A stretch of DNA of 64,000 bases from Lachnospiraceae bacterium (lineage in GTDB: Bacteria; Bacillota; Clostridia; Lachnospirales; Lachnospiraceae), in contig JAFQQI010000048.1 in assembly GCA_017411305.1 (NCBI GenBank), positions 62,001 through 126,000 on the forward strand. The letters are read 5' to 3'. The notes beneath the pieces are model-generated. The model had not been told where the DNA came from. It saw only the letters and a program-made list of their open reading frames with translations, and did no database searches. The position numbers and the translations under genes were made by a program. Position 1 is the stretch's first letter. Each line of letters begins with the position of its first letter. This document shows positions 1-64,000 of the stretch, one piece after another.

Positions 1-1
1 A

Positions 2-2330
<2,329 letters not shown>

Positions 2331-2344
2331 GAAATAACACACAT

Positions 2345-2383
2345 ATGCCGCCGTAAGGCGGCATGTTGTGCGCCCGGAGGGCG
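2345..2383 (+). promoter_or_regulatory. Two adjacent hairpins between dnaK and dnaJ
   Basis: The first is a perfect 8-bp stem, ATGCCGCC (2345-2352) with GGCGGCAT (2357-2364), loop GTAA. The second is CGCCC (2371-2375) with GGGCG (2379-2383). Neither has a T-run, so a full terminator is unlikely. A processing or stability element that sets the DnaK:DnaJ ratio, as known for other dnaK operons, is an inference. The second stem ends at the dnaJ ribosome site (GGGAGG, 2383-2388) and could modulate dnaJ translation. Confidence 0.5.
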
Positions 2384-2394
2384 GGAGGATTAGT

Positions 2395-3564
2395 ATGGCA
2401 GAACAGAAACGTGATTATTATGAGGTCCTTGGAGTAGAAAAGGGCGCAGATGACGCAGCCATCAAAAAAGCATACAGAGCACTTGCCAAAAAGTATCATC
2501 CTGATATGAATCCGGGAGATGCAGAGGCAGAGAAAAAGTTTAAAGAAGCATCAGAGGCTTATGCTATTTTAAGCGACCCGGAAAAGAGAAAGCAGTACGA
2601 TCAGTTTGGTCATGCTGCGTTTGAAGGTGGTGCCGGTGGCGGAGGCTTTGGTGGCTTTGACTTCAGCGGTGCAGACTTTGGTGATATTTTTGGAGACATT
2701 TTCGGTGATTTCTTCGGAGGCGGCAGAAGCAGAAGAGGAAATAACGGTCCCATGAAGGGAGCCAATATCCGTACCAGTGTTCGTATCACTTTTGAAGAAG
2801 CGGTATTTGGTGTAGAGAAAGAAATTGAATTAACCTTAAAGGATGAATGTAAGACCTGCCATGGCAGCGGTGCAAAGCCCGGTACCAGTCCGGAAACCTG
2901 TCAGAAGTGCGGAGGTAAGGGACAGGTGGTATTCACCCAGCAATCTTTCTTCGGTACAGTAAGAAATGTACAAACTTGTCCGGATTGTAACGGTACCGGC
3001 AAGGTGATTAAAGATAAATGTGATGACTGCCGCGGAACCGGATATATCGCAAGCCGTAAAAAAATTCAGGTATCCATTCCGGCAGGTATTGATAACGGAC
3101 AGAGTGTACGCATCAGAGATAAAGGAGAACCCGGAACAAACGGAGGACCCAGAGGAGACCTTTTGGTTGAGGTTATAGTGGCAAGACATCCGATTTTCCA
3201 GAGACAGGATTATAACATTTATTCAACAGTTCCCGTATCCTTTGCGGTTGCGGCGTTGGGTGGTGATGTAGTGGTAGATACCGTTGACGGTAAAGTGCTT
3301 TACGAAGTAAAAGCAGGAACTCAGACGGATACTAAGGTGAGACTTCGCGGTAAGGGTGTTCCTTCTCTTAGAAATAAGGATATGCGTGGAGACCATTATG
3401 TTACACTGGTGGTAGAAACACCGGAAAAGTTATCCTCAGAGGCAAAGGATTTGCTTAGAAAATTTGATGCACTTACAGGTGACAGCTTAAATGCAGCCAA
3501 GAACATTAAAGACGACAAGACAGATTCTCCTAAGGATACCAAGAAAAAGAAATTCTGGAAGTAA
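2395..3564 (+). CDS. dnaJ: Hsp40 co-chaperone DnaJ
   Basis: Stimulates DnaK ATPase and delivers substrates. It is 389 residues. The J domain has the HPD motif at residues 35-37, followed by a Gly/Phe-rich linker ([24 protein letters not shown]). Four CxxCxGxG zinc repeats follow: [24 protein letters not shown] and CDDCRGTG. The C-terminal substrate-binding domains end in a Lys-rich tail. The ATG at 2395 is chosen over an in-frame GTG at 2368 because GGGAGG lies 6 bases before it and homologues begin at MA[11 protein letters not shown]. The gene ends at a rho-independent terminator. Confidence 0.97.
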
Positions 3565-3571
3565 AATACAG

Positions 3572-3612
3572 GCGCATCAAAGGCGACGAAGGTTGCTTTT
3601 GATGCGCTTTTT
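3572..3612 (+). terminator. Rho-independent terminator after dnaJ
   Basis: GCGCATCAAA (3572-3581) pairs with TTTGATGCGC (3598-3607), followed by a T-run at 3608-3612. It closes the grpE-dnaK-dnaJ transcript. Confidence 0.9.
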
Positions 3613-3653
3613 GGGTAGAATGAGAAAAGAAAGCAGAAAAAGGAAGGATACCA

Positions 3654-4322
3654 ATGACAAAGCATGTTCAGCAGATTTTAGAGCGTCTTACAAATGAATA
3701 CGGTACAGAATACAAGTGCTATCTAAATCATGAAAATGCATGGCAGCTTTTGATTGCTACCATGCTAAGTGCCCAGTGCACCGATGCCAGAGTAAACATT
3801 GTGACGGAGGAGCTGTTCCGTAAATATCAAAGTATTGATGATTTTGCAAATGCGGACTTGAAGGAGCTGGAGCAAGATATTCATTCTACCGGCTTTTATC
3901 ATAATAAGGCCAAAAACATTATTGCCTGCTGCAGAGACCTTCGGGATAAATTTGACGGAGAAGTACCAAGTGACATTGAAGCTCTTACTTCCCTTGCAGG
4001 AGTGGGGCGAAAGACAGCAAATGTAATCCGGGGAAATATTTTTCATGAGCCCAGTATTGTAGTGGATACTCATGTGAAGCGTATCTCTAAAAAGCTTGGT
4101 GTTACCAAAGAAGAAGACCCGGTAAAGGTAGAGATGGATCTGATGAAAAAGCTGCCTAAGGATTATTGGATATTGTGGAACATTCATTTAATCAGATTGG
4201 GAAGGACGATTTGTAAGGCACCTACTCCTAAATGCAGCGAATGCTTTTTAAAGGAAGTATGTAAGGAATATAGCGGAAAAAAGAATGTCAGAAAGAATAG
4301 TGCAGGAAAAAATCATGCCTAA
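3654..4322 (+). CDS. nth: Endonuclease III (DNA glycosylase/AP lyase)
   Basis: Base-excision repair enzyme that removes oxidised pyrimidines. It is 222 residues. The helix-hairpin-helix LAGVGRKTANVIRG carries the catalytic Lys at 120, and the Asp of VVDTH is at 138. Both fall at the same numbers as in the E. coli enzyme. The [4Fe-4S] ligands C188, C195, C198 and C204 have the classic C-x6-C-x2-C-x5-C spacing. The ribosome site AAGGA precedes the ATG. The 3' end overlaps the next gene, so the two are probably co-transcribed and may both serve DNA repair. Confidence 0.96.
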   Translation: MTKHVQQILERLTNEYGTEYKCYLNHENAWQLLIATMLSAQCTDARVNIVTEELFRKYQSIDDFANADLKELEQDIHSTGFYHNKAKNIIACCRDLRDKFDGEVPSDIEALTSLAGVGRKTANVIRGNIFHEPSIVVDTHVKRISKKLGVTKEEDPVKVEMDLMKKLPKDYWILWNIHLIRLGRTICKAPTPKCSECFLKEVCKEYSGKKNVRKNSAGKNHA

Positions 4323-5043
4323 GGACATAATGCCGAAAAGCAAAATACCGGATAATTTTACGGTGATTGATTTGGAAACAACGGGATTAAATCCCAAGAC
4401 AGAAAAAATTATAGAGATTGGCGCAGTCCGTGTAAGGGACGGTGTAGTAACTGAACAGTTTACCACGTTGGTAAATCCCGGCAGAAAGCTGGAAGAGAGA
4501 ATCATAGAGCTTACCGGAATTTGTGATAAAGATTTAGAAGCAGCGCCTTATATTGAAGAAGTATTACCAAACCTGATTGCTTTTATCGGAGAAGATATTC
4601 TGGTAGGGCACAGAGTGCTATTTGATTTTTCTTTTATCAAAAAGGCTGCAGCAAATATGAATATTCCTTTTGAAAAGAAAGGAATTGACACATTGAAATT
4701 AGCAAGAAGGTTTTTGCCGGAGCTTCAAAGCAAAAGATTACCTTTTCTTTGCGAATATTATGGGATTCCTTTGCAGGCACACAGAGCGGTAGAGGATGCA
4801 GGGGCAACAGCAGCGTTGTATCAGAAGCTGGCAGAAGCGTTTCCGCAGAAGGATGCATATCAGCCCATACCGCTTATTTATAAAGTGAAAAAAGAGGGTC
4901 CCATTACTCCAAAGCAAAAAGAAAGGTTATATAAATTGATAGAGCAGCATAAACTGATAGTAGACTATGAAGTAGACAAGCTGACGAAGAATGAAGCCAG
5001 CCGCATCACAGACAAGATTTTGTCAGTGTACGACCGGTATTAA
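4285..5043 (+). CDS. 3'-5' exonuclease, DEDDh (DnaQ/PolC epsilon-like)
   Basis: Predicted 3'-5' DNA exonuclease. ExoI is FTVIDLETTGLNP (D-x-E), ExoII is LVGHRVLFDFSFI and ExoIII is AHRAVEDAGATAAL (H-x4-D), so the four acidic ligands and the His are present. A C-terminal segment after about residue 190 (ITPKQKERLYKL ... LTKNEASRITDKIL) resembles a short helical domain in other clostridial exonucleases, possibly a nucleic-acid or partner contact. The start is uncertain: ATGs at 4285, 4315 and 4330 are in frame, and the first two overlap nth. It lacks polymerase domains, so it is a stand-alone nuclease. It meets the leftward gene at 5040 tail to tail, overlapping by 4 bases. Confidence 0.88.
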   Translation: MSERIVQEKIMPKDIMPKSKIPDNFTVIDLETTGLNPKTEKIIEIGAVRVRDGVVTEQFTTLVNPGRKLEERIIELTGICDKDLEAAPYIEEVLPNLIAFIGEDILVGHRVLFDFSFIKKAAANMNIPFEKKGIDTLKLARRFLPELQSKRLPFLCEYYGIPLQAHRAVEDAGATAALYQKLAEAFPQKDAYQPIPLIYKVKKEGPITPKQKERLYKLIEQHKLIVDYEVDKLTKNEASRITDKILSVYDRY

Positions 5044-5651
5044 TTTGAGGATTCCTCCTCTAACATTTTAATAATATTGTTTTTTAACCCTGAATTTAAG
5101 CTTTCGGCAACAGGAATCAGCTTTTTGATTTTTCCGATTTCTCCCTGTTCTTTGTAAATAGTTGTCAGAAGCTTATAAGTGGAACTGACATCGGTCTTTG
5201 TGGATATCGCGAATTCCAAAACAGTTTGGGCCTGCATGACACAGCCTTTATCATACAATGCTTTACCGAAGGTCTGAAGTGTCCTTGCAAGCGTTGTATA
5301 ACGTTGATCGTAAGCGGTCAACAGAGTAATATTCGGAGCACCGTATTTAAGCTTTAAGTCAGTATTGCTGATTCCGGTTAAGTTAACAATGGGGTCCTTG
5401 GATAATTCTTTTAAAGTTTCATGGCATTCGGCGATTACAGGGTCATCAGTCAGAATCGTCATGGGGAAGGTATCGAAAGGAATAGTAATATAGTCTAAGT
5501 CATCCAGAGGCTTACGACGGGTACGGTTAGCTTCATATTCCTTTTCCCAAAAGGCGTCCAGAGACTTTTTTTCTAAATTACGGTGCTTGTGAATCTCATA
5601 TCCGAGCCAAGCGCAGAACACGATAAAACTTGCAAAAAAAGGGAACTTCAT
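5040..5651 (-). CDS. Membrane-anchored hypothetical protein (203 aa)
   Basis: Not assigned to a known family. One N-terminal hydrophobic helix (residues about 3-18, FPFFASFIVFCAWLGY) is followed by a charged stretch and a mainly helical domain that may lie in the cytosol. The C-terminal half (TLARTLQTFGKALYDKGCVMQAQTVLEFAI ... STYKLLTTIYKEQGEI) reads like TPR-type helical pairs, suggesting a scaffold or protein-protein contact; this is inference. The ribosome site AAAGGA is about 10 bases before the ATG. It is transcribed divergently from the small gene at 5719. Confidence 0.75.
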   Translation of the reverse strand: MKFPFFASFIVFCAWLGYEIHKHRNLEKKSLDAFWEKEYEANRTRRKPLDDLDYITIPFDTFPMTILTDDPVIAECHETLKELSKDPIVNLTGISNTDLKLKYGAPNITLLTAYDQRYTTLARTLQTFGKALYDKGCVMQAQTVLEFAISTKTDVSSTYKLLTTIYKEQGEIGKIKKLIPVAESLNSGLKNNIIKMLEEESSN

Positions 5652-5718
5652 ATATAATATCCTTTCATAGAAAACTATTTATTTGTAGGTATATATTACA
5701 GAAAGGGCTGATTTACAA

Positions 5719-5826
5719 ATGTTTGATTTTCACAGCAAAAAAAGTAAAAAACTGGTTTCATCCATTATTGTTATTTTTATAATCCTTGCTATGATAATTC
5801 CAACTTTATCATATTTTATTTATTAA
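5719..5826 (+). CDS. Small single-helix membrane protein (35 aa)
   Basis: An ATG at 5719 opens a 35-codon frame: a basic N-terminus (HSKKSKKL) and one hydrophobic helix (SSIIVIFIILAMIIPTLSYFI). AAAGGG lies about 13 bases upstream. Its position in a divergent gap, the positive-inside charge pattern and in-frame termination just before the next ribosome site support a real gene. No function can be given; comparable small proteins recur in Lachnospiraceae. Confidence 0.6.
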   Translation: MFDFHSKKSKKLVSSIIVIFIILAMIIPTLSYFIY

Positions 5827-5854
5827 GGCAATTGATAACATTCGGGGAGATATT

Positions 5855-7402
5855 ATGAAAAAATTAAAAAGCGGCTTAACAGGATTAGTGCTTTCCCTGT
5901 TTGCCTGCTTGTCTTTTGGCTTTCAGGCACAGGCACAGGAAGAGGAGGAGGCTATCCTTCCCGGAATTTATATTGAAGAGATGACTGTTGAAGGTCTGAC
6001 TGCGTCGGAAGCGGAGGAAATGGTAAATGCTTATGTGGCTGAGCTGTGTTCCAAAAACATCAGGCTCGTTACCGTAAACGATAACGAGGTGACGATAACC
6101 CCTGCCGATATCGGATTTTTTTGGTGCAACAAAGAAATTGTAAAAGAAGCGGCAGCAATCGGACAGACCGGCAACATTGTACAACGATATAAAGCAGAAA
6201 AGGACCTGCAGTTTCAAAATAAGATTTTTGAACTGGAGTTTGATGTAGACCGGGAGCTTCTCCGTCATGTGCTGGCAGACCAGTGTTCTATTTATAACGT
6301 TGAGGCAGAAAATGCTACTTTAACAAGAGTTGATGGTGAATTTATTATTGAGAAGGGTACCGTTGGATGTATCATCAATGAAGACGAATCCATTAATAAA
6401 ATATCTGACTATCTTACCGGACAATGGGATGGTCAGGATACAGAGATTGAGCTGGCGGTTACCACAGATGAACCTCTTGGCAGTGTAGAGGAGCTAAGCA
6501 AAGTAAGGGATGTTTTAGGAACCTTTTCTACCAGCTTCAAGTCTTCCAATTCATCCAGAAGTGCCAATGTCAGAAATGGCTGTTCCTTGATTAACGGAAT
6601 TACCCTTTATCCGGGAGAGGAGTTCTCTACGTATAATGTAGTTGCACCCTTTACCACAGAAAATGGTTATCATATGGCAGGCTCCTATTTGAACGGACAG
6701 GTAGTAGATAGCCTTGGCGGCGGAATTTGTCAGGTTTCCACAACCTTATATAATGCTGTTCTTTTGTCAGAACTTGAGGTGACAGAACGACATAATCATT
6801 CCATGATAGTTACCTATGTGGATCCTTCTGCAGATGCTGCTATTTCTGAATCGGCAGGTAAGGATTTCCGCTTTGTAAATAATTTGGAAACACCTATTTA
6901 TATTGAAGGATATACCACGGATGATAAACAGATTGTGTTTACCGTATATGGCGAAGAGACCAGACAGGCGGGTCATCGTGTGGAATATGAAAGCGAGATT
7001 ATCAGTAAGACCTATCCGGATTCAGAAATGATTTATACGGATGGAGCACTACCCGTAGGATCGGTTTCTGTCCAGTCAGCCCATATCGGCTACAAAGCAA
7101 ACCTTTGGAAGGTTGTATATGAGAATGAACAGGAAGTAAGCCGTGAGATGGTGAATTCCAGTGTTTATAAAATGGTGCCCAGAACCGCTACGGTAGGGGT
7201 TGCAACAGAAGACCCTAATGCACTTAATGCCATTATGGCGGCAGTGGCAACCAATAATATTGATTACGTAAAGGGCGTTGCGGCTGCACTTGCGGCAGGA
7301 ACAGAAGTACCGGCTCCGCCTGCACCGCCGGCACCACCGGCAGAGGCAGTAGCGCCATCGGCTGAACAACCTGCGCAGCCTGCACCGGAGGTTTCATTGT
7401 GA
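5855..7402 (+). CDS. Secreted VanW-domain protein
   Basis: Exported protein of 515 residues. A signal peptide occupies residues 1-27 (hydrophobic SGLTGLVLSLFACLSFGF, then AQA). The middle holds repeats of the YoaR/peptidoglycan-binding-like type (residues about 35-200). The VanW domain lies about 215-375, with hallmark motifs NGITLYPGEEFSTYNVV, GGGICQVSTTLYNAVL and ERHNHS. A Pro/Ala-rich tail (APPAPPAPPAEA) may pass through or contact the wall. VanW proteins are linked to the cell envelope but have no settled biochemical activity. The stop overlaps the GTG start of the next gene (GTGA), implying translational coupling. Confidence 0.85.
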   Translation: MKKLKSGLTGLVLSLFACLSFGFQAQAQEEEEAILPGIYIEEMTVEGLTASEAEEMVNAYVAELCSKNIRLVTVNDNEVTITPADIGFFWCNKEIVKEAAAIGQTGNIVQRYKAEKDLQFQNKIFELEFDVDRELLRHVLADQCSIYNVEAENATLTRVDGEFIIEKGTVGCIINEDESINKISDYLTGQWDGQDTEIELAVTTDEPLGSVEELSKVRDVLGTFSTSFKSSNSSRSANVRNGCSLINGITLYPGEEFSTYNVVAPFTTENGYHMAGSYLNGQVVDSLGGGICQVSTTLYNAVLLSELEVTERHNHSMIVTYVDPSADAAISESAGKDFRFVNNLETPIYIEGYTTDDKQIVFTVYGEETRQAGHRVEYESEIISKTYPDSEMIYTDGALPVGSVSVQSAHIGYKANLWKVVYENEQEVSREMVNSSVYKMVPRTATVGVATEDPNALNAIMAAVATNNIDYVKGVAAALAAGTEVPAPPAPPAPPAEAVAPSAEQPAQPAPEVSL

Positions 7403-8382
7403 AAAAAGGAAAGATATCCCAAAACGTGCTGAAACGCTCCGTTTTGAAATATATTCAGAAAGAAAATACTGAAATGTTAAAGGGTGCAGGTATAGGGGAA
7501 GACTGCGCCTTTTTAACGGATGAAGATACAATGACAGCAGTATCAACACAGACCGTTGCACTGCCTGTGTCGGATGCGGCAAAATGTGCTGTTCATGCGG
7601 CGGTTAATAATTTGGCTGCAGGGGGAGCGAAAGCACATAGCATTACGGTTTCCCTGACGTTACCCGTGGAATGTGAGGAGCAGGAACTGCAACGGATCAT
7701 GAAGCAGACAGCAGATACCTGTAAGGAGCTTTCGCTGCAAATCGCAGGGGGACATACCGAAGTAAGTGATTATGTGAAGACTCCGGTAATTACCGTTACT
7801 GCATTAGGGAAGCCTTTTTCTAAAGCAGTGGATGGTGATAAGACAAACCTTGATATTGTGATGACAAAGTGGATTGGTTTGGAGGGCACCATAATTCTTG
7901 CCAAAGAAAAGGAAGAAGAGTTATTAACCCGATATCCGATACCGATTGTGAAAGCAGCACAAGGCTTTGATACATACTTATCATTAATACCTGAGGCCGC
8001 CACCGCCATGATGTCCGGCGTTTATACCATGCACGATATGAGAAGCGGAGGCGTGTTTGGTGCTTTGTACGAGCTTGCAAAGCGTATGGGCGTTGGACTT
8101 ACTGTTGATTTAAAGCAAATACCCGTAAAGCAGGAGACCATAGAAATTTGTGAATTTTTTGATTTAAACCCATATGAATTGTTATCAGGAGGAAGTCTTC
8201 TGATTGTAACAGCAAATGGCGATAAACTGGTAGAAGAACTTTTGGAAGCCAATATTTTTGCGGCGGTGATAGGTAAGACTACCGATAACAACGATAAAGT
8301 GGTTTTGAATGAAGAGGAAACCAGGTTCTTGGAGCCTGCCAAGGCGGATGAGATATATAAAGTGAATTTTGAATCTGCGTAA
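7399..8382 (+). CDS. AIR synthase-related (HypE/ThiL/PurM-like) protein
   Basis: 327 residues with the ATP-binding fold shared by PurM, HypE, ThiL and SelD. The N-terminal glycine loop reads GIGEDCAFL where relatives have G-x-G-D-D-A. Further conserved parts are AVNNLAAGGAKAHS, AGGHTEVS and a C-terminal AIRS_C domain with MHDMRSGGVFGALYELAKRMGVG. The GTG start overlaps the VanW stop by 4 bases. The substrate is unknown. HypE would need hyp/hydrogenase genes nearby, and none is present, so it is best called an AIR-synthase family protein of unresolved role. Confidence 0.78.
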   Translation: MKKGKISQNVLKRSVLKYIQKENTEMLKGAGIGEDCAFLTDEDTMTAVSTQTVALPVSDAAKCAVHAAVNNLAAGGAKAHSITVSLTLPVECEEQELQRIMKQTADTCKELSLQIAGGHTEVSDYVKTPVITVTALGKPFSKAVDGDKTNLDIVMTKWIGLEGTIILAKEKEEELLTRYPIPIVKAAQGFDTYLSLIPEAATAMMSGVYTMHDMRSGGVFGALYELAKRMGVGLTVDLKQIPVKQETIEICEFFDLNPYELLSGGSLLIVTANGDKLVEELLEANIFAAVIGKTTDNNDKVVLNEEETRFLEPAKADEIYKVNFESA

Positions 8383-8410
8383 GCAGATAGCAGGAAAGGA
8401 TTGAAAAAAT

Positions 8411-8890
8411 ATGAGAGAACAGATTTTAGCCATTATCGAAAAAAACAGCCGTATCGATATCAAAGAACTGGCGGTGATTTTGGGTGTAGAGGAAATAGAT
8501 ATTGCCAATGAATTAAAGGCATTGGAAGAAGAAAGTGTTATTTGCGGATACCACACCATGATTGATTGGGAAAAGACCTCTATCGAAAAAGTAACAGCAC
8601 TGATTGAAGTGCGTATTACTCCCCAGAGAGGTCAGGGCTATGACAATATCGCAGAAAGAATCTACAGATATCCTGAAGTAAACAGCGTATATCTGATTTC
8701 CGGCGGCTATGATTTAATGGTAACCTTAGAAGGAAAGTCTTTAAAGGCAATTTCCAGCTTTGTATCCGATAAGCTTTCCACACTGGACGGCGTGCTCAGC
8801 ACAGCAACACACTTTATTTTAAAGAAATACAAAGACCATGGAACCATTATGCACAAAATTGAAGATACAAGGGAGAAGGTGTCACCGTGA
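8411..8890 (+). CDS. Lrp/AsnC-family transcriptional regulator
   Basis: 159 residues. The N-terminal winged helix-turn-helix (ILAIIEKNSRIDIKELAVILGVEEIDIANELKALEEE) is followed by an AsnC/RAM ligand domain (VTALIEVRI ... YRYPEVNSVYLISGGYDLMVTLEG). These proteins usually form octamers and sense amino acids. It overlaps the aminotransferase GTG start by 4 bases, so the two are coupled. The regulator probably controls, or responds to the product of, that enzyme. Confidence 0.93.
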   Translation: MREQILAIIEKNSRIDIKELAVILGVEEIDIANELKALEEESVICGYHTMIDWEKTSIEKVTALIEVRITPQRGQGYDNIAERIYRYPEVNSVYLISGGYDLMVTLEGKSLKAISSFVSDKLSTLDGVLSTATHFILKKYKDHGTIMHKIEDTREKVSP

Positions 8891-10059
8891 GAAATCCGTT
8901 AGCAGATAAAATCGTAGATATCAAGCCCTCCGGCATCCGGAAGTTTTTTGATATTGTAAGTGAAATGAAGGACGCAATTTCGCTGGGTGTAGGTGAGCCT
9001 GATTTTGACACTCCCTGGCGAATCAGAGATGAAGGTATTTATTCTTTAGAGAAAGGCAGAACCTTCTATACCTCCAATGCAGGTTTGAAAGAACTAAGGA
9101 CTGAAATTACCAGATACATAAAAAGAACCCAGGGCGTATCCTATGACCCTATCAAAGAGGTGCTTGTTACTGTAGGCGGCTCTGAGGCAATTGATTTAGC
9201 TCTCCGTGCCATGATTAATCCGGGCGAAGAAGTACTGATTCCCCAGCCAAGCTATGTTTCTTATGAGCCTTGTGCCATTTTGGCAGATGCAAAGCCGGTG
9301 ATTATCGAACTGAAGGAAGAGAACGAATTTCGTCTGACAGCCCAGGAGCTTAGAGATGCCATTACCGACAAAACTAAAGTACTGATTTTGCCTTTCCCCA
9401 ATAACCCCACGGGTGCCATTATGGAGAAGGCGGATTTGGAAGCCATTGCAGAAGTAATTTTGGAAAAAGATATTTTTGTAATTTCCGATGAGATTTACTC
9501 TGAGCTTAGTTATAAGGAAAAACATGTTTCCATCGTAAGCCTGCCCGGTATGCAGGAGAGAACCGTGCTTATTAACGGCTTTTCCAAGGCCTATGCCATG
9601 ACCGGCTGGAGACTTGGCTATGCTTGTGCTCCCGCTCTTATCATGGAGCAGATGACAAAGATTCATCAGTTTGCCATTATGTGTGCACCTACTACCAGCC
9701 AGTATGCGGCGATAGAAGCCCTCAGAAACGGTGATGATGATGTGGCAGCCATGCGTGAATCCTACAACCAGAGAAGAAGATATCTGATGCACGCATTTAA
9801 GGAAATGGGACTGAAATGTTTTGAGCCATATGGCGCCTTTTATGTATTTCCCTGTATCAAGGAATTTGGCATGACCAGCGAGGAATTTGCAGAAAGACTA
9901 CTTATGGAAGAAAAGGTAGCGGTAGTTCCCGGTACTGCCTTCGGTGACTGCGGTGAAGGATTCCTTCGTATTTCTTATGCATATTCTTTGGAGAATCTGA
10001 AGCTTGCCATGGGAAAAATTGGAGCCTTTATTACCAGACTTCGTGAGGAACAGAAGTAA
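8887..10059 (+). CDS. PLP-dependent aminotransferase, class I/II
   Basis: 390 residues, cytosolic fold-type I aminotransferase. The Schiff-base Lys lies in NGFSKAYAMTGWRLGY at residue 234. Other family marks are SLGVGEPDFDTP, PNNPTGAIM (the Asn ring contact), SDEIYSELSY (the Asp that binds the PLP nitrogen) and the C-terminal Arg in FLRISYAYS. It is closest in style to aspartate/aromatic PatA-like enzymes, but substrate cannot be read from sequence. Start GTG 8887 overlaps the Lrp stop. The Lrp-aminotransferase pair recurs in Clostridia. Confidence 0.92.
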   Translation: MRNPLADKIVDIKPSGIRKFFDIVSEMKDAISLGVGEPDFDTPWRIRDEGIYSLEKGRTFYTSNAGLKELRTEITRYIKRTQGVSYDPIKEVLVTVGGSEAIDLALRAMINPGEEVLIPQPSYVSYEPCAILADAKPVIIELKEENEFRLTAQELRDAITDKTKVLILPFPNNPTGAIMEKADLEAIAEVILEKDIFVISDEIYSELSYKEKHVSIVSLPGMQERTVLINGFSKAYAMTGWRLGYACAPALIMEQMTKIHQFAIMCAPTTSQYAAIEALRNGDDDVAAMRESYNQRRRYLMHAFKEMGLKCFEPYGAFYVFPCIKEFGMTSEEFAERLLMEEKVAVVPGTAFGDCGEGFLRISYAYSLENLKLAMGKIGAFITRLREEQK

Positions 10060-10071
10060 AGAGGATAATGT

Positions 10072-10509
10072 ATGGATGCGCAGGAGAGAACAAAAAGACG
10101 CAAAAAAATTATTTTTATGGTGTTGCTGAATACATTGCCTTTTTGGCTTTGCTGTATGATGTTTCCTATAGGAGCACTTACAGGGCTGATATGTCTGATG
10201 CTGCATCTTACATTGACTTATTATAATTTTGTGGAAACGAAAAAGCTACATGCATTCTTGTTACTGAATGGAGTATTGTTTGTGGCAACGGCAACAGGGT
10301 TAACAATGATGACATGGCTCTATTATCATTTTGTCAGCTCAGATGCCGAAACTCCTATTGCCGGAATGGCAGTAGCATATATTATGAGTATTTTCGTTCT
10401 GGGATTGACGGCGTTTGTAGCATTTTTTAGGATAATCCGTATTATTTATGAAAAGATAAAAGGCAAAACAGAAGATTTTGAAAATCCGGAATGTAACTTG
10501 GAAGAATAA
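10072..10509 (+). CDS. Four-helix membrane protein, unknown
   Basis: 145 residues with a Lys/Arg-rich N-terminus and about four hydrophobic helices: IIFMVLLNTLPFWLCCMMFP, ALTGLICLMLHLTLTYYNF, AFLLLNGVLFVATATGLTMM and MAVAYIMSIFVLGLTAFVAF. A short charged tail follows. AGAGGA precedes the ATG. It follows the aminotransferase by 12 bases and is probably the last gene of that transcript, ending at the terminator at 10516. No family recognised. Confidence 0.7.
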   Translation: MDAQERTKRRKKIIFMVLLNTLPFWLCCMMFPIGALTGLICLMLHLTLTYYNFVETKKLHAFLLLNGVLFVATATGLTMMTWLYYHFVSSDAETPIAGMAVAYIMSIFVLGLTAFVAFFRIIRIIYEKIKGKTEDFENPECNLEE

Positions 10510-10515
10510 AAAGAT

Positions 10516-10554
10516 GGTCAGCACACTGCAGTTTTTGCAGGTGCTGACCTTTTT
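10516..10554. terminator. Terminator between convergent genes
   Basis: GGTCAGCAC (10516-10524) pairs with GTGCTGACC (10541-10549). An inner CTGCA/TGCAG extends the stem, and the T-run is at 10550-10554. On the plus strand it ends the aminotransferase transcript. The stop codon of the leftward RHH gene lies inside the T-run. Confidence 0.88.
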
Positions 10555-10756
10555 AACTGATATCAAGCTCCGGTGGAACATCCAGTTCCTCCGAAACATA
10601 CTTGCCGTTTTTTTTGCGTTGTCTGACACACTCGGTAAGTAAGTATTCTATTTGTCCGTTTACAGAACGGAAATCGTCTTCTGCCCATGCTGCGATTGCA
10701 TTGTACAGCTTGGGAGAGAGTCGAAGCGGCACTTGTTTCTTTTCGTTATCAGCCAT
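10553..10756 (-). CDS. Small ribbon-helix-helix (Arc-like) protein
   Basis: 67 residues. The stretch [16 protein letters not shown], then [19 protein letters not shown], has the beta-strand/helix/helix pattern of Arc/MetJ repressors, with a Lys/Arg-rich tail. Such proteins bind DNA as dimers or tetramers. It begins 2 bases after the SPFH stop codon, so the pair is translationally linked. A role as autoregulator of the SPFH operon is inferred from the doubled palindrome over that promoter. An antitoxin-like role is an alternative. Confidence 0.8.
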
Positions 10757-10758
10757 GT

Positions 10759-11763
10759 TTAATACAGGGAGCCGGAATTGACAACCGGCTGTGCATCATG
10801 ATTTCCGCAGAGAACAACCAGAAGATTGGATACCATTGCCGCTTTTCTTTCTTCATCCAATGTAACTACGTTGTTTTCACTTAAGCGTTCCAAAGCCATT
10901 TCTACCATGCCTACGGCACCGTCTACAATCATCTTGCGGGCGTCAATGATAGCAGATGCCTGCTGACGCTGTAACATCACTGCTGCAATTTCGGTAGCGT
11001 ATGCCAGATAGGTAATACGCGCTTCCACAATTTCGATACCTGCTTCATTCACACGTGCCTGAATTTCGTCCTTGATACGTTCGGCAACAACTTCACTGGA
11101 GCCGCGCAGACTTCCGTCGTCGGCCATGCCGTCTCCGGTAGTATCTACATTGGGAGCTACGTCATAGGGATAAATGCGGACAACATTTCTCAGGGCAGTG
11201 TCACACTGCAGCGATAAAAATTCCTTGTAATTATCAACATTGAATACTGCTTTGGCAGTGTCAGTGATTTTCCATGTAACGGCAATACCAATTTCCACCG
11301 GATTTCCGAGGCAGTCATTAATTTTTTGACGGCTGTTGTTTAAAGTCATAATTTTTAAGGAAAGCTTTTTATCAACATGCTCCGTGGTAGCAACACCGGA
11401 GCCTGATATGGTTAAGCCAATCGGATGAGTGGAATCTTTTACATCGCCGCTTTGGCTTAATTTAGTTTTTGCAGCAGGATTTACACTGACACAAAACGGA
11501 TTGACAAAGTAAAAGCCTTCACCCTTTATAGAGCCAATGTAATTACCGAATAAAGTAAGCACAAGTGCTTCCTGAGGCTTTAAAACCTTAAGACCGCATA
11601 ACGGAAACCATGCAAGGCAAAGCACGATGATGCTGATGGCGGTCAGCGCAGCAGAGACATTAGCGCCGATAATTAATCCGATGATGGCAACAATGTACAC
11701 AAGAATAACTGACAAAAGTACCAACATACCGTTTTTCTTTTCTGTTAAAATTTTTTCTTTCAT
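10759..11763 (-). CDS. SPFH/band 7 (prohibitin-like) membrane protein
   Basis: 334 residues. Two N-terminal hydrophobic helices (residues about 13-35 and 37-58) are followed by the SPFH domain: [84 protein letters not shown] helical C-terminal part follows. SPFH proteins form large ring assemblies at the inner face of the membrane and organise proteins or lipids. Its own promoter lies at 11804-11831. The downstream RHH gene is coupled to it, an arrangement seen in other Gram-positives, although the meaning of the pair is unsettled. Confidence 0.9.
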
Positions 11764-11793
11764 AATTACACCCCTTTAAAAAATAAATTTATT

Positions 11794-11831
11794 TGATATC
11801 ATTATGATATCATAAAGATAGTTTGTGTCAA
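11794..11831 (-). promoter_or_regulatory. SPFH promoter overlapped by two TGATATCA palindromes
   Basis: On the minus strand TTGACA (11826-11831) and TATCAT (11804-11809) are separated by 16 bases and stand about 40 bases upstream of the SPFH ATG. Two copies of the self-palindromic TGATATCA (11794-11801, 11805-11812) are repeated with an 11-base period, one helical turn, and cover the -10 box. This is a good operator layout for a cooperative ribbon-helix-helix repressor. Binding by the downstream RHH protein is inference. Confidence 0.65.
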
Positions 11832-11862
11832 GAGGGTATAGAAAAATTTTACAATAAAAGTA

Positions 11863-12657
11863 TTATTTTAGCTCATATTCTATAAGTACAGATGCTTCCA
11901 CTGAAATTTCACCGGGCATGACCGAAGCAGTATCTGCCGATAGTTCTTCTTTGGCAGCACTGTAGCTGTTTACCAGATTAGAACGGGCAAAATCAGTATA
12001 TCTTGCTTCGGTATAACCACTGGTTTCCTGTAGCATGATAACATTGCCGACTTCGGAACCTGTGGCAGCGGCAAGAATCTTTGCCTTTTCATAGGCTGCC
12101 GTAACAGCTTTTGTTAACGCTTCCTGATAGCTTTGATCATATTTGCTTGCCATGTAAGTAATAGATTGTATGGTGTTAATGCCGTTTAAAACAGACTCTG
12201 AGAGAATGCAATCCAAATCCCCAATCGGAAGGTCGGATACAGTAAGTGAAGTGGTGGCTTCGTAACCGACTACCTTACTGGTGTTGTTACTGTAACTGTA
12301 AACCGGATGCATGTAGTAGTCTGTGGTTTGGATGGAAGCTTCGCCGACACCTAATGACTTCAACAGTTCTATTACCTGTGATATACTTTCTGCATTTTGC
12401 GTTTGGCAATCAGAAGCGTTTTTTGCTTCTGTACGCACTGCATAAACTATCTGTGCAATATCAGGCACCACACAGACTGTTTCACTACTGTTTACCGTGA
12501 TGGAACGGGAGTTATCGGTCTGTGCTACAGAAATTTGTGTGGAAGGTGGTTCTGATGTTATCGGTTCTGTATTTGTGGCAAAATTACAAGCTGTTAATGA
12601 GCAGAACATAAGAACCATTAGCAAACCACATAAAAATTCTTTCGTTATTTTCTTCAT
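11863..12657 (-). CDS. SIMPL-domain (DUF541) lipoprotein
   Basis: 264 residues. The start at 12657 is chosen because AAGGAGGA lies just upstream (12661-12668); an in-frame ATG at 12723 lacks such a site. The signal peptide ends in the lipobox SLTAC, so the mature protein is attached to the outer face of the membrane by its Cys. The SIMPL domain follows: ITVNSSETVCVVPDIAQI, SQVIELLKSLGVGEASIQTT, KVVGYEATTSLTV and a C-terminal SVEASVLIEYEL-like strand. Related proteins (YggE, BP26) have no firm function, though oxidative-stress roles have been proposed. Confidence 0.85.
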   Translation of the reverse strand: MKKITKEFLCGLLMVLMFCSLTACNFATNTEPITSEPPSTQISVAQTDNSRSITVNSSETVCVVPDIAQIVYAVRTEAKNASDCQTQNAESISQVIELLKSLGVGEASIQTTDYYMHPVYSYSNNTSKVVGYEATTSLTVSDLPIGDLDCILSESVLNGINTIQSITYMASKYDQSYQEALTKAVTAAYEKAKILAAATGSEVGNVIMLQETSGYTEARYTDFARSNLVNSYSAAKEELSADTASVMPGEISVEASVLIEYELK

Positions 12658-12791
12658 AAGAATCCTCCTTAATATTGTCTTATATAAGATACGAAGAAGA
12701 AAGAAAAATTTATGGAAATACAAAAAATAATTTTTTTATTGTAAGAAAGCTGTTTTGTGAATTCTGACGATAGATAATATCTGATGATGAG

Positions 12792-12800
12792 TGATATACT
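12792..12800 (+). promoter_or_regulatory. Extended -10 promoter for the small toxin gene
   Basis: TGATATACT is an extended -10 box (TGnTATACT). Transcription would start near 12807, giving a leader of about 60 bases before the toxin ATG. No convincing -35 box, as is usual for extended -10 promoters. Confidence 0.5.
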
Positions 12801-12831
12801 GAAACATGAAGCAATCGGTACAAGGTGGTAG

Positions 12832-12857
12832 CCTCCTAACTTGGCACAAGAAGGAGG
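12832..12857 (+). promoter_or_regulatory. Hairpin that hides the toxin ribosome site
   Basis: CCTCCT (12832-12837) can pair with the Shine-Dalgarno AGGAGG (12852-12857) around a 14-base loop. Sequestering of the ribosome site in the primary transcript is a known feature of type I toxin mRNAs; here it is seen as complementarity only. Confidence 0.55.
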
Positions 12858-12865
12858 TGGTGTAT

Positions 12866-12955
12866 ATGGGATATTCATTTCAAGACTTGATATTATTTGC
12901 TACATTCCTCATTGCGCTGCTTACCTACATAGATAGGATAAATAAGCAAAAATAA
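12866..12955 (+). CDS. Small holin-like membrane toxin (29 aa), type I TA
   Basis: An ATG at 12866 after a very strong AAGGAGGTGG opens a 29-residue frame. It has a short polar N-terminus, one hydrophobic helix (LILFATFLIALLTYI) and a basic tail (DRINKQK). Size, the FA-F-I/V-ALLTYI pattern and charge match the 'putative holin-like toxin' family, which is related in kind to the type I toxins of Bacillus. A promoter, a sequestered ribosome site and a convergent antisense RNA surround it. If expressed freely it would insert into the membrane and damage it; toxicity is inferred from the family. Confidence 0.75.
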   Translation: MGYSFQDLILFATFLIALLTYIDRINKQK

Positions 12956-13037
12956 AAACGCCTACCTTGTCTTAGCCGGACGGTAGGCGTTCATCGCTTA
13001 TCAGGAGACTAACCACCTGCGTGGCGGTTGCTTCTTT
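12954..13037 (-). ncRNA. Probable antisense antitoxin RNA (about 84 nt)
   Basis: The minus strand has a promoter at 13044-13071, so a start is predicted near 13037. A strong terminator lies at 12954-12991: AACGCCTACC/GGTAGGCGTT stem plus a U-run from 12958-12954. The RNA would overlap the 3' end of the toxin transcript and end 2 bases inside the toxin stop codon. On the plus strand the same stem has no T-run, which favours a leftward RNA. Ends are predictions. Confidence 0.62.
13011..13037 (+). terminator. Possible terminator of the toxin mRNA
   Basis: AACCACC (13011-13017) pairs with GGCGGTT (13023-13029) with one mismatch, followed by GCTTCTTT. This is weak, but it would let the toxin mRNA overlap the whole antisense RNA. 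Confidence 0.35.
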
Positions 13038-13043
13038 AATGTT

Positions 13044-13071
13044 ATTATAACAGTTTTGCTATTAATGTAAA
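13044..13071 (-). promoter_or_regulatory. Promoter of the antisense RNA
   Basis: On the minus strand TTTACA (13066-13071) and a consensus TATAAT (13044-13049) are separated by 16 bases. It is much stronger than the toxin promoter, as expected for an antitoxin RNA. Confidence 0.7.
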
Positions 13072-13075
13072 CAAC

Positions 13076-13116
13076 AAAATAAATTTTGCCAAAATAAATT
13101 TTGCCAAAATAAATTT
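13076..13116. repeat. 15-bp tandem repeat, 2.7 copies
   Basis: AAAATAAATTTTGCC occurs at 13076-13090 and 13091-13105, with a third partial copy (AAAATAAATTT) from 13106. The last copy runs into the trmL stop codon (13115-13117). Slippage product between trmL and the toxin locus. Confidence 0.9.
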
Positions 13117-13609
13117 ATTCTTTCCACTTAAGTCTGTGCAGTTCCCCTTCCATCTGCATCTGGACAAAATTCTGCTGGCGTAGAGCTTCATAAAGAACAA
13201 TTGCAACAGAGTTTGATAAATTTAAAGAGCGGATTTCCGGCAACATAGGAATCCGGATGCAGGTTTCTTCATAATCTACTAATATTTCTTCGGGAATACC
13301 GGCACTTTCCTTTCCAAACATAATAAAGTCATCAGGCCCGAAATTAACATCTGTATATACATGCTTTGCTTTGGTGGTAGCCATCCAGATTTTTGCGTTT
13401 GGATGCAGCTGTTTAAATTCTTCAAAATTCATATAACGTGTTACGTTAAGGTGTTCCCAATAGTCCATTCCGGCACGTTTAATTTCCTTTTCATTTAAAC
13501 GGAAACCTAAAGGCTCTATCAAATGAAGACTTGTTCCTGTAGCTACACATGTCCTCCCAATGTTTCCCGTATTTGCCGGAATCTCCGGTTGATGTAATAT
13601 AATGTGCAT
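13115..13609 (-). CDS. trmL: tRNA (cytidine/uridine-34-2'-O)-methyltransferase TrmL
   Basis: SPOUT methyltransferase of 164 residues that 2'-O-methylates the wobble base of certain leucine tRNAs. The start MHIILHQPEIPANTGNIGRTCVATGTSLHLIEPLGF and the knotted C-terminus (FGKESAGIPEEIL, RIPMLPEIRSLNLSNSVAIVLYEALRQ) are textbook for the family. The ribosome site AAAGGGA lies 9 bases before the ATG. Single gene; long hairpins lie upstream, and the tandem repeat and the antisense RNA promoter lie downstream. Confidence 0.95.
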   Translation of the reverse strand: MHIILHQPEIPANTGNIGRTCVATGTSLHLIEPLGFRLNEKEIKRAGMDYWEHLNVTRYMNFEEFKQLHPNAKIWMATTKAKHVYTDVNFGPDDFIMFGKESAGIPEEILVDYEETCIRIPMLPEIRSLNLSNSVAIVLYEALRQQNFVQMQMEGELHRLKWKE

Positions 13610-13638
13610 TTATCAAATCCCTTTCTCAAAATACAGCT

Positions 13639-13767
13639 TTACAACATAATTTATTCTGTGAAGGACCTTTTAAAAACGTCGGCACTTATGCGCTGTATTT
13701 TAGCGCATTAGTACCGTTACGTTTTTATAGAGCGAAAGCGAGTCCAAACGGAAAAATTATGTTGTAA
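13639..13767. repeat. Nested inverted repeat (about 129 bp)
   Basis: Outer arms TTACAACATAATTT (13639-13652) and AAATTATGTTGTAA (13754-13767) are perfect. Inside are TAAAAACGT (13671-13679) with ACGTTTTTA (13719-13727), and ATGCGCT (13688-13694) with AGCGCAT (13702-13708). It fills the gap between trmL and the kinase gene. The inner part, read leftward, ends in TTTTTAAAA and can act as terminator of the kinase transcript. The matching ends are also compatible with a small MITE-like element. Confidence 0.6.
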
Positions 13768-13785
13768 TGCGTCTGTTCTTGTTTT

Positions 13786-15207
13786 CTAATCCTCATAATT
13801 TTCTTCTACCGGCAGGGAGAAAATAAATTCCGTTCCCACGCCTTCTGTACTGATTACGTTAATATGCTCGCCATGGGCATGAATAATTTCCCTGGTAATG
13901 GAAAGCCCAAGGCCGGTTCCTTTTTTGTCTTTTCCACGTGATAAATCCGACTTATAAAAACGATCCCAAATCAGCTTTAGGTCATCTTTGGGGATACCGA
14001 TACCGCTGTCTTTTACCGATACAAAAATCTTGTTATGCTTTTCTGTAGTTTCAATTTTAATGATAGAGTCCTGATGGCTGAACTTAATGGCATTATCAAG
14101 AAGGTTATAAAGCACCTGCTGGATTTTGCCGATGTCTGCAATAACTAACAGTTCGTCGCCTGTCAGAATCAGCTCTATGGCAATGGTTTTGCGGCGGCAA
14201 GTACCTTCAAAGGAAGCTGCCACATTACGAATAACTCTGTTGATATCAAAGCTGGTTTTATCTAAGAGCATTCCCTTGGTATTTAAGTTGTTTAAGGTCA
14301 AAAGACTGTTAGTGAGTTTGGTCAGTCGCTCTGTTTCATTTAGAACGATGTTCAAATATTTCCCATGAAGCTCTTCCGGAATGGTACCGTCAATCATGGC
14401 TTCCAGATAACCCTTAATGGAAGTAAGGGGGGAGCGGAAGTCATGGGAGACATTGGCTACGAATTTCTTTTGGTCATCCTCAGCCCGGGCTATTTCACTG
14501 GCCATATAATTAAGTGAAGCAGCAAGATAACCGATTTCGTCTTCACTTTCTACCTGAAATTCATAATGCATATTACCTGAAGCATATTGTTCTGTGGCTT
14601 CGGTAATCTTGCGAAGAGGCAGGTAAACCATTTCCGTAAAGAAAATCAAAATAATCAAGGACAGCAAAAAGATGATTACCAGCATCAGGTAGGAGATGTT
14701 CAACAGGCTATTGCAGGAGGTTTCTATTACACTCATGGGCAGATGAATGACCACATAACCTCTTACTTTATAGTCGGAGGTGATAGGGGCAAATACGCTG
14801 AGCTGTTCTGCTTCAAAGCTGTTAAAAAAGTTTCCTATCGTATAATGAGAGCTGCCGGTAATGGTTGGGTCAAAGTCTGATATGACAGTTTCGCTCTCTA
14901 AATCAAGGGGGGCATCTGAGCTTAATATCATTCGTCCGGAGGGATTGATAATCCAAAGGGTTGCAGAAAGATAAGCATCCAGAGCATCCAACTGTTTTTT
15001 TACGGTATCAAGAGAAGTTTCATTGTCATACAAATCAGCGGCATAGGTATTGGCAATCAGGGTTGCTTCTTTGTAAAGAGAGTCTGCACGTTCACGCTTT
15101 AAATGCTCCATGGTCATGTTATCTACAAAGGTGGCAACTACAATAAAACCGAAAATGCCGAAGATTAAATAAGCAAGAAGAAACTTCAAATAAAGAGTTT
15201 TCCTCAT
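13786..15207 (-). CDS. Sensor histidine kinase, PhoR/VicK-like
   Basis: Membrane kinase of 473 residues. TM1 spans about 10-28; an extracellular sensor domain about 30-165 follows (IANTYAADLYDNE, WIINPSGRMILSS), then TM2 about 168-190. A HAMP domain (FTEMVYLPLRKITEATEQYASGN) precedes HisKA with FVANVSHDFRSPLTSIKGY (the phospho-acceptor His). HATPase_c has an N box LLDNAIKFSH and G boxes SGIGIPKDD and KGTGLGLSI. It overlaps the regulator stop by one base and follows it in the same leftward transcript. The signal is unknown; the sensor looks like a double-Cache/PAS-type fold of envelope-stress kinases. Confidence 0.93.
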   Translation of the reverse strand: MRKTLYLKFLLAYLIFGIFGFIVVATFVDNMTMEHLKRERADSLYKEATLIANTYAADLYDNETSLDTVKKQLDALDAYLSATLWIINPSGRMILSSDAPLDLESETVISDFDPTITGSSHYTIGNFFNSFEAEQLSVFAPITSDYKVRGYVVIHLPMSVIETSCNSLLNISYLMLVIIFLLSLIILIFFTEMVYLPLRKITEATEQYASGNMHYEFQVESEDEIGYLAASLNYMASEIARAEDDQKKFVANVSHDFRSPLTSIKGYLEAMIDGTIPEELHGKYLNIVLNETERLTKLTNSLLTLNNLNTKGMLLDKTSFDINRVIRNVAASFEGTCRRKTIAIELILTGDELLVIADIGKIQQVLYNLLDNAIKFSHQDSIIKIETTEKHNKIFVSVKDSGIGIPKDDLKLIWDRFYKSDLSRGKDKKGTGLGLSITREIIHAHGEHINVISTEGVGTEFIFSLPVEENYED

Positions 15208-15905
15208 TAACGCACCTCGAATTTATAACCAATACCCCAAATTGTAGCAATTCGCCAATTGGTATGGTCGTTTATTTTTTCACGCAGACGCTTAATGTGT
15301 ACATCTACGGTTCTGGTATCTCCGATGTACTCATAGCCCCAAATCTGGTCAAGCAGCTGCTCTCTGGTAAAAACATGATTGGGAGATGACGCCAGGAAGT
15401 ATAAAAGTTCCAGTTCCTTGGGCGGCATATCAACGGTTTTGCCCATATACATAACGGAATAGTTGGTCCGATTAATGGTAAGGTCGGGAAATTCCACACA
15501 TTCCACATCGGGCGCTGCGGGAACTGCAGGGGCCGGTTTGTATCTGCGTAGTACTGCCTTCACACGGGCTACCAGTTCTTTGGAATCAAAGGGCTTTTCC
15601 ATATAGTCGTCAGCGCCCAGTTCCAGTCCCAGTACCTTGTCAAAAATCTCTCCTTTTGCAGAAAGCATGATAATCGGAGTGGAGGATTTGGCGCGGATTT
15701 CACGGCAGACCTGATAGCCGTCAATGCCCGGAAGCATTAAATCCAGCAAGATTAAATTAGGAGCAAAGGAATCTGCCAGAAGAAGCGCGGTTTCCCCGTC
15801 GCCTGCAATCATGGTATCAAAGCATTCCTTGGTAAGATACAGGGAAATTAACTCTGCAATATTACTGTCATCGTCTACAATTAATATTTTTTGTCTGTTT
15901 ACCAT
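15207..15905 (-). CDS. OmpR/PhoB-family response regulator
   Basis: 232 residues. The receiver domain has acidic pocket DDD at 11-13, phospho-acceptor Asp55 (LILLDLMLPG) and Lys in YMEKPF. A winged-helix DNA-binding domain follows (FPDLTINRTNYSVMYMGK ... RTVDVHIKRLREKI ... IWGIGYKFE). It acts with the kinase that overlaps its 3' end. It starts 17 bases after mutS2 and could be transcribed with it. Confidence 0.95.
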   Translation of the reverse strand: MVNRQKILIVDDDSNIAELISLYLTKECFDTMIAGDGETALLLADSFAPNLILLDLMLPGIDGYQVCREIRAKSSTPIIMLSAKGEIFDKVLGLELGADDYMEKPFDSKELVARVKAVLRRYKPAPAVPAAPDVECVEFPDLTINRTNYSVMYMGKTVDMPPKELELLYFLASSPNHVFTREQLLDQIWGYEYIGDTRTVDVHIKRLREKINDHTNWRIATIWGIGYKFEVR

Positions 15906-15922
15906 ATTGAATCCAACCCTTT

Positions 15923-18304
15923 CTATTCTTTAAAAGTTACGATTGTAACGCCTGCGTCACCTTCACCGTATTCGCCCAGACGATAATTCTTTACATACTT
16001 AATTCGTTTTAAATGATTGTGTACGGCGCTTCTGAGAGCACCGGTTCCTTTACCGTGAACAACCCGTACGGTAGATAAGTGGGCAAGGTAAGCATCATCC
16101 AGATATTTGTCCAATTCGGAAAGCGCTTCATCAACAGTACGGCCCAGCAGGTTGATTTCAGGTGAAATATGCATGGATTTGGACATCTTCATTTTTCCTG
16201 TCTGCGTTTTGGAAAGAGAAGTGTTGCCCGGAAGTGCGTCTTCATCAATCAAGATTAAGTCTTTAATGTTTACCTGGGAGCGGATGATGCCGCATTGCAC
16301 AAAAAGGTTCCCCTTTTGGTCGGGAAGAGTACTGACGGTTCCTTTAAGGCCCATGGACAATACCTTGACACTATCCCCTTTCTTTAACTGTTCAGGCTTT
16401 AATTCCTTCTTAGGCTTATTATCTTTTTGCTTTAATGCAAGTTTATCATTTTTATCATTAATTTTACCGCGGACCTTTTCCCTGGATTTTTCCAAATCTT
16501 TTAAAGAAGCATTCGGTCCGGCTTTCTGGAAGATACGGATGGTTTCGTCTGCAACATCCTTTGCCTCCTGCAAAATTTCCCGAGCCTGTTCGTTTGCCTC
16601 CCGGAGAATCCGTTCTTTGGCATTGTCAATTTTTTCGTTCTTTGCCTGCAGACGTTCCTTTAAGGTTTTGATTTCCTGCTTGTAGGAAGCGATTTCAAGG
16701 CGTTCCTTTTCAATGGTAATGCGGCTCTGTTCCAAATCAGACAAAAGCTCTTCGAAACTCTTATCGTCGGTTCCGATTTGTTCGTTGGCTGCATTGATAA
16801 TGTAGTCAGGGAGTCCCAGCTTGGAGGAAATGGCAAAAGCATTACTTTTACCGGGGACGCCGATTAACAGTCTGTAGGTTGGTGATAAGGTTTCTACGTT
16901 AAATTCGCAGCAGGCATTTTCAACCAAATCGGTAGAAAGGGCATATACCTTGAGCTCGCTGTAATGAGTAGTGGCCATGGTGCGGATGCCTCTTTGATGT
17001 AAATGATCTAAAATAGCAATGGCAAGTGCGGCACCTTCCGTAGGATCGGTACCTGCCCCTAATTCATCAAACAGACATAAGGATTCTGCATCAGCCTGTT
17101 TTAAAATGGATACAATACTGGTCATATGAGATGAAAAAGTACTGAGACTTTGTTCAATGCTTTGCTCATCGCCGATATCTGCAAATACTTCCGTAAAAAC
17201 GGAGAGCTCGCTGCGATCAAGAGCCGGAATATGGAGTCCGGCCTGTCCCATCAGGGTAAAAAGACCCACTGTTTTAAGGGAAACTGTCTTGCCGCCGGTG
17301 TTAGGTCCTGTAATTACCAATAAATCGAAATCTCTGCCCAAATGGATATCAATAGGCACTACCTTTTTGGCAGGCAGCAGAGGATGGCGACCTTTGCGGA
17401 TATTAATATAGTGATTGGTATTAAAAAGCGGTTTGGTGGCATTCTGCTCCATGGCAAGGGAAGCCTTTGCAAAGGTAAAGTCAAGGAAGGTCATAATCTT
17501 CTGATTTTCCTGTATTTCAAAGGTATGCTCACCGGTTTGTGCACTAAGGTCAGCAAGAATTTTTTCAATTTCTTCCTTTTCCTGAAGAGAAAGCTCCTTT
17601 AACTTATTGTTCAGTTCTACAATAGCAGCCGGTTCAATGAAGAATGTGGAACCGGTAGAGGACTGGTCATGAACTAAGCCGGGCACCTGACTTTTATATT
17701 CGGATTTAACGGGAATACAGTAACGGTTATCGCGCATGGTAATGACAGCATCCTGCAAATAGCTGCGATAAGAACCGTTTACCATGGAAGTAAGCTGGGA
17801 ATGTATTTTATCGTTGGTCAGGGACATACTGCGTCTGACATGCTTTAATCCGGAGCTTGCATCATCTGCAATTTCATCTTCTGCAAGAATACATCTGCGG
17901 ATTTCTCCCGCCAGCAGGGTAAGTGGCTCAAGCCGGCTGAAATAATCGGTTAAAGAGGTTTCTTTTTCGTCATCATTTGCTTTGCGTCCGTATGCTTTGA
18001 TGCGGTTAACATTATCCAAAAGCCCTGCAATTTTAAGAAGCTCCGATGGGGATAAGGTACTGCCGATTTCCAAAGAGCGCAGTGCCATGGAAACATTTTT
18101 GTTTCCGCCAAAGGAAGTGGAGCCCTTTTGAAAAAGCATGGTAAGGGCATCAGAAGTCTGTTGTTGGGCCAGATTGATTTCCTCTAAATCAGTCATTGGT
18201 ATCAGAGCACGGCAAAGAGCTTTGCCCGGTTCCGAACCGGCTTTATCCGTAAGAGTGTCAATTATTTTGGTATATTCTAATGTGCGTAATACTTTCTCGT
18301 TCAT
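15923..18304 (-). CDS. mutS2: MutS2 (recombination/ribosome-collision factor)
   Basis: 793 residues, matching the family. The clamp/lever domains are followed by the ATPase core with Walker A GPNTGGKTVSLKT, Walker B SLCLFDELGAGTDP and THYSELK. A Lys/Glu-rich coiled coil (about 515-640), a KOW-like segment and a C-terminal Smr domain (INLLGRTVDEAL, VVHGKGTGALR) follow. Family members suppress recombination and split collided ribosomes; the Smr part is a nuclease domain in some species. The ATG at 18304 with GGGAGA before it is preferred to an in-frame ATG at 18328. Confidence 0.95.
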   Translation of the reverse strand: MNEKVLRTLEYTKIIDTLTDKAGSEPGKALCRALIPMTDLEEINLAQQQTSDALTMLFQKGSTSFGGNKNVSMALRSLEIGSTLSPSELLKIAGLLDNVNRIKAYGRKANDDEKETSLTDYFSRLEPLTLLAGEIRRCILAEDEIADDASSGLKHVRRSMSLTNDKIHSQLTSMVNGSYRSYLQDAVITMRDNRYCIPVKSEYKSQVPGLVHDQSSTGSTFFIEPAAIVELNNKLKELSLQEKEEIEKILADLSAQTGEHTFEIQENQKIMTFLDFTFAKASLAMEQNATKPLFNTNHYINIRKGRHPLLPAKKVVPIDIHLGRDFDLLVITGPNTGGKTVSLKTVGLFTLMGQAGLHIPALDRSELSVFTEVFADIGDEQSIEQSLSTFSSHMTSIVSILKQADAESLCLFDELGAGTDPTEGAALAIAILDHLHQRGIRTMATTHYSELKVYALSTDLVENACCEFNVETLSPTYRLLIGVPGKSNAFAISSKLGLPDYIINAANEQIGTDDKSFEELLSDLEQSRITIEKERLEIASYKQEIKTLKERLQAKNEKIDNAKERILREANEQAREILQEAKDVADETIRIFQKAGPNASLKDLEKSREKVRGKINDKNDKLALKQKDNKPKKELKPEQLKKGDSVKVLSMGLKGTVSTLPDQKGNLFVQCGIIRSQVNIKDLILIDEDALPGNTSLSKTQTGKMKMSKSMHISPEINLLGRTVDEALSELDKYLDDAYLAHLSTVRVVHGKGTGALRSAVHNHLKRIKYVKNYRLGEYGEGDAGVTIVTFKE

Positions 18305-18346
18305 AATGATCTCCCAATTAAATTGCAAATGAGTACATTCTGTTTC

Positions 18347-18355
18347 AGTATATCA
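18347..18355 (-). promoter_or_regulatory. Extended -10 promoter of mutS2
   Basis: On the minus strand TGATATACT (18347-18355) stands about 45 bases upstream of the mutS2 ATG. The -35 region is weak. The extended -10 match is the only support. Confidence 0.4.
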
Positions 18356-18486
18356 TAAAAGCAGTGGAATTGCCACATACAAAGGGCAAAAGAGCAATAT
18401 CATGAGTTGCATAAAAAAGGTAGATTTGGTAAAATATAATAGACTTTTTATGTGCATAATACGAATTGGTAAGCGAGGAAATGAAA

Positions 18487-19902
18487 GTGACACAATTCTT
18501 AGAGAAATACAGGAAACAAGTATTCATATTGATTTTAGGCATAGCGCTTATAATGATTTATGTATATAATCTGCTGACTCCCTATTGGTCAGATGACTAT
18601 ATTTATGCCTTTGAAGCAAGGCAAGCCGCTTCCTTGTGGGACTTAATTAAGCAACAATACGGAGAATATTTATCCAACAGCGGCCGTATTATCGGTCAGT
18701 TTAACATCAGACTGTCCCTACTGGGAAGTAAGAATATATTTAATGTGATTAATACAGGTATGTTTGGTGCATTGGTACTGTTAATGTACGGAAATATCCG
18801 TCGCAAAAAGAAATACGATATTTTAATGTTACTTTTTGTTTTACTGTTTTTGTGGAGATATACCGTTGATTTTGGTCAGACCATGCTGTGGATTTGCGGC
18901 TCCTGTAATTATTTATGGGGCAGTGTTTTTATTCTGGGATTTGTGACCTTATGCAGGCATTTACTGGAGAATACCGACAAGATAAAGCATCCGTTACTTG
19001 CAGCAACAGGAGTGTTTTTCTTTGGAGTACTGGCCGGCTGGTGTAATGAAAACACCTCCGGAGGCGGTTTGCTTTTGGTTCTTTTATTTGCAGCAAATGA
19101 CATTTGGGACCGGAAGAAAAAGGGAGAAAAGACGATACATCCCTTTATGATTACAGCTGTGGCAGGTATGTGCTGCGGCATACTGGGTATGATTTCCGCG
19201 CCCGGTGTTCGCAACAGAAGTGAAACCATGTCGGCAGGGGAATACACGGGACTGGTCGGATTGCTTTCCAGAATCTATAAGACGACCATGACCATTCGGG
19301 AATTGTTTTTTGAATTATTGATACTTTTTATTATTGTGGTGACGTTTTTAGTGCTTCAGCAGAAGCTGAAGGAATGGAAACAAATCAGGAGAAATGAGAG
19401 CATACTCTTTTTTCTGTCGGCGGCTGCAACCGCGTATGTGCTTGCCATTATTCCCACTACGGCTGACAGAGCATTTTTCGGTGCCGGAGTATTTCTTATG
19501 ATTGCGGTACTGCAGGGAATTGCTGATATTGATGTGGAGAAGGAGACAGTATTAAGGGGTGTAAAATATGCATCAGCAGGTATTCTTTGCCTGTGGTTGT
19601 TCTTCACTTATATGGACGGGCTGATTAATGTTGCCAGAATTTACAGGGAAGAGACCGAACGTATTGAGATGATTAAAGCAGATAAGGCAGACCCCAACGG
19701 AGACGGTATTGTAATAGTACCCAAGCTTCGGGAAGAGTTTGCAACGCCTTTCAGCAACGGACATTTATCTGACATGGAAAATGATAAGAACTTCTGGATT
19801 AATACTTTTTATGAGTTATATTATGATGTAGGCAATATTACCGCCATTCCGAGAGATGAGTGGGAGGTGCTTTATGCAGACACCTTTGGACAGCCTAAAT
19901 AA
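18487..19902 (+). CDS. DUF6056-type polytopic membrane protein
   Basis: About 471 residues with some ten hydrophobic helices. Marks seen in this family of large integral membrane proteins are TPYWSDDYIYAFEAR after the first helix, SGRIIGQFN, ICGSCNYLWG and CNENTSGGG. The aromatic/acidic loop next to TM1 is reminiscent of glycosyltransferases of the GT-C type, so a role in moving lipid-linked sugars is possible but unproved. Start: GAGG at 18475-18478 is best spaced for GTG 18487; ATG 18481 would be only two bases from it, and TTG 18466 has no site. A TATAAT box lies at 18435-18440. Confidence 0.78.
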   Translation: MTQFLEKYRKQVFILILGIALIMIYVYNLLTPYWSDDYIYAFEARQAASLWDLIKQQYGEYLSNSGRIIGQFNIRLSLLGSKNIFNVINTGMFGALVLLMYGNIRRKKKYDILMLLFVLLFLWRYTVDFGQTMLWICGSCNYLWGSVFILGFVTLCRHLLENTDKIKHPLLAATGVFFFGVLAGWCNENTSGGGLLLVLLFAANDIWDRKKKGEKTIHPFMITAVAGMCCGILGMISAPGVRNRSETMSAGEYTGLVGLLSRIYKTTMTIRELFFELLILFIIVVTFLVLQQKLKEWKQIRRNESILFFLSAAATAYVLAIIPTTADRAFFGAGVFLMIAVLQGIADIDVEKETVLRGVKYASAGILCLWLFFTYMDGLINVARIYREETERIEMIKADKADPNGDGIVIVPKLREEFATPFSNGHLSDMENDKNFWINTFYELYYDVGNITAIPRDEWEVLYADTFGQPK

Positions 19903-20821
19903 GGGACATTCAGATTCGGAATTGGGCAGCAACCCTTGTAATCTCTGCCCCAGAGAGTGTAAAGTAAGAAGAGCAGAAGGGCAAAAAGGATATTGTTTAT
20001 CTGATGACAGAATCATTGTGGCCCGGGCAGATCTTCATATGTGGGAGGAACCTTGTATCTCAGGAGAAAGGGGTTCGGGAACGGTCTTTTTCTCCGGATG
20101 TAATCTGCGGTGTGTTTATTGTCAGAATTATGAAATTGCGGCTGCAGTAAAAGGAAAAGAGGTTACGGTAAGCGAGCTTTCTGACATTTTTCTTTCCTTG
20201 CAAAAAAGAGGGGCGGCGAATATTAATTTGGTCACACCGGATCATTATGTTTTGCAGATTGCGCAGGCGGTTTCAGAGGCAAAAGTAAAGGGGCTTGTTA
20301 TACCGGTGGTTTATAACGGAAGCGGCTATGAAAAGCCGGAAGTGATAGAGCGGCTTGCAAGTGTTGTAGATATATATTTGACAGATTTTAAGTATATGGA
20401 GTCTGAACTGGCAGAGCGGTTATCTAAAGCAAAGGACTATCCGCAGGTAGCAAAAAAAGCATTAGAAGCCATGGTCAAAACGGTGGGAAAGCCTGTATTT
20501 GACGAAAACGGGATGATGTGCTCCGGAGTAATCGTACGGCATTTATTATTGCCCGGGCATAAGAAAAATGCGAAAGAAGTCATCCGTTATGTTTATGAAA
20601 CATATGGTGATGATGTTTATATCAGTCTGATGAATCAATATACACCTTTTGAGCGGTTGCGCAGTATGGAAGGCTTTGAAGAATTCTGCCGGAAGGTAAC
20701 AAAGCGGGAATATGAGACAGTGGTTTCATATCTGCTTTCTTTAGGCATACAAAACGCTTTTATTCAGGAAGGCGATACCGCAAAAGAAAGCTTTATACCT
20801 GATTTTAACAGTCAGGTATGA
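19874..20821 (+). CDS. Radical SAM protein, PflA/PflX-like
   Basis: 315 residues. An N-terminal Cys cluster (CNLCPRECKVRR ... GYC) precedes the radical SAM motif SGCNLRCVYCQNYEIA (C-x3-C-x2-C), which binds a [4Fe-4S] cluster and SAM. The remaining barrel includes YLTDFKYM and GVIVRHLLLPGH. This matches the COG1313 group of pyruvate-formate-lyase-activase-like proteins of unknown substrate. The ATG at 19874, after GGGAGGTG, is preferred over the ATG at 19856; it still overlaps the previous gene by about 29 bases. Confidence 0.88.
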   Translation: MQTPLDSLNKGHSDSELGSNPCNLCPRECKVRRAEGQKGYCLSDDRIIVARADLHMWEEPCISGERGSGTVFFSGCNLRCVYCQNYEIAAAVKGKEVTVSELSDIFLSLQKRGAANINLVTPDHYVLQIAQAVSEAKVKGLVIPVVYNGSGYEKPEVIERLASVVDIYLTDFKYMESELAERLSKAKDYPQVAKKALEAMVKTVGKPVFDENGMMCSGVIVRHLLLPGHKKNAKEVIRYVYETYGDDVYISLMNQYTPFERLRSMEGFEEFCRKVTKREYETVVSYLLSLGIQNAFIQEGDTAKESFIPDFNSQV

Positions 20822-20835
20822 AAGGAAGGTTAGCG

Positions 20836-23145
20836 ATGGGAAACAAAAAACGCAGAATGACAATCGGTATTTTAGTAGGTGGCATTTTAGACGATTTTAC
20901 CAAGCTTATTTGCCGCGGAGCCATGCAGGCGGCAAAGCAGATGGATGTTGATATTGTAACATTTCCGGGGAAATATATAGACAGAGATTTGTCGAATAAT
21001 CCGGAAATTATGTATGAGTACCAATTCGGCTCAATTTTTAGTTATGCCAGACAGGAAAATATTGATGCGATTGTGGCATCAGTAGGTTCCATCGGCTGTT
21101 TTACCGATGAGGCACATATTAAAAAGATGCTACAGCAGTTTGAAGGGATTCCGATTGTGCCTGTAGCATATAATCTGGAAGGCTATAGCGGGGTGACTTA
21201 CGACAATTGCAGCGGTATTGAAGACGGACTTGACTATCTGATAGAAACAGTGGGGCTTAAGAAAATCGGCATGATAGGCGGAAGCCAGGTAAACACGGAT
21301 GTCCGGGAAAGAAAGCGTGCTTTTATTAAAACTCTGGAAGAGCATGGAATTAAGTTTTCGGAAAAGATGTATGTAAGCGGGGACTTGTCACGTAAGAGCT
21401 TTGAGGCATATCGGACTCTGTTAGACAATAATCCGGATATAGAAGCAGTATTTTGCGTAAATGATGATACTGCATTCGGATTATACGAAGAAATAAAACG
21501 CCGCGGAATGCAAATCGGTAAGGATATTCATGTTTTCGGCTATGATGATGTGATTATGGCTACCAAGGTAAATCCTACCTTATCCTCAGTCCGTGCAGAT
21601 GCAACACTGCTTGGTGAGGAAGCGCTTAAAATGGCAGTGCGTATGGCACACGGGGAAGAGGTAGAAAGTAAAGTACTTGCTACCAAATTTGTAAAAAGAG
21701 ATTCTATCGGAAGTAAGGGAACCGAAGAGGAAAACGGTCAGGAGAGGATCCGTGAAGTCAGCAATGCGGAAGCCGGATTTCAGGATATCTTTTATCATTA
21801 TATACATGATAAATACGCAGAAGAGCTTAAGCCTATTAAGAATGCGTTCCAGCGCTTAGTTAATATGCTGGTGCTGGTGTACGGCAGTGGTGATGATTCG
21901 CCGGAGAACTTTATGGAGATTCAGATGGCACTGAATGATTTTCTGAACTATGGTGCTATGGAATACGCGGACATGAACAATCTTCTGAACTACTTTGAGT
22001 CCTTTTACCGTACCTTGAAGGAGCTTCAGAGAGATAAGGACGACAGATTTAAGCTACAGGAGATGTTTTCCGCGATTTACAGAAGATTTATCAGGGCAAC
22101 AGACTACCGTTTGGGCAATATGCTGGAAGCACAGGAAAAAGAAAACTATTCCATGAAACTGTTTGTGCGTGATATGCTGCAGTTTGAAAAAGGAAATGAT
22201 TTAAGCTATACATCCATGCTGAATAATTTGGGATGGCTTGATATCAAAAATGCATATGTCTATATGTTCAAGAATCCTATTATGCATTTGGATAAGGAAC
22301 AGTTTCAGCCGCCGAAGAATCTGTATTTAAAAGCAGTGCTTCGTGACGGCGAGGTGTCTGCTATCCCGGCAATGCAGCAAAAGGTTGCGTTAAAGGATAT
22401 TTTTGATAACCGTCATATGTCTGCAGAGGAAAGAAAGTCATATGTATGTATGCCGCTATTTTCCAACGAGATGCTATATGGAGTATTGCTTTGTGATTTG
22501 ACGGAAGCGGTATTTGCAAACGGAGAATTTCTGTTGAACCATATGAGCTCGGCTGCTAAGATGATTTTACTGTTACAGGCAAATGAACAGATTCAGCAAC
22601 AGCTGGAAGAAAGCCTTACAGTACTGAAAGAAAATAATATTGCCCTTGATACCTTATCAAAATCCGATGGTCTGACCGGCATTCTGAACCGAAGGGGATT
22701 TTATGCAGAAGCAGAAAAAAGGATAGCTGCAAATAAAGAGGATAATCGGGGACTTCTGGTTCTTTATGTGGATATGAATAACCTGAAAATTATTAATGAT
22801 AGATACGGCCATGAAGAAGGTGATTTTGCATTGACATTAATCAGCCGTATTCTGACAGAAGAAATGGGACAGGACGGTATCGCAGGAAGAATCGGTGGTG
22901 ACGAATTCGCCTGTATATGTGATTACGCAGTGGCAGATGGCGGAGACGGCCTGGTAAAGAGAATCTATGACAGATTTGATGAGTGTAATAAAAATAGTGA
23001 TAAACCCTATAATGTAACAGTTTCTGCAGGTGCCTTTGTAATGTCGAAGGAAAATGCAGTTACTTTAGAGGAAGCATTGATTCAGGCAGATGAAAAGCTT
23101 TACGAAGTAAAGAAGCATCGTAAAAAGGATGTTGCAAAGAAATAA
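20836..23145 (+). CDS. LacI-type ligand-binding domain fused to GGDEF diguanylate cyclase
   Basis: 769 residues without membrane helices or a DNA-binding headpiece. Residues about 6-285 have the type I periplasmic-binding/LacI core fold (TIGILVGGILDDF, GIPIVPVAYN, AVFCVNDDTAFGLYEEIKRRG, HVFGYDDV, NPTLSSVRADATLLGEEALKMA). A long helical and GAF-like middle part (about 300-590) follows. The GGDEF domain lies about 605-765: DGLTGILNRRGF, DMNNLKIINDRYGHEEGD, RIGGDEFACI. The inhibitory RxxD I-site is absent. It is predicted to make c-di-GMP in response to a small cytosolic ligand, perhaps a sugar. The start at 20836 follows AGGAAGG. Confidence 0.88.
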   Translation: MGNKKRRMTIGILVGGILDDFTKLICRGAMQAAKQMDVDIVTFPGKYIDRDLSNNPEIMYEYQFGSIFSYARQENIDAIVASVGSIGCFTDEAHIKKMLQQFEGIPIVPVAYNLEGYSGVTYDNCSGIEDGLDYLIETVGLKKIGMIGGSQVNTDVRERKRAFIKTLEEHGIKFSEKMYVSGDLSRKSFEAYRTLLDNNPDIEAVFCVNDDTAFGLYEEIKRRGMQIGKDIHVFGYDDVIMATKVNPTLSSVRADATLLGEEALKMAVRMAHGEEVESKVLATKFVKRDSIGSKGTEEENGQERIREVSNAEAGFQDIFYHYIHDKYAEELKPIKNAFQRLVNMLVLVYGSGDDSPENFMEIQMALNDFLNYGAMEYADMNNLLNYFESFYRTLKELQRDKDDRFKLQEMFSAIYRRFIRATDYRLGNMLEAQEKENYSMKLFVRDMLQFEKGNDLSYTSMLNNLGWLDIKNAYVYMFKNPIMHLDKEQFQPPKNLYLKAVLRDGEVSAIPAMQQKVALKDIFDNRHMSAEERKSYVCMPLFSNEMLYGVLLCDLTEAVFANGEFLLNHMSSAAKMILLLQANEQIQQQLEESLTVLKENNIALDTLSKSDGLTGILNRRGFYAEAEKRIAANKEDNRGLLVLYVDMNNLKIINDRYGHEEGDFALTLISRILTEEMGQDGIAGRIGGDEFACICDYAVADGGDGLVKRIYDRFDECNKNSDKPYNVTVSAGAFVMSKENAVTLEEALIQADEKLYEVKKHRKKDVAKK

Positions 23146-23235
23146 TACATTGATAAGATAGGTATAAAATGCCTTTATTTACAGATACTAGGATTGCGAT
23201 AAAGCCAAGTAAAATGTAAACGGAGGTTTTCATAT

Positions 23236-23781
23236 ATGAAAGCAACAGGTATTGTGCGCAGAATAGATGATCTCGGGCGTATTGTGATTCCTAAGGAAAT
23301 CAGGCGTACACTGCGTATCCGGGAAAGTGACCCGATTGAAATTTTTACAGGACGGGAAGGGGAAATCATTTTAAAAAAGTATTCCCCTATCGGTGAAATG
23401 CATACTTTTGCAAAACAGTATGCGGAAAGCCTTTGCCAGGTGTCCGGACATATTGCCGTCATTACAGACAGGGATCAGATTATTGCCGTATCAGGCGGAA
23501 TGAAGAGCTTATTGGGAAAAGAGATTTCCAAAGAACTGGAGGAAAAGATGAACGGCAGAGAGTCTGTTATGGCATCTAAAGGAGACAAGGGTTTCATTTC
23601 CATTACAGGCGATGCCAAAGAAGAGTTTTTGCATGAAGCGGTTACACCGATTATCTGTGAAGGAGATATCATCGGAGCGGTGATACTTGTCAGTACCTCA
23701 GAAAAAGGGAAAATGAGTGAGGTAGAACAGAAAATGATTCAATCGGCAGCCGGTTTTTTGGGTAGACAGATGGAACAGTAA
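23236..23781 (+). CDS. spoVT: Stage V sporulation regulator SpoVT
   Basis: 181 residues. An N-terminal AbrB swapped-hairpin DNA-binding domain (MKATGIVRRIDDLGRIVIPKEIRRTLRIRE) is followed by a GAF-like C-terminal domain. Full length and domain order match SpoVT rather than AbrB (about 95 residues). In spore formers it tunes forespore sigma-G genes; together with the spoIID/spoIIQ-like pair it points to an endospore-forming lineage. The ribosome site is GGAGGT. It ends at a terminator. Confidence 0.93.
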   Translation: MKATGIVRRIDDLGRIVIPKEIRRTLRIRESDPIEIFTGREGEIILKKYSPIGEMHTFAKQYAESLCQVSGHIAVITDRDQIIAVSGGMKSLLGKEISKELEEKMNGRESVMASKGDKGFISITGDAKEEFLHEAVTPIICEGDIIGAVILVSTSEKGKMSEVEQKMIQSAAGFLGRQMEQ

Positions 23782-23786
23782 GAAAG

Positions 23787-23820
23787 AGGTGCAATCACAA
23801 ATCCGTGATGCACCTTTTTT
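23787..23820 (+). terminator. Terminator after spoVT
   Basis: AGGTGC-A-ATCAC (23787-23798) pairs with GTGATGCACCT (23805-23815), with a bulged A, then a T-run to 23820. Confidence 0.88.
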
Positions 23821-23993
23821 GCGAAATAACCGGTTAATCAGGCTGAGAGAGTTGCCGTTCATGATAGGTTAAACATATTTTAAAATAATTTTTTTATATA
23901 CCTTTTTGGGAAAGTGTAGTAAAATAAAAACCTAATGTAAATATTTGTAAAAGGCGATAAAACCGTAGTGAAACGGAAAGGAATTGTGAAACT

Positions 23994-25625
23994 ATGAAGA
24001 GAATAGGAAAAAATGTAATCTGCTTATTACTGAGCTTTGCTTTGACATTTGCGCTGGCAGGCTGTGGAGCGTCCGGCGATGCAGAAGAAAGTGCACAGGG
24101 CGGTAATTCGACAACCGGTGAAAAAATAGTAAATATCGGTGTGACGGATACCCTTGGCGGAATGAATCCCCTGACCATTGACCAGTCCTGGATAAATGTA
24201 TATGCAGTAGGATTAGAGTTTCTGCCTTTGGTACAACTGGATAAAAATATGAATTTTCAGCCTATGCTGGCAGACTCTGTTACTACGCAGGATAATGTAA
24301 ACTTCGTGGTACACATCAATGAAAAGGCTACCTGGTCAGACGGCACTCCCGTTACGGCAGCAGATGTAGAGTATACGGTTCTTAAGCTGGCCAGCCCCGT
24401 GATTGCCAATGCAACCATGATGTATTATATCTTTGAGGGCGTGGGAGAAGATGGTTTTACCGAAGCCGGAGCTACAAGCATTGCCGGTGTAAAGGTGCTT
24501 GATGAAAAGACCATTCAGTTTACCACCAAGTATCCGATTTCCATGACCACGTTCCAAAATTCCTATGCGAGTTACCTTCGTACATTGCCGAAGCATGTGC
24601 TGGAGAAATACAGCGATGAAGAATTGATGACTTTGGATTGGTTTAATCATCCCGATGTAGTAAGCGGTCCCTTTATGGTAACGGAGTATGATACCAACCA
24701 TTATATCTCTTATAAAGCCAATGAAAATTATTGGATGGGAGCGCCGAAGCTTGATAAACTGAACTTTAAGATTGTGGACGGCAGTCAGGTATATGCGGGA
24801 CTGAAATCAGGTGAAATTGATATTACCCACCACACCATGACGGCAATTCCCATGAACGATTACGAGAGCATAGAAGCCTTGGAGAACGTAAATGTAGTAT
24901 ACGGGGCACCGGTAACCAACCAGTCTGTATTTATCCAGACGGCCAATGTACCGGATGCTAAGGTACGACAGGCACTTGTATATGCTATTGACCGTGAACA
25001 GATTTTAAATCAGCTGTTAATGGGACATGGCGAAATTGTGGATGGATTCCTTTCTTCCGCAAGTCCTTATTTTGATGAAAGCATTACACCACTTTCTTAC
25101 GACCCCGAAAAGGCAAAACAATTGCTGCAAGAAGCCGGTTGGGATGGAACAAAAACCTTGAGATTTTATGTCAGTGCAGGTGATACGGCTTTCGTAAATG
25201 CGGCTCAGGTAATGACGGCTCAGTGGGCAGCAGTAGGAATTAAAGCGGAGGTGCAGACTGTAGACCATGCAACCTTGATGAGTATTGCGGGTGGAACTGA
25301 GTATGATTTGTTTGCTGTGCAGTATACGTATGCGCCGGTTGATCCATATCCGGATGTAACATGGCTGCTTAGCGGAGAAGGAAGCTGGACAGGATATCAA
25401 AATGATGAAATAGATGCGGCTATGGCGGCAACACAGGAAACAGAAGATGTTGAGAAAATCAAAGCACAGTATTCTGTGGTAGATAGTAAAATGCAGGAAG
25501 ATGCTCCGATGTTTTCTGCTTATGTAATCAGTGCCCAGGGTGCTGTCAATAAGAGACTTACGGGGGTAACTCCCGATGTGTATGGTTTCTTTAACGATAT
25601 CCATGACTGGGATATTACAGACTAA
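23994..25625 (+). CDS. Oligopeptide/dipeptide ABC transporter substrate-binding lipoprotein
   Basis: 543 residues, SBP family 5. The signal peptide ends in the lipobox LAGC (residues about 20-23), so the protein is anchored on the outer membrane face. Family marks: EKATWSDGTPVTAADVEYTV, FQNSYASYLRTLPKH, VSGPFMVTEYD, ANENYWMGAPKLDKLNFKIV and VRQALVYAIDREQIL. First gene of a complete five-gene importer. The ligand, peptide or nickel-chelate or other, cannot be read from sequence. Confidence 0.93.
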   Translation: MKRIGKNVICLLLSFALTFALAGCGASGDAEESAQGGNSTTGEKIVNIGVTDTLGGMNPLTIDQSWINVYAVGLEFLPLVQLDKNMNFQPMLADSVTTQDNVNFVVHINEKATWSDGTPVTAADVEYTVLKLASPVIANATMMYYIFEGVGEDGFTEAGATSIAGVKVLDEKTIQFTTKYPISMTTFQNSYASYLRTLPKHVLEKYSDEELMTLDWFNHPDVVSGPFMVTEYDTNHYISYKANENYWMGAPKLDKLNFKIVDGSQVYAGLKSGEIDITHHTMTAIPMNDYESIEALENVNVVYGAPVTNQSVFIQTANVPDAKVRQALVYAIDREQILNQLLMGHGEIVDGFLSSASPYFDESITPLSYDPEKAKQLLQEAGWDGTKTLRFYVSAGDTAFVNAAQVMTAQWAAVGIKAEVQTVDHATLMSIAGGTEYDLFAVQYTYAPVDPYPDVTWLLSGEGSWTGYQNDEIDAAMAATQETEDVEKIKAQYSVVDSKMQEDAPMFSAYVISAQGAVNKRLTGVTPDVYGFFNDIHDWDITD

Positions 25626-25638
25626 GGTGAGGGAAAAG

Positions 25639-26619
25639 ATGTCACAGTTGCTGAAGGTTAGTGGACTGACTACTGCCTTTATAGGAGATTACGGAACAAA
25701 TATCAGTGTTGATCATATTGATTTTGCGGTGGATGAAGGAGAGACTGTTTGTATTGTGGGTGAATCCGGCTGTGGCAAAAGTGTTACCTCCCTGTCTGTG
25801 ATGGGCTTGCTTGGCAGAGGCGGTAAGGTGACCGACGGTGAAGCCCTCTTTGAAGGCCGGAATCTGCTTGCCATGAGTGAGAAGGAACTGGATACTATCA
25901 GGGGAAATAAAATATCCATGATTTTTCAGGATCCGCTTACCTGTTTAAATCCGGCGTTCCGGGTAGGGAGCCAGATTATGGAGAGTATCCGACTTCACAT
26001 GGGACTATCGAAAGAAGAAGCAAAGCAACGTGCAATTTCACTTCTTAAAAAAGTAGGAATGCCTGATGCGGAAGCGGTAATGAAGAAGTATCCCCATACG
26101 CTTTCGGGTGGAATGCGGCAAAGAGTGATGATTGCGATGGCTCTTGCTTGCAATCCCAAGCTTTTGATTGCAGATGAGCCTACGACGGCACTGGATGTTA
26201 CTATTCAGGCTCAAATAATGAAGCTTTTGAAGGATTTACAAAAGGAAATGGGTATGGCTATGATATTAATTACCCATGATATGGGTGTAGTAGCCCATAT
26301 GGCAGACCGTGTACTTGTAATGTATGCCGGGCAAATCATTGAGCAGGCATCGGTAAAGGAACTGTTTGACAACCCGGGACATCCTTATACCAGAGCATTA
26401 CTTAATACGATACCGGATCTTAGTGACAGTAAAGATAGGAAACTGGTTTCAATTCCCGGAATGGTTCCTGAAACCTATGATCATATGGAAGGTTGCCGTT
26501 TTGCAGAGCGTTGTGTTTATTGCAGAGAAGAATGTAAGGAGAAGCAGGAAGACTATGAGCTTGCTCCCGGACATTTTGCAAAGTGTATTGTCAGAAAGGA
26601 AGGAGGTACTTTCGAATGA
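25639..26619 (+). CDS. Oligopeptide ABC transporter ATPase (OppD/DppD type)
   Basis: 326 residues. Walker A GESGCGKSVT, Q-loop FQDPLTCLNP, signature LSGGMRQRV, Walker B LLIADEPTTALD and H-loop ITHD are intact. The C-terminal oligo-HPY domain has the Cys-rich CRFAERCVYCREEC, which in OppD/DppD relatives can hold an FeS cluster. The ATG at 25639 follows GGTGAGGG; an upstream in-frame ATG at 25576 lies inside the binding-protein gene. The stop overlaps the next ATG by 4 bases. Confidence 0.93.
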   Translation: MSQLLKVSGLTTAFIGDYGTNISVDHIDFAVDEGETVCIVGESGCGKSVTSLSVMGLLGRGGKVTDGEALFEGRNLLAMSEKELDTIRGNKISMIFQDPLTCLNPAFRVGSQIMESIRLHMGLSKEEAKQRAISLLKKVGMPDAEAVMKKYPHTLSGGMRQRVMIAMALACNPKLLIADEPTTALDVTIQAQIMKLLKDLQKEMGMAMILITHDMGVVAHMADRVLVMYAGQIIEQASVKELFDNPGHPYTRALLNTIPDLSDSKDRKLVSIPGMVPETYDHMEGCRFAERCVYCREECKEKQEDYELAPGHFAKCIVRKEGGTFE

Positions 26620-27434
26620 GTAGTGAAGAAAGAACTCCTTTACTTTATGTAAAAGATATCAAAAAATACTATCCGGTTAAGGGAGGCATCATTCCCCGTA
26701 CGGTAGATTATGTGAAAGCTGTGGATGGTGTCAGCTTTTCGGTGATGCCGGGTGAGATTCTGGGACTTGTGGGAGAATCAGGCAGCGGTAAGTCCACCGT
26801 GGGAAGAATGCTGGTAGGATTGGAAAAACCTACAAAGGGGCAGGTTTTTTATAAGGGTCGTGACTTGGCAGCTCTTAGCCAAAAAGATATGCAAAAAAAC
26901 CGTACCAATCTGCAAATGATATTTCAGGATCCTTATTCATCCTTAAATCCGAGAAAACATATTTACGAAATTTTGGCACAGCCAATGTTATATCACGGAA
27001 TCGCAACCAAGGAAACAGTGGAGAAAGAAATCAGAGAGCTTCTTGGTATGGTGGGTCTTCCTGCCGGGATACTTGGCAGATACCCCCATGAATTCAGTGG
27101 CGGACAGCGGCAACGGATTGCAGTTGCGAAAGCCCTTTCTCTAAAGCCGGAATTTATTGTATGTGATGAACCTGTCAGTGCTTTGGATGTTTCGGTTCAG
27201 GCACAGATATTGAACCTTTTGAAGGAACTGCAAAAGCAGCTGAATCTGACATTGCTTTTTATCGGACACGGGCTTGGCGCCGTCAATTATGTCAGTGACA
27301 GAATAGCGGTCATGTATCAGGGGAAGCTGGTGGAAACGGGAGAAGCAAAAGAGGTTTTCCAAAATCCGAAGCATACTTATACCCGAACATTGCTGGATGC
27401 GGCTTTGCCGGTAAGACCGGAGGGTAGATTGTGA
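26616..27434 (+). CDS. Oligopeptide ABC transporter ATPase (OppF/DppF type), short C-terminus
   Basis: 272 residues. Walker A GESGSGKST, Q-loop FQDPYSSLNP, signature FSGGQRQRI and Walker B VCDEPVSALD are intact. The H-loop reads IGHGLG instead of the usual SHDLS, keeping the His but not the Asp. The protein ends about 30 residues after the H-loop region, without the oligo-HPY extension of typical OppF (about 310-330 residues). It forms the second half of a heterodimeric motor with the preceding ATPase. ATG 26616 follows AAGGAGGT. Confidence 0.9.
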   Translation: MSSEERTPLLYVKDIKKYYPVKGGIIPRTVDYVKAVDGVSFSVMPGEILGLVGESGSGKSTVGRMLVGLEKPTKGQVFYKGRDLAALSQKDMQKNRTNLQMIFQDPYSSLNPRKHIYEILAQPMLYHGIATKETVEKEIRELLGMVGLPAGILGRYPHEFSGGQRQRIAVAKALSLKPEFIVCDEPVSALDVSVQAQILNLLKELQKQLNLTLLFIGHGLGAVNYVSDRIAVMYQGKLVETGEAKEVFQNPKHTYTRTLLDAALPVRPEGRL

Positions 27435-28381
27435 TGGGAAAATATATTTTAAAACGTATCTTAATAGCGATTCCTGTGCTGATGGGTATTACCGTAATTG
27501 ACTATGTAATTATGTGCCTGGCAGGAAGTCCTTTGGAAATGCTGCAGGGACCCAGAGTATCGGAAGCAGCCATAGAGGCCAAAGAAATTGCGATGGGACT
27601 GGATAAGCCTGTAGTGATTCAGTATTTCATTTGGCTGGGACAGCTTTTGCAGGGTAATTTGGGATATTCCATGAAATCCTTTCAATCAGTAGGAAGTATG
27701 ATTGCGGAGCATTTAGGCCCGACCCTATTATTAATGGGTGTTTCCATGCTGGCCAGTCTTTTGATTGCCGTGCCTGCAGGAATTTATAGTGCAGTCAGGC
27801 AGTATTCCAAGAGCGATTATGCAGTGGTAACCTTTTCCTTTTTAGGAAGCAGTGTGCCAAGCTTCTTTTTGGCGCTGCTTTTGATTTATGTATTTACGGT
27901 CAGGCTTAATATACTACCTTCAAGCGGAATGACAACCCTGGGCACATCAGGTGGCGCGGCAGATGTAGCAAGGCATATGATTATGCCGGTAATGGTACTT
28001 GCTTTTTCGCTGGCAGGAAGCAACATCCGTTATATCAGAAGTGCAATGCTTGAAATCTTACAACAGGATTATCTGCGGACTGCAAGAGCCAAAGGCGTAG
28101 GTGCTTTCAGGGTGATTTGTGTTCATGGACTGCGTAATGCGCTGGTACCTATTGTGACGGTAATTGGTATGCAGATTCCTATGTTGTTTGGCGGCGCAGT
28201 GATAGTCGAGCAAGTTTTTTCCTGGCCGGGATTGGGGCTGATGACCATGAGTGCCATTACGGCAAGAGACTATCCTGTTATTATGGGCGTGTGCCTTTTA
28301 TCTGCGGTAGTTGTACTTTTGGCAAATTTGATAACGGATATTGTTTATGCATTGGTAGACCCAACTATTACATTGAATTAG
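27434..28381 (+). CDS. ABC transporter permease (OppB/DppB type)
   Basis: 315 residues with six predicted helices. The family N-terminus (MGKYILKRILIAIPVLMGITVIDYVIM), the periplasmic loop with GLDKPVVIQYFIWLGQLLQGNLGYS, and the EAA loop (DYLRTARAKGVGAFRVICVHGLRNALVPIVT) that contacts the ATPases are present. GTG 27431 or ATG 27434 both fit GGAGGG at 27419-27424. Its stop-start contact with the ATPase gene (TGATG) implies coupling. Confidence 0.92.
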   Translation: MGKYILKRILIAIPVLMGITVIDYVIMCLAGSPLEMLQGPRVSEAAIEAKEIAMGLDKPVVIQYFIWLGQLLQGNLGYSMKSFQSVGSMIAEHLGPTLLLMGVSMLASLLIAVPAGIYSAVRQYSKSDYAVVTFSFLGSSVPSFFLALLLIYVFTVRLNILPSSGMTTLGTSGGAADVARHMIMPVMVLAFSLAGSNIRYIRSAMLEILQQDYLRTARAKGVGAFRVICVHGLRNALVPIVTVIGMQIPMLFGGAVIVEQVFSWPGLGLMTMSAITARDYPVIMGVCLLSAVVVLLANLITDIVYALVDPTITLN

Positions 28382-28415
28382 CACTAAACGGATATAGAAA
28401 GACTAAAACGGGAAG

Positions 28416-29327
28416 ATGAGAATAAAAAAAGAAGGAATGAGCCGGGATAGAAAGAATCCCGAGATGAACAACATAAGTGAAAGCTATTACCAGACGGTAT
28501 TTCGCCGCTTTAAGAAACACAAATTAGCAATGGTTAGTCTGGTTCTTTTGTTGTGCCTTCTGGTGGTTGCAATCTTGGCACCCGTTCTGGCACCTTATCA
28601 CCCGGATGAAATAGTGGGAACCTTTGCAGGAGCGCCTGATAAGGAGCATTTGCTTGGTACGGACCAAATCGGCAGGGATGTGCTTAGCAGGTTGATGTAT
28701 GGGATGAGAATTTCCTTACTGGTAGGAATTATGGCAACACTGATTTCAACTGCAGTGGGTGTGATACTGGGATTGCTTGCCGGTTACTTTGGCGGTGTCA
28801 TCGATATGGTTATCATGCGTTTTACGGATATGGTAATGTCCTTCCCCTACATTTTGTTGGTACTGGTGGCGGCGTCTATTTTTAAGCCCGGTATGTGGAG
28901 TATTATTTTGATTCTGGGATTTGTGGACTGGCCGGGAATTACCAGACTTGTCAGAGGAAATGTACTGAATCTTCGGGAAACAAATTTTGTAAAAAGCAAT
29001 ATTGTGGCGGGAATGCCTACATGGCACACGCTTTTTTCAGAAATCCTGCCTAATACAATAGCACCGATTTTGGTGTATGCAACTTCGGTGCTGGCTATTT
29101 CGATGTTAGATGAAGCGGCGTTGAGTTTCCTCGGCATGGGAGTGCAGCCCCCTACAGCAAGCCTTGGAAATATGTTAAACGGTGCGGAATCCTTAACGGT
29201 ACTGACCAGGCAACCCTGGCTTTGGATACCACCCGGTGTGCTTATCATAGTACTGGTAATGGCAATTAACTTTGTGGGGGATGCGCTAAGGGATGCACTG
29301 GATCCGAAGGCAGGTAAACAGTTATAG
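28416..29327 (+). CDS. ABC transporter permease (OppC/DppC type)
   Basis: 303 residues. An N-terminal cytosolic helix and TM1 (MVSLVLLLCLLVVAILAPVLAPY) precede the typical HLLGTDQIGRDVLSRLMYGMRISLLVG. An EAA loop (NFVKSNIVAGMPTWHTLFSEILPNTIAPILV) and the closing LRDALDPKAG follow. Last gene of the transporter; an in-frame ATG at 28437 is an alternative start. The 3' end overlaps the convergent LytTR regulator by 6 bases, without room for a conventional terminator. Confidence 0.92.
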   Translation: MRIKKEGMSRDRKNPEMNNISESYYQTVFRRFKKHKLAMVSLVLLLCLLVVAILAPVLAPYHPDEIVGTFAGAPDKEHLLGTDQIGRDVLSRLMYGMRISLLVGIMATLISTAVGVILGLLAGYFGGVIDMVIMRFTDMVMSFPYILLVLVAASIFKPGMWSIILILGFVDWPGITRLVRGNVLNLRETNFVKSNIVAGMPTWHTLFSEILPNTIAPILVYATSVLAISMLDEAALSFLGMGVQPPTASLGNMLNGAESLTVLTRQPWLWIPPGVLIIVLVMAINFVGDALRDALDPKAGKQL

Positions 29328-30041
29328 AAGATGATAGTCCTTGGTATCATATTTCATATATGCCAGTTGAAATGCTTTCCATTTTCTTCGGGAGACAGGT
29401 ATTTTTTCGCCGTTTGCAAGGGTAATTACCTGATTGGCAAAGCTTTCCACATAAGCCATGTTAACAAGGTATTTACTGTGGCACCTGAAAAAAGTATTGG
29501 GGGACAAGCGCTGCTCCCACTGCAATAGACTTTCATCGCAGAAATACATGTCATTTTTAGTCCAAAGCTCACTTTTGCCTGACTGCGCTGCAAAGTAGCA
29601 GATGTCGCGAAGCAAGATAGTGTGTGGGATACCGCGTCGCATAATGGAAATGCTTTCACGAAGCTGTAATTCTTCCATGCTGACTGTAAGGTAATTGAAT
29701 AACTCCCGTTCTGTGATAGGCTTTGTCATAAAACGGAAGGCTCTTGCTTCGAACCCTTCTTTATAGCGGTTTTCATAGGCGGTCAGAATAATGAAAATAG
29801 TATGATGGAAATGAACCTTCAATTTCTTCAACCATAAAATGCCGTCCTCTGAGGAATCACAGAATTCCAAATCCATAAATACAACATCAATGGATTCCGT
29901 TTGTAAATACTCCTGCAAAAGGGAGGGCTTTGGGAAATAATACAGTTCATTACTTTCCTGATTTATTGTATTGAATTTTTGTAGTAATTCTTTTAATTCT
30001 TCATAAATAACTTTATGGTCATCGCAAATAGCAATTCTCAT
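29322..30041 (-). CDS. LytTR-family response regulator
   Basis: 239 residues. The receiver domain has acidic pocket CDD (6-8), phospho-acceptor Asp57 (VVFMDLEF) and MTKPI. A C-terminal LytTR DNA-binding domain follows (about 130-235: ISIMRRGIPHTILLRDICYFAAQSGKSELWT, FFRCHSKYLVNMAYVESF, LANGEKIPVSRRKW). It forms a pair with the membrane kinase 23 bases upstream. A target could be the neighbouring peptide transporter or the chemoreceptor, by proximity only. Confidence 0.93.
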   Translation of the reverse strand: MRIAICDDHKVIYEELKELLQKFNTINQESNELYYFPKPSLLQEYLQTESIDVVFMDLEFCDSSEDGILWLKKLKVHFHHTIFIILTAYENRYKEGFEARAFRFMTKPITERELFNYLTVSMEELQLRESISIMRRGIPHTILLRDICYFAAQSGKSELWTKNDMYFCDESLLQWEQRLSPNTFFRCHSKYLVNMAYVESFANQVITLANGEKIPVSRRKWKAFQLAYMKYDTKDYHLL

Positions 30042-30064
30042 TGGTAATTCTCCTTTAGGGATAA

Positions 30065-31264
30065 TTAAATAGGCAGATAAATCGTAATAGTGATCATATT
30101 TTCTTCCAATTTTATTTCATGACGGCCGTCATATTTTTCCAGCACATCTTTCATTTTATGAATGCCATGTCCGTGATTACGGTCTTTTACCCGGCGTTTT
30201 GCCGATAGCTTTTGCCGCGGGATATTGTTTGACATTTCAATGGAAAAGTAATTTTTGCCGCCGGAAAAACGGATGATAATTTCCGGTGTGTCGGTTTCCT
30301 GCTCGCATTGGCCGGCAGAAGCAATGGCATTGGATAACATATTGGAAAATAAGGTACACAAATCCATGTCAGATACTGAGTGTAGTGGCGGCAGGCCTCC
30401 ATGGGTAGTGACCTTAATTTTGTCATTGCAATAATGAGGCAGGTCATGATGCAGGATGGCGTCCACGATATCATTTCCGGACATACTTAAGTGCTGCCCA
30501 AAGGAAAAGGAATGTTCTAAATCCTTAAAATACTTTTGCAATTCATCGGTTTTACCATTGTTAAAAAGCCATTCCATACAAATAAAGTGATTCTTGATGT
30601 CATGACGGAATTTCCGTAGCTCTGTGTCCATCAATTCCATGTCCTGATAATATTCCAACTGTTTTTCCAGCAAAAGTCTGTTTTCTTCGTTACTCTTGGT
30701 TGCCTGTCCCAAAAAACGTTCCGCAAAGAGTTCTATCAGCATGATACACATGGAAATAATAACATACATCAGAATGCGATAAGCAATGATTTCCATTACC
30801 GCACTGTTATTTAGAGGCAAGAACCTTTCGGGATATAACAAATGTGAAATCAACAAAAAGAAAGCATAGGATACAATGTTAAAAGCCAAAAGTTTACTAT
30901 CAAAGAAAAAAGCAATAACGGACAGAAAGATAAAAGTACACTCCCAAACAAAATAAGAGGGAAACAGATAGAGGATGGCATTATACTGGATAAACAGAAT
31001 GATTACGATAAATACCTTGATAAAGTTCAAATGTGCCAAGATGTAGGTCGGTTCCTTTTTATTGCAGCGGATAAAATAAATCCCCACTGAAAGATAAATC
31101 AGGTGACTTAAATCGAATATAATGATTTGCATCCACGATAAGTCCGGATACATACCGAATAGTTTGCAGACAGTCCAGTAGGTTCCAGCACAGATGCACA
31201 GGCCGGGAATGATTAACAAAACATAGATATATACGGATTCCCAATATTTTTTAATGATGTTCAT
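30065..31264 (-). CDS. AgrC-like (GHKL) membrane histidine kinase
   Basis: 399 residues. Residues about 1-185 form a six-helix membrane domain (GMYPDLSWMQIIIFDL, IQYNAILYLFPSYFVWECTFIFLSVIAFFFDSKLLAF) that also appears at the N-terminus of the divergent chemoreceptor. A dimerisation helix with the acceptor His in FRHDIKNHFICMEWL follows. The GHKL ATPase domain has N box LFSNMLSNAIASA and G box NHGHGIHKMKDVLEKYDGRHEI. The family often senses peptides; a peptide ligand would suit the adjacent oligopeptide importer, but that is inference. Confidence 0.92.
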   Translation of the reverse strand: MNIIKKYWESVYIYVLLIIPGLCICAGTYWTVCKLFGMYPDLSWMQIIIFDLSHLIYLSVGIYFIRCNKKEPTYILAHLNFIKVFIVIILFIQYNAILYLFPSYFVWECTFIFLSVIAFFFDSKLLAFNIVSYAFFLLISHLLYPERFLPLNNSAVMEIIAYRILMYVIISMCIMLIELFAERFLGQATKSNEENRLLLEKQLEYYQDMELMDTELRKFRHDIKNHFICMEWLFNNGKTDELQKYFKDLEHSFSFGQHLSMSGNDIVDAILHHDLPHYCNDKIKVTTHGGLPPLHSVSDMDLCTLFSNMLSNAIASAGQCEQETDTPEIIIRFSGGKNYFSIEMSNNIPRQKLSAKRRVKDRNHGHGIHKMKDVLEKYDGRHEIKLEENMITITIYLPI

Positions 31265-31333
31265 AGATGTCCTCCAAGTAAGCCTTACGCCCCAATCCTT
31301 ATTTTACCTTGTAATACAATTAATGCAATTGCC

Positions 31334-31348
31334 AAATAACGGTTATTT
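31334..31348. promoter_or_regulatory. Palindrome in the kinase-chemoreceptor divergent gap
   Basis: AAATAACGGTTATTT is a perfect inverted repeat (7-base arms, one central base) placed between the two divergent genes. A possible operator; the binding protein is unknown. Confidence 0.35.
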
Positions 31349-31430
31349 TTGACCAGTTAATATTTTTCTTCTCTGTGGGAAATTAAAAACATTGTATAAT
31401 GGAATCAAACGATAAAGGAGAGATGGTGTT

Positions 31431-32975
31431 ATGGGAAAAAAGAAAACTGCGGTTGAGGTTTATTTATCGGCAGTATTTAAGTGGGGACTACTTATTTTAG
31501 TGTGTGCCTGTATGTGTGCCACTACCATGTTTACCACAGAAAGGTTATTGGGCTTTTATCCCGATACGGCATGGATTACAATCATTATTTTTGCGCTTAT
31601 GGATATTTCCTTCTTTGCAATTGCACTTGTGATTATGAAAACATCCTTTGGTGAGGATGGGTATCTCAAAGAGGGAAGATTAAGAGTGGGCAAAATTTTC
31701 TCGGCAATTATTTTGATAGTTCAGTGGAATTATATTTTATATATGCTGCCCTCCAGAACGTTTTGGGGATTTCTGTTTTTCTTCTTGATACTGATTGCGT
31801 TTTTCCTTGATATCAAATTGCTGTTGTTTAGCGGACTGGCTTGCATGGTATCTTTATTTATTGGCTGGTTCATCCGGGGAAGTGCACTGATGCCGGTACA
31901 GGACGAGCTGTTTATCACGGATATCCTGATATGCCTGGTAGCACTGGTGCTTTCTCTTGCAGGACTTTTGATTTTTGTATTTTTTGTATCACATTTTCTG
32001 GTTAATGCAAAAAAGGATGAGCTTGAGAAAAATAATCAGCATGTAATGAATGTACTATCCTCTGTACAGGAGTTGTCCGAACGGTTATATACGGCAGGCG
32101 CCGCGCTTTCTCAGATTTCCGAAAATGAAAGTGCATCTGCCCAGGAGCTTGCGGCAACCAGCGAACAACTGGTAGAAAGCAGTAATCTTCTTAGTGCCAG
32201 AACTGATGAGAGTATGGCAAATTTAAATGAACTGAGCCGCTGGGAAAGCGTTGTTGCAGAAAATGTGGAAAAGGTAGAGAACACATCAAAAGAGCTGCTG
32301 GATAAATCCACAGAAAATGAAAAGTTGTTAAATAGCTTGCATATTATTAACGGTGAAGTTTCTGAGTCTATGAAGCTGACTACGGATACGGCACAGAAGC
32401 TGTCAAGCGCTGTGGAGGAAATCGGTGTAACATTGAAGCTGATAAATGATATTTCTTCTTCCACCAATTTGCTTGCACTGAATGCGTCTATTGAGGCTGC
32501 AAGAGCAGGCGAAGCAGGCAGAGGCTTTGCGGTGGTTGCTTCTGAAGTAGGAAACCTTGCAAACAGTACACAGGAATCCTTAAAGATTGTGGAAGCGGTT
32601 ATTGAAAGAGTACAGAACAATGTAGTAGAAATTACCAAGCAGATTGAAAATAATGCGTCTAAGTTAGACACGCAGAATGAATACTTTGCAAATGTGTTTA
32701 AGAGCATGCAGGAAATGACAAATCTATTAAATACTTCTGTAGATAATATAGGTACTATGGGGGAAGCTCATGGAAAACAGTCAGAGGTAATCAAAAGTAC
32801 AGTGTCCATTAACAGGGATATTGCAGAAAGTATCAGAAATGAAAATGAACAGTTTACCTGTATTAATGCTATGGCAGAAAGTAATGCGGGTAATACCGAA
32901 GAGGTTTCTCTTCAGGCAGGTTCTATCAGTGAAATGGTAGATGAAATGAGCAGATTGCTAAATGCGGAAGCATAA
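31431..32975 (+). CDS. Methyl-accepting chemotaxis protein with six-helix membrane sensor
   Basis: 514 residues. The six-helix domain at residues about 1-195 matches that of the divergent kinase ([43 protein letters not shown]). There is no extracellular sensor and no recognisable HAMP. A coiled-coil signalling domain follows, with the conserved tip [19 protein letters not shown], then [16 protein letters not shown] (about residues 343-378), for CheA/CheW contact. Ligand sensing must occur in or through the membrane domain. A TATAAT at 31395-31400 precedes it. No flagellar or che genes are in the window. Confidence 0.92.
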
Positions 32976-33006
32976 CCAATTCTTCCATCCAATAGAAAGA
33001 AATACG

Positions 33007-33040
33007 AAAACGGGTTGTCAATTACTGACAACCCGTTTTT
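33007..33040 (+). terminator. Terminator after the chemoreceptor gene
   Basis: AAAACGGGTTGTCA (33007-33020) and TGACAACCCGTTTT (33026-33039) form a 14-bp stem ending in T residues. Confidence 0.92.
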
Positions 33041-33162
33041 GCACACAGTTCAGTATCCATGCTAACATATTCTAAAATAAAAGTCTAGTATTTATTTTAT
33101 TTTTTGCTAGACTATAAATACAAAATGCTTAGCGGTGCACCTAAAAAGAAAAGGAGCAAAGG

Positions 33163-36100
33163 ATGGAATCAGAGAAACAACAGGAAAAACAAGAAGAAGC
33201 AAAATCAGAACGTCGTGATGAGGAGACATATCTAAGAGAGACCTTACGGGTGATCTCGAAGAATATGGAAGCCTATGAAAAAGACGTTACAAAGATGCAG
33301 GCGGAAATTGATGAGATGCTGGATCATTATCACGACAATGATGTAGAGCTTTATACGGCACTCAACAATACCATTACCATGAAGGACAATATGAAGCGGG
33401 CTTTGCAGCGAAATGTAAAGGCACAGAAAAAGCCCTATTTCGGAAGAATCGTCTTTTGGGACGAAACGGAAGAAAAGGAAGAGTCCCTTTATATCGGAAG
33501 AGGCGGTATTTCCAAGAATGCAACCCATCAGATGGTCATTGACTGGCGCGCGCCGGTAGCTAATGCCTACTACGAAAACGGACTGGGCAAGTGTAGCTAC
33601 CCCTCGCCGGAGGGGGGAAGTTTTCCCATTGACTTAAAGCTGAAGCGTACTTATGAAATTGAGAATGGGAAGCTGGTGGATTATTTTGACACAGAGGTCA
33701 TAGCCAATGATGATTTGCTGACGAAATACCTTGCCAAAAACAAACAGGCAGTTTTGGGAGAAATCATTGCGACCATCCAGAAGGAGCAGAATGAAATTAT
33801 CCGTAAAAGTCCCTATCACAATATGATTGTACAGGGCGTTGCCGGTTCCGGTAAAACCACTGTGGCTATGCACAGGATTTCTTATATTCTATATAACTAT
33901 CAAGAGCGTTTTAAGCCGGATGATTTTTATATCGTTGGAAGCAACCGGATTTTGCTGGAATATATCACAGGCGTTTTGCCGGATTTGGATGTGTACGGCA
34001 TTAGGCAGATGACCATGGAAGAGCTTTTTGTGCGACTCCTTTATGAAGATTGGGATGACAAAAAGTACCGGATTTGTAACAATGCGGAAGCAGATTTTAG
34101 CAGTAATGTCAAAGGTACCTATGGCTGGTTTCGGGATTTGGAGCAGTTTTGCATTCGATTGGAACAGGAAACAATTCCCTACAAGACCATTTACTTAAAT
34201 CCGAAACAGTTTGTGGAAGGTTTGCAGGACGGAAAATCAGGTGTATATGATAAAACTGTGGGAGAAAGTATAAATCCCAAGGATTTGATTCCTATTCTGA
34301 CCGGTGCAGAGATTAAAAATTATGTTGAGCAGAACCCTACTGTGTCTGTACAGAACAAAATCAATATGCTGAATGAAAGACTGCTTTCCAAGATAAAGGA
34401 TGAATTCCTTGGAAAAGGCGTGAAATATACGCGGGAAGAGCAGAAGGCTATTATCAGGGCTTATCGCGGAAAATTTGGCAAGAATGTCTGGAAATACAGC
34501 ATTTTTGACATGTACCATGATTTTCTCATGGAGCAGATTGAAAAGGGGCATATGGCGGAGATTCCTCACAGAGAGTTTGATGTGTATGATTTGGCAGCCC
34601 TTGCGTTCCTATATAAGAGAATCAAGGAGACAGAGGTTATCAGCGAAGCGCATCACGTGGTGATTGATGAAGCACAGGACTTTGGTATGATGGCTTATGC
34701 TGTACTGAAATACTGCATTAAGGATTGTACTTATACCATTATGGGGGATGTGTCCCAGAATATCCATTTTGGTTACGGTTTAAATGATTGGGAAGAGCTT
34801 AGAGGACTGATGCTGTCCGGAGAACGTGCCCATTTCGGCATTCTGAAAAAGAGCTATCGTAATACGGTGGAAATTTCCGAATTTGCAATGAATATTCTAC
34901 ATCATGGGCAGTTTGCGGCATACCCTGCAGAGCCCATTATCCGGCATGGAAAAGATGTTGTGGTGCAAAGATGCGATGACAGGGAAGGCTTAATAAAAGA
35001 AGCGGCAAAGGTTTGTAAAGGGTGGCTTGCACAGGGGCTGGATACCGTAGCAGTGATTTGCAGGAATGAGAAAGATGCAAGAAATGCGGCAAGGGAGCTT
35101 TCAGCTTATGTTAAAGTGGCGGAAAGTGATTTGGAAAAGGCTGTTTACGAAAATGGTGTGATGGTGCTTCCGGTCGCTTATACCAAAGGTCTTGAATTTG
35201 ATGCGGTGCTGATTTTAGATCCGGACAGAACCGATTATCCGGTCGATGACGGACATGCCAAACTACTGTATGTGGCGGCGACCAGAGCATTGCATGAGCT
35301 TTGTGTGCTGCATGAGAGAGACTTGACAGGGCTGATTGCGGACCCGGTACCTGAGGGAAAGCTTTCTTTTGTAGAAAACCATGAAGTATCGGAGAAGATT
35401 GGTGAACAGCCTAAAAGAGTAATTACAGAAGAAAAAACGGCAGAAACCGAAAAGGGAAATACCACAAGGACTTTGCCGATGAAGCCGCAAAAGCCTGCAA
35501 TTACAAAACCTAAGGCAGTTATTAAAGTGCCGGGGCAGGTGCAATCGCCTTCCCAAACGGTTCTGCTTACGGGTGTGGGAAGCGGTGCGCGTCCTAAAGT
35601 GAATATTGTGCGTCCCAAGTCTGCAGAAGAAGCGGCAAATGAAAAGTACGGACGGGATTACAGTGTATATAACAGAAAACCTGCAAAGATAAATCAATGT
35701 GAAGCAACAACCGGTAAAGCTGTGGAAAAAAGTAGACAGGAAAAAAATGCGCCGCAGTTCGGTGATATGCCGCCGACAGAGCAGCTTCGCCTGCCGGGGC
35801 ATGCCAAGACAGATTTGTCCGTAAAGTGGACCATGCGACAGCCGGATGGACTATATTTGCAGAGCCGCTATGGTGTACTGAGGATTTCACCCGTCAGCAG
35901 TCAAATTATTCGGGTTACTTTTGCGGTGAAGGGGCAGCCGAAAGAAGAGCCCCATGAGAGAATAGCATTACAGAAAACGGAGCGCGCATGGATGTACAAA
36001 GACCTTTCAGCCTATGTGGAAGTAGCCACCGATGATATTATTCTGCGGGTTGATAAAAAGAGCGGAGCCATTACTTATATGGATGAAAATGGAAAGATTT

Positions 36101-36471
36101 TGCTTTCGGAGCGGACAAATGAATGCCGCGTGATAAATGAACTATCCGGTAGGGCAAAGGCGTGGCAGTTTTTTGACTGGAAAAAGCAAAATCTTTATAG
36201 TCCGGGAATTGGGAAGCAGGAGGGTTTAAAACTTTCCGGCAAAGCGTATTATATTTCCGATGATAGAGAAAGAGCGGAATTGCCGTTTCTGCTTTCGGAT
36301 AAAGGCTATGGTATTCTGATTGCGTCAAATGAGCCTGTAATCTGTTGTGATATTTCGGCGTATGGTTCTTATTTTGCTGTAGAGGAGCAGCAGATAGATT
36401 ATTACTTTGTTACAGGGAAAGGGCAACAGAAGCTTATGCAGAATTGTGAAAGGTTATATAGAGGAAAATAA
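33163..36471 (+). CDS. HelD-type motor ATPase fused to a GH31 N-terminal-like beta-sandwich domain
   Basis: 1102 residues. Residues 1-730 are a HelD-like superfamily 1 protein: an N-terminal coiled coil (about 20-90), the insert YFGRIVF ... LYIGRGG, Walker A GVAGSGKTTVAMHR (about 225), Walker B VVIDEAQDF (about 500) and motif VI VAATRALHEL (about 705). HelD removes RNA polymerase from DNA and recycles it. A Pro/Lys-rich linker (about 735-880) leads to residues about 885-1102, which resemble the galactose-mutarotase-like N-terminal domain of GH31 glucosidases (SRYGVLRISPVSSQIIRVTF, DKKSGAITYMDENGKIL, PFLLSDKGYGILIAS, IDYYFVTGKG). The chain stops where the GH31 barrel would begin. ATG follows AAGGAG. 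Confidence 0.88.
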   Translation: MESEKQQEKQEEAKSERRDEETYLRETLRVISKNMEAYEKDVTKMQAEIDEMLDHYHDNDVELYTALNNTITMKDNMKRALQRNVKAQKKPYFGRIVFWDETEEKEESLYIGRGGISKNATHQMVIDWRAPVANAYYENGLGKCSYPSPEGGSFPIDLKLKRTYEIENGKLVDYFDTEVIANDDLLTKYLAKNKQAVLGEIIATIQKEQNEIIRKSPYHNMIVQGVAGSGKTTVAMHRISYILYNYQERFKPDDFYIVGSNRILLEYITGVLPDLDVYGIRQMTMEELFVRLLYEDWDDKKYRICNNAEADFSSNVKGTYGWFRDLEQFCIRLEQETIPYKTIYLNPKQFVEGLQDGKSGVYDKTVGESINPKDLIPILTGAEIKNYVEQNPTVSVQNKINMLNERLLSKIKDEFLGKGVKYTREEQKAIIRAYRGKFGKNVWKYSIFDMYHDFLMEQIEKGHMAEIPHREFDVYDLAALAFLYKRIKETEVISEAHHVVIDEAQDFGMMAYAVLKYCIKDCTYTIMGDVSQNIHFGYGLNDWEELRGLMLSGERAHFGILKKSYRNTVEISEFAMNILHHGQFAAYPAEPIIRHGKDVVVQRCDDREGLIKEAAKVCKGWLAQGLDTVAVICRNEKDARNAARELSAYVKVAESDLEKAVYENGVMVLPVAYTKGLEFDAVLILDPDRTDYPVDDGHAKLLYVAATRALHELCVLHERDLTGLIADPVPEGKLSFVENHEVSEKIGEQPKRVITEEKTAETEKGNTTRTLPMKPQKPAITKPKAVIKVPGQVQSPSQTVLLTGVGSGARPKVNIVRPKSAEEAANEKYGRDYSVYNRKPAKINQCEATTGKAVEKSRQEKNAPQFGDMPPTEQLRLPGHAKTDLSVKWTMRQPDGLYLQSRYGVLRISPVSSQIIRVTFAVKGQPKEEPHERIALQKTERAWMYKDLSAYVEVATDDIILRVDKKSGAITYMDENGKILLSERTNECRVINELSGRAKAWQFFDWKKQNLYSPGIGKQEGLKLSGKAYYISDDRERAELPFLLSDKGYGILIASNEPVICCDISAYGSYFAVEEQQIDYYFVTGKGQQKLMQNCERLYRGK

Positions 36472-36476
36472 TGAAA

Positions 36477-36510
36477 CCCGGCAAATAGCGCGTTTGCGTT
36501 ATTTGCCGGG
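36477..36510 (+). terminator. Long hairpin, terminator after the HelD fusion
   Basis: CCCGGCAAATAGCGC (36477-36491) pairs with GCGTTATTTGCCGGG (36496-36510), loop GTTT, followed by AGTTTTACTTT. It is the first copy of a 58-bp repeat whose second copy is at 37746. Confidence 0.8.
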
Positions 36511-36535
36511 AGTTTTACTTTCAGTGTGCATTATT
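36478..36535. repeat. 58-bp hairpin repeat, copy 1
   Basis: Identical to 37746-37803 except for one base (G/T in TTTCAGTG/TTTCATTG). It sits at the 3' side of the broken Rpn gene, while copy 2 sits at the 3' end of the intact one and includes its stop codon. This suggests the hairpin belongs to the tail of a spreading Rpn-gene cassette. Confidence 0.85.
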
Positions 36536-36588
36536 GCCAACGGCCGCTCGCGTTCAACCGGCGGCTGTTTGGCACTCTTACTATTTTG
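36536..36588. repeat. GC-rich hairpin, related to 38976-39025
   Basis: GCCAACGGCCGCTCG pairs roughly with CGGCGGCTGTTTGGC. The element runs to ACTATTTTG and shares the pattern GCCGCTCG...GGCGGCTG-TTGGC-CT-TTA-TTTTG with 38976-39025. It overlaps the stop codon of the broken Rpn gene. Confidence 0.55.
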
Positions 36589-37461
36589 TTCTTTGCATTT
36601 TATCAACAAAATCATTGATAGCTTCTGCTTTTGCTGCAAGCTTCAGCCAATTTTTTAAAGTATCCAAATTCGTTTGCGAATATATGGTATCACTTAATTC
36701 TGTGGAAACTTCTCCTAATTCGCTTAACAATTCCATTATTCCTTGTTGGATACCCTGCCTAATGCCCGTCTTTAGGTTTTTGTCCGCAATCGATTGTCCC
36801 AGACCTTTCATATCTTCCATTCCCTTCTTAACAGCCTCGTTTCGGCTAACATCCACGTATTTGCACACCCTCATTGTATCACACTCAAATATGCCTGACA
36901 AATAGTCAAATATTGGCTCGTTGCGCCTTAGCTCGTTATCTGCTTCGCCACGTCTGATGATAATTACATTTATCAAATCATAATCTGTTTCCGGCTCATT
37001 TGTCGTTCCTATTACATCCTCTTTTTTGATAGAATACATGGTAACAGTATTCTGTAGCTTCTTTGGAACATTTCTCTTTTGATAATTGGATACTTTGGAT
37101 TAGTGGGTTTGTAGTCATTTTGGATTTCCAAATCAAAATGCAAATGAATACATATCTGTTCATTTGTCAGCTTTGGATTAATTGCTATAAAATGGGTATC
37201 ATAGTATATCAGTTTATCGCTGACTGAATTCATTTCCGTGGGAAGCCCGGTCACTCTTTGAGATACAGCATCTACGGGAAGGTCCTTGATACTGTCTGTG
37301 TCGATGCACCTGATAATTTCTTCTACCGTAGAGTTTTTATATTCCGGCACTACTGCCTTTAATACCGGAGCTATAATCTCTTTATTTTGAAATAATTGCT
37401 TACATACATCATCATACCTCTTTCCGGATATACTAAGACTAATCATTGTTTCTTCTGACAT
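36581..37461 (-). pseudogene. Broken Rpn/PD-(D/E)XK nuclease family 'transposase'
   Basis: Two leftward frames make one decayed gene. The first (37461-37012) starts MSEETMISLSISGKRYDDVCKQLFQNKEI and reaches the nuclease core HLHFDLEIQNDYKPTNPKYPIIKRE, then goes out of frame. The second (to 36581) resumes as VPKKLQNTVTMYSIKKEDVIG, reading back to about 37072, and carries the tail with AVKKGMEDMKGL and a C-terminal helix. The piece that normally joins KR to VPKKLQN is missing, so an out-of-frame deletion of some 100 or more bases probably broke it. Rpn proteins are recombination-promoting nucleases that vary rapidly in gut bacteria. The two parts could be translated separately, but the core would be incomplete. 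Confidence 0.82.
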
Positions 37462-37745
37462 AAAATAACTCCTCCTGTTTCGTTTGCTTGCACTTGTTTC
37501 TGCTTGCCTTAGTGCTTATTCCTGTTTCTGCGTTTGTTTTTTATTTCATTGTTGTGAAAAATAGCGAACCGCCATGATAATTACCTGCCGGGCCCGATAG
37601 GCCTTCGTGAATACAGATAAGTTGATTTTCACCTGTTTCTTTAGTGCTTTTACCTTCTGTGATTATAAGATTATGCTTTGGTGTTTATGTTCACACACTT
37701 ATTATTTGCAAAGGTTTAATTTCTGATAGCCACATCTTATCATTT
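37462..37745. other. Gap between the two Rpn-type genes
   Basis: It holds the AGGAGT ribosome site of the broken gene at its left end (37469-37475 region on the minus strand) and otherwise A/T-rich sequence without a convincing gene, tRNA or inverted terminal repeats. The right end leads into the 58-bp hairpin repeat at 37746. Confidence 0.5.
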
Positions 37746-37803
37746 CCGGCAAATAGCGCGTTTGCGTTATTTGCCGGGAGTTTTACTTTCATTGTGCATT
37801 ATT
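37746..37803. repeat. 58-bp hairpin repeat, copy 2
   Basis: Copy of 36478-36535 with one mismatch; the stem is CCGGCAAATAGCGC/GCGTTATTTGCCGG with loop GTTT. The TAA stop of the intact Rpn gene (37799-37801) lies inside it. Read leftward, the stem can terminate that gene. Confidence 0.85.
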
Positions 37804-38731
37804 TAGTGTGAAGGATATGATATATCTTGGCAGCATCAAAATCAGGAGCAAAGGTTGTGGCTACATCATAAATCTTCTGAATGATACTTTCGTCTTCTTC
37901 CAGTTCATCGGCTATTTGTGATACATCTTTTCCTTTTGTGATTTTTCGGCAGACTTGTTCTATCAGTTTCTCTGCATGTCCGGCTTCATAACTATCCCGC
38001 TTTTCATAATCAATAACTCCATATATCTTCATATAGCGTGTCCTCTCCTCATCACTACATTTTACTTCATCTACAATACTCTGTATCTGTTGCAGTTCCT
38101 CGTCTACGGCGTTTTCTTTCCGGGTATTTTCCATGTAATTCAGTAGATTTTTTAATTCTGGTGTACCGCCCTTGGTTCCTTTGGTATAAAGAAATATCTT
38201 GCGGACACCATCATTATATATCAGCTTTTCATTCTCTGTCACTACGTTTTTAATCGTATAAATAATTCTGTCATCATCAAATGGGTCATAGGGTAATATC
38301 CATATGGTTGTCACATCCGGTAACTTTTCATAACCAGCTCCTGAGGGAAGTAGCTTGGTGTCCATTAGCGACTGATAATACCGATTTCTTCGGGGTAAAT
38401 CCTTTTCATAATAATTATTTGGCTCAATATCATAGCTTCTAAGCAAACAATTTTCGTTTGCCATGTCTTTTTCGGTGGAGTAGAGGTCCATACGGATTCC
38501 CCGCTTATCAACATTGATTCCCTTAAGGGACTTTTGGGATTCAATAATTAAGTTCTTTACACGATGACCTGTGACGCGCTCAATAATAATTCTTGCAATT
38601 TTTTCTGCTTTTTCAGCATCTTCTGTTGCCGCCTCAAAAAGAAACGAATCCATCATATTTAGTTCCTCTAGTGGGCGTAAATTTCTCTTAGGGTGCTGCT
38701 TGTTTTCCGGTTCCTTTGCCTGCTTTGACAT
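37799..38731 (-). CDS. Rpn/PD-(D/E)XK nuclease family 'transposase', intact
   Basis: 310 residues. The N-terminus has LRPLEELNMMDSFLFEAATEDAEKAEKIARIIIERVTG. The nuclease core GIRMDLYSTEKD ... LLRSYDIEPNN supplies the D and E of a PD-(D/E)XK site. The middle has RYYQSLMDTKLLPSGAGYEKLPDVTTIWILPYDPF, and a helical C-terminal region follows. Such proteins are called transposases in databases, but the E. coli Rpn proteins are DNA endonucleases that increase recombination. No terminal inverted repeats or target duplication were seen. AGGAGG precedes the ATG. The different sequence from the broken neighbour shows they are not a simple recent duplication. Confidence 0.85.
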   Translation of the reverse strand: MSKQAKEPENKQHPKRNLRPLEELNMMDSFLFEAATEDAEKAEKIARIIIERVTGHRVKNLIIESQKSLKGINVDKRGIRMDLYSTEKDMANENCLLRSYDIEPNNYYEKDLPRRNRYYQSLMDTKLLPSGAGYEKLPDVTTIWILPYDPFDDDRIIYTIKNVVTENEKLIYNDGVRKIFLYTKGTKGGTPELKNLLNYMENTRKENAVDEELQQIQSIVDEVKCSDEERTRYMKIYGVIDYEKRDSYEAGHAEKLIEQVCRKITKGKDVSQIADELEEDESIIQKIYDVATTFAPDFDAAKIYHILHTK

Positions 38732-39051
38732 AAATAGTTCCTCCTTTTGCGCAGGAACTTACTTATCACAATTCCTGCCTTATACAATAAAATGAATGGG
38801 TTGTAAAAGCATGAATTTTCGTGATAATAAATAAGATATACTTTGACTTTTTAGAAAACGTGCAACACAAACGGCCACGCTAAATATGAAAAATATGCTT
38901 TGAATGAAGTATAGCACTTTGACGATTTATGCACAAGTATGTTTTTGCTTTTTTGTGAATTTTGCAACTTATAAATAATCAGCCGCTCGTTTTAAGACGG
39001 GCGGCTGGTTGGCGCTGTTATTTTGGGGGCATGACAGGTAAAGAAGTAATA
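38732..39051. other. Gap between the Rpn gene and pncB
   Basis: A/T-rich. It contains the Rpn ribosome site at the left and a GC-rich hairpin at 38976-39025 near the right. No open frame with a ribosome site was found. The hairpin resembles the 3' end of the broken Rpn gene, so this may be the scar of a further lost copy. Confidence 0.45.
38976..39025. repeat. GC-rich hairpin; terminator candidate for pncB
   Basis: CAGCCGCTCGT (from about 38980) pairs with ACGGGCGGCTG around TTTTAAG. Read leftward, it is followed by ATTATTTATAA and can terminate pncB. It shares its pattern with 36536-36588. Confidence 0.6.
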
Positions 39052-40506
39052 CTATTTTTCACCCATTCTATCCAAAAGCTGAATTTTGGTATCATACAGC
39101 TTCTTTGATAAGTCGATGTAAACCTTATGAGGATTCACAAAACGCTTGGTTTCATCCCAAAGGGTATCCTTTTCTTTGGTACAGTAATCACGGATTTCCA
39201 TAGTCTTGGGTGATTCATAGCAGCACTGCCCGTTCTTAAAAACAGGAACCAAAAGTTCACGCAGAGTAAAGCTTCCGGCAGGGAGCTTTGTTTTTTTCCA
39301 AGGCTCTAAGGGGTCGAATAAAAGAAGCGGTTCCTCTTCGCTGAAGTGTTCCCCTACCAGGCAAATTAAGTCAGCCTTAATCTTGCCGGTTTCTTTATCA
39401 TAAATACGGTAAATGGTCTTATTACCGGGATTGGTGACTTTTTCTGAGTTTTCGGAAAGCTTAATCTTGGGAATAAACTCGCCGTCAGGTCCCATAATGG
39501 CAGCCAGCTTATACACGCCGCCGAAGGCAGGATTGTCCTTTGCCGTAATCAGGTTTGTACCCACACCCCAGGAGGTAATGGCAGCACCCTGTGCCTTCAT
39601 GGTTTCAATCAGATATTCATCCAAATCGTTGGAAGCGGAAATCACCGCATCCGGGAAGCCTGCCGCATCCAGCATCTTACGTGCCTTTTTGGAAAGGTAA
39701 GCAAGGTCGCCGCTGTCAAGGCGGATGCCGTAGTAGCCTAATTTAATGCCCGCTTCTCTCATTTCAGTAAATACCTTGATGGCGTTAGGAATACCTGAAT
39801 TTAATGTGTCGTAAGTATCTACCAACAAAATGCAGGCAGAAGGATACATGTCTGCATAGGTTTTGAAGGCTGTATATTCATCGGGGAAACTCATAATCCA
39901 GCTATGAGCGTGGGTCCCCTTAACGGGTACGTCAAAAAGCTGACCGCAAAGAACATTGGAGGTTCCGATACAACCGCCGATGACAGCAGCACGGGCTCCG
40001 TAGATACCTGCATCCGGTCCCTGGGCACGGCGAAGTCCGAATTCCATCACTCCGTCATCTTTTGCTGCATAACATACTCTTGCTGCTTTGGTGGCAATCA
40101 GACTTTGGTGATTAATGATGTTGAGAATAGCAGTTTCTACAAGCTGGGCTTCCATAATCGGTGCAATGACTTTTACAAAAGGCTCTCTGGGGAACATAAC
40201 CGTTCCTTCGGGAATGGCATAAATATCACCGGAAAACTTGAAGTTTGCCAGATAATCGAGGAAGTCTGCTTCGAAGATTCTGAGACTTGCAAGATAATCA
40301 ATATCCTCTTTTGAAAAATGTAATTCTTTGATATATTTAATTAATTGCTCAAGTCCGGCAGCAATGGCATATCCGCCGCCGCAGGGATTGTTTCTGTAAA
40401 AGGCATCGAAAATAACCGTTTCATTACGGTCTTTGTGCTTGAAATAGCCCTGCATCATGGTAAGCTCATAGAGGTCGGTAAGCAACGTTAAGTTTTGTCT
40501 GTCCAT
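39052..40506 (-). CDS. pncB: Nicotinate phosphoribosyltransferase
   Basis: 484 residues. It makes nicotinate mononucleotide from nicotinate and PRPP in NAD salvage (Preiss-Handler route). Family marks: LLTDLYELTMMQGYF at the start, FDAFYRNNPCGGGYAIAAGLEQ, FGLRRAQGPDAGIYGARAAVIGG, GTHAHSWIMSF, YGIRLDSGDLAYLSKKARKMLD, SNDLDEYLI and WGVGTNLITA. The ATG at 40506 follows AAGGAGAA; a longer in-frame extension to 40677 has no site and is not typical. Length fits the longer Gram-positive type. Confidence 0.95.
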   Translation of the reverse strand: MDRQNLTLLTDLYELTMMQGYFKHKDRNETVIFDAFYRNNPCGGGYAIAAGLEQLIKYIKELHFSKEDIDYLASLRIFEADFLDYLANFKFSGDIYAIPEGTVMFPREPFVKVIAPIMEAQLVETAILNIINHQSLIATKAARVCYAAKDDGVMEFGLRRAQGPDAGIYGARAAVIGGCIGTSNVLCGQLFDVPVKGTHAHSWIMSFPDEYTAFKTYADMYPSACILLVDTYDTLNSGIPNAIKVFTEMREAGIKLGYYGIRLDSGDLAYLSKKARKMLDAAGFPDAVISASNDLDEYLIETMKAQGAAITSWGVGTNLITAKDNPAFGGVYKLAAIMGPDGEFIPKIKLSENSEKVTNPGNKTIYRIYDKETGKIKADLICLVGEHFSEEEPLLLFDPLEPWKKTKLPAGSFTLRELLVPVFKNGQCCYESPKTMEIRDYCTKEKDTLWDETKRFVNPHKVYIDLSKKLYDTKIQLLDRMGEK

Positions 40507-40575
40507 AGGAATTCTCCTTTTTATGGTATTTTTAACTAATATACACCTAATTATTTCCTGTGGCAAGAAGTGAGG

Positions 40576-40640
40576 TGAAGTGGAAATAAAATGGAAATAA
40601 AATGGGAATAATGCGGAATACAAATGGAAACAAAATGGTT
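40576..40640. repeat. Short degenerate repeats of AAATGGAAATA type
   Basis: The run GTGGAAATAAAATGGAAAT, AAAATGGGAAT, AAATGGAAACAAAATGG repeats a 9-11-base unit about six times with changes. It lies in the gap between pncB and the HTH-Uma2 gene and may be slippage sequence or contribute to a promoter. Confidence 0.5.
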
Positions 40641-40693
40641 GCGAAACGGGTGCGCACAGATTATAATGAGAATACAAGGGAGGTGTTTATGGT

Positions 40694-41488
40694 ATGACTA
40701 TTCAGGAAATGAAAGAAATCAAAAGGCAAAAGGGTTACTCTTATGCACAAATAGCAGAGCTTACCGGGGTGCCTCTTGGTACGGTACAGAAGATTTTCAG
40801 CGGGGAGACGCAGTCGCCGAGATATGACACACTTTTGGCGCTGGAACGTTTTTTTGAAGGGGAGACTTATCCGGGTATGGTGTGTGAACCGGCAACAGTA
40901 TACGGGGCAGAGAAGCAACAGGGTGAATATACCATAGAAGACTATTATGCCCTTCCGGATGAACGTAGGGTAGAGCTGATAGACGGTGTGATTTACGATA
41001 TGCCAGCCCCGTCTTTTAACCATCAGCGTATCGGTGGTGAAATTTATCGGCAGATAGCGAATTATATACATGGAAATAAAGGAAAGTGCATTCCGATGAT
41101 GTCCCCTGTGGATGTGCGTCTTGATTGTGACAATAAGACCATGGTACAGCCGGATGTGCTCATCGTTTGCGACCTTGATAAGGTCAGAAGATGGGGGGTT
41201 ATGGGGGCACCGGATTTTGTGCTGGAGGTGCTTTCCCCTTCTACCAAGCGTAAGGATTGCATTAAGAAGCTGGAGAAGTATCGGGAAGCGGGCGTAAAGG
41301 AATATTGGATGATTGATCCTTATAAGCGTAAGCTGATTATTTACCGGTTTGAGGAAGAAATCTATCCTGATGTCTGTGGACTGGAAGGGAAGGTTCCGGT
41401 AGGTCTGTATGGCAATAATTTACTGATAGATTTGGATATTGTCAGCAGTATAATAATGGATTATGATGAAGAGGAAGAGGATGAATAA
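40694..41488 (+). CDS. XRE-type helix-turn-helix fused to Uma2 (DUF820) nuclease domain
   Basis: 264 residues. Residues 1-55 form a Cro/C1-type HTH (MKEIKRQKGYSYAQIAELTGVPLGTVQKIFSG). Residues about 77-260 are a Uma2-family PD-(D/E)XK nuclease domain: EDYYALPDERRVELIDGVIYDM, VQPDVLIVCD, APDFVLEVLSPSTKRKD, KLEKYREAGVKEYWMIDP. The catalytic D, E and nearby Lys pattern is present. The order suggests a nuclease guided to, or autoregulated at, a DNA site. Strong GGGAGGTG ribosome site at 40679-40686. Overlaps the next gene by a few bases. Confidence 0.87.
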   Translation: MTIQEMKEIKRQKGYSYAQIAELTGVPLGTVQKIFSGETQSPRYDTLLALERFFEGETYPGMVCEPATVYGAEKQQGEYTIEDYYALPDERRVELIDGVIYDMPAPSFNHQRIGGEIYRQIANYIHGNKGKCIPMMSPVDVRLDCDNKTMVQPDVLIVCDLDKVRRWGVMGAPDFVLEVLSPSTKRKDCIKKLEKYREAGVKEYWMIDPYKRKLIIYRFEEEIYPDVCGLEGKVPVGLYGNNLLIDLDIVSSIIMDYDEEEEDE

Positions 41489-42032
41489 AACATTCAAAAA
41501 GATACTACCTGTTTTATTGTTAATATGGCCCTACTTGTGTGTGATTCCTTTTGGAATCGGTTCCGCTAATGAGGACTTTTACGGACCGGTTATGGGAATT
41601 TATATGGTACTTACTGTAGCAGTGTATCTGCTGAATATTATCAGTGCCTGCATGGACAAAGATAAAGCGGCACATAGGCGGCTTGCCTTTTGGGATATGG
41701 TAATGAAGGTGGCACACATTCCCTTTTATCTGGTGGTGTTTGTGTTGGGTGTCCTACTATTATTGACCATAGTAGTGCCGGCAATGGTGTTTGTGACACC
41801 GTTCATGGTAGGAATTCTTATAGTGGTAGATTTGATGCTGATGGTTACCACATCGCTTTATGGAGTGAATGCACTGCTAAAAGGCTGCCGTTTAGGCCTA
41901 TTATCTAAGACTTATACCGTGGTACATATTGTACTGCACTGCTTTTTTGTAACAGATGTAATCAGTGCAGTTATGATATATTTTAAATTATGTAAGGCAG
42001 GAAAAAGAGAAGGAGGAAACTACTATGTTTGA
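41481..42032 (+). CDS. Polytopic membrane protein, unknown
   Basis: 183 residues with about five hydrophobic helices (ILPVLLLIWPYLCVIPFGIG, MGIYMVLTVAVYLLNIISA, VAHIPFYLVVFVLGVLLLLTIV, MVGILIVVDLMLMVTTSLYG, VVHIVLHCFFVTDVISAVM). ATG 41481 follows GAGGAAG; an ATG at 41463 is possible. It overlaps the Uma2 stop and the VOC start, so all three are one transcript. No family recognised. Confidence 0.7.
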   Translation: MNKTFKKILPVLLLIWPYLCVIPFGIGSANEDFYGPVMGIYMVLTVAVYLLNIISACMDKDKAAHRRLAFWDMVMKVAHIPFYLVVFVLGVLLLLTIVVPAMVFVTPFMVGILIVVDLMLMVTTSLYGVNALLKGCRLGLLSKTYTVVHIVLHCFFVTDVISAVMIYFKLCKAGKREGGNYYV

Positions 42033-42492
42033 AAAATTATTTGATGGTGCAAAGTTTGCACAGGTGGGTTATGTGGTAAACGACATTGAAGATGCCAAGG
42101 CAAAATATGCGGCGGCTTTGGGGTGCGAAAATCCTCCGATTTGTACTGGCGGAGCATATGAAGTGACACAGACTAAGGTGTTTGGTAAGCCGGCACCGGA
42201 TGCGGATTGCAAGATGGCTTTCTTCAATCTTGAAAGCGGGATTCAGTTAGAGCTCATTGAGCCCAATGATGCTCCTTCCGTATGGAGAGACCATTTGGAT
42301 AAATACGGAGAAGGAATCCATCATATTGCGTTTACTGTAGAGGATACCGAAGAAACTGTTGCAAAATGCCTGAAATTGGGAATGACTGTTGAACAGGAAG
42401 GTAACTACGGTGATAACAGCGGAAGATATGTGTACCTGGATGCATTTGATTTGTTAAAATGCAGAGTGGAGCTGCTGCAGAATTTTAAATAA
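42025..42492 (+). CDS. VOC-superfamily (glyoxalase-fold) protein
   Basis: 155 residues. One VOC module pair: AQVGYVVNDIEDAKAKYAAALG, MAFFNLESGIQLELIEPND and GIHHIAFTVEDTEETVAKCLKLGM, with metal-type residues (the His of HHIAF, the Glu of LELIE and RVELL). The pattern is close to lactoylglutathione lyase or methylmalonyl-CoA epimerase, but the substrate is not decided. Strong AAGGAGGAAA site. Ends at a hairpin at 42505. Confidence 0.85.
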   Translation: MFEKLFDGAKFAQVGYVVNDIEDAKAKYAAALGCENPPICTGGAYEVTQTKVFGKPAPDADCKMAFFNLESGIQLELIEPNDAPSVWRDHLDKYGEGIHHIAFTVEDTEETVAKCLKLGMTVEQEGNYGDNSGRYVYLDAFDLLKCRVELLQNFK

Positions 42493-42504
42493 CTTAGAAG
42501 AAAC

Positions 42505-42537
42505 AGACACGATAGCGAGTGATGTCCTATCGTGTCT
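42505..42537 (+). terminator. Hairpin after the VOC gene
   Basis: AGACACGATAG (42505-42515) pairs perfectly with CTATCGTGTCT (42527-42537). The tail TGTGTTTATATT is only moderately T-rich, so it is a probable terminator. Confidence 0.7.
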
Positions 42538-42556
42538 TGTGTTTATATTATGATTT

Positions 42557-42616
42557 AATGACAAAAAGATGCAGATGAATGACAATTTGGAAAATATCTA
42601 TTTTTAATAGTATAAT
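42557..42616 (+). promoter_or_regulatory. LytTR-like direct repeats and promoter of the fused regulator-kinase
   Basis: AATGACAA occurs at 42557-42564 and 42578-42585, a 21-base period (two helical turns) as in AgrA-type LytTR sites. The repeats extend as AATGACAAAAAG and AATGACAATTTG. A -35-like TTGGAA (42587-42592) follows directly, and TATAAT is at 42611-42616 (18-base spacer). Binding by the gene's own LytTR domain is inferred. Confidence 0.6.
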
Positions 42617-42647
42617 GAGCGTGACTAATAATAGGACGTGAGTGAAT

Positions 42648-44000
42648 ATGATAAGAATTGCACTGATAGATGATAATAAAGAATTTCTTGAATTGACATT
42701 TCATTTGTTACAGGAATGTTTTTTCCAAAGTGGGAGAAAGTGTGAGATAGAAAGATTTAATGACCCTGTTTCACTATTGTATGAAATAGACGATAGGGAT
42801 TTTTTTGATATCTGCTTTTTGGATATCGAGATGCCGAAAATGAATGGAATTGAGCTTGCCAAAAGAATACGGGAGAAGAGAAGAAGGACAATTATTGTTT
42901 TTTTGACTGCACATCCGGAATTTATCAGAACAGGATATGAGGTAAAAGCGTTTGACTATCTGTTTAAAGAGAGGATTGATAAAGAATTGTCTAATCTGAT
43001 GGGACGCATTTTGTCAGAGGTGGATGAACGGAAAAAGCGTATCTATATGATAGAAACGAATTCGCGGATTGAGAAAATATATTATGAAGAAATTATCTAT
43101 GTATATAAAAGCGGACAATATGCCAGATTTGTTTTGAAGGATAAAGAATTGCAGGACAGAAAGGCACTGAAGGAAGTGCTGGAAAAGTTGCATTCCAAAG
43201 AGTTTATAGCGGTCGAGAGAGGGTTTATTGTCAACATTGAACATATCAAAAAAATAGATTCCCGTGATGTGGAAATGGAAGACGGAACAGTTATCCGAGT
43301 CAGCCGTGAACGGATAGGAGAATTAAAACAGCGTATGCAAGAGCATTGGCTGGAACGTTTGAGAGAGAAACAATTAGCCGAAGAGAAGAATGAGTTTCTG
43401 GAGCAGGATTATCAGAGGATTATGGCGTGGAGCAGAGAAAAAAGCAGGATTTTGCATGATATCCGAAATCACTTTTTGGTGCTGGAGGGGCTTTTGAAGC
43501 ATAAGCAGACAGATCGGGCGATTGCTTATATTCAAGAAATCAGAGAATCAGAGCTGGAAGCAGACCATTATATCCAGACAGATAATGTTGTAGTAAATGC
43601 GCTTTTGAGCGAAAAAATTAGTCTTGCCAAGAAGTACAATATTAAGGTAGAGTTATCTGTCAGCAATTTGCAAGACTCGTTTGTTTCGGATAGAGATTGG
43701 TGTGTAATTCTTGCCAATTTGTTTGATAATGCCATAGAGGCAGCAAGCCGGGTAATGGTAAATCGGGAGATTATTATTAAAATCCAGGAAGTGGCTTATG
43801 GAATGATATTGACCATGCGAAACAGTTTTGCGGGTGAAGTGATTGACGTGGGAGGAAATCTGATAACAACCAAAGAAGATAAAGAAGAACATGGGATTGG
43901 CTTTCAAAATGTAACCTATGCTGTCAGTAAATATAACGGTATTATACAACGAAGATGCTTTCAAAACATTTTTCAGGTAAGCGTTGTGTTGTACCGATAA
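42648..44000 (+). CDS. Receiver-LytTR-histidine kinase fusion (single-chain two-component protein)
   Basis: About 450 residues, no membrane helix. Residues 1-120 are a receiver with DD at 8-9, phospho-acceptor Asp59 (FLDIEMPKMNGIELAKRIRE) and a Lys-Glu (YLFKE) where Lys-Pro is usual. Residues about 128-225 are a LytTR DNA-binding domain (YEEIIYVYKSGQYARFVL, FIAVERGFIVNIEHIKKI, MEDGTVIRVSRERI). A coiled helix leads to a GHKL/AgrC-type kinase: His270 in ILHDIRNHFLVLEGLL, N box LANLFDNAIEAA, G box EEHGIGFQNVTYAVSKYNG. All parts look intact. ATG 42648 or GTG 42642. The MATE gene follows. Confidence 0.9.
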   Translation: MIRIALIDDNKEFLELTFHLLQECFFQSGRKCEIERFNDPVSLLYEIDDRDFFDICFLDIEMPKMNGIELAKRIREKRRRTIIVFLTAHPEFIRTGYEVKAFDYLFKERIDKELSNLMGRILSEVDERKKRIYMIETNSRIEKIYYEEIIYVYKSGQYARFVLKDKELQDRKALKEVLEKLHSKEFIAVERGFIVNIEHIKKIDSRDVEMEDGTVIRVSRERIGELKQRMQEHWLERLREKQLAEEKNEFLEQDYQRIMAWSREKSRILHDIRNHFLVLEGLLKHKQTDRAIAYIQEIRESELEADHYIQTDNVVVNALLSEKISLAKKYNIKVELSVSNLQDSFVSDRDWCVILANLFDNAIEAASRVMVNREIIIKIQEVAYGMILTMRNSFAGEVIDVGGNLITTKEDKEEHGIGFQNVTYAVSKYNGIIQRRCFQNIFQVSVVLYR

Positions 44001-44096
44001 AGGCTTCATAACCGATATTTAATGATAGACAGTAATAATAAATATTAAGTAGATATAAGTAATGATTAGCAAACTACAAGGAAGGAATAGAAACAA

Positions 44097-45422
44097 ATGA
44101 AAGATTTATCCAAGGGAAATCCCTTAAAGGTAATATTACAATTTGCATTACCGCTTTATATCGGACAATTGTTTCAGCTTTGTTACGGCGTAATTGATAC
44201 CAGAGTGGTTGGTAGTGTGCTGGGAGAAACTGCTCTTGCGGCTGTGGGTGCCACTACGGCATTAAGTGACCTTTTAATAGAATTTTTAAATGGTATAATT
44301 TGCGGTTTCGGTATTGTGATTGCAACTTATTTCGGTGCTAAAGAAGAAAAGCAGATGAAGAAAGCCATTGGTGGGACTATTGTAATAGGTGTCTTGTTTA
44401 CAACAATTATCAGTGTGGGATGCTTACTGTTTTTGCCGCAAATTCTGGGAATTCTGAATGTTGCGCCGGAGCTGACACAAGATGCCACAGCATACATACA
44501 GACGATTATTGCCGGATTGGTAATTACTGCATTGTATAACATAGGTGCGGTTGTTCTTAGGTCAATCGGGGATTCCTTTACGCCTCTTATTTTCCTAGTG
44601 ATATCTAATGTGTTGAATGTAGTTTTGGATTATTCGTTTGTCATGTATGCCGGAATGGGAACGAGAGGTGCAGCCCTTGCTACAGTGTTATCACAGGCGG
44701 TTTCCGCACTACTTTGTTTCATTGTTATCTGCAAAAAGTATCCTTCCTTGAAACTTAAGAAAGAAGATATACAGCCGCAGGGTGAAATGTACAAGCAGTT
44801 AATTCCCAAAGGACTGTCTATGGGCTTTATGCTGTCCTTTGTTATGCTGGGGTCGCTTGCGCTACAGACAAGTATCAATACTTTTGGAACCAATACCATC
44901 GTAGCTCATACTGCTGCGAGAAAAATTACCATTATCTTCTTAACACCGTTTTTTGTATTGGGAACGGCACTGGCGACCTACTGCGGTCAGAATCTCGGAG
45001 CAAAGGAATATGAGCGGATTAAGCAGGGGATGAAAAGCAGTGTGCTAATATCCTTTGCATGGTGTATCGTTGTAGTATTATTGATTTTTGCCTTTGCCTC
45101 TATATTTATCCGCTTTGTTACGGGAAGCAGTGAAGAGGAAATTGTCCGGACAGCAACCATGTATTTGCGGATAAATGCGAGCCTGTATTTTCTGCCGGCC
45201 ATGATTTGTATCTTTCGAAACAGTATGCAGGGCTTTGGCGATACTAAAACACCGCTGGTATCCAGTTTTATTGAATTGGCAGGAAAGGTGCTGATAGCAT
45301 GGTTTTTAACTCCTGTTATCGGATATTGGGGGATTATTGTATCAGAGCCCATTGTTTGGGCCGTTATGATTATTCCGCTATTTATCGGATTGTATAAAGG
45401 GAATTGGTTTATGAAAGGATAA
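44097..45422 (+). CDS. MATE-family multidrug/metabolite exporter
   Basis: 441 residues, about 12 helices in two homologous bundles. Marks: MKDLSKGNPLKVILQFALPLYIGQLFQ at the start, YGVIDTRVVGSVLGETALAAVGAT, GFGIVIATYFGAKEEKQM, AGMGTRGAALATVLSQAVSALL, GTALATYCGQNLGAKEYERIKQG and FRNSMQGFGDTKTPLVSSF. It pumps cationic compounds or metabolites against Na+ or H+. Ribosome site AAGGAAGG. Its place 96 bases after the receiver-LytTR-kinase gene makes it a candidate target of that regulator. Confidence 0.93.
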   Translation: MKDLSKGNPLKVILQFALPLYIGQLFQLCYGVIDTRVVGSVLGETALAAVGATTALSDLLIEFLNGIICGFGIVIATYFGAKEEKQMKKAIGGTIVIGVLFTTIISVGCLLFLPQILGILNVAPELTQDATAYIQTIIAGLVITALYNIGAVVLRSIGDSFTPLIFLVISNVLNVVLDYSFVMYAGMGTRGAALATVLSQAVSALLCFIVICKKYPSLKLKKEDIQPQGEMYKQLIPKGLSMGFMLSFVMLGSLALQTSINTFGTNTIVAHTAARKITIIFLTPFFVLGTALATYCGQNLGAKEYERIKQGMKSSVLISFAWCIVVVLLIFAFASIFIRFVTGSSEEEIVRTATMYLRINASLYFLPAMICIFRNSMQGFGDTKTPLVSSFIELAGKVLIAWFLTPVIGYWGIIVSEPIVWAVMIIPLFIGLYKGNWFMKG

Positions 45423-45477
45423 ACAAATATTTCATAGGCAATAAATAAATATTTTGCAAGAGACCACTTGACAAAAA

Positions 45478-45506
45478 TTACACCAATGGTGTAACTTGAG
45501 TATAGT
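45478..45506 (+). promoter_or_regulatory. Palindrome and promoter upstream of the ileS T-box
   Basis: TTACACCAATGGTGTAA (45478-45494) is a perfect inverted repeat (8-base arms, one central base). TTACAC as -35 and TATAGT (45501-45506) as -10 give a 17-base spacer, so the operator would cover the -35 box. A TTGACA at 45468 is too far from TATAGT. The binding regulator is unknown. Confidence 0.45.
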
Positions 45507-45527
45507 ATTTCAATAATCCAAACAAAA

Positions 45528-45797
45528 GCAATGACGAAGACAGTAACTGATTATCCAAACGTCACAGCGAGCCGGAGAGGGTGCGAGCCCGGTATTAGTA
45601 AGAAATCAGCGAATATCACTTCTGAGCTGCGAGCCGAACGCAAACAGGTAAGTAGGTCACGCCGGCATTCCCCCGTTAAAGGAAGCCATATTCAACCGTT
45701 CCTTAATTGTTTTGAGCAAGAGAGAATCGGCGCGTATGATGTAACAGGTGGTAGCGAGTAAATTTTAGCCTCGTCCTTTTACAGGACGGGGCTTTTT
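45528..45797 (+). promoter_or_regulatory. T-box leader (isoleucine) of ileS
   Basis: Structured leader with stem I elements (GCGAGCCGGAGAGGGTGCGAGCCCGG and GAGCTGCGAGCC). A likely specifier codon AUC lies at 45615-45617, in the context GAAT-ATC-AC. The T-box sequence AGGTGGTAGCGAG (45746-45758) keeps TGGT for pairing with the tRNA acceptor end but departs from the usual GGTACCGCG. The terminator is AGCCTCGTCCT (45767-45777) with AGGACGGGGCT (45783-45793), then T residues. Uncharged tRNA-Ile should favour antitermination and ileS expression. Confidence 0.88.
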
Positions 45798-45822
45798 ATA
45801 TGAAAAGAAAGGACGAATCGAA

Positions 45823-48800
45823 ATGTATCAAAAAGTATCCACTAACCTGAATTTTGTTGACCGTGAAAAAAACATCGAAAAATTCTGGACCGACAATGAC
45901 ATTTTCAGAAAGAGTATGGAAAACCGCAAGGAAGGACCTACTTATACCTTCTATGACGGTCCTCCTACTGCAAACGGTAAGCCCCACATCGGCCATGTGC
46001 TTACCCGTGTTATTAAAGATATGATTCCCAGATACCGTACCATGAAAGGCTACATGGTTCCCCGTAAGGCAGGCTGGGATACCCACGGACTTCCTGTTGA
46101 ATTGGAAGTAGAAAAGCTGCTTGGACTTGATGGTAAGGAGCAGATTGAAGAATACGGTCTTGATCCCTTTATCGATAAGTGTAAGGAAAGTGTTTGGAAA
46201 TACAAAGGTATGTGGGAGGATTTCTCAGGTACCGTTGGTTTCTGGGCAGATATGGATGATCCCTATGTAACTTACCATGACGATTTCATCGAATCTGAAT
46301 GGTGGGCTTTAAAGCAGATTTGGGATAAGAAGCTTTTATACAAGGGCTTTAAGATTGTACCTTATTGTCCCCGCTGCGGTACACCCTTATCTTCTCACGA
46401 AGTAGCTCAGGGCTACAAGGCAGTGAAGGAACGTTCTGCAGTTGTACGTTTCAAGGTAATCGGTGAAGATGCATATTTCCTTGCATGGACCACAACCCCC
46501 TGGACACTTCCTTCCAACGTGGCACTTTGTGTAAATCCGGAAGAGACTTATGTAAAAGTTAAAGCAGCAGACGGTTATACCTACTACATGGCACAGGCGC
46601 TTCTTGACAATGTACTGGGAAGTCTTGCCCAGGAAGGTGAAAAAGCTTATGAAGTGTTAGAAACCTATGTAGGTAAAGATTTAGAATACAAAGAATATGA
46701 GCCTCTCTTTGCGTGTGCAGGGGAATCTGCAGCAAAGCAACACAAGAAAGGACACTATGTAACCTGTGACGGCTATGTAACCATGTCAGACGGTACCGGT
46801 ATCGTTCATATTGCACCTGCATTCGGTGAAGACGATGCTCAGGTAGGACGTAAATATGACCTGCCCTTTGTACAGTTTGTTGACGGTGCAGGTAACATGA
46901 CAGAGGAAACTGCTTACGCAGGCAAGTTTGTAAAGGATGCTGACAAGGATATCCTTGTTGACCTTGATAAGGAAGGTAAATTGTTCTCAGCACCTAAGTT
47001 TGAGCATGATTATCCTTTCTGCTGGAGATGTGACACTCCCCTTATTTACTATGCAAGAGAATCCTGGTTCATCAAGATGACAGCAGTACGTGATGACCTT
47101 GTACGCAACAATAAAACAGTAAACTGGATTCCCGAATCCATCGGGGAAGGACGTTTCGGTAACTGGCTTGAAAATATTCAGGACTGGGGACTTTCCCGTG
47201 ACCGTTACTGGGGTACTCCTCTTAACATCTGGGAATGTCAGGACTGCGGACATCAGGAAGCAATCGGCTCCCGTGCCCAGTTAGAAGAAATGAGCGGCAA
47301 TTCTGAAGCCAAGACAGTTGAGCTTCACAGACCTTACATTGATGCTATTACCTGTACTTGCCCTAAGTGCGGTAAGACCATGAAGAGAGTGCCTGAAGTT
47401 ATCGACTGCTGGTTTGACTCCGGTGCAATGCCTTTTGCACAGCATCATTATCCTTTTGAAAACAAAGACCTGTTCGAGGCACAGTTCCCGGCTCAGTTTA
47501 TTTCTGAAGCTGTTGACCAGACAAGAGGTTGGTTCTACTCATTGATGGCAGAATCCACTCTGCTGTTTAACAAGGCTCCTTACGAGAACGTAATCGTATT
47601 AGGCCATGTGCAGGATGAAAACGGACAGAAGATGAGTAAGAGTAAGGGAAATGCGGTAGATCCCTTTGATGCACTTTCTACCTACGGCGCAGATGCTATC
47701 AGATGGTACTTCTACATCAACTCCGCTCCCTGGCTTCCTAACCGTTTCCACGGCAAGGCAGTACAGGAAGGACAACGTAAGTTCTTAGGAACACTTTGGA
47801 ATACCTATGCATTCTTCGTGCTGTATGCAAACATTGACAACTTTGATGCTACCAAGTACAGCTTAGAATATGATAAGCTTCCTGTTATGGATAAGTGGTT
47901 ACTTTCTAAGTTAAATACAGCTATTAAGGAAGTAGATAACAACCTTGAGAATTACAGAATCCCTGAGGCGGCAAGAGTACTGGATAACTTTGTGGATGAA
48001 ATGAGTAACTGGTACGTACGTCGTTGCCGTGAACGTTTCTGGGCAAAGGGCATGGAGCAGGATAAGATTAATGCTTACATGACACTTTATACAGCTCTTG
48101 TGGAAATCAGCAAGGCAGCAGCTCCCATGGTGCCTTTCATGACAGAAGAAATTTATTTGAACCTTGTAAAGAGCGTTAATGCGAATGCTCCCGAAAGTAT
48201 TCATTTGTGTGACTTCCCGGCTGTCAATGAAACGATGATTGACAAGAAGCTGGAAGAAAGCATGGATGCTGTTCTTAAGATGGTTGTTATGGGACGTGCA
48301 GCTCGTAATGCGGCAAATATCAAGAACCGTCAGCCTATCGGAACCATGTTTGTAAAGGCTGAGAGTGAGCTGGATGAATTCTTTAAGGAAATTATTGAAG
48401 ATGAGTTAAACGTAAAGAATGTAACATTCACTGATGATGTCAGAGACTTTACAAGCTACAGCTTCAAGCCTCAGCTTAAGACAGTAGGCCCTAAGTATGG
48501 TAAACAGCTTGGCGGTATCAAGGAATATCTTGGAAGCCTTGATGGTAATGCAGCAATGGATGAGCTAAAAGCAAAAGGAGCTCTTGTATTTGATGTAAAC
48601 GGAACAGAGGTATCTCTTGCAGAAGAAGACCTGCTGATTGAAATGAGTCAGAAGGAAGGCTATGTATCAGAGGCTGACAACTATGTAACTGTTGTGCTTG
48701 ATACCAACCTGACAGAAGAGCTGATTGAAGAAGGCTTTGTATACGAAGTAATCAGCAAAATCCAGACCATGCGTAAGGATGCTGACTTCGAAGTAATGGA

Positions 48801-48978
48801 CCACATCAAAGTTAGTATTAACAAAAATCAGAAAATTGCCGATATTGTAAATGCAAACAAGGCGGCTATTTCCGAAAAGGTACTTGCGGATGATATCGTA
48901 ACCGATGCAGAGCTTGCAATTTGTAAGGAATGGAATGTAAACGGTGAGACGGTAACCATCGGGGTTGAAAAGCAATAA
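45823..48978 (+). CDS. ileS: Isoleucyl-tRNA synthetase (long, type 2-like)
   Basis: 1051 residues, cytosolic. Charges tRNA-Ile and edits valine. Class I motifs are HIGH (GKPHIGHVL, residues 55-58) and KMSKS (GQKMSKSKGNAVDP, about 603-607). The CP1 editing domain is about 200-400 (LAWTTTPWTLPSNVALCV), and WFDSGAMPFAQ and the anticodon-binding domain follow. The length and GWDTHGLPVELEVEK form fit the eukaryote-like IleRS2 group rather than the roughly 920-residue type 1; that group is often less sensitive to mupirocin. Controlled by the T-box upstream. Confidence 0.95.
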   Translation: MYQKVSTNLNFVDREKNIEKFWTDNDIFRKSMENRKEGPTYTFYDGPPTANGKPHIGHVLTRVIKDMIPRYRTMKGYMVPRKAGWDTHGLPVELEVEKLLGLDGKEQIEEYGLDPFIDKCKESVWKYKGMWEDFSGTVGFWADMDDPYVTYHDDFIESEWWALKQIWDKKLLYKGFKIVPYCPRCGTPLSSHEVAQGYKAVKERSAVVRFKVIGEDAYFLAWTTTPWTLPSNVALCVNPEETYVKVKAADGYTYYMAQALLDNVLGSLAQEGEKAYEVLETYVGKDLEYKEYEPLFACAGESAAKQHKKGHYVTCDGYVTMSDGTGIVHIAPAFGEDDAQVGRKYDLPFVQFVDGAGNMTEETAYAGKFVKDADKDILVDLDKEGKLFSAPKFEHDYPFCWRCDTPLIYYARESWFIKMTAVRDDLVRNNKTVNWIPESIGEGRFGNWLENIQDWGLSRDRYWGTPLNIWECQDCGHQEAIGSRAQLEEMSGNSEAKTVELHRPYIDAITCTCPKCGKTMKRVPEVIDCWFDSGAMPFAQHHYPFENKDLFEAQFPAQFISEAVDQTRGWFYSLMAESTLLFNKAPYENVIVLGHVQDENGQKMSKSKGNAVDPFDALSTYGADAIRWYFYINSAPWLPNRFHGKAVQEGQRKFLGTLWNTYAFFVLYANIDNFDATKYSLEYDKLPVMDKWLLSKLNTAIKEVDNNLENYRIPEAARVLDNFVDEMSNWYVRRCRERFWAKGMEQDKINAYMTLYTALVEISKAAAPMVPFMTEEIYLNLVKSVNANAPESIHLCDFPAVNETMIDKKLEESMDAVLKMVVMGRAARNAANIKNRQPIGTMFVKAESELDEFFKEIIEDELNVKNVTFTDDVRDFTSYSFKPQLKTVGPKYGKQLGGIKEYLGSLDGNAAMDELKAKGALVFDVNGTEVSLAEEDLLIEMSQKEGYVSEADNYVTVVLDTNLTEELIEEGFVYEVISKIQTMRKDADFEVMDHIKVSINKNQKIADIVNANKAAISEKVLADDIVTDAELAICKEWNVNGETVTIGVEKQ

Positions 48979-48999
48979 AATAACACAGATATACAAGAT

Positions 49000-49024
49000 A
49001 GGGGCCGGGAAAGTACCGGCCCTT
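49000..49024 (+). terminator. Terminator after ileS
   Basis: GGGCCGG (49002-49008) pairs with CCGGCCC (49016-49022), extended by G-T/A-T pairs outward. The tail TTATTGTG is weakly T-rich. Confidence 0.7.
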
Positions 49025-49129
49025 ATTGTGTGATATTAAGCCTTACATAAGGTTTTATCCGTAAACTGTTTTTGTGCAAGGTGTCGGGTTTTGCCGTTTT
49101 TTGGAAGAAAAGTCTAAGCTAACTGTACC

Positions 49130-49158
49130 TTGAGGTTTACTTTTTTTTATTGTATAAT
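49130..49158 (+). promoter_or_regulatory. Promoter of glycogen phosphorylase gene
   Basis: TTGAGG (49130-49135) and consensus TATAAT (49153-49158) with a 17-base spacer, about 50 bases before the glgP ATG. Confidence 0.65.
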
Positions 49159-49208
49159 AAGCCGTAAACGTGTTGAAATATGAGAGAGAAATAATCGGAG
49201 GAGAAAAA

Positions 49209-51692
49209 ATGGCTAAGAAAGCTACACCGGTACTTAATTCTTTTGACAAAGAATTGTTCAAAAGAAGCGTACTGTATAATGTGAAAACCTTATACAGGAA
49301 GAATTTGGAAGAAGCATCGAAGCAGCAGATTTTTCAGGCAGTTGCTTATGCGATTAAGGATGCGGTTGTTGACAACTGGATGACTACTCAGCAGGAATAC
49401 GAGAAGCAGGACCCTAAGACAGTTTACTATCTGTCCATGGAATTTTTGATGGGCCGTGCTCTTGGTAACAATATTATTAACTTACAGGCTTATAAGCAGG
49501 TAAAAGAAGCTTGTGACGAACTGGGACTTGATTTGAACGTAATTGAAGACCAGGAGCCCGATGCAGCACTGGGTAACGGTGGACTCGGAAGACTTGCAGC
49601 ATGCTTCCTTGACTCCCTTGCAACCTTAGGATATGCAGCATACGGCTGCGGTATCAGATACCGCTACGGTATGTTCAAACAGGAAATCAGAGACGGTTAT
49701 CAGATTGAAGTTCCCGATAACTGGCTTGTTGACGGTAATCCGTTTGAGCTTCGCAGACCGGAATATGCAAAGGAAGTAAAATTCGGCGGCTATGTAAACG
49801 TACATGTAGATGAGAACAGCAGAAGCCATTTTAGACAGGAAGGCTATCAGAGTGTAAAGGCAATTCCCTATGACCTGCCTATTGTAGGTTACGGAAACGG
49901 TATCGTAAATACCCTTCGTATCTGGGATGCGGAAGCAGTAGAGTGCTTTAAGTTAGATTCCTTTGATAAGGGGGACTACCAGAAGGCGGTAGAACAGGAA
50001 AACCTTGCAAGAAACATTGTCGAGGTGCTTTATCCCAACGATAACCACTATGCAGGTAAGGAACTTCGTCTGAAACAGCAGTACTTCTTTATTTCCGCAT
50101 CCGTACAGGAAGCAGTTGCAAAGTATATGCGTAAGCATGACGATATCCGCAAGTTCTATGAGAAGGTTACCTTCCAGTTAAATGATACCCATCCTACGGT
50201 AGCGGTAGCAGAGCTGATGAGAATCCTGATGGATGAATATTATTTAACATGGGACGAAGCGTGGGAAGTAACAACCAAGACCTGTGCTTATACTAACCAT
50301 ACCATTATGTCCGAAGCGTTAGAGAAATGGCCTATTGAACTGTTCTCCAGACTGCTTCCCAGAATCTATCAGATTATTGAGGAGATTAACCGCAGATTCA
50401 TTATGAGAATCCAGCAGATGTATCCCGGTAATCAGGATAAGGTTCGTAAGATGGCAATTATTTATGACGGTCAGGTGAAGATGGCACATCTTGCAATTGC
50501 AGCAGGCTATTCCGTAAACGGTGTTGCAAGATTACATACCGAAATCTTAAAGAATCAGGAGCTTAAGGACTTCTATGAAATGATGCCTGAGAAGTTCAAC
50601 AATAAGACAAACGGTATCACACAGAGACGTTTCCTCCTTCACGGAAACCCTCTCCTTGCAGACTGGGTAACTGCCCATGTTGGAAATGACTGGATTACAG
50701 ACCTTCCTAAGATAAATAAGTTAAAAGTTTATGCAGATGATGAAAAGGCACAGCAGGAATTCATGAACATTAAGTATCAGAATAAGGTACGTCTTGCTGA
50801 GTACATTAAGGAACACAACGGTATTGATGTAGATCCCCGTTCCATTTTTGATGTACAGGTGAAGAGACTTCATGAATATAAGCGTCAGCTTCTTAATATT
50901 CTGCATGTTATGTACTTATATAACCAGTTAAAGGATAATCCGGAGATGGAATTCTATCCCAGAACCTTTATCTTTGGTGCGAAAGCGGCAGCAGGCTATT
51001 ATAATGCTAAGATGACAATTAAGCTCATTAACGCAGTTGCAGATGTAGTAAACAATGACCCTGCCATCAAGGGCAAGATTAAAGTTGTATTTATTGAAAA
51101 CTACAGAGTTTCCAATGCAGAGCTTATCTTTGCGGCAGCAGACGTTTCCGAGCAGATTTCTACAGCAAGTAAGGAAGCTTCCGGTACAGGTAACATGAAG
51201 TTCATGTTAAACGGTGCGCTGACAATCGGCACGATGGACGGTGCTAACGTGGAAATTGTTGAAGAAGTAGGCGCAGAAAATGCATTTATCTTCGGACTTT
51301 CTTCGGATGAGGTTATCAGATTCGAAAACTTCGGCGGATATGATCCTAATGAAATTTTCAACAATGACCCTGATGTAAGAAGAGTGTTAATGCAGCTGAT
51401 TAACGGAACCTATGCTCCCAATGACCCTGATAAGTTCAGAACACTTTACAACTCTCTGCTGAATACCATCAGCACATCCAAGGCTGATACTTACTTTATC
51501 CTTAAGGATTTCAAGGCTTATGCGGCAGCACAGAAGAAAGTGGAAGAAGCTTATCGCGATGAAAAGGGCTGGGCAAAGAGCGCAATCTTAAACGTAGCAT
51601 GCTGCGGTAAGTTTACATCTGACAGAACCATTCAGGAGTATGTGGATGATATCTGGCACTTGGATAAGGTAGTTTTGCCTAAGAAAAAATAA
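49209..51692 (+). CDS. glgP: Glycogen/starch phosphorylase
   Basis: 827 residues, GT35. It releases glucose-1-phosphate from alpha-1,4-glucans, with PLP on a Lys in KEASGTGNMKFMLNGALTIGTMDGANVEI (near residue 664). Other marks: YLSMEFLMGRALGNNIIN, EPDAALGNGGLGRLAACFLDSLATL, YGIRYRYGMF, NDTHPTVAVAELMRILMDE, TNGITQRRFL and FDVQVKRLHEYKRQLLN. The ATG at 49209 follows GGAGGAG; the upstream in-frame ATG at 49170 has no site. Stand-alone gene between two terminators. Confidence 0.97.
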   Translation: MAKKATPVLNSFDKELFKRSVLYNVKTLYRKNLEEASKQQIFQAVAYAIKDAVVDNWMTTQQEYEKQDPKTVYYLSMEFLMGRALGNNIINLQAYKQVKEACDELGLDLNVIEDQEPDAALGNGGLGRLAACFLDSLATLGYAAYGCGIRYRYGMFKQEIRDGYQIEVPDNWLVDGNPFELRRPEYAKEVKFGGYVNVHVDENSRSHFRQEGYQSVKAIPYDLPIVGYGNGIVNTLRIWDAEAVECFKLDSFDKGDYQKAVEQENLARNIVEVLYPNDNHYAGKELRLKQQYFFISASVQEAVAKYMRKHDDIRKFYEKVTFQLNDTHPTVAVAELMRILMDEYYLTWDEAWEVTTKTCAYTNHTIMSEALEKWPIELFSRLLPRIYQIIEEINRRFIMRIQQMYPGNQDKVRKMAIIYDGQVKMAHLAIAAGYSVNGVARLHTEILKNQELKDFYEMMPEKFNNKTNGITQRRFLLHGNPLLADWVTAHVGNDWITDLPKINKLKVYADDEKAQQEFMNIKYQNKVRLAEYIKEHNGIDVDPRSIFDVQVKRLHEYKRQLLNILHVMYLYNQLKDNPEMEFYPRTFIFGAKAAAGYYNAKMTIKLINAVADVVNNDPAIKGKIKVVFIENYRVSNAELIFAAADVSEQISTASKEASGTGNMKFMLNGALTIGTMDGANVEIVEEVGAENAFIFGLSSDEVIRFENFGGYDPNEIFNNDPDVRRVLMQLINGTYAPNDPDKFRTLYNSLLNTISTSKADTYFILKDFKAYAAAQKKVEEAYRDEKGWAKSAILNVACCGKFTSDRTIQEYVDDIWHLDKVVLPKKK

Positions 51693-51713
51693 AGATTAGT
51701 TGAAAGATGTGAT

Positions 51714-51748
51714 AAACCCTTGGAACATAAAAGTTTCCAAGGGTTTTT
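51714..51748 (+). terminator. Terminator after glgP
   Basis: AAACCCTTGGAA (51714-51725) pairs with TTCCAAGGGTTT (51735-51746), T-run 51744-51748. It may also end the leftward DUF3021 gene. Confidence 0.9.
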
Positions 51749-51764
51749 GACAGAGCTTTATAAA

Positions 51765-52193
51765 TTACTTTAGGCTAAGTTTTTCGATTTGTTCATTTAA
51801 CCTTTCAGCTTCCTTTTTATAGTAAAGGCTGAATCCAAACCAAATGAGAAATGCGGCAATCAGTTCAACTATTACGAAAATAGCAATTCCCGATACGCCG
51901 AAGTTTGTAGGAATCCAACCGACAAAGGAGGCGGTAATCAGCATAATCGTACATCCGATTCCCATGTGAATAAAAACCTGTAATGCTCGTGATAGCCTTT
52001 CGTTATCATAAGCGAGAGAGGGAATGGAAAATCCCAGACTGACTATGACAGTGCCTATTGCCATTTTGGTTAATGACCAATTTTCCAACAGGAAGGTGCC
52101 ACCACCTATCGCATCAAATAATACACTGCATAGTGTAAAAATAGTACATCCGAGAGAAAATCCTGTTAAAATAGTCTTGAATAATTTATTCAT
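51765..52193 (-). CDS. DUF3021-family membrane protein
   Basis: 142 residues with four predicted helices (ILTGFSLGCTIFTLCSVLFD, MAIGTVIVSLGFSIPSLAY, FIHMGIGCTIMLITASFVGWIP, IAIFVIVELIAAFLIWFGFSLYY) and a charged tail. DUF3021 proteins are commonly encoded directly after a stand-alone LytTR protein, as here (35 bases), and are thought to restrain its activity, but the mechanism is not settled. Confidence 0.85.
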   Translation of the reverse strand: MNKLFKTILTGFSLGCTIFTLCSVLFDAIGGGTFLLENWSLTKMAIGTVIVSLGFSIPSLAYDNERLSRALQVFIHMGIGCTIMLITASFVGWIPTNFGVSGIAIFVIVELIAAFLIWFGFSLYYKKEAERLNEQIEKLSLK

Positions 52194-52228
52194 ATGATAA
52201 TTCCTTTCTTCATTTTAAAATTGTAGTT

Positions 52229-52660
52229 TTAAAGTCCCAATCGTTTTTTGAAAAGAGAGAGATATTTTCGGGAAATATAGTCACTCTTTCCGTTATCCAT
52301 AACTGCCAGCATGCCGCTGAAAGAAGGTTCTATTTTCTTAAGTTTGAATATGCTGATTAAAGTTGTTTTTGATATCCGCACAAAATTATCACCCAGCATA
52401 TCTTCATATTCATAAAGACATTTGGAAGAAGTGTATTCCCTTTTTTCACAGAAAACTTTGACGCCCCGGCCGGTAGAACAAATCATATAGATTTCCTCCG
52501 GTTTCAATAAAACAATACTGTCTTCTTCATTCACGGCAATCATTTTTTCTGCGTTTTGAATGTAGGAAATCAGTTTATTAATATCTTCTGTTGCTTCCGG
52601 CGCATATATGTTAATCTGAGGCTCTGCGTATTCTTTGGATATCGTTAATGTAACATTCAA
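52229..52660 (-). CDS. Stand-alone LytTR DNA-binding protein
   Basis: 143 residues. A short N-terminal segment with no receiver precedes the LytTR domain (VLLKPEEIYMICSTGRGVKVFCEKREYTSSK, MLGDNFVRISKTTLISIFKLKKIEP, DYISRKYLSLFKKRLGL). It is paired with the membrane DUF3021 protein, so control is likely by membrane tethering or contact rather than phosphorylation. AAGGAGGG lies upstream; the ATG start is supported by in-frame position. Palindromes lie at 52709 and 52733. Confidence 0.88.
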   Translation of the reverse strand: MNVTLTISKEYAEPQINIYAPEATEDINKLISYIQNAEKMIAVNEEDSIVLLKPEEIYMICSTGRGVKVFCEKREYTSSKCLYEYEDMLGDNFVRISKTTLISIFKLKKIEPSFSGMLAVMDNGKSDYISRKYLSLFKKRLGL

Positions 52661-52708
52661 AAGAAGTATCCCTCCTTATATAAATTTAAAATGTAATTAC
52701 AATATTTC

Positions 52709-52748
52709 CTGTGCACAGTGTGAATATAACATACAAAATATATTTTGT
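52709..52748. promoter_or_regulatory. Two palindromes upstream of the LytTR-DUF3021 genes
   Basis: CTGTGCACAG (52709-52718) and ACAAAATATATTTTGT (52733-52748) are both perfect. They stand 50-90 bases before the LytTR ATG, where a promoter would be, and are likely operators. Which protein binds is unknown; LytTR proteins usually prefer direct repeats, so another regulator is possible. Confidence 0.4.
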
Positions 52749-52807
52749 CTTGTAGTTTTACATAAGCGGTAAAAAACGTTACATGAAAAGCAAAAGTTGG
52801 TCAAAAT

Positions 52808-52839
52808 AAAAAATGCAACACTTTGATGTTGCATTTTTT
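52808..52839 (-). terminator. Terminator of the 75-residue gene
   Basis: AAAAAATGCAACA (52808-52820) pairs with TGTTGCATTTTTT (52827-52839), an A/T-flanked stem able to act in either direction. It lies 4 bases beyond the stop of the leftward small gene. Confidence 0.85.
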
Positions 52840-52843
52840 GTAT

Positions 52844-53071
52844 TCAGTATTGATATTCTCTGGTCTGATAAAGAAAGGTGCGAAGCCGTAAGTCGTTGCC
52901 GTAGGTAACGGTGTGACATTCTGTAGGGGCTTTGTGTTCGTTCATTTCTGCTTCCAAAACCTTAGAAAAGGTGTGGGCAGAATGTCCGCTTCCGGAATAA
53001 CCGCCGGATGAGCCCTTGCTGTCGCGGGATGCTTTCTTTGTTGTCTCAACTGCCGATACTGAATGTACCAT
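52844..53071 (-). CDS. Small hypothetical protein (75 aa; start doubtful)
   Basis: Ser/Gly-rich middle (SRDSKGSSGGYSGSGHSAHTF), then KVLEAEMNEHKA and a C-terminal CHTVTYGNDLRLRTFLYQTREY. The ATG at 53071 has no ribosome site, but a perfect AAGGAGGG lies at 53105-53112. The frame stays open through ATC (53099-53101) and ATA (53102-53104), giving IIAANGFTSIF before the Met. Thus a non-ATG start close to the strong site is possible. Followed at once by a terminator. Family not recognised; the conserved-looking tail suggests a real gene. Confidence 0.55.
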   Translation of the reverse strand: MVHSVSAVETTKKASRDSKGSSGGYSGSGHSAHTFSKVLEAEMNEHKAPTECHTVTYGNDLRLRTFLYQTREYQY

Positions 53072-53233
53072 GAAAATACTTGTAAATCCGTTTGCTGCGA
53101 TTATCCCTCCTTGGATGTGTATTTCATTAGTAACAGTTGCTTCTTACTATATATATCGGCATATGAAAATAAAACATTAGTACTAAAGTCCCAAAAACAA
53201 AATAATTTCAGCCTATTTCATCATAGGTACTTT

Positions 53234-54745
53234 TTATTCTGCAGAGGGACGTTCCTTTGCCTTATCAGCTTCCGCAGCGTTGCTTCTTGCGGCTTCTTTG
53301 TTCTGACGCATTTCCTCGATGGTCTTTTCCTGCAGGCGGATGCCCTTGTAATCTCTGGGTGCAATGTAGGTACCGTCAGCCTTGCGCTGTTCCATACGCT
53401 TTTTGGCACGTTCGATTTCATCTGCATACTGGGGAAGCCATTTGCTTTCGGCAATCAGCATTTCATCTGCCATTTGATGAATTTCGGCAGGAGTACAAAC
53501 TGCGCCGGTAAGAGGATCCATCAGCATAGCCTGACGAAGCAGATGAATGTCAGCGGCTACGGCAGCTTCTACAGCAAGGCGTTGAACCCAGATACTCTGG
53601 GAACAAATTGCGGCACAGCCTAAAGGAAGGTCTCCTACCTTAGGGATATTCATACCGTTGGCATCTACATAACCGGGAACCTCTACCACACATTCGTCGG
53701 GAAGGTTGGTAATGCAACCGTTGTTCATCACATTAAAGTGTCCGCGGTAAACTCTGCCTGTTTCCAGACCTTCGATAATATAGGAACCATGCTCGTGGCT
53801 ACGGTTTTCGGGAATGTATTTCTTAGCGGGCTCTTTCATCCAGTTAGGGAAATCCTCTTCAAACCAGTTACGTCCTTCACGGCAGACACGAAGGTAGCCG
53901 CCGGTTTCACCGTTAATCCATACGCCAAGGTCAATCCATTTTTCTACTTCCTCAGGACGTTTTCTGTACCAGGAAACGTATTCGGATAAATGTCCGTTAG
54001 ATTCGGTGGAATAGTAGCCAAAGTTTTTCAGCACATCAATACGGACCTTTTCGGTCTTGGATAATTCTTCGTTTGCTTCATAAGCGGGAAGAATCTTGGG
54101 AAGTAAATCTTCACCGTTATGCTTAACGGATATGTACCAGGTCTGATGATTGATGCCTGCGCAGATAATATCTACTTCCTCCTGCTTATAGCCAAGTGCT
54201 TCCGCAATCTGTGCGTGACCGCCCTGCACGCCGTGGCAAAGACCGATGGTCTGCACCTTGCCGTATTTGTTGGCAGCCCAGGTCAGCATAGCATTAGGGT
54301 TTGCATAGTTTAACATGATTGCGCCGGGCTCTGCCACTTCGCGGATATCCTTACAGAACTCCAGAATTGCCTGCACACCACGCTGCCCGTAAAAAATACC
54401 GCCGGTACAAAGAGTATCACCCACACATTGGTCCACACCGTATTTTAAGGGGATGTCCACATCCAGCTCAAAGGCTTCCAGCATGCCGATACGCACGCAG
54501 TTGATAATATAACGGGCTCCCCTAAAAGCCTCGCGTCTGTCTAAGGTGGAATGGATTTTGATGTCGATTCCGTTTTCATCAAGGTCGCGCTGACACAGAG
54601 CCGTTACCATATCCAGGTTGTGTTTATTGATATCGGTAAAGGATACTTCGATATCGTGAAATTCGGGAACTGTCATCAGGTCCGCAAACAGGGTGCGGGT
54701 AAAGCCTACGCTTCCGGCACCGATAAAAGCAATTTTAAAAGACAT
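53234..54745 (-). CDS. GH4 alpha-glycosidase (alpha-galactosidase/alpha-glucosidase/galacturonidase)
   Basis: 503 residues, cytosolic, NAD+- and Mn2+-dependent. The Rossmann loop AFIGAGSVGFTRTLFADL, the metal-site region IGLCHGVQGGHAQIAEALG (Cys and later His in AGINHQTWY) and GNTLC-type VGDTLCTGGIFYGQRG are present. A Glu/Lys/Ala-rich tail (about 470-503) is extra. The sugar specificity is undecided between MelA-, AglA- and LplD-like. ATG 54745 follows ACGGAGGT; an extension to 54862 lacks a site. It is divergent from an AraC-type regulator gene that is frameshifted. Confidence 0.92.
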   Translation of the reverse strand: MSFKIAFIGAGSVGFTRTLFADLMTVPEFHDIEVSFTDINKHNLDMVTALCQRDLDENGIDIKIHSTLDRREAFRGARYIINCVRIGMLEAFELDVDIPLKYGVDQCVGDTLCTGGIFYGQRGVQAILEFCKDIREVAEPGAIMLNYANPNAMLTWAANKYGKVQTIGLCHGVQGGHAQIAEALGYKQEEVDIICAGINHQTWYISVKHNGEDLLPKILPAYEANEELSKTEKVRIDVLKNFGYYSTESNGHLSEYVSWYRKRPEEVEKWIDLGVWINGETGGYLRVCREGRNWFEEDFPNWMKEPAKKYIPENRSHEHGSYIIEGLETGRVYRGHFNVMNNGCITNLPDECVVEVPGYVDANGMNIPKVGDLPLGCAAICSQSIWVQRLAVEAAVAADIHLLRQAMLMDPLTGAVCTPAEIHQMADEMLIAESKWLPQYADEIERAKKRMEQRKADGTYIAPRDYKGIRLQEKTIEEMRQNKEAARSNAAEADKAKERPSAE

Positions 54746-54888
54746 TGTAAATACCTCCGTAAATATGTGTTTTTTGCTATGTAAGCATATTATACGATGA
54801 GAGAATTGCGCAGGTGGAAGGAATTCTGTATAATAGAATTTAAATGTAAGGAATTCTGACATTTGCGTATTGAGAAGAGGTGGCGATT

Positions 54889-55784
54889 ATGATATTCATT
54901 ACCCAAAAGGAAAGCGGTTATGAAAAGTACCGGATGAAAATCGAGCGGTATTATGCGGTGAATTATCCCTTTTATACCATGGATTTTCATACCCACAGTG
55001 AGTGGGAGATTATGTACGTGGCCTATGGAAGAGCTAAGATTTTCTGCATGGAAGAAGCAGGAGAAAAAATATATGAACTCCGTGAAGGGGAATATATTCT
55101 GATAGAAGGAAATATCCCTCACAAGCTGACGGTAGAAAAAGAGACGCCGTGCCGGATGTTAAATCTGGAGGGCAGAGAGCTTCGGGATAAGGAGGTATCA
55201 TTCTTTCAAAGCTTGACCAAAGAAGAGGGAATGAGGTCCTTTTTGGAACAGGAAAGCAGCGTAATTGCAGGCCGTGATGACGGCAGACTGCATGAACCCT
55301 TAGTGAGCTGATTCGGGAATTAAAGGAAAGGAAGCGAAAGAAGGAAGCTTCGCTCCTTGCTGATTTACTTATGATACAAATGCTGATTCATTTAAAGCGG
55401 CAGTGGGCAGAACGCAAAATAAACGAAGGAAATATCAGCTTTTATATCAGACGAGCTCAGGAATATCTGGAAGAAAATTTTGACAGTGATATTACCGTGG
55501 CACAGGTGGCAGAGGCAGTGAATTTATCGGAAGGGTACTTACAGCGCCTTTACAAAAAGGAGAAGGGAATTTCCCTGATGGATAAAGTACTTTGGATGCG
55601 TATTGAAAAGGCAAAGCTGCTTTTGGAAAACTCAACCCTTCCGGTGATTGACGTAGCCGTTGCGGCAGGCTTTAACAGCAGACAACACTTCTCATCGACT
55701 TTTACAAGGCTGGTGGGCTGTTCTCCGGCGGCGTGGCGAAAGAGTAAGGGGAATATTCAGGTAAGCGAGGGGTTTGAAAAGTAA
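54889..55784 (+). pseudogene. AraC-family regulator, frameshifted
   Basis: The first part (54889-55311) has an AraC-type cupin sensor: YPFYTMDFHTHSEWEIMYVAYGRAKIF, LREGEYILIEGNIPHKL. It runs into a stop right after LHEPLVS. In another frame the protein goes on as SELIRELKERKRKKEASLLADLL and the C-terminal double HTH (ITVAQVAEAVNLSEGYLQRLYKKEKGIS, VIDVAVAAGFNSRQHFSSTFTRLVGCSPAAWRK) to 55784. A one-base loss near 55300 (CCCTT-AGT) would explain it. If real, the adjacent GH4 gene has lost its regulator. A sequencing error is the alternative. GAGG precedes ATG 54889. Confidence 0.85.
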
Positions 55785-55892
55785 CAATTAGGAAGCAAAA
55801 TCGACAATTAGGAAGAATTACTTGTAAATTTTTGTAAAAAGGATATGGTATAGATAGTAAAAGATAATGTGAAAGGAAGGAACAGGAATAAA

Positions 55893-56834
55893 ATGAGTAA
55901 GAAGAATTTGAAAAAATTATTAGTAGCAACAATGGCAATGGTCATGTTGTTTGGAAACAGTTTGTCGGTGTTGGCGACAAACTATAATTATAATGACCTT
56001 ACAGTAGGACAGGAGCTGACTGGCGGAGATACAGTTACATTTACCGGTTATAGTGGCGCTCCGAGAGTTTATTATGATGATACGCTATGGGAGGCGGCTA
56101 ATGTAGGCGGAGGAATTAACATTAATTTCGTAACAGACGTTATGACTATTTCTAATGGCTACATATATTATGTGAAGCATAAAGAAGTACTTTCCGGCAG
56201 CTCTCCCACGCCTAGGTTAGATCTCAGTACTACACCGATTGCCCCCACCACTCCAAGTACAAAGCCGGGAAAATCAGAACATCACCATAATTTCCAGTGG
56301 AAAATTGTAAAAGACCCTACCCTGCGTGAAGACGGCCTGGCTCAGTCTGTTTGTGAATGCGGCGCAGTGGAGGCACAGCAGCCCGTATCCTCAGGTACCG
56401 CTTTTATCAATATGGTCCGTGACAAGATTGAAGCGGCACCGCAAGGTGGCACGGTAGAAATCAGCTCAGAGCTGTATTTCTGTTATACAGCGAAAATCAT
56501 GAAGGCACTGCAGGCAAGACCTGATGTAAGCCTGAAAACAAACTATCTTACAGAAGACGGCACATGGCATACCTTTACCATTCCGGCAGGAAGTGCACCT
56601 GCAGGAGATACACAGTTCTACGGATTTACGGGACTTGCCAATTATTACAATGGGGGAAGTGGAGACTGCGACCATGTTCATGATGAAGTTTGTGGCGGAG
56701 AAGAGAACTGTGAGCATGTCCATGATGAAGACTGTGATATAGAAGAAGATTGTGAGCATATCCACGATGAAGCTTGCGGCTATGTAGAAGGTACAGATGC
56801 TGGTTGTACGCATGTACATAATGAAGATTGTTAA
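55893..56834 (+). CDS. Secreted protein with C-terminal Cys-His-Asp-Glu repeats
   Basis: 313 residues. Signal peptide at 1-29 (KKLLVATMAMVMLFGNSLSVLA). A beta-rich N-terminal domain about 30-100 is followed by a Thr/Pro linker (TTPIAPTTPSTKPG) and a segment with HHHNFQWKIVKDPTLREDGLAQSVC of the type seen in clostridial surface proteins. A helical/beta part follows, then four C-x-H-[VI]-H-[DN]-E-x-C repeats at the end (CDHVHDEVC, CEHVHDEDC, CEHIHDEAC, CTHVHNEDC). The repeats should bind metal. No LPxTG anchor. ATG 55893 follows a purine-rich site. Confidence 0.78.
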   Translation: MSKKNLKKLLVATMAMVMLFGNSLSVLATNYNYNDLTVGQELTGGDTVTFTGYSGAPRVYYDDTLWEAANVGGGININFVTDVMTISNGYIYYVKHKEVLSGSSPTPRLDLSTTPIAPTTPSTKPGKSEHHHNFQWKIVKDPTLREDGLAQSVCECGAVEAQQPVSSGTAFINMVRDKIEAAPQGGTVEISSELYFCYTAKIMKALQARPDVSLKTNYLTEDGTWHTFTIPAGSAPAGDTQFYGFTGLANYYNGGSGDCDHVHDEVCGGEENCEHVHDEDCDIEEDCEHIHDEACGYVEGTDAGCTHVHNEDC

Positions 56835-56874
56835 TCAACAAGGTTTTAGTGTAAAAGGTAATATATAAAGAGAG

Positions 56875-56897
56875 AGCCTCGATAACGGGGCTTTTTC
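56875..56897 (+). terminator. Terminator after the His/Cys-repeat gene
   Basis: AGCCTCG (56875-56881) pairs with CGGGGCT (56886-56892) with a T-G pair, followed by TTTTTCTTTTTTT. Confidence 0.82.
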
Positions 56898-56904
56898 TTT
56901 TTTT

Positions 56905-56940
56905 GCAAGAAGGAAGTAATATGCAAGAAGGAAGTAATAT
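56905..56940. repeat. 18-bp tandem duplication
   Basis: GCAAGAAGGAAGTAATAT is repeated directly in the gap before the hydratase gene. A small slippage duplication. Confidence 0.85.
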
Positions 56941-57028
56941 TGCAAACCGACAAGTTTTAGCATATAATGTAATCTGTTGATAATGACAAGAAAAACAGAT
57001 TTTTATAAATTTCAGGAGGAACAAACCC

Positions 57029-59320
57029 ATGATTTCATTGTTAAACGGCGGTGCATATCTGCTTGGCGGCAAGGAACTTATTCCCGATGACGCTCAGGCA
57101 CCTGCGGCAATAAAGAGCAAAACGGGCAAAGAAATTACCAAAGAAGAAGCAAAGAAGGAAACCATTGCTTACAGTATTTTAGAGTCCCACAACACTTCCG
57201 GTAATATGGACAAGCTGAAAATTAAATTTGATAAGCTTACATCCCATGACATTACCTTTGTAGGCATCATCCAGACAGCACGTGCGTCAGGACTTGAGAA
57301 GTTCCCGGTTCCCTATGTACTGACCAACTGTCACAATTCCCTTTGTGCAGTAGGCGGAACCATTAACGAGGATGACCACATGTTTGGTCTTACCTGCGCC
57401 AAGAAGTATGGTGGTGTTTATGTGCCTCCTCATCAGGCAGTTATCCATCAGTTTGCAAGAGAAATGCTTGCTGGCGGCGGCAAGATGATTTTGGGTTCCG
57501 ATTCCCATACCCGTTATGGTGCCTTGGGTACCATGGCAATGGGGGAAGGCGGTCCTGAATTGGTTAAGCAGCTCCTGAACCAGACTTATGATATTAATAT
57601 GCCCGGTGTTGTGGCAGTGTATTTAACCGGAGAGCCTATGATGGGCGTGGGACCTCAGGACGTGGCACTGGCTATTATCGGAGCAGTGTTTGCAAACGGT
57701 TATGTAAAGAATAAGGTAATGGAATTTGTTGGACCCGGTGTGGCATCTTTAAGTGCTGATTTCCGTATCGGTATCGATGTAATGACCACAGAGACCACTT
57801 GTTTATCTTCTATCTGGCAGACAGATGATGAGATTAAAGAATTTTACGACATTCACGGAAGAAGGGAAGAGTACAAGGAGTTAAATCCCGGGGATGTGGC
57901 ATACTATGACGGCGTGATTACGGTTGACCTTGGCAAAGTAAAGCCAATGATTGCCATGCCCTTCCATCCCAGCAATACCTATACCATTGAAGAATTAAAT
58001 GCAAATCTTCTTGATATTCTTGATGATGTAGAGAAAAAGGCCATGGTTTCTCTTGACGGCGCCGTTGATTATTCCTTAAAGAATAAAGTGGTTGGCGGCA
58101 AGCTGATGGTAGACCAGGGAATTATCGCAGGCTGTGCCGGCGGTGGTTTTGAGAATATCTGTGCGGCAGCAGATATCATGAAGGGAAGCTATATCGGTTC
58201 TGATGGATTTACTTTAAGTGTATATCCTGCTTCTATGCCGGTTTATATGGAATTGATTAAGAATGGTTGTGCGGCAACATTGATGGAGACAGGCGCCGTG
58301 CTGAAGACGGCATTCTGCGGTCCTTGCTTTGGTGCCGGAGATACCCCTGCAAACAATGCATTCAGTATCCGTCATTCTACCCGTAACTTCCCCAACAGAG
58401 AAGGAAGCAAGCTGCAGAGCGGACAGATTGCCTCAGTTGCTCTTATGGATGCACGTTCCATTGCAGCAACTGCAGCCAACAAAGGTGTGCTTACGGCAGC
58501 AACTGATTTTGACGGTAACATTGGTAAGTACAAATACCACTTTGATTCCAAGATTTATGAGAATCGTGTGTTTGACTCTAAGGGTGTGGCAGACCCGGAG
58601 GTAGAAATTCAGTTTGGTCCCAATATCAAGGACTGGCCTGCCATGACAGAGCTTCCGGAAAACTTAGTGCTTCGTGTGGTATCCGAAATTCATGACCCGG
58701 TTACCACTACGGATGAACTGATTCCTTCCGGTGAAACTTCTTCTTATCGTTCCAATCCTTTGGGACTTGCAGAGTTTACCTTATCCAGAAAGGACCCTGC
58801 TTATGTGGGCCTTGCCAAGGATATTCAGGTGGCACAGAAAGCGGTTATGGAGGGTAAGTGTCCGATAGAAGCAAAACCTGAATTAAAAGCCGTGATGGAA
58901 GTGATTAACAAGAACTATCCGGAAGTGGGCAAGGGAAATGTAGGCTTTGGCTCTACCATTTTTGCAGTAAAGCCCGGTGATGGTTCTGCCAGAGAGCAGG
59001 CTGCTTCCTGTCAGAAGGTGCTTGGCGGTTGGGCTAATATTGCCAATGAATATGCTACCAAGAGATACCGTTCCAACCTGATTAACTGGGGTATGCTTCC
59101 TTTCCTTATTGAAGAAGGAGAGCTTCCCTTCAAAAACCTTGATTACCTGTTCTTCCCGGGTATCCGTAAGGCGGTTGAGGAAAAAGCGGAGGAAATCAAG
59201 GGCTATATGGTAGGCGAAGATTCCATGAAGGAATTTACCGTAAGATTGGGTGAACTTACCAATGAAGAACGTCAGATTATCTTAGACGGCTGTCTGATTA
59301 ATTACAACCGCGTAAAATAA
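57029..59320 (+). CDS. Aconitase-superfamily hydratase
   Basis: 763 residues. The three [4Fe-4S] ligand Cys are C369 ([12 protein letters not shown]) and C430/C433 ([10 protein letters not shown]), with the 61/3 spacing of aconitases. Other marks: [52 protein letters not shown] and the swivel domain. The first part is preceded by a short N-terminal extension ([15 protein letters not shown]). It resembles the YbhJ-like hydratases rather than citrate aconitase, so the substrate is uncertain. Ribosome site CAGGAGGA. The gene is alone and followed by a long hairpin. Confidence 0.9.
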
Positions 59321-59424
59321 GTTTTATGTAAACAAAACTAAAGAATTTATAAAAGCGTCCGATATATTAGGTACAGAGCAGTCATCAAGGCCGGATGATT
59401 GCCGTAACTGAAATAGGTTTAGCC

Positions 59425-59475
59425 ACGGATGGTATTTTTAAAACAGAGGAAGTTTTAGAAGTACCATCCGTTTTG
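59425..59475 (+). terminator. Large hairpin after the hydratase gene
   Basis: ACGGATGGTA (59425-59434) pairs with TACCATCCGT (59462-59471), with an inner AAAAC/GTTTT, then TTTGTTTTC. Probable terminator about 100 bases downstream of the stop. Confidence 0.7.
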
Positions 59476-59533
59476 TTTTCCCGCGCGCTTAATGGATATC
59501 TGAGAAAAGGGGTTAAACAGCAAAGGAGGCTAA

Positions 59534-60676
59534 ATGCGAATTGATTCCAGCAATATAGGAATGGAATCCGAAAGAACTTACTCTGCGGTATCAACCAGAG
59601 TAACCAAAGTAACCATAACAGATTCGCGTCAGAGTACTATGGACGGAACCGATAGCCTGTTTGGCAATCTGTTAGAAAACGGGCAGGAGGAAATGCCCGA
59701 AATGAAACCGGGGGAAGAAGAAAGTCCTCAGGATTTCCTCAGCAAAACCTTGGAGGAAATGCGTGCCAAGGTGAATGCCTTCCGGCTTGGAAAAATCAGT
59801 GATATGGATATGGAGGAAACCGGAAGACAGTTAAAATCCATTAAACAGCAATGCTTGGATTACTTAATGGCACTGCTTTTCCCCCATAGGGAAAGAGGCA
59901 GCCTTTACAGCTATGAAGAAGGCTGTATGGAGGAAGAACAGCTTGCAGGCAGTTCATCGGAAGATGCAGTATTGTCATTGCAAAATGCCAACATGAGAAC
60001 CTTTACGTTCAGTCAGCAGTATTACTATGAAGAGACAGAAAGCACTACCTTTACCACACAGGGAACCGTGCGCTGTGCCGACGGCAGGGAAATTAACTTC
60101 AACTTGAATTTGAACATGAGCCGTAGCTTTCAGGAGTATTATGAGGAAGTTTACCATGAAATTGAAGTTTCCATGTGTGACCCTCTTGTGATTAATCTGG
60201 ATGGTAATATTGCAGACCTTTCCGACCAGACCTTCTTTTTTGATATTGACGGAGACGGAGAAAAGGATGAGATAAACAGGTTAAAAAGCGGTAGCGGCTA
60301 TCTTGCCCTTGACCGTAACGGTGACGGAAAGGTAAACGACGGAAAAGAACTTTTCGGTACTGCATCAGGCAACGGCTTTGAAGATTTGAGGGCCTATGAT
60401 GAGGACGGCAACGGCTTTATCGATGAAGGGGATTCTATTTTTGAAAAGCTGAAAATCTGGACCATGGATGAGGACGGTAAGGAGCAACTGATTTCTTTAA
60501 AGGATAAAGGAGTAGGAGCCATTTGTCTCCAAAATGCTGCAACGGATTTTGCCGTAACCGACCATACCAATGCCAAAAAGGGCATGATTCGCCGCAGCGG
60601 ATTTTTCTTATATGAAGATGGTACGGCAGGCAGCGTTCAGCATCTGGATGTAACCAAATATAATCAGGCAGGCTGA
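59534..60676 (+). CDS. EF-hand-like calcium-binding protein
   Basis: 380 residues without a classical signal peptide. An N-terminal region with many Ser/Thr and Glu (SAVSTRVTKVTITDSRQST), a helical part and an aromatic/Glu-rich beta part (FSQQYYYEETESTTFTTQG) are followed by DPLVINLDGN. Acidic loops then follow: DIDGDGEKDE, DRNGDGKVNDGKE and DEDGNGFIDEGD, which match the D-x-[DN]-x-[DN]-G calcium loop. It is similar in layout to other Ca-binding clostridial proteins that follow a LDLDGDG pattern. Role unknown; secretion by an unusual route or a cytosolic location are both possible. Confidence 0.8.
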   Translation: MRIDSSNIGMESERTYSAVSTRVTKVTITDSRQSTMDGTDSLFGNLLENGQEEMPEMKPGEEESPQDFLSKTLEEMRAKVNAFRLGKISDMDMEETGRQLKSIKQQCLDYLMALLFPHRERGSLYSYEEGCMEEEQLAGSSSEDAVLSLQNANMRTFTFSQQYYYEETESTTFTTQGTVRCADGREINFNLNLNMSRSFQEYYEEVYHEIEVSMCDPLVINLDGNIADLSDQTFFFDIDGDGEKDEINRLKSGSGYLALDRNGDGKVNDGKELFGTASGNGFEDLRAYDEDGNGFIDEGDSIFEKLKIWTMDEDGKEQLISLKDKGVGAICLQNAATDFAVTDHTNAKKGMIRRSGFFLYEDGTAGSVQHLDVTKYNQAG

Positions 60677-60730
60677 TGCAAAGATACATAATCGGCAGGC
60701 ACCTCTACATACAATAGCAAGAGGTGTCGC

Positions 60731-61690
60731 ATGGAAAAACTTAGAGTCTTTCAAAAAGTCAATCAAAGAAAAGCCGTGCAGGTGCTTTCGTTAAAAGGCA
60801 TCTGTACGGTTTTTTTGGTGTTTTTGTTGTTGCCCTATGCAGTGTCGGTTTTGTGGGGAAATTATGGAAAAGAAAAGGAAGTGCCGGCACTGGAAGTACG
60901 ATTGCAGACCGGAGCTTTTACGGTAAAGAATAAGACAGCGCTGGGAGAGGAAGAAATTCCGCTTGAATACTATGTGGCTGATCAGTTGTCCCGGTGTATG
61001 GATTCATCTTATGAAAAAGAAACTCTGAAAGCACAGGCTGTTTTAATCAGGACAAATTTGGTTAGAGAGGCAGGAAACGGAATTGAAACAGCAGATGAGG
61101 ACTATGGCAAAAGTGAGGTTCCCGAAATATGCAAAGAGGCGGCAGCAGAAACAAAAGGAATGATTTTAGAGTATGAAGGAAAGCCTATTTACGGTGCCTA
61201 TTTTACAAGCAGCAGCGGATATACCAGAAGCGGGGATAAGACATTGCCCTATCAGGAATATCCCTATCTTGTCAGTGTGCCCTGCGGTAAAGATTATCTG
61301 GCAGAAGGGTATTATTCCGCAGTGACTTATTCTAAAGAAAATTTTGACCGCATTTGGCAACAGATGCCAAAGCTTTCCGATGAGGGAAAAGAGCAATCCG
61401 GCAATGAAAAATTTGCATATGTAAGAGACAGTGCAGGATATGTTTTAGCTGTAGGTTATCGTGGAGAGTGGGCAAGCGGGGAAGAAATGCGCTATACCTA
61501 TTTGCTTTCATCAGCTGATTTTCATATTTTGGAGGAGGAAAATGAGTACGTAATTGAAGTGACGGGAGAAGGACACGGATTTGGAATGAGCCGGTTTACG
61601 GCAAATGAGATGGCAAAGGAGGGAAAAGATTTTCTGTCAATTTTGAATTACTTTTTTGAAAAAGCAGAGCTTACCAAAATAGAGAGATAA
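60731..61690 (+). CDS. spoIID: SpoIID/LytB-domain protein
   Basis: 319 residues. One N-terminal membrane helix (about 21-38) and then a SpoIID domain: ALGEEEIPLEYYVADQLSRCMDSSYEKETLKAQAVLIRTNL (family: PLE-YV-V... LKAQAVAAR), PIYGAYFTSSSGYTRSG (the catalytic-loop region) and GHGFGMSRFTANEMAKEGKDFLSILNYFF (typical GHGVGMSQ). SpoIID is a lytic transglycosylase used in spore engulfment. The neighbouring M23-like gene is in the order spoIID-spoIIQ known from Clostridium, which supports the name. Distance from the EF-hand gene 54 bases. Confidence 0.88.
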   Translation: MEKLRVFQKVNQRKAVQVLSLKGICTVFLVFLLLPYAVSVLWGNYGKEKEVPALEVRLQTGAFTVKNKTALGEEEIPLEYYVADQLSRCMDSSYEKETLKAQAVLIRTNLVREAGNGIETADEDYGKSEVPEICKEAAAETKGMILEYEGKPIYGAYFTSSSGYTRSGDKTLPYQEYPYLVSVPCGKDYLAEGYYSAVTYSKENFDRIWQQMPKLSDEGKEQSGNEKFAYVRDSAGYVLAVGYRGEWASGEEMRYTYLLSSADFHILEEENEYVIEVTGEGHGFGMSRFTANEMAKEGKDFLSILNYFFEKAELTKIER

Positions 61691-61769
61691 TGTATAAACC
61701 GGAAAAATAAGGGCAAGACTATCCATATCAAATCGGATGGAGCGCATAAAGCGTAGAAAGAGGTAAAAT

Positions 61770-62603
61770 ATGAGAAGAAATATAAGAAGAAAAACCTTTT
61801 CAAAAGAACGTATTATTATGGCAGCTTCCTCGGTACTTGTGCTTGGTGCCCTTACGGCAACCGGTTTATGGATGAGGGGAGAGGAAGATGCGCAGGATGA
61901 CGGATATGTAGTAGATTTCAGTGCCATTGAAAATGAGACAGATGCAGAAAACGGTATGGAGGCAGATATTTCTGTGGCAGGAAATGCGGTAGAAAATGCA
62001 GTTTCTACGGACGATTTGGACTATGACCCGTATTTTCAGGAAACAGGATCTGCGAAGGTAGAAAATCCGGATTTATCAAAAAGCAGCAGCATGTCTGACG
62101 GAGCTGCGCCCGAGGCACCAGTGGCAGAGGATACTGCGGATGATGAGGATGCCCAGGCAATTTCAACGGCAATGCAGCCTACTTTGAATTTCGAAGAGGG
62201 CGACAGTCTGGTATGGCCTGTTGTAGGGAATGTACTCATTAATTACAGTATGGACAAAACCATATATTTTCCCACCCTTGACCAGTATAAATATAATCCG
62301 GCCATTGTCATTCAGGCAAGTGAAGGCGATATGATTACAGCAGCTGCAGCAGGAAAGGTAACAAGTGTGTTTGAGGATGCACAAATCGGTACGGCGGTAA
62401 CCATGGACTTGGGCAATGGCTATGAAGTGACCTACGGACAGCTGGATAATGTATTGGTGTCGGAAGGAAGTTATGTTTCCATGGGAGACATGATAGCACA
62501 GGTGGCAGCGCCTACAGCCTATTACAGTGTGGAAGGAACCAACGTGTATTTTAAACTGACAAAAGACAAAACGCCCATAAATCCCATGACCTGCCTGCAA
62601 TAG
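61770..62603 (+). CDS. Degenerate M23/LytM protein, SpoIIQ-like
   Basis: 277 residues. One N-terminal membrane helix (IIMAASSVLVLGALTATGLWM), an acidic linker (about 50-140) and a C-terminal M23 domain: SLVWPVVGNVLINYSMDKT, VIQASEGDMITAAAAGKVTSVFEDAQIGTAVTMDLGNGYEVTYGQL. Active M23 enzymes have metal and catalytic His in HxG and HxH; here VTYGQL replaces YxHL and VYFKL replaces HxHFE, so the domain looks inactive. SpoIIQ of Bacillus is likewise degenerate and forms the feeding channel with SpoIIIAH. The adjacent spoIID homologue supports this, but a general scaffold is possible. Confidence 0.82.
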   Translation: MRRNIRRKTFSKERIIMAASSVLVLGALTATGLWMRGEEDAQDDGYVVDFSAIENETDAENGMEADISVAGNAVENAVSTDDLDYDPYFQETGSAKVENPDLSKSSSMSDGAAPEAPVAEDTADDEDAQAISTAMQPTLNFEEGDSLVWPVVGNVLINYSMDKTIYFPTLDQYKYNPAIVIQASEGDMITAAAAGKVTSVFEDAQIGTAVTMDLGNGYEVTYGQLDNVLVSEGSYVSMGDMIAQVAAPTAYYSVEGTNVYFKLTKDKTPINPMTCLQ

Positions 62604-62615
62604 AGAGGTGCAGAA

Positions 62616-63818
62616 ATGATTTATATTCTTGGAGGCAGGATAATCACCATGGAGGGTGTAATCTGGGAAAAGGGATACCTTTGTATTGATAACGGTAAAA
62701 TTAAGGAATTGGGGCCGATGGAGAACGGAGCCCCTTTTCCTTTGTTGCAGGAAGAGAATGTACAAATCATCAATGCACTGGGGTGTGTGGTGATGCCCGG
62801 ATTGATAGAAGCCCATTGTCACATGGGAATTACTGAAGAAAAAAAGGGAATGGAGGGAGATGACTGTAATGAAACGGTGAATCCCATTACGCCGTATTTA
62901 AGGGGAATTGACGCCATCAATCCTATGGATGCGGCATTTGGAGATGCAGTAAGAGCGGGAATTACCTCTGCCATGATTGGACCGGGAAGTGCCAATGTGG
63001 TAGGCGGTAGCTTTGCTTTTGTGAAGACCTTCGGAAGAAGCATTGATGAACTGTCAGTCAAAAGTCCCGCGGCCATGAAGGTAGCCTTCGGGGAGAATCC
63101 CAAGGTAAACTACGGGCAACAGGATAAATCCCCAGCCACCAGAATGGCAATTGCTGCGATGCTGCGGGAGGAATTGTTTAAGGCGGTTGCATACAAAGAG
63201 AAGGTTCAAAAGGGAATAGAGCCATGGGAGAGAGACTTTAGGTATGAATGCTGGCTCCCGGTTCTAAGGAGAGAAATACCGCTAAAAGCGCATGTGCATC
63301 GTGCGGATGATATTTTGACAGCTATCCGTATTGCAAAAGAATTTGACTTATGCATGACGTTAGACCATTGCAGTGAAGGTCACTTAATCAGTGCAGAGGT
63401 AAAGGAATCGGGCTTTCCGGCTATCGTAGGCCCTGACCTTGCCAGCCGCAGCAAAATAGAAGTGCAGAATATGGCTTTTAAAACCGTAGGCGTTTTGAAT
63501 GAAGCGGGTGTAATGACGGCCATTACCACAGACCATCCCGTCAGCCTGATACAATCCCTGCCTATCTGTGCGGCGCTGGCAGTGAAAGCCGGCCTTAAGG
63601 AGGAAGAGGCGTTGAAATCCATTACCATATATCCGGCCCGAATTTGTGGGGTGGATGAGAGAGTAGGAAGCCTGAAGGCAGGAAAAGATGCGGATATTGT
63701 GATTTTTACCGGAAATCCCCTTGACTCGTTCACCAAAACATTGTGTACCATCATCGACGGAAAGATTGTATATCATGACAAATCCTTTGCTTTACCTCCG
63801 CAAAGAAAACGAGTATAA
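62616..63818 (+). CDS. Amidohydrolase (imidazolonepropionase/dihydroorotase-like)
   Basis: 400 residues. Metal-dependent amidohydrolase barrel. Marks: MPGLIEAHCHMG (H-x-H, first metal pair), VGGSFAFVKTFGR, IPLKAHVHRADD (His), CMTLDHCSEGH, TAITTDHPVS (Asp) and the C-terminal PARICGVDERVGSLKAGKDADIVIFTGNPLD. A substrate cannot be stated. It starts 12 bases after the SpoIIQ-like stop, on GAGAGG, so it is probably read with it. The 3' end is followed by a chain of small hairpins. Confidence 0.87.
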   Translation: MIYILGGRIITMEGVIWEKGYLCIDNGKIKELGPMENGAPFPLLQEENVQIINALGCVVMPGLIEAHCHMGITEEKKGMEGDDCNETVNPITPYLRGIDAINPMDAAFGDAVRAGITSAMIGPGSANVVGGSFAFVKTFGRSIDELSVKSPAAMKVAFGENPKVNYGQQDKSPATRMAIAAMLREELFKAVAYKEKVQKGIEPWERDFRYECWLPVLRREIPLKAHVHRADDILTAIRIAKEFDLCMTLDHCSEGHLISAEVKESGFPAIVGPDLASRSKIEVQNMAFKTVGVLNEAGVMTAITTDHPVSLIQSLPICAALAVKAGLKEEEALKSITIYPARICGVDERVGSLKAGKDADIVIFTGNPLDSFTKTLCTIIDGKIVYHDKSFALPPQRKRV

Positions 63819-63835
63819 TGTAATGGATGCAAACA

Positions 63836-63914
63836 GTCTGCGGAGCAGACAAGAAGCGCGAAAGCGCGCGTTTGCGAGTGCGCAGGAAGAACGAAGTATG
63901 CCGCAAAGCGGCAT
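63836..63914. repeat. Four consecutive small perfect hairpins
   Basis: GTCTGC/GCAGAC (63836-63850, loop GGA), GCGC/GCGC with GAAA loop (63856-63867), TGCG/CGCA (63873-63884) and ATGCCGC/GCGGCAT (63898-63914, loop AAA) lie in a row between the amidohydrolase and the lipoprotein. No T-run, so they do not act as a classical terminator. They may stabilise the mRNA or be part of a repeated element. Confidence 0.5.
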
Positions 63915-63926
63915 TTGGAGGAAAAC

Positions 63927-64000
63927 TTGAAGAAAGCAGGAATGTTAGCAGTGCTTCTTGCTTCCCTTATTCTGGCAGGCTGCAAGGAGGAACTTCCCGC
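63927..64000 (+). CDS. Lipoprotein, 3' end outside window
   Basis: A TTG start (63927) after TGGAGG (63916-63921) opens KKAGMLAVLLASLILAGCKEELP, a signal peptide with lipobox LAGC. The rest of the gene is beyond the window, so its function cannot be judged. A start at an internal ATG (63942) would leave too little signal peptide. Confidence 0.7.
   Translation, partial: MKKAGMLAVLLASLILAGCKEELP

Follow-up and report, generated by a model that had tools for sequence, protein, structure and literature searches.

The fused gene and its neighbors

The window, a stretch of 64,000 nucleotides from a contig of a Lachnospiraceae bacterium, carries one gene in which a receiver, a LytTR domain, and a GHKL kinase are joined, followed by a gene for a MATE family efflux transporter. 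The features of the locus, in window positions, are as follows.

42505..42537, no strand assigned: inverted repeat with 11-bp arms and an 11-nt loop, T-rich sequence after it
42557..42564, +: distal repeat AATGACAA, with a GACAA core
42578..42585, +: proximal repeat AATGACAA, 21 bases further, just 5' of the -35 position
42587..42592, +: -35-like TTGGAA, weak
42611..42616, +: -10-like TATAAT, 25 nt past the proximal GACAA
42642..44000, +: fused REC-LytTR-GHKL protein, 452 aa from GTG 42642 or 450 aa from ATG 42648
42657..42989, +: receiver domain (Response_reg), residues 6-116, with Asp61; over the Pfam cutoff
43065..43337, +: LytTR DNA-binding domain, residues 142-232; over the Pfam cutoff
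43350..43376, +: fusion junction, where relatives carry 11-14 extra codons (a stop, an ATG, and 9-12 others)
43449..43544, +: His-bearing helix region, SPOB_a-like, residues 270-301; below the Pfam cutoff
43455-43457, +: codon of His272, within the SPOB_a-like helix region
43689..43991, +: HATPase_c_5 (GHKL) kinase domain, residues 350-450; over the Pfam cutoff
44097..45422, +: MATE family efflux transporter, 441 aa; TIGR00797 and MatE over the cutoff

The N-terminal part has the composition of a LytTR regulator, Response_reg and then LytTR, both above the gathering score, and the C-terminal part has that of an AgrC-type kinase, HATPase_c_5 with the His residue and the N and G boxes. The Pfam order agrees with that of the initial annotation, which had read receiver, LytTR domain, and GHKL kinase in a single frame. 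A motif search found the receiver DD, T, and K residues and the kinase His, N box, and G box all present, and their roles in the fused protein are presumably those known from the families. The acceptor Asp is residue 61 and the kinase His residue 272 when counted from the GTG; Asp59 and His270, as first annotated, are correct when counted from the ATG. The protein had also been described as soluble and devoid of a membrane sensor, and hydropathy windows find no transmembrane (TM) helices in it; the polytopic N-terminal membrane sensor of AgrC-type kinases is absent, by hydropathy, from the fused protein and from the four unfused kinases described below.

The MATE open reading frame (ORF) begins 96 bases past the stop of the fused gene, the spacing already reported for it, and a scan for terminator-like sites with loops of up to 8 found none on the + strand in 42400-44200; the two genes are possibly cotranscribed. 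The inverted repeat at 42505..42537, whose loop exceeds the limit of that scan and which is not on its list, is a possible terminator of the upstream gene 42025-42492. Elsewhere in the window, 29322-31264 on the - strand holds a LytTR regulator and a GHKL kinase with six TM helices, the kinase gene coming first, and a further GHKL match lies at 13843-14124. The product of 40694-41488, 264 aa long, combines a helix-turn-helix with a domain resembling Uma2 endonucleases.

Relatives and origin of the fusion

Relatives were sought in 60 genomes, the bacterium's own and 59 others. Among the matches listed, the best are G031:C21, G027:C31, and G032:C23 (54-55% identity) and G032:C4 (49%, in a stretch that holds many N). 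These four closest relatives, 49-55% identical, come from three genomes of the genus, and each match contains one stop, which is the end of a regulator gene, with the ATG of a short kinase gene directly after it. All four loci consist of a LytTR regulator, a GHKL kinase of 222-225 aa, and, 9-10 bp on, a MATE ORF (MatE was confirmed by Pfam for L119 only, and the ORF of L121 is shorter, 292 aa). The tie to the MATE gene is thus stronger than the initial annotation had proposed, the ORF following the pair in 4/4 close relatives. OrfB/IS605-type transposase genes lie directly 3' of the MATE gene in two of these loci (L119:7784-8722 and L122:2940-3857). The unfused kinases have no TM helices by hydropathy, and the kinase was therefore soluble before the fusion.

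Aligned with the relatives, the junction is a single in-frame gap at which the window lacks 42 bases (33 against L120), comprising the regulator stop, the kinase start, and the first kinase codons. The sequence around it is diverged yet continuous and contains no N. A frameshift had been named at the outset as something that might have produced the long frame; the gap of 42 or 33 bases is a multiple of three and lies inside a 192-kb contig, and the joined frame is therefore not a frameshift. Both halves align throughout with the separate proteins and keep their motifs, and in kinase trees the window clusters with the unfused kinases on starred branches with support of 98 (three rows) and 99 (four rows). 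Judged from these alignments, the fused gene is the relatives' neighboring regulator and kinase genes joined into one. REC-LytTR-GHKL as an established architecture is not supported, regulator and kinase being separate genes in the closest relatives. Because separate pairs are many and fusions few, we infer that the event was a fusion rather than a splitting.

Frequency of the fused frame

Full-span matches were defined as running from residue 35 or less through residue 434 or more. Among the matches listed there are 25, of which 23 have one or two internal stops and only two are unbroken, namely, the window gene and G030:C7 (L128). Since 23 of the 25 carry an internal stop, the window gene appears to be a young fusion in a pump operon. 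Among 138 loci and the window, single frames spanning both halves were the window gene (copies L003 and L089) and the following two.

L128:5120-6436 (G030:C7; = L109): second soluble REC-LytTR-GHKL frame, 438 aa
L137:8282-10126 (G010:C37): fused frame of 614 aa with a receiver, a partial LytTR domain, five TM helices, and a GHKL kinase

L128 carries Response_reg, LytTR, and HATPase_c_5 by Pfam, as the window protein does. The initial annotation had allowed that no other genome might hold a homolog with the same order; this one is listed, at 25% identity and an E value of 4.3e-28. It contains N letters, its branch in the kinase tree is very long, and it is likely an independent fusion. No ABC or MATE ORF was found within 2.5 kb of it, and the two larger ORFs downstream encode a VWA protein and a protein without a family. 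L137, in which LytTR matches only profile positions 2-62 of 98, looks like a deletion that joined a regulator to a membrane kinase; with a partial LytTR ahead of a membrane kinase, it was rejected as an example of the window's type.

In the phylum, a search covering 398 genomes at an E value of 1e-27 listed no further full-span match; that limit, like the limit of 1e-30, would hide fusions as distant as L128 or more. Four candidates per genome were scored in sets of about 400 genomes, the genome contig scan took the best 80 of 329 relatives, and the true number of fusions may be higher than that among the matches listed. Plasmid and phage collections gave no close match, their 38 and 62 records all lying under 60% identity. 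Two of the 62 phage records were examined. MT837636.1 (L254), an 8-kb human fecal record filed as a bacteriophage, has a LytTR-GHKL pair with a headless kinase (as defined below) and two ABC genes and could represent either bacterial DNA or a mobile element; MT836762.1 is arranged otherwise, with a 451-aa kinase among regulator genes.

Promoter of the operon

The -35/-10 pair of the fused gene, TTGGAA-18-TATAAT, ends at 42616. The repeat with a 21-base period that had been noted beside it is present as described, with AATGACAA at 42557 and 42578. The exact 8+8 repeat at this spacing occurs once in the window, and with up to three mismatches there are four such repeats, against a mean of 1.58 in shuffled sequence; because 9 of 100 shuffles also reach four, the repeat alone is weak evidence. 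When the promoters of the window and of its four relatives were aligned, TGACAAAAA was invariant, as were the second GACA and TATA-N-T, and the proximal repeat GACA[AG] stood at equal spacing in 5/5 promoters. The -10 of the relatives is TATACT, 26 nt from the proximal repeat. The five promoters thus have in common two GACA repeats with a period of 21 beside the -35, which bears out, for the window and its relatives, the earlier claim of LytTR-like repeats ahead of the gene; three of the relatives (L119, L121, and L122) are near-copies, so that the independent witnesses are few, effectively three distinct promoters. In L119, L120, L121, and L122, the -10-like TATACT stands just 6-7 nt before the regulator ATG, and the transcript may therefore be leaderless; the leader in the window is longer.

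The pattern GACAR-N16-GACAR-N25..27-TATAMT matched once each in G000, G031, and G027, twice in G032, which carries the operon in two copies, and not at all in G030. All five matches in the five genomes searched precede the regulator-kinase-MATE operon; reversed as a control, the pattern matched once. The pattern was drawn up from the very promoters that it matched and therefore shows confinement to the operon rather than an independent discovery.

Structure model and proposed mechanism

An AF2 model built on an alignment of 43 rows has a mean pLDDT of 86.3 and a pTM of 0.53. In it, a continuous helix (residues 222-286) extends the end of LytTR into the His272 helix, with the fusion junction within it; this linker is less confident, with block means of 76, 66, 58, and 70 at residues 241-280. 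The model suggests that the DNA-binding and kinase domains are directly coupled. Foldseek ranked full-length ComE (4cbv) best, then LvrB, and then AgrC chimeras (6e95/6e52).

The route of the fusion, the common operon, the common promoter layout, and the intact motifs are plain from the compared sequences. The gene probably encodes a one-chain, soluble two-component system that arose by an in-frame deletion and switches on its own pump operon. An adjacent LytTR regulator gene and a headless AgrC-type GHKL kinase gene, already in a MATE operon, were joined by the small deletion, and the fused protein would dimerize through the kinase helix. His272 would be autophosphorylated and the phosphate would move to Asp61 inside the dimer, after which the LytTR domains would occupy both GACA repeats next to the weak -35. 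Binding would raise transcription of the operon itself and hence of the MATE pump. That the protein regulates its own operon, and the pump with it, is likely; phosphotransfer within the dimer, a cytosolic ligand, and activation rather than repression are steps that we infer. Lacking any membrane part, the fused protein would be expected to sense a cytosolic cue, of which a pump substrate is the simplest candidate, or the pump itself. Two LytTR domains on a two-fold coiled coil would not obviously fit direct repeats.

The same protein could instead be a REC-controlled kinase, in which the receiver, phosphorylated in trans or by another kinase, gates, as in LvrB, a kinase that serves another regulator, LytTR being secondary. 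A receiver ahead of a kinase in one chain is a recognized arrangement, Foldseek places LvrB structures among its top matches, and the genome has 12 LytTR matches, the window's included, so that regulators that could be partners exist. However, in the unfused relatives regulator and kinase are adjacent genes, and across the five genomes searched the promoter layout is confined to the operon; the kinase would therefore most simply pair with its own receiver. The LytTR domain, moreover, is over the Pfam cutoff and aligned throughout, and we consider such a kinase unlikely.

It is fairly unlikely that the fusion is functionally neutral, the protein acting like the separate pair, perhaps together with free kinase, and gaining no new mechanism from the joined chain. 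The kept motifs and full alignment of both halves with separate proteins are what such a fusion would leave, and there are two internal candidate starts, TTG 43359 and, 14 nt past an AGGAG, the in-frame ATG 43335, which could give a separate kinase. However, 14 nt is a long Shine-Dalgarno spacing, and the fixed 1:1 stoichiometry and the loss of free regulator would likely matter. An assembly or sequencing artifact joining two genes appears very unlikely: the fusion is known from one draft assembly alone (123 contigs, 82.57% complete), and no second copy of the junction turned up in viral contigs (0 exact matches), where hardly any was expected, but a single base error cannot yield an in-frame gap of 42 or 33 bases at a continuous, diverged junction inside so long a contig. 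The preferred reading is that of a one-chain system acting on its own operon.

Headless kinases and transporter genes

Regulator-kinase pairs were compared together with several kb of flanking sequence, or less where a contig ended, kinases without an adjacent regulator and repeated sequences being left out of the pair counts. Kinases were called headless when fewer than 110 residues, with at most one TM helix, preceded the kinase match; 44 were headless, 34 had a membrane part, and three were fused frames. ABC-ATPase ORFs were taken by phmmer at an E value of 1e-10, which does not tell importers from exporters. With that reading, an ABC-ATPase or MATE ORF lies within 2.5 kb on either side of 43/44 headless but 14/34 membrane pairs, within 2.5 kb downstream of 39/44 versus 11/34, and within 500 bp downstream on the same strand in 35/44 versus 9/34, some contigs ending soon downstream (468 bases are left for L225 and 478 for L238). 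Such an ORF lies within 2.5 kb of every one of the 32 headless kinases that lack any TM helix ahead of the kinase match, and the single headless miss, L219, has one N-terminal TM helix. Pfam found ABC_tran in 7 of 10 neighboring ORFs tested; of the other three, two lie beside L128 and one encodes a homoserine dehydrogenase.

Fisher tests, for which the headless set included the window, the other set included L137, and L128 was excluded, gave 44/45 versus 14/35 at 2.5 kb (P = 3.9e-9) and 36/45 versus 9/35 at 500 bp (P = 1.3e-6), with rows that are kin. An ancestry-aware sign test of the exporter link had three independent pairs on starred branches (median P = 0.5), and for a gene within 500 bp downstream the median P was 1, with some pairs opposite in direction; the link lacks significance because shared ancestry leaves too few independent cases. 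The kinase trees, in which gains and losses of the membrane part are not distinguished, need nine headless/membrane changes in one case and six in the other, of which starred branches force five and four, with the fused rows or the exporter-less row outside the labels. The window clade is nearest to the membrane kinases L095 and L096, with moderate support (85), and their loci (L226 and L227) also have ABC genes downstream. Regulator and kinase share a frame in 32/44 headless and 3/34 membrane pairs, which is weak evidence for readiness to fuse because many headless loci were chosen through same-frame matches. Headless LytTR-GHKL pairs are possibly, and for now tentatively, recurrent cytosol-sensing efflux switches that lost their sensor repeatedly beside transporters (paired ABC, ABC-2 type, and MATE), the loss then enabling fusion.

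Strong 21-base repeats (at least 8/9 matches) were found in 0/44 headless pairs, 4/33 membrane pairs, and one of three fused frames, the window's; the repeats of the four relatives agree in the GACA core only, and all are below 8/9. Such repeats were accordingly rejected as a mark of headless promoters. In the four membrane pairs, the near-exact 9-base repeat lies upstream of the regulator, with 21 the commonest among periods 14-32, and may represent LytTR sites.

Comparison with known systems and implications

AgrA/ComE regulators with AgrC kinases resemble the window protein in their REC and LytTR domains, in HATPase_c_5, and in fold (4cbv and 6e95/6e52), and AgrA/ComE sites are direct repeats with a 21-bp period near the -35. 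In contrast to them, the window protein is one chain without a membrane peptide sensor, in a pump operon rather than with peptide genes, and we take the GACAA core of its repeats to differ from the AgrA consensus. Bacteroides hybrid two-component systems (HTCS) have the sensor kinase first and an AraC-type output, whereas the window protein is soluble, with the regulator first and a LytTR output, and lacks the HTCS membrane sensor. LvrB of Leptospira also holds a receiver and a kinase in a single chain, the receiver first, but is not known to have a DNA-binding domain, whereas the window protein carries LytTR. Hybrid histidine kinases have the receiver C-terminal to the kinase; in the window protein it is N-terminal.

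HTCS are described as a kinase and a DNA-binding regulator in one polypeptide with a membrane sensor kinase (PMC11253607), and a 2026 paper presents LvrB as a prototype of Rec-controlled kinases (PMC13269768). Hybrid histidine kinases and two-component gene fusions were treated by Cock and Whitworth in 2007, as cited in PMC3018481 and PMC8895600; there, too, neighboring kinase and regulator genes are joined. According to PMC3018481, which cites them, a TM sensor or a DNA-binding output determines whether both domains are found in one protein or in two. The window gene fits this rule: in contrast to those fusions, its kinase had already lost the TM part, and a DNA-binding regulator could therefore be joined to it. 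Titles and abstract openings, mostly outside subscription journals, yielded no work describing the REC-LytTR-GHKL order and no description of exporter-linked headless LytTR kinases.

In one genus, the fused gene and its unfused counterparts share the pump and have promoters of corresponding layout. Since the counterparts are still present, the effect on signaling of joining kinase and regulator is testable in one matched set, and so is a second question, whether it is the absence of a membrane sensor that allows DNA-binding regulators to fuse. Should a wider sample bear out the exporter link, it would define a class of efflux switches that respond to a signal in the cytosol.
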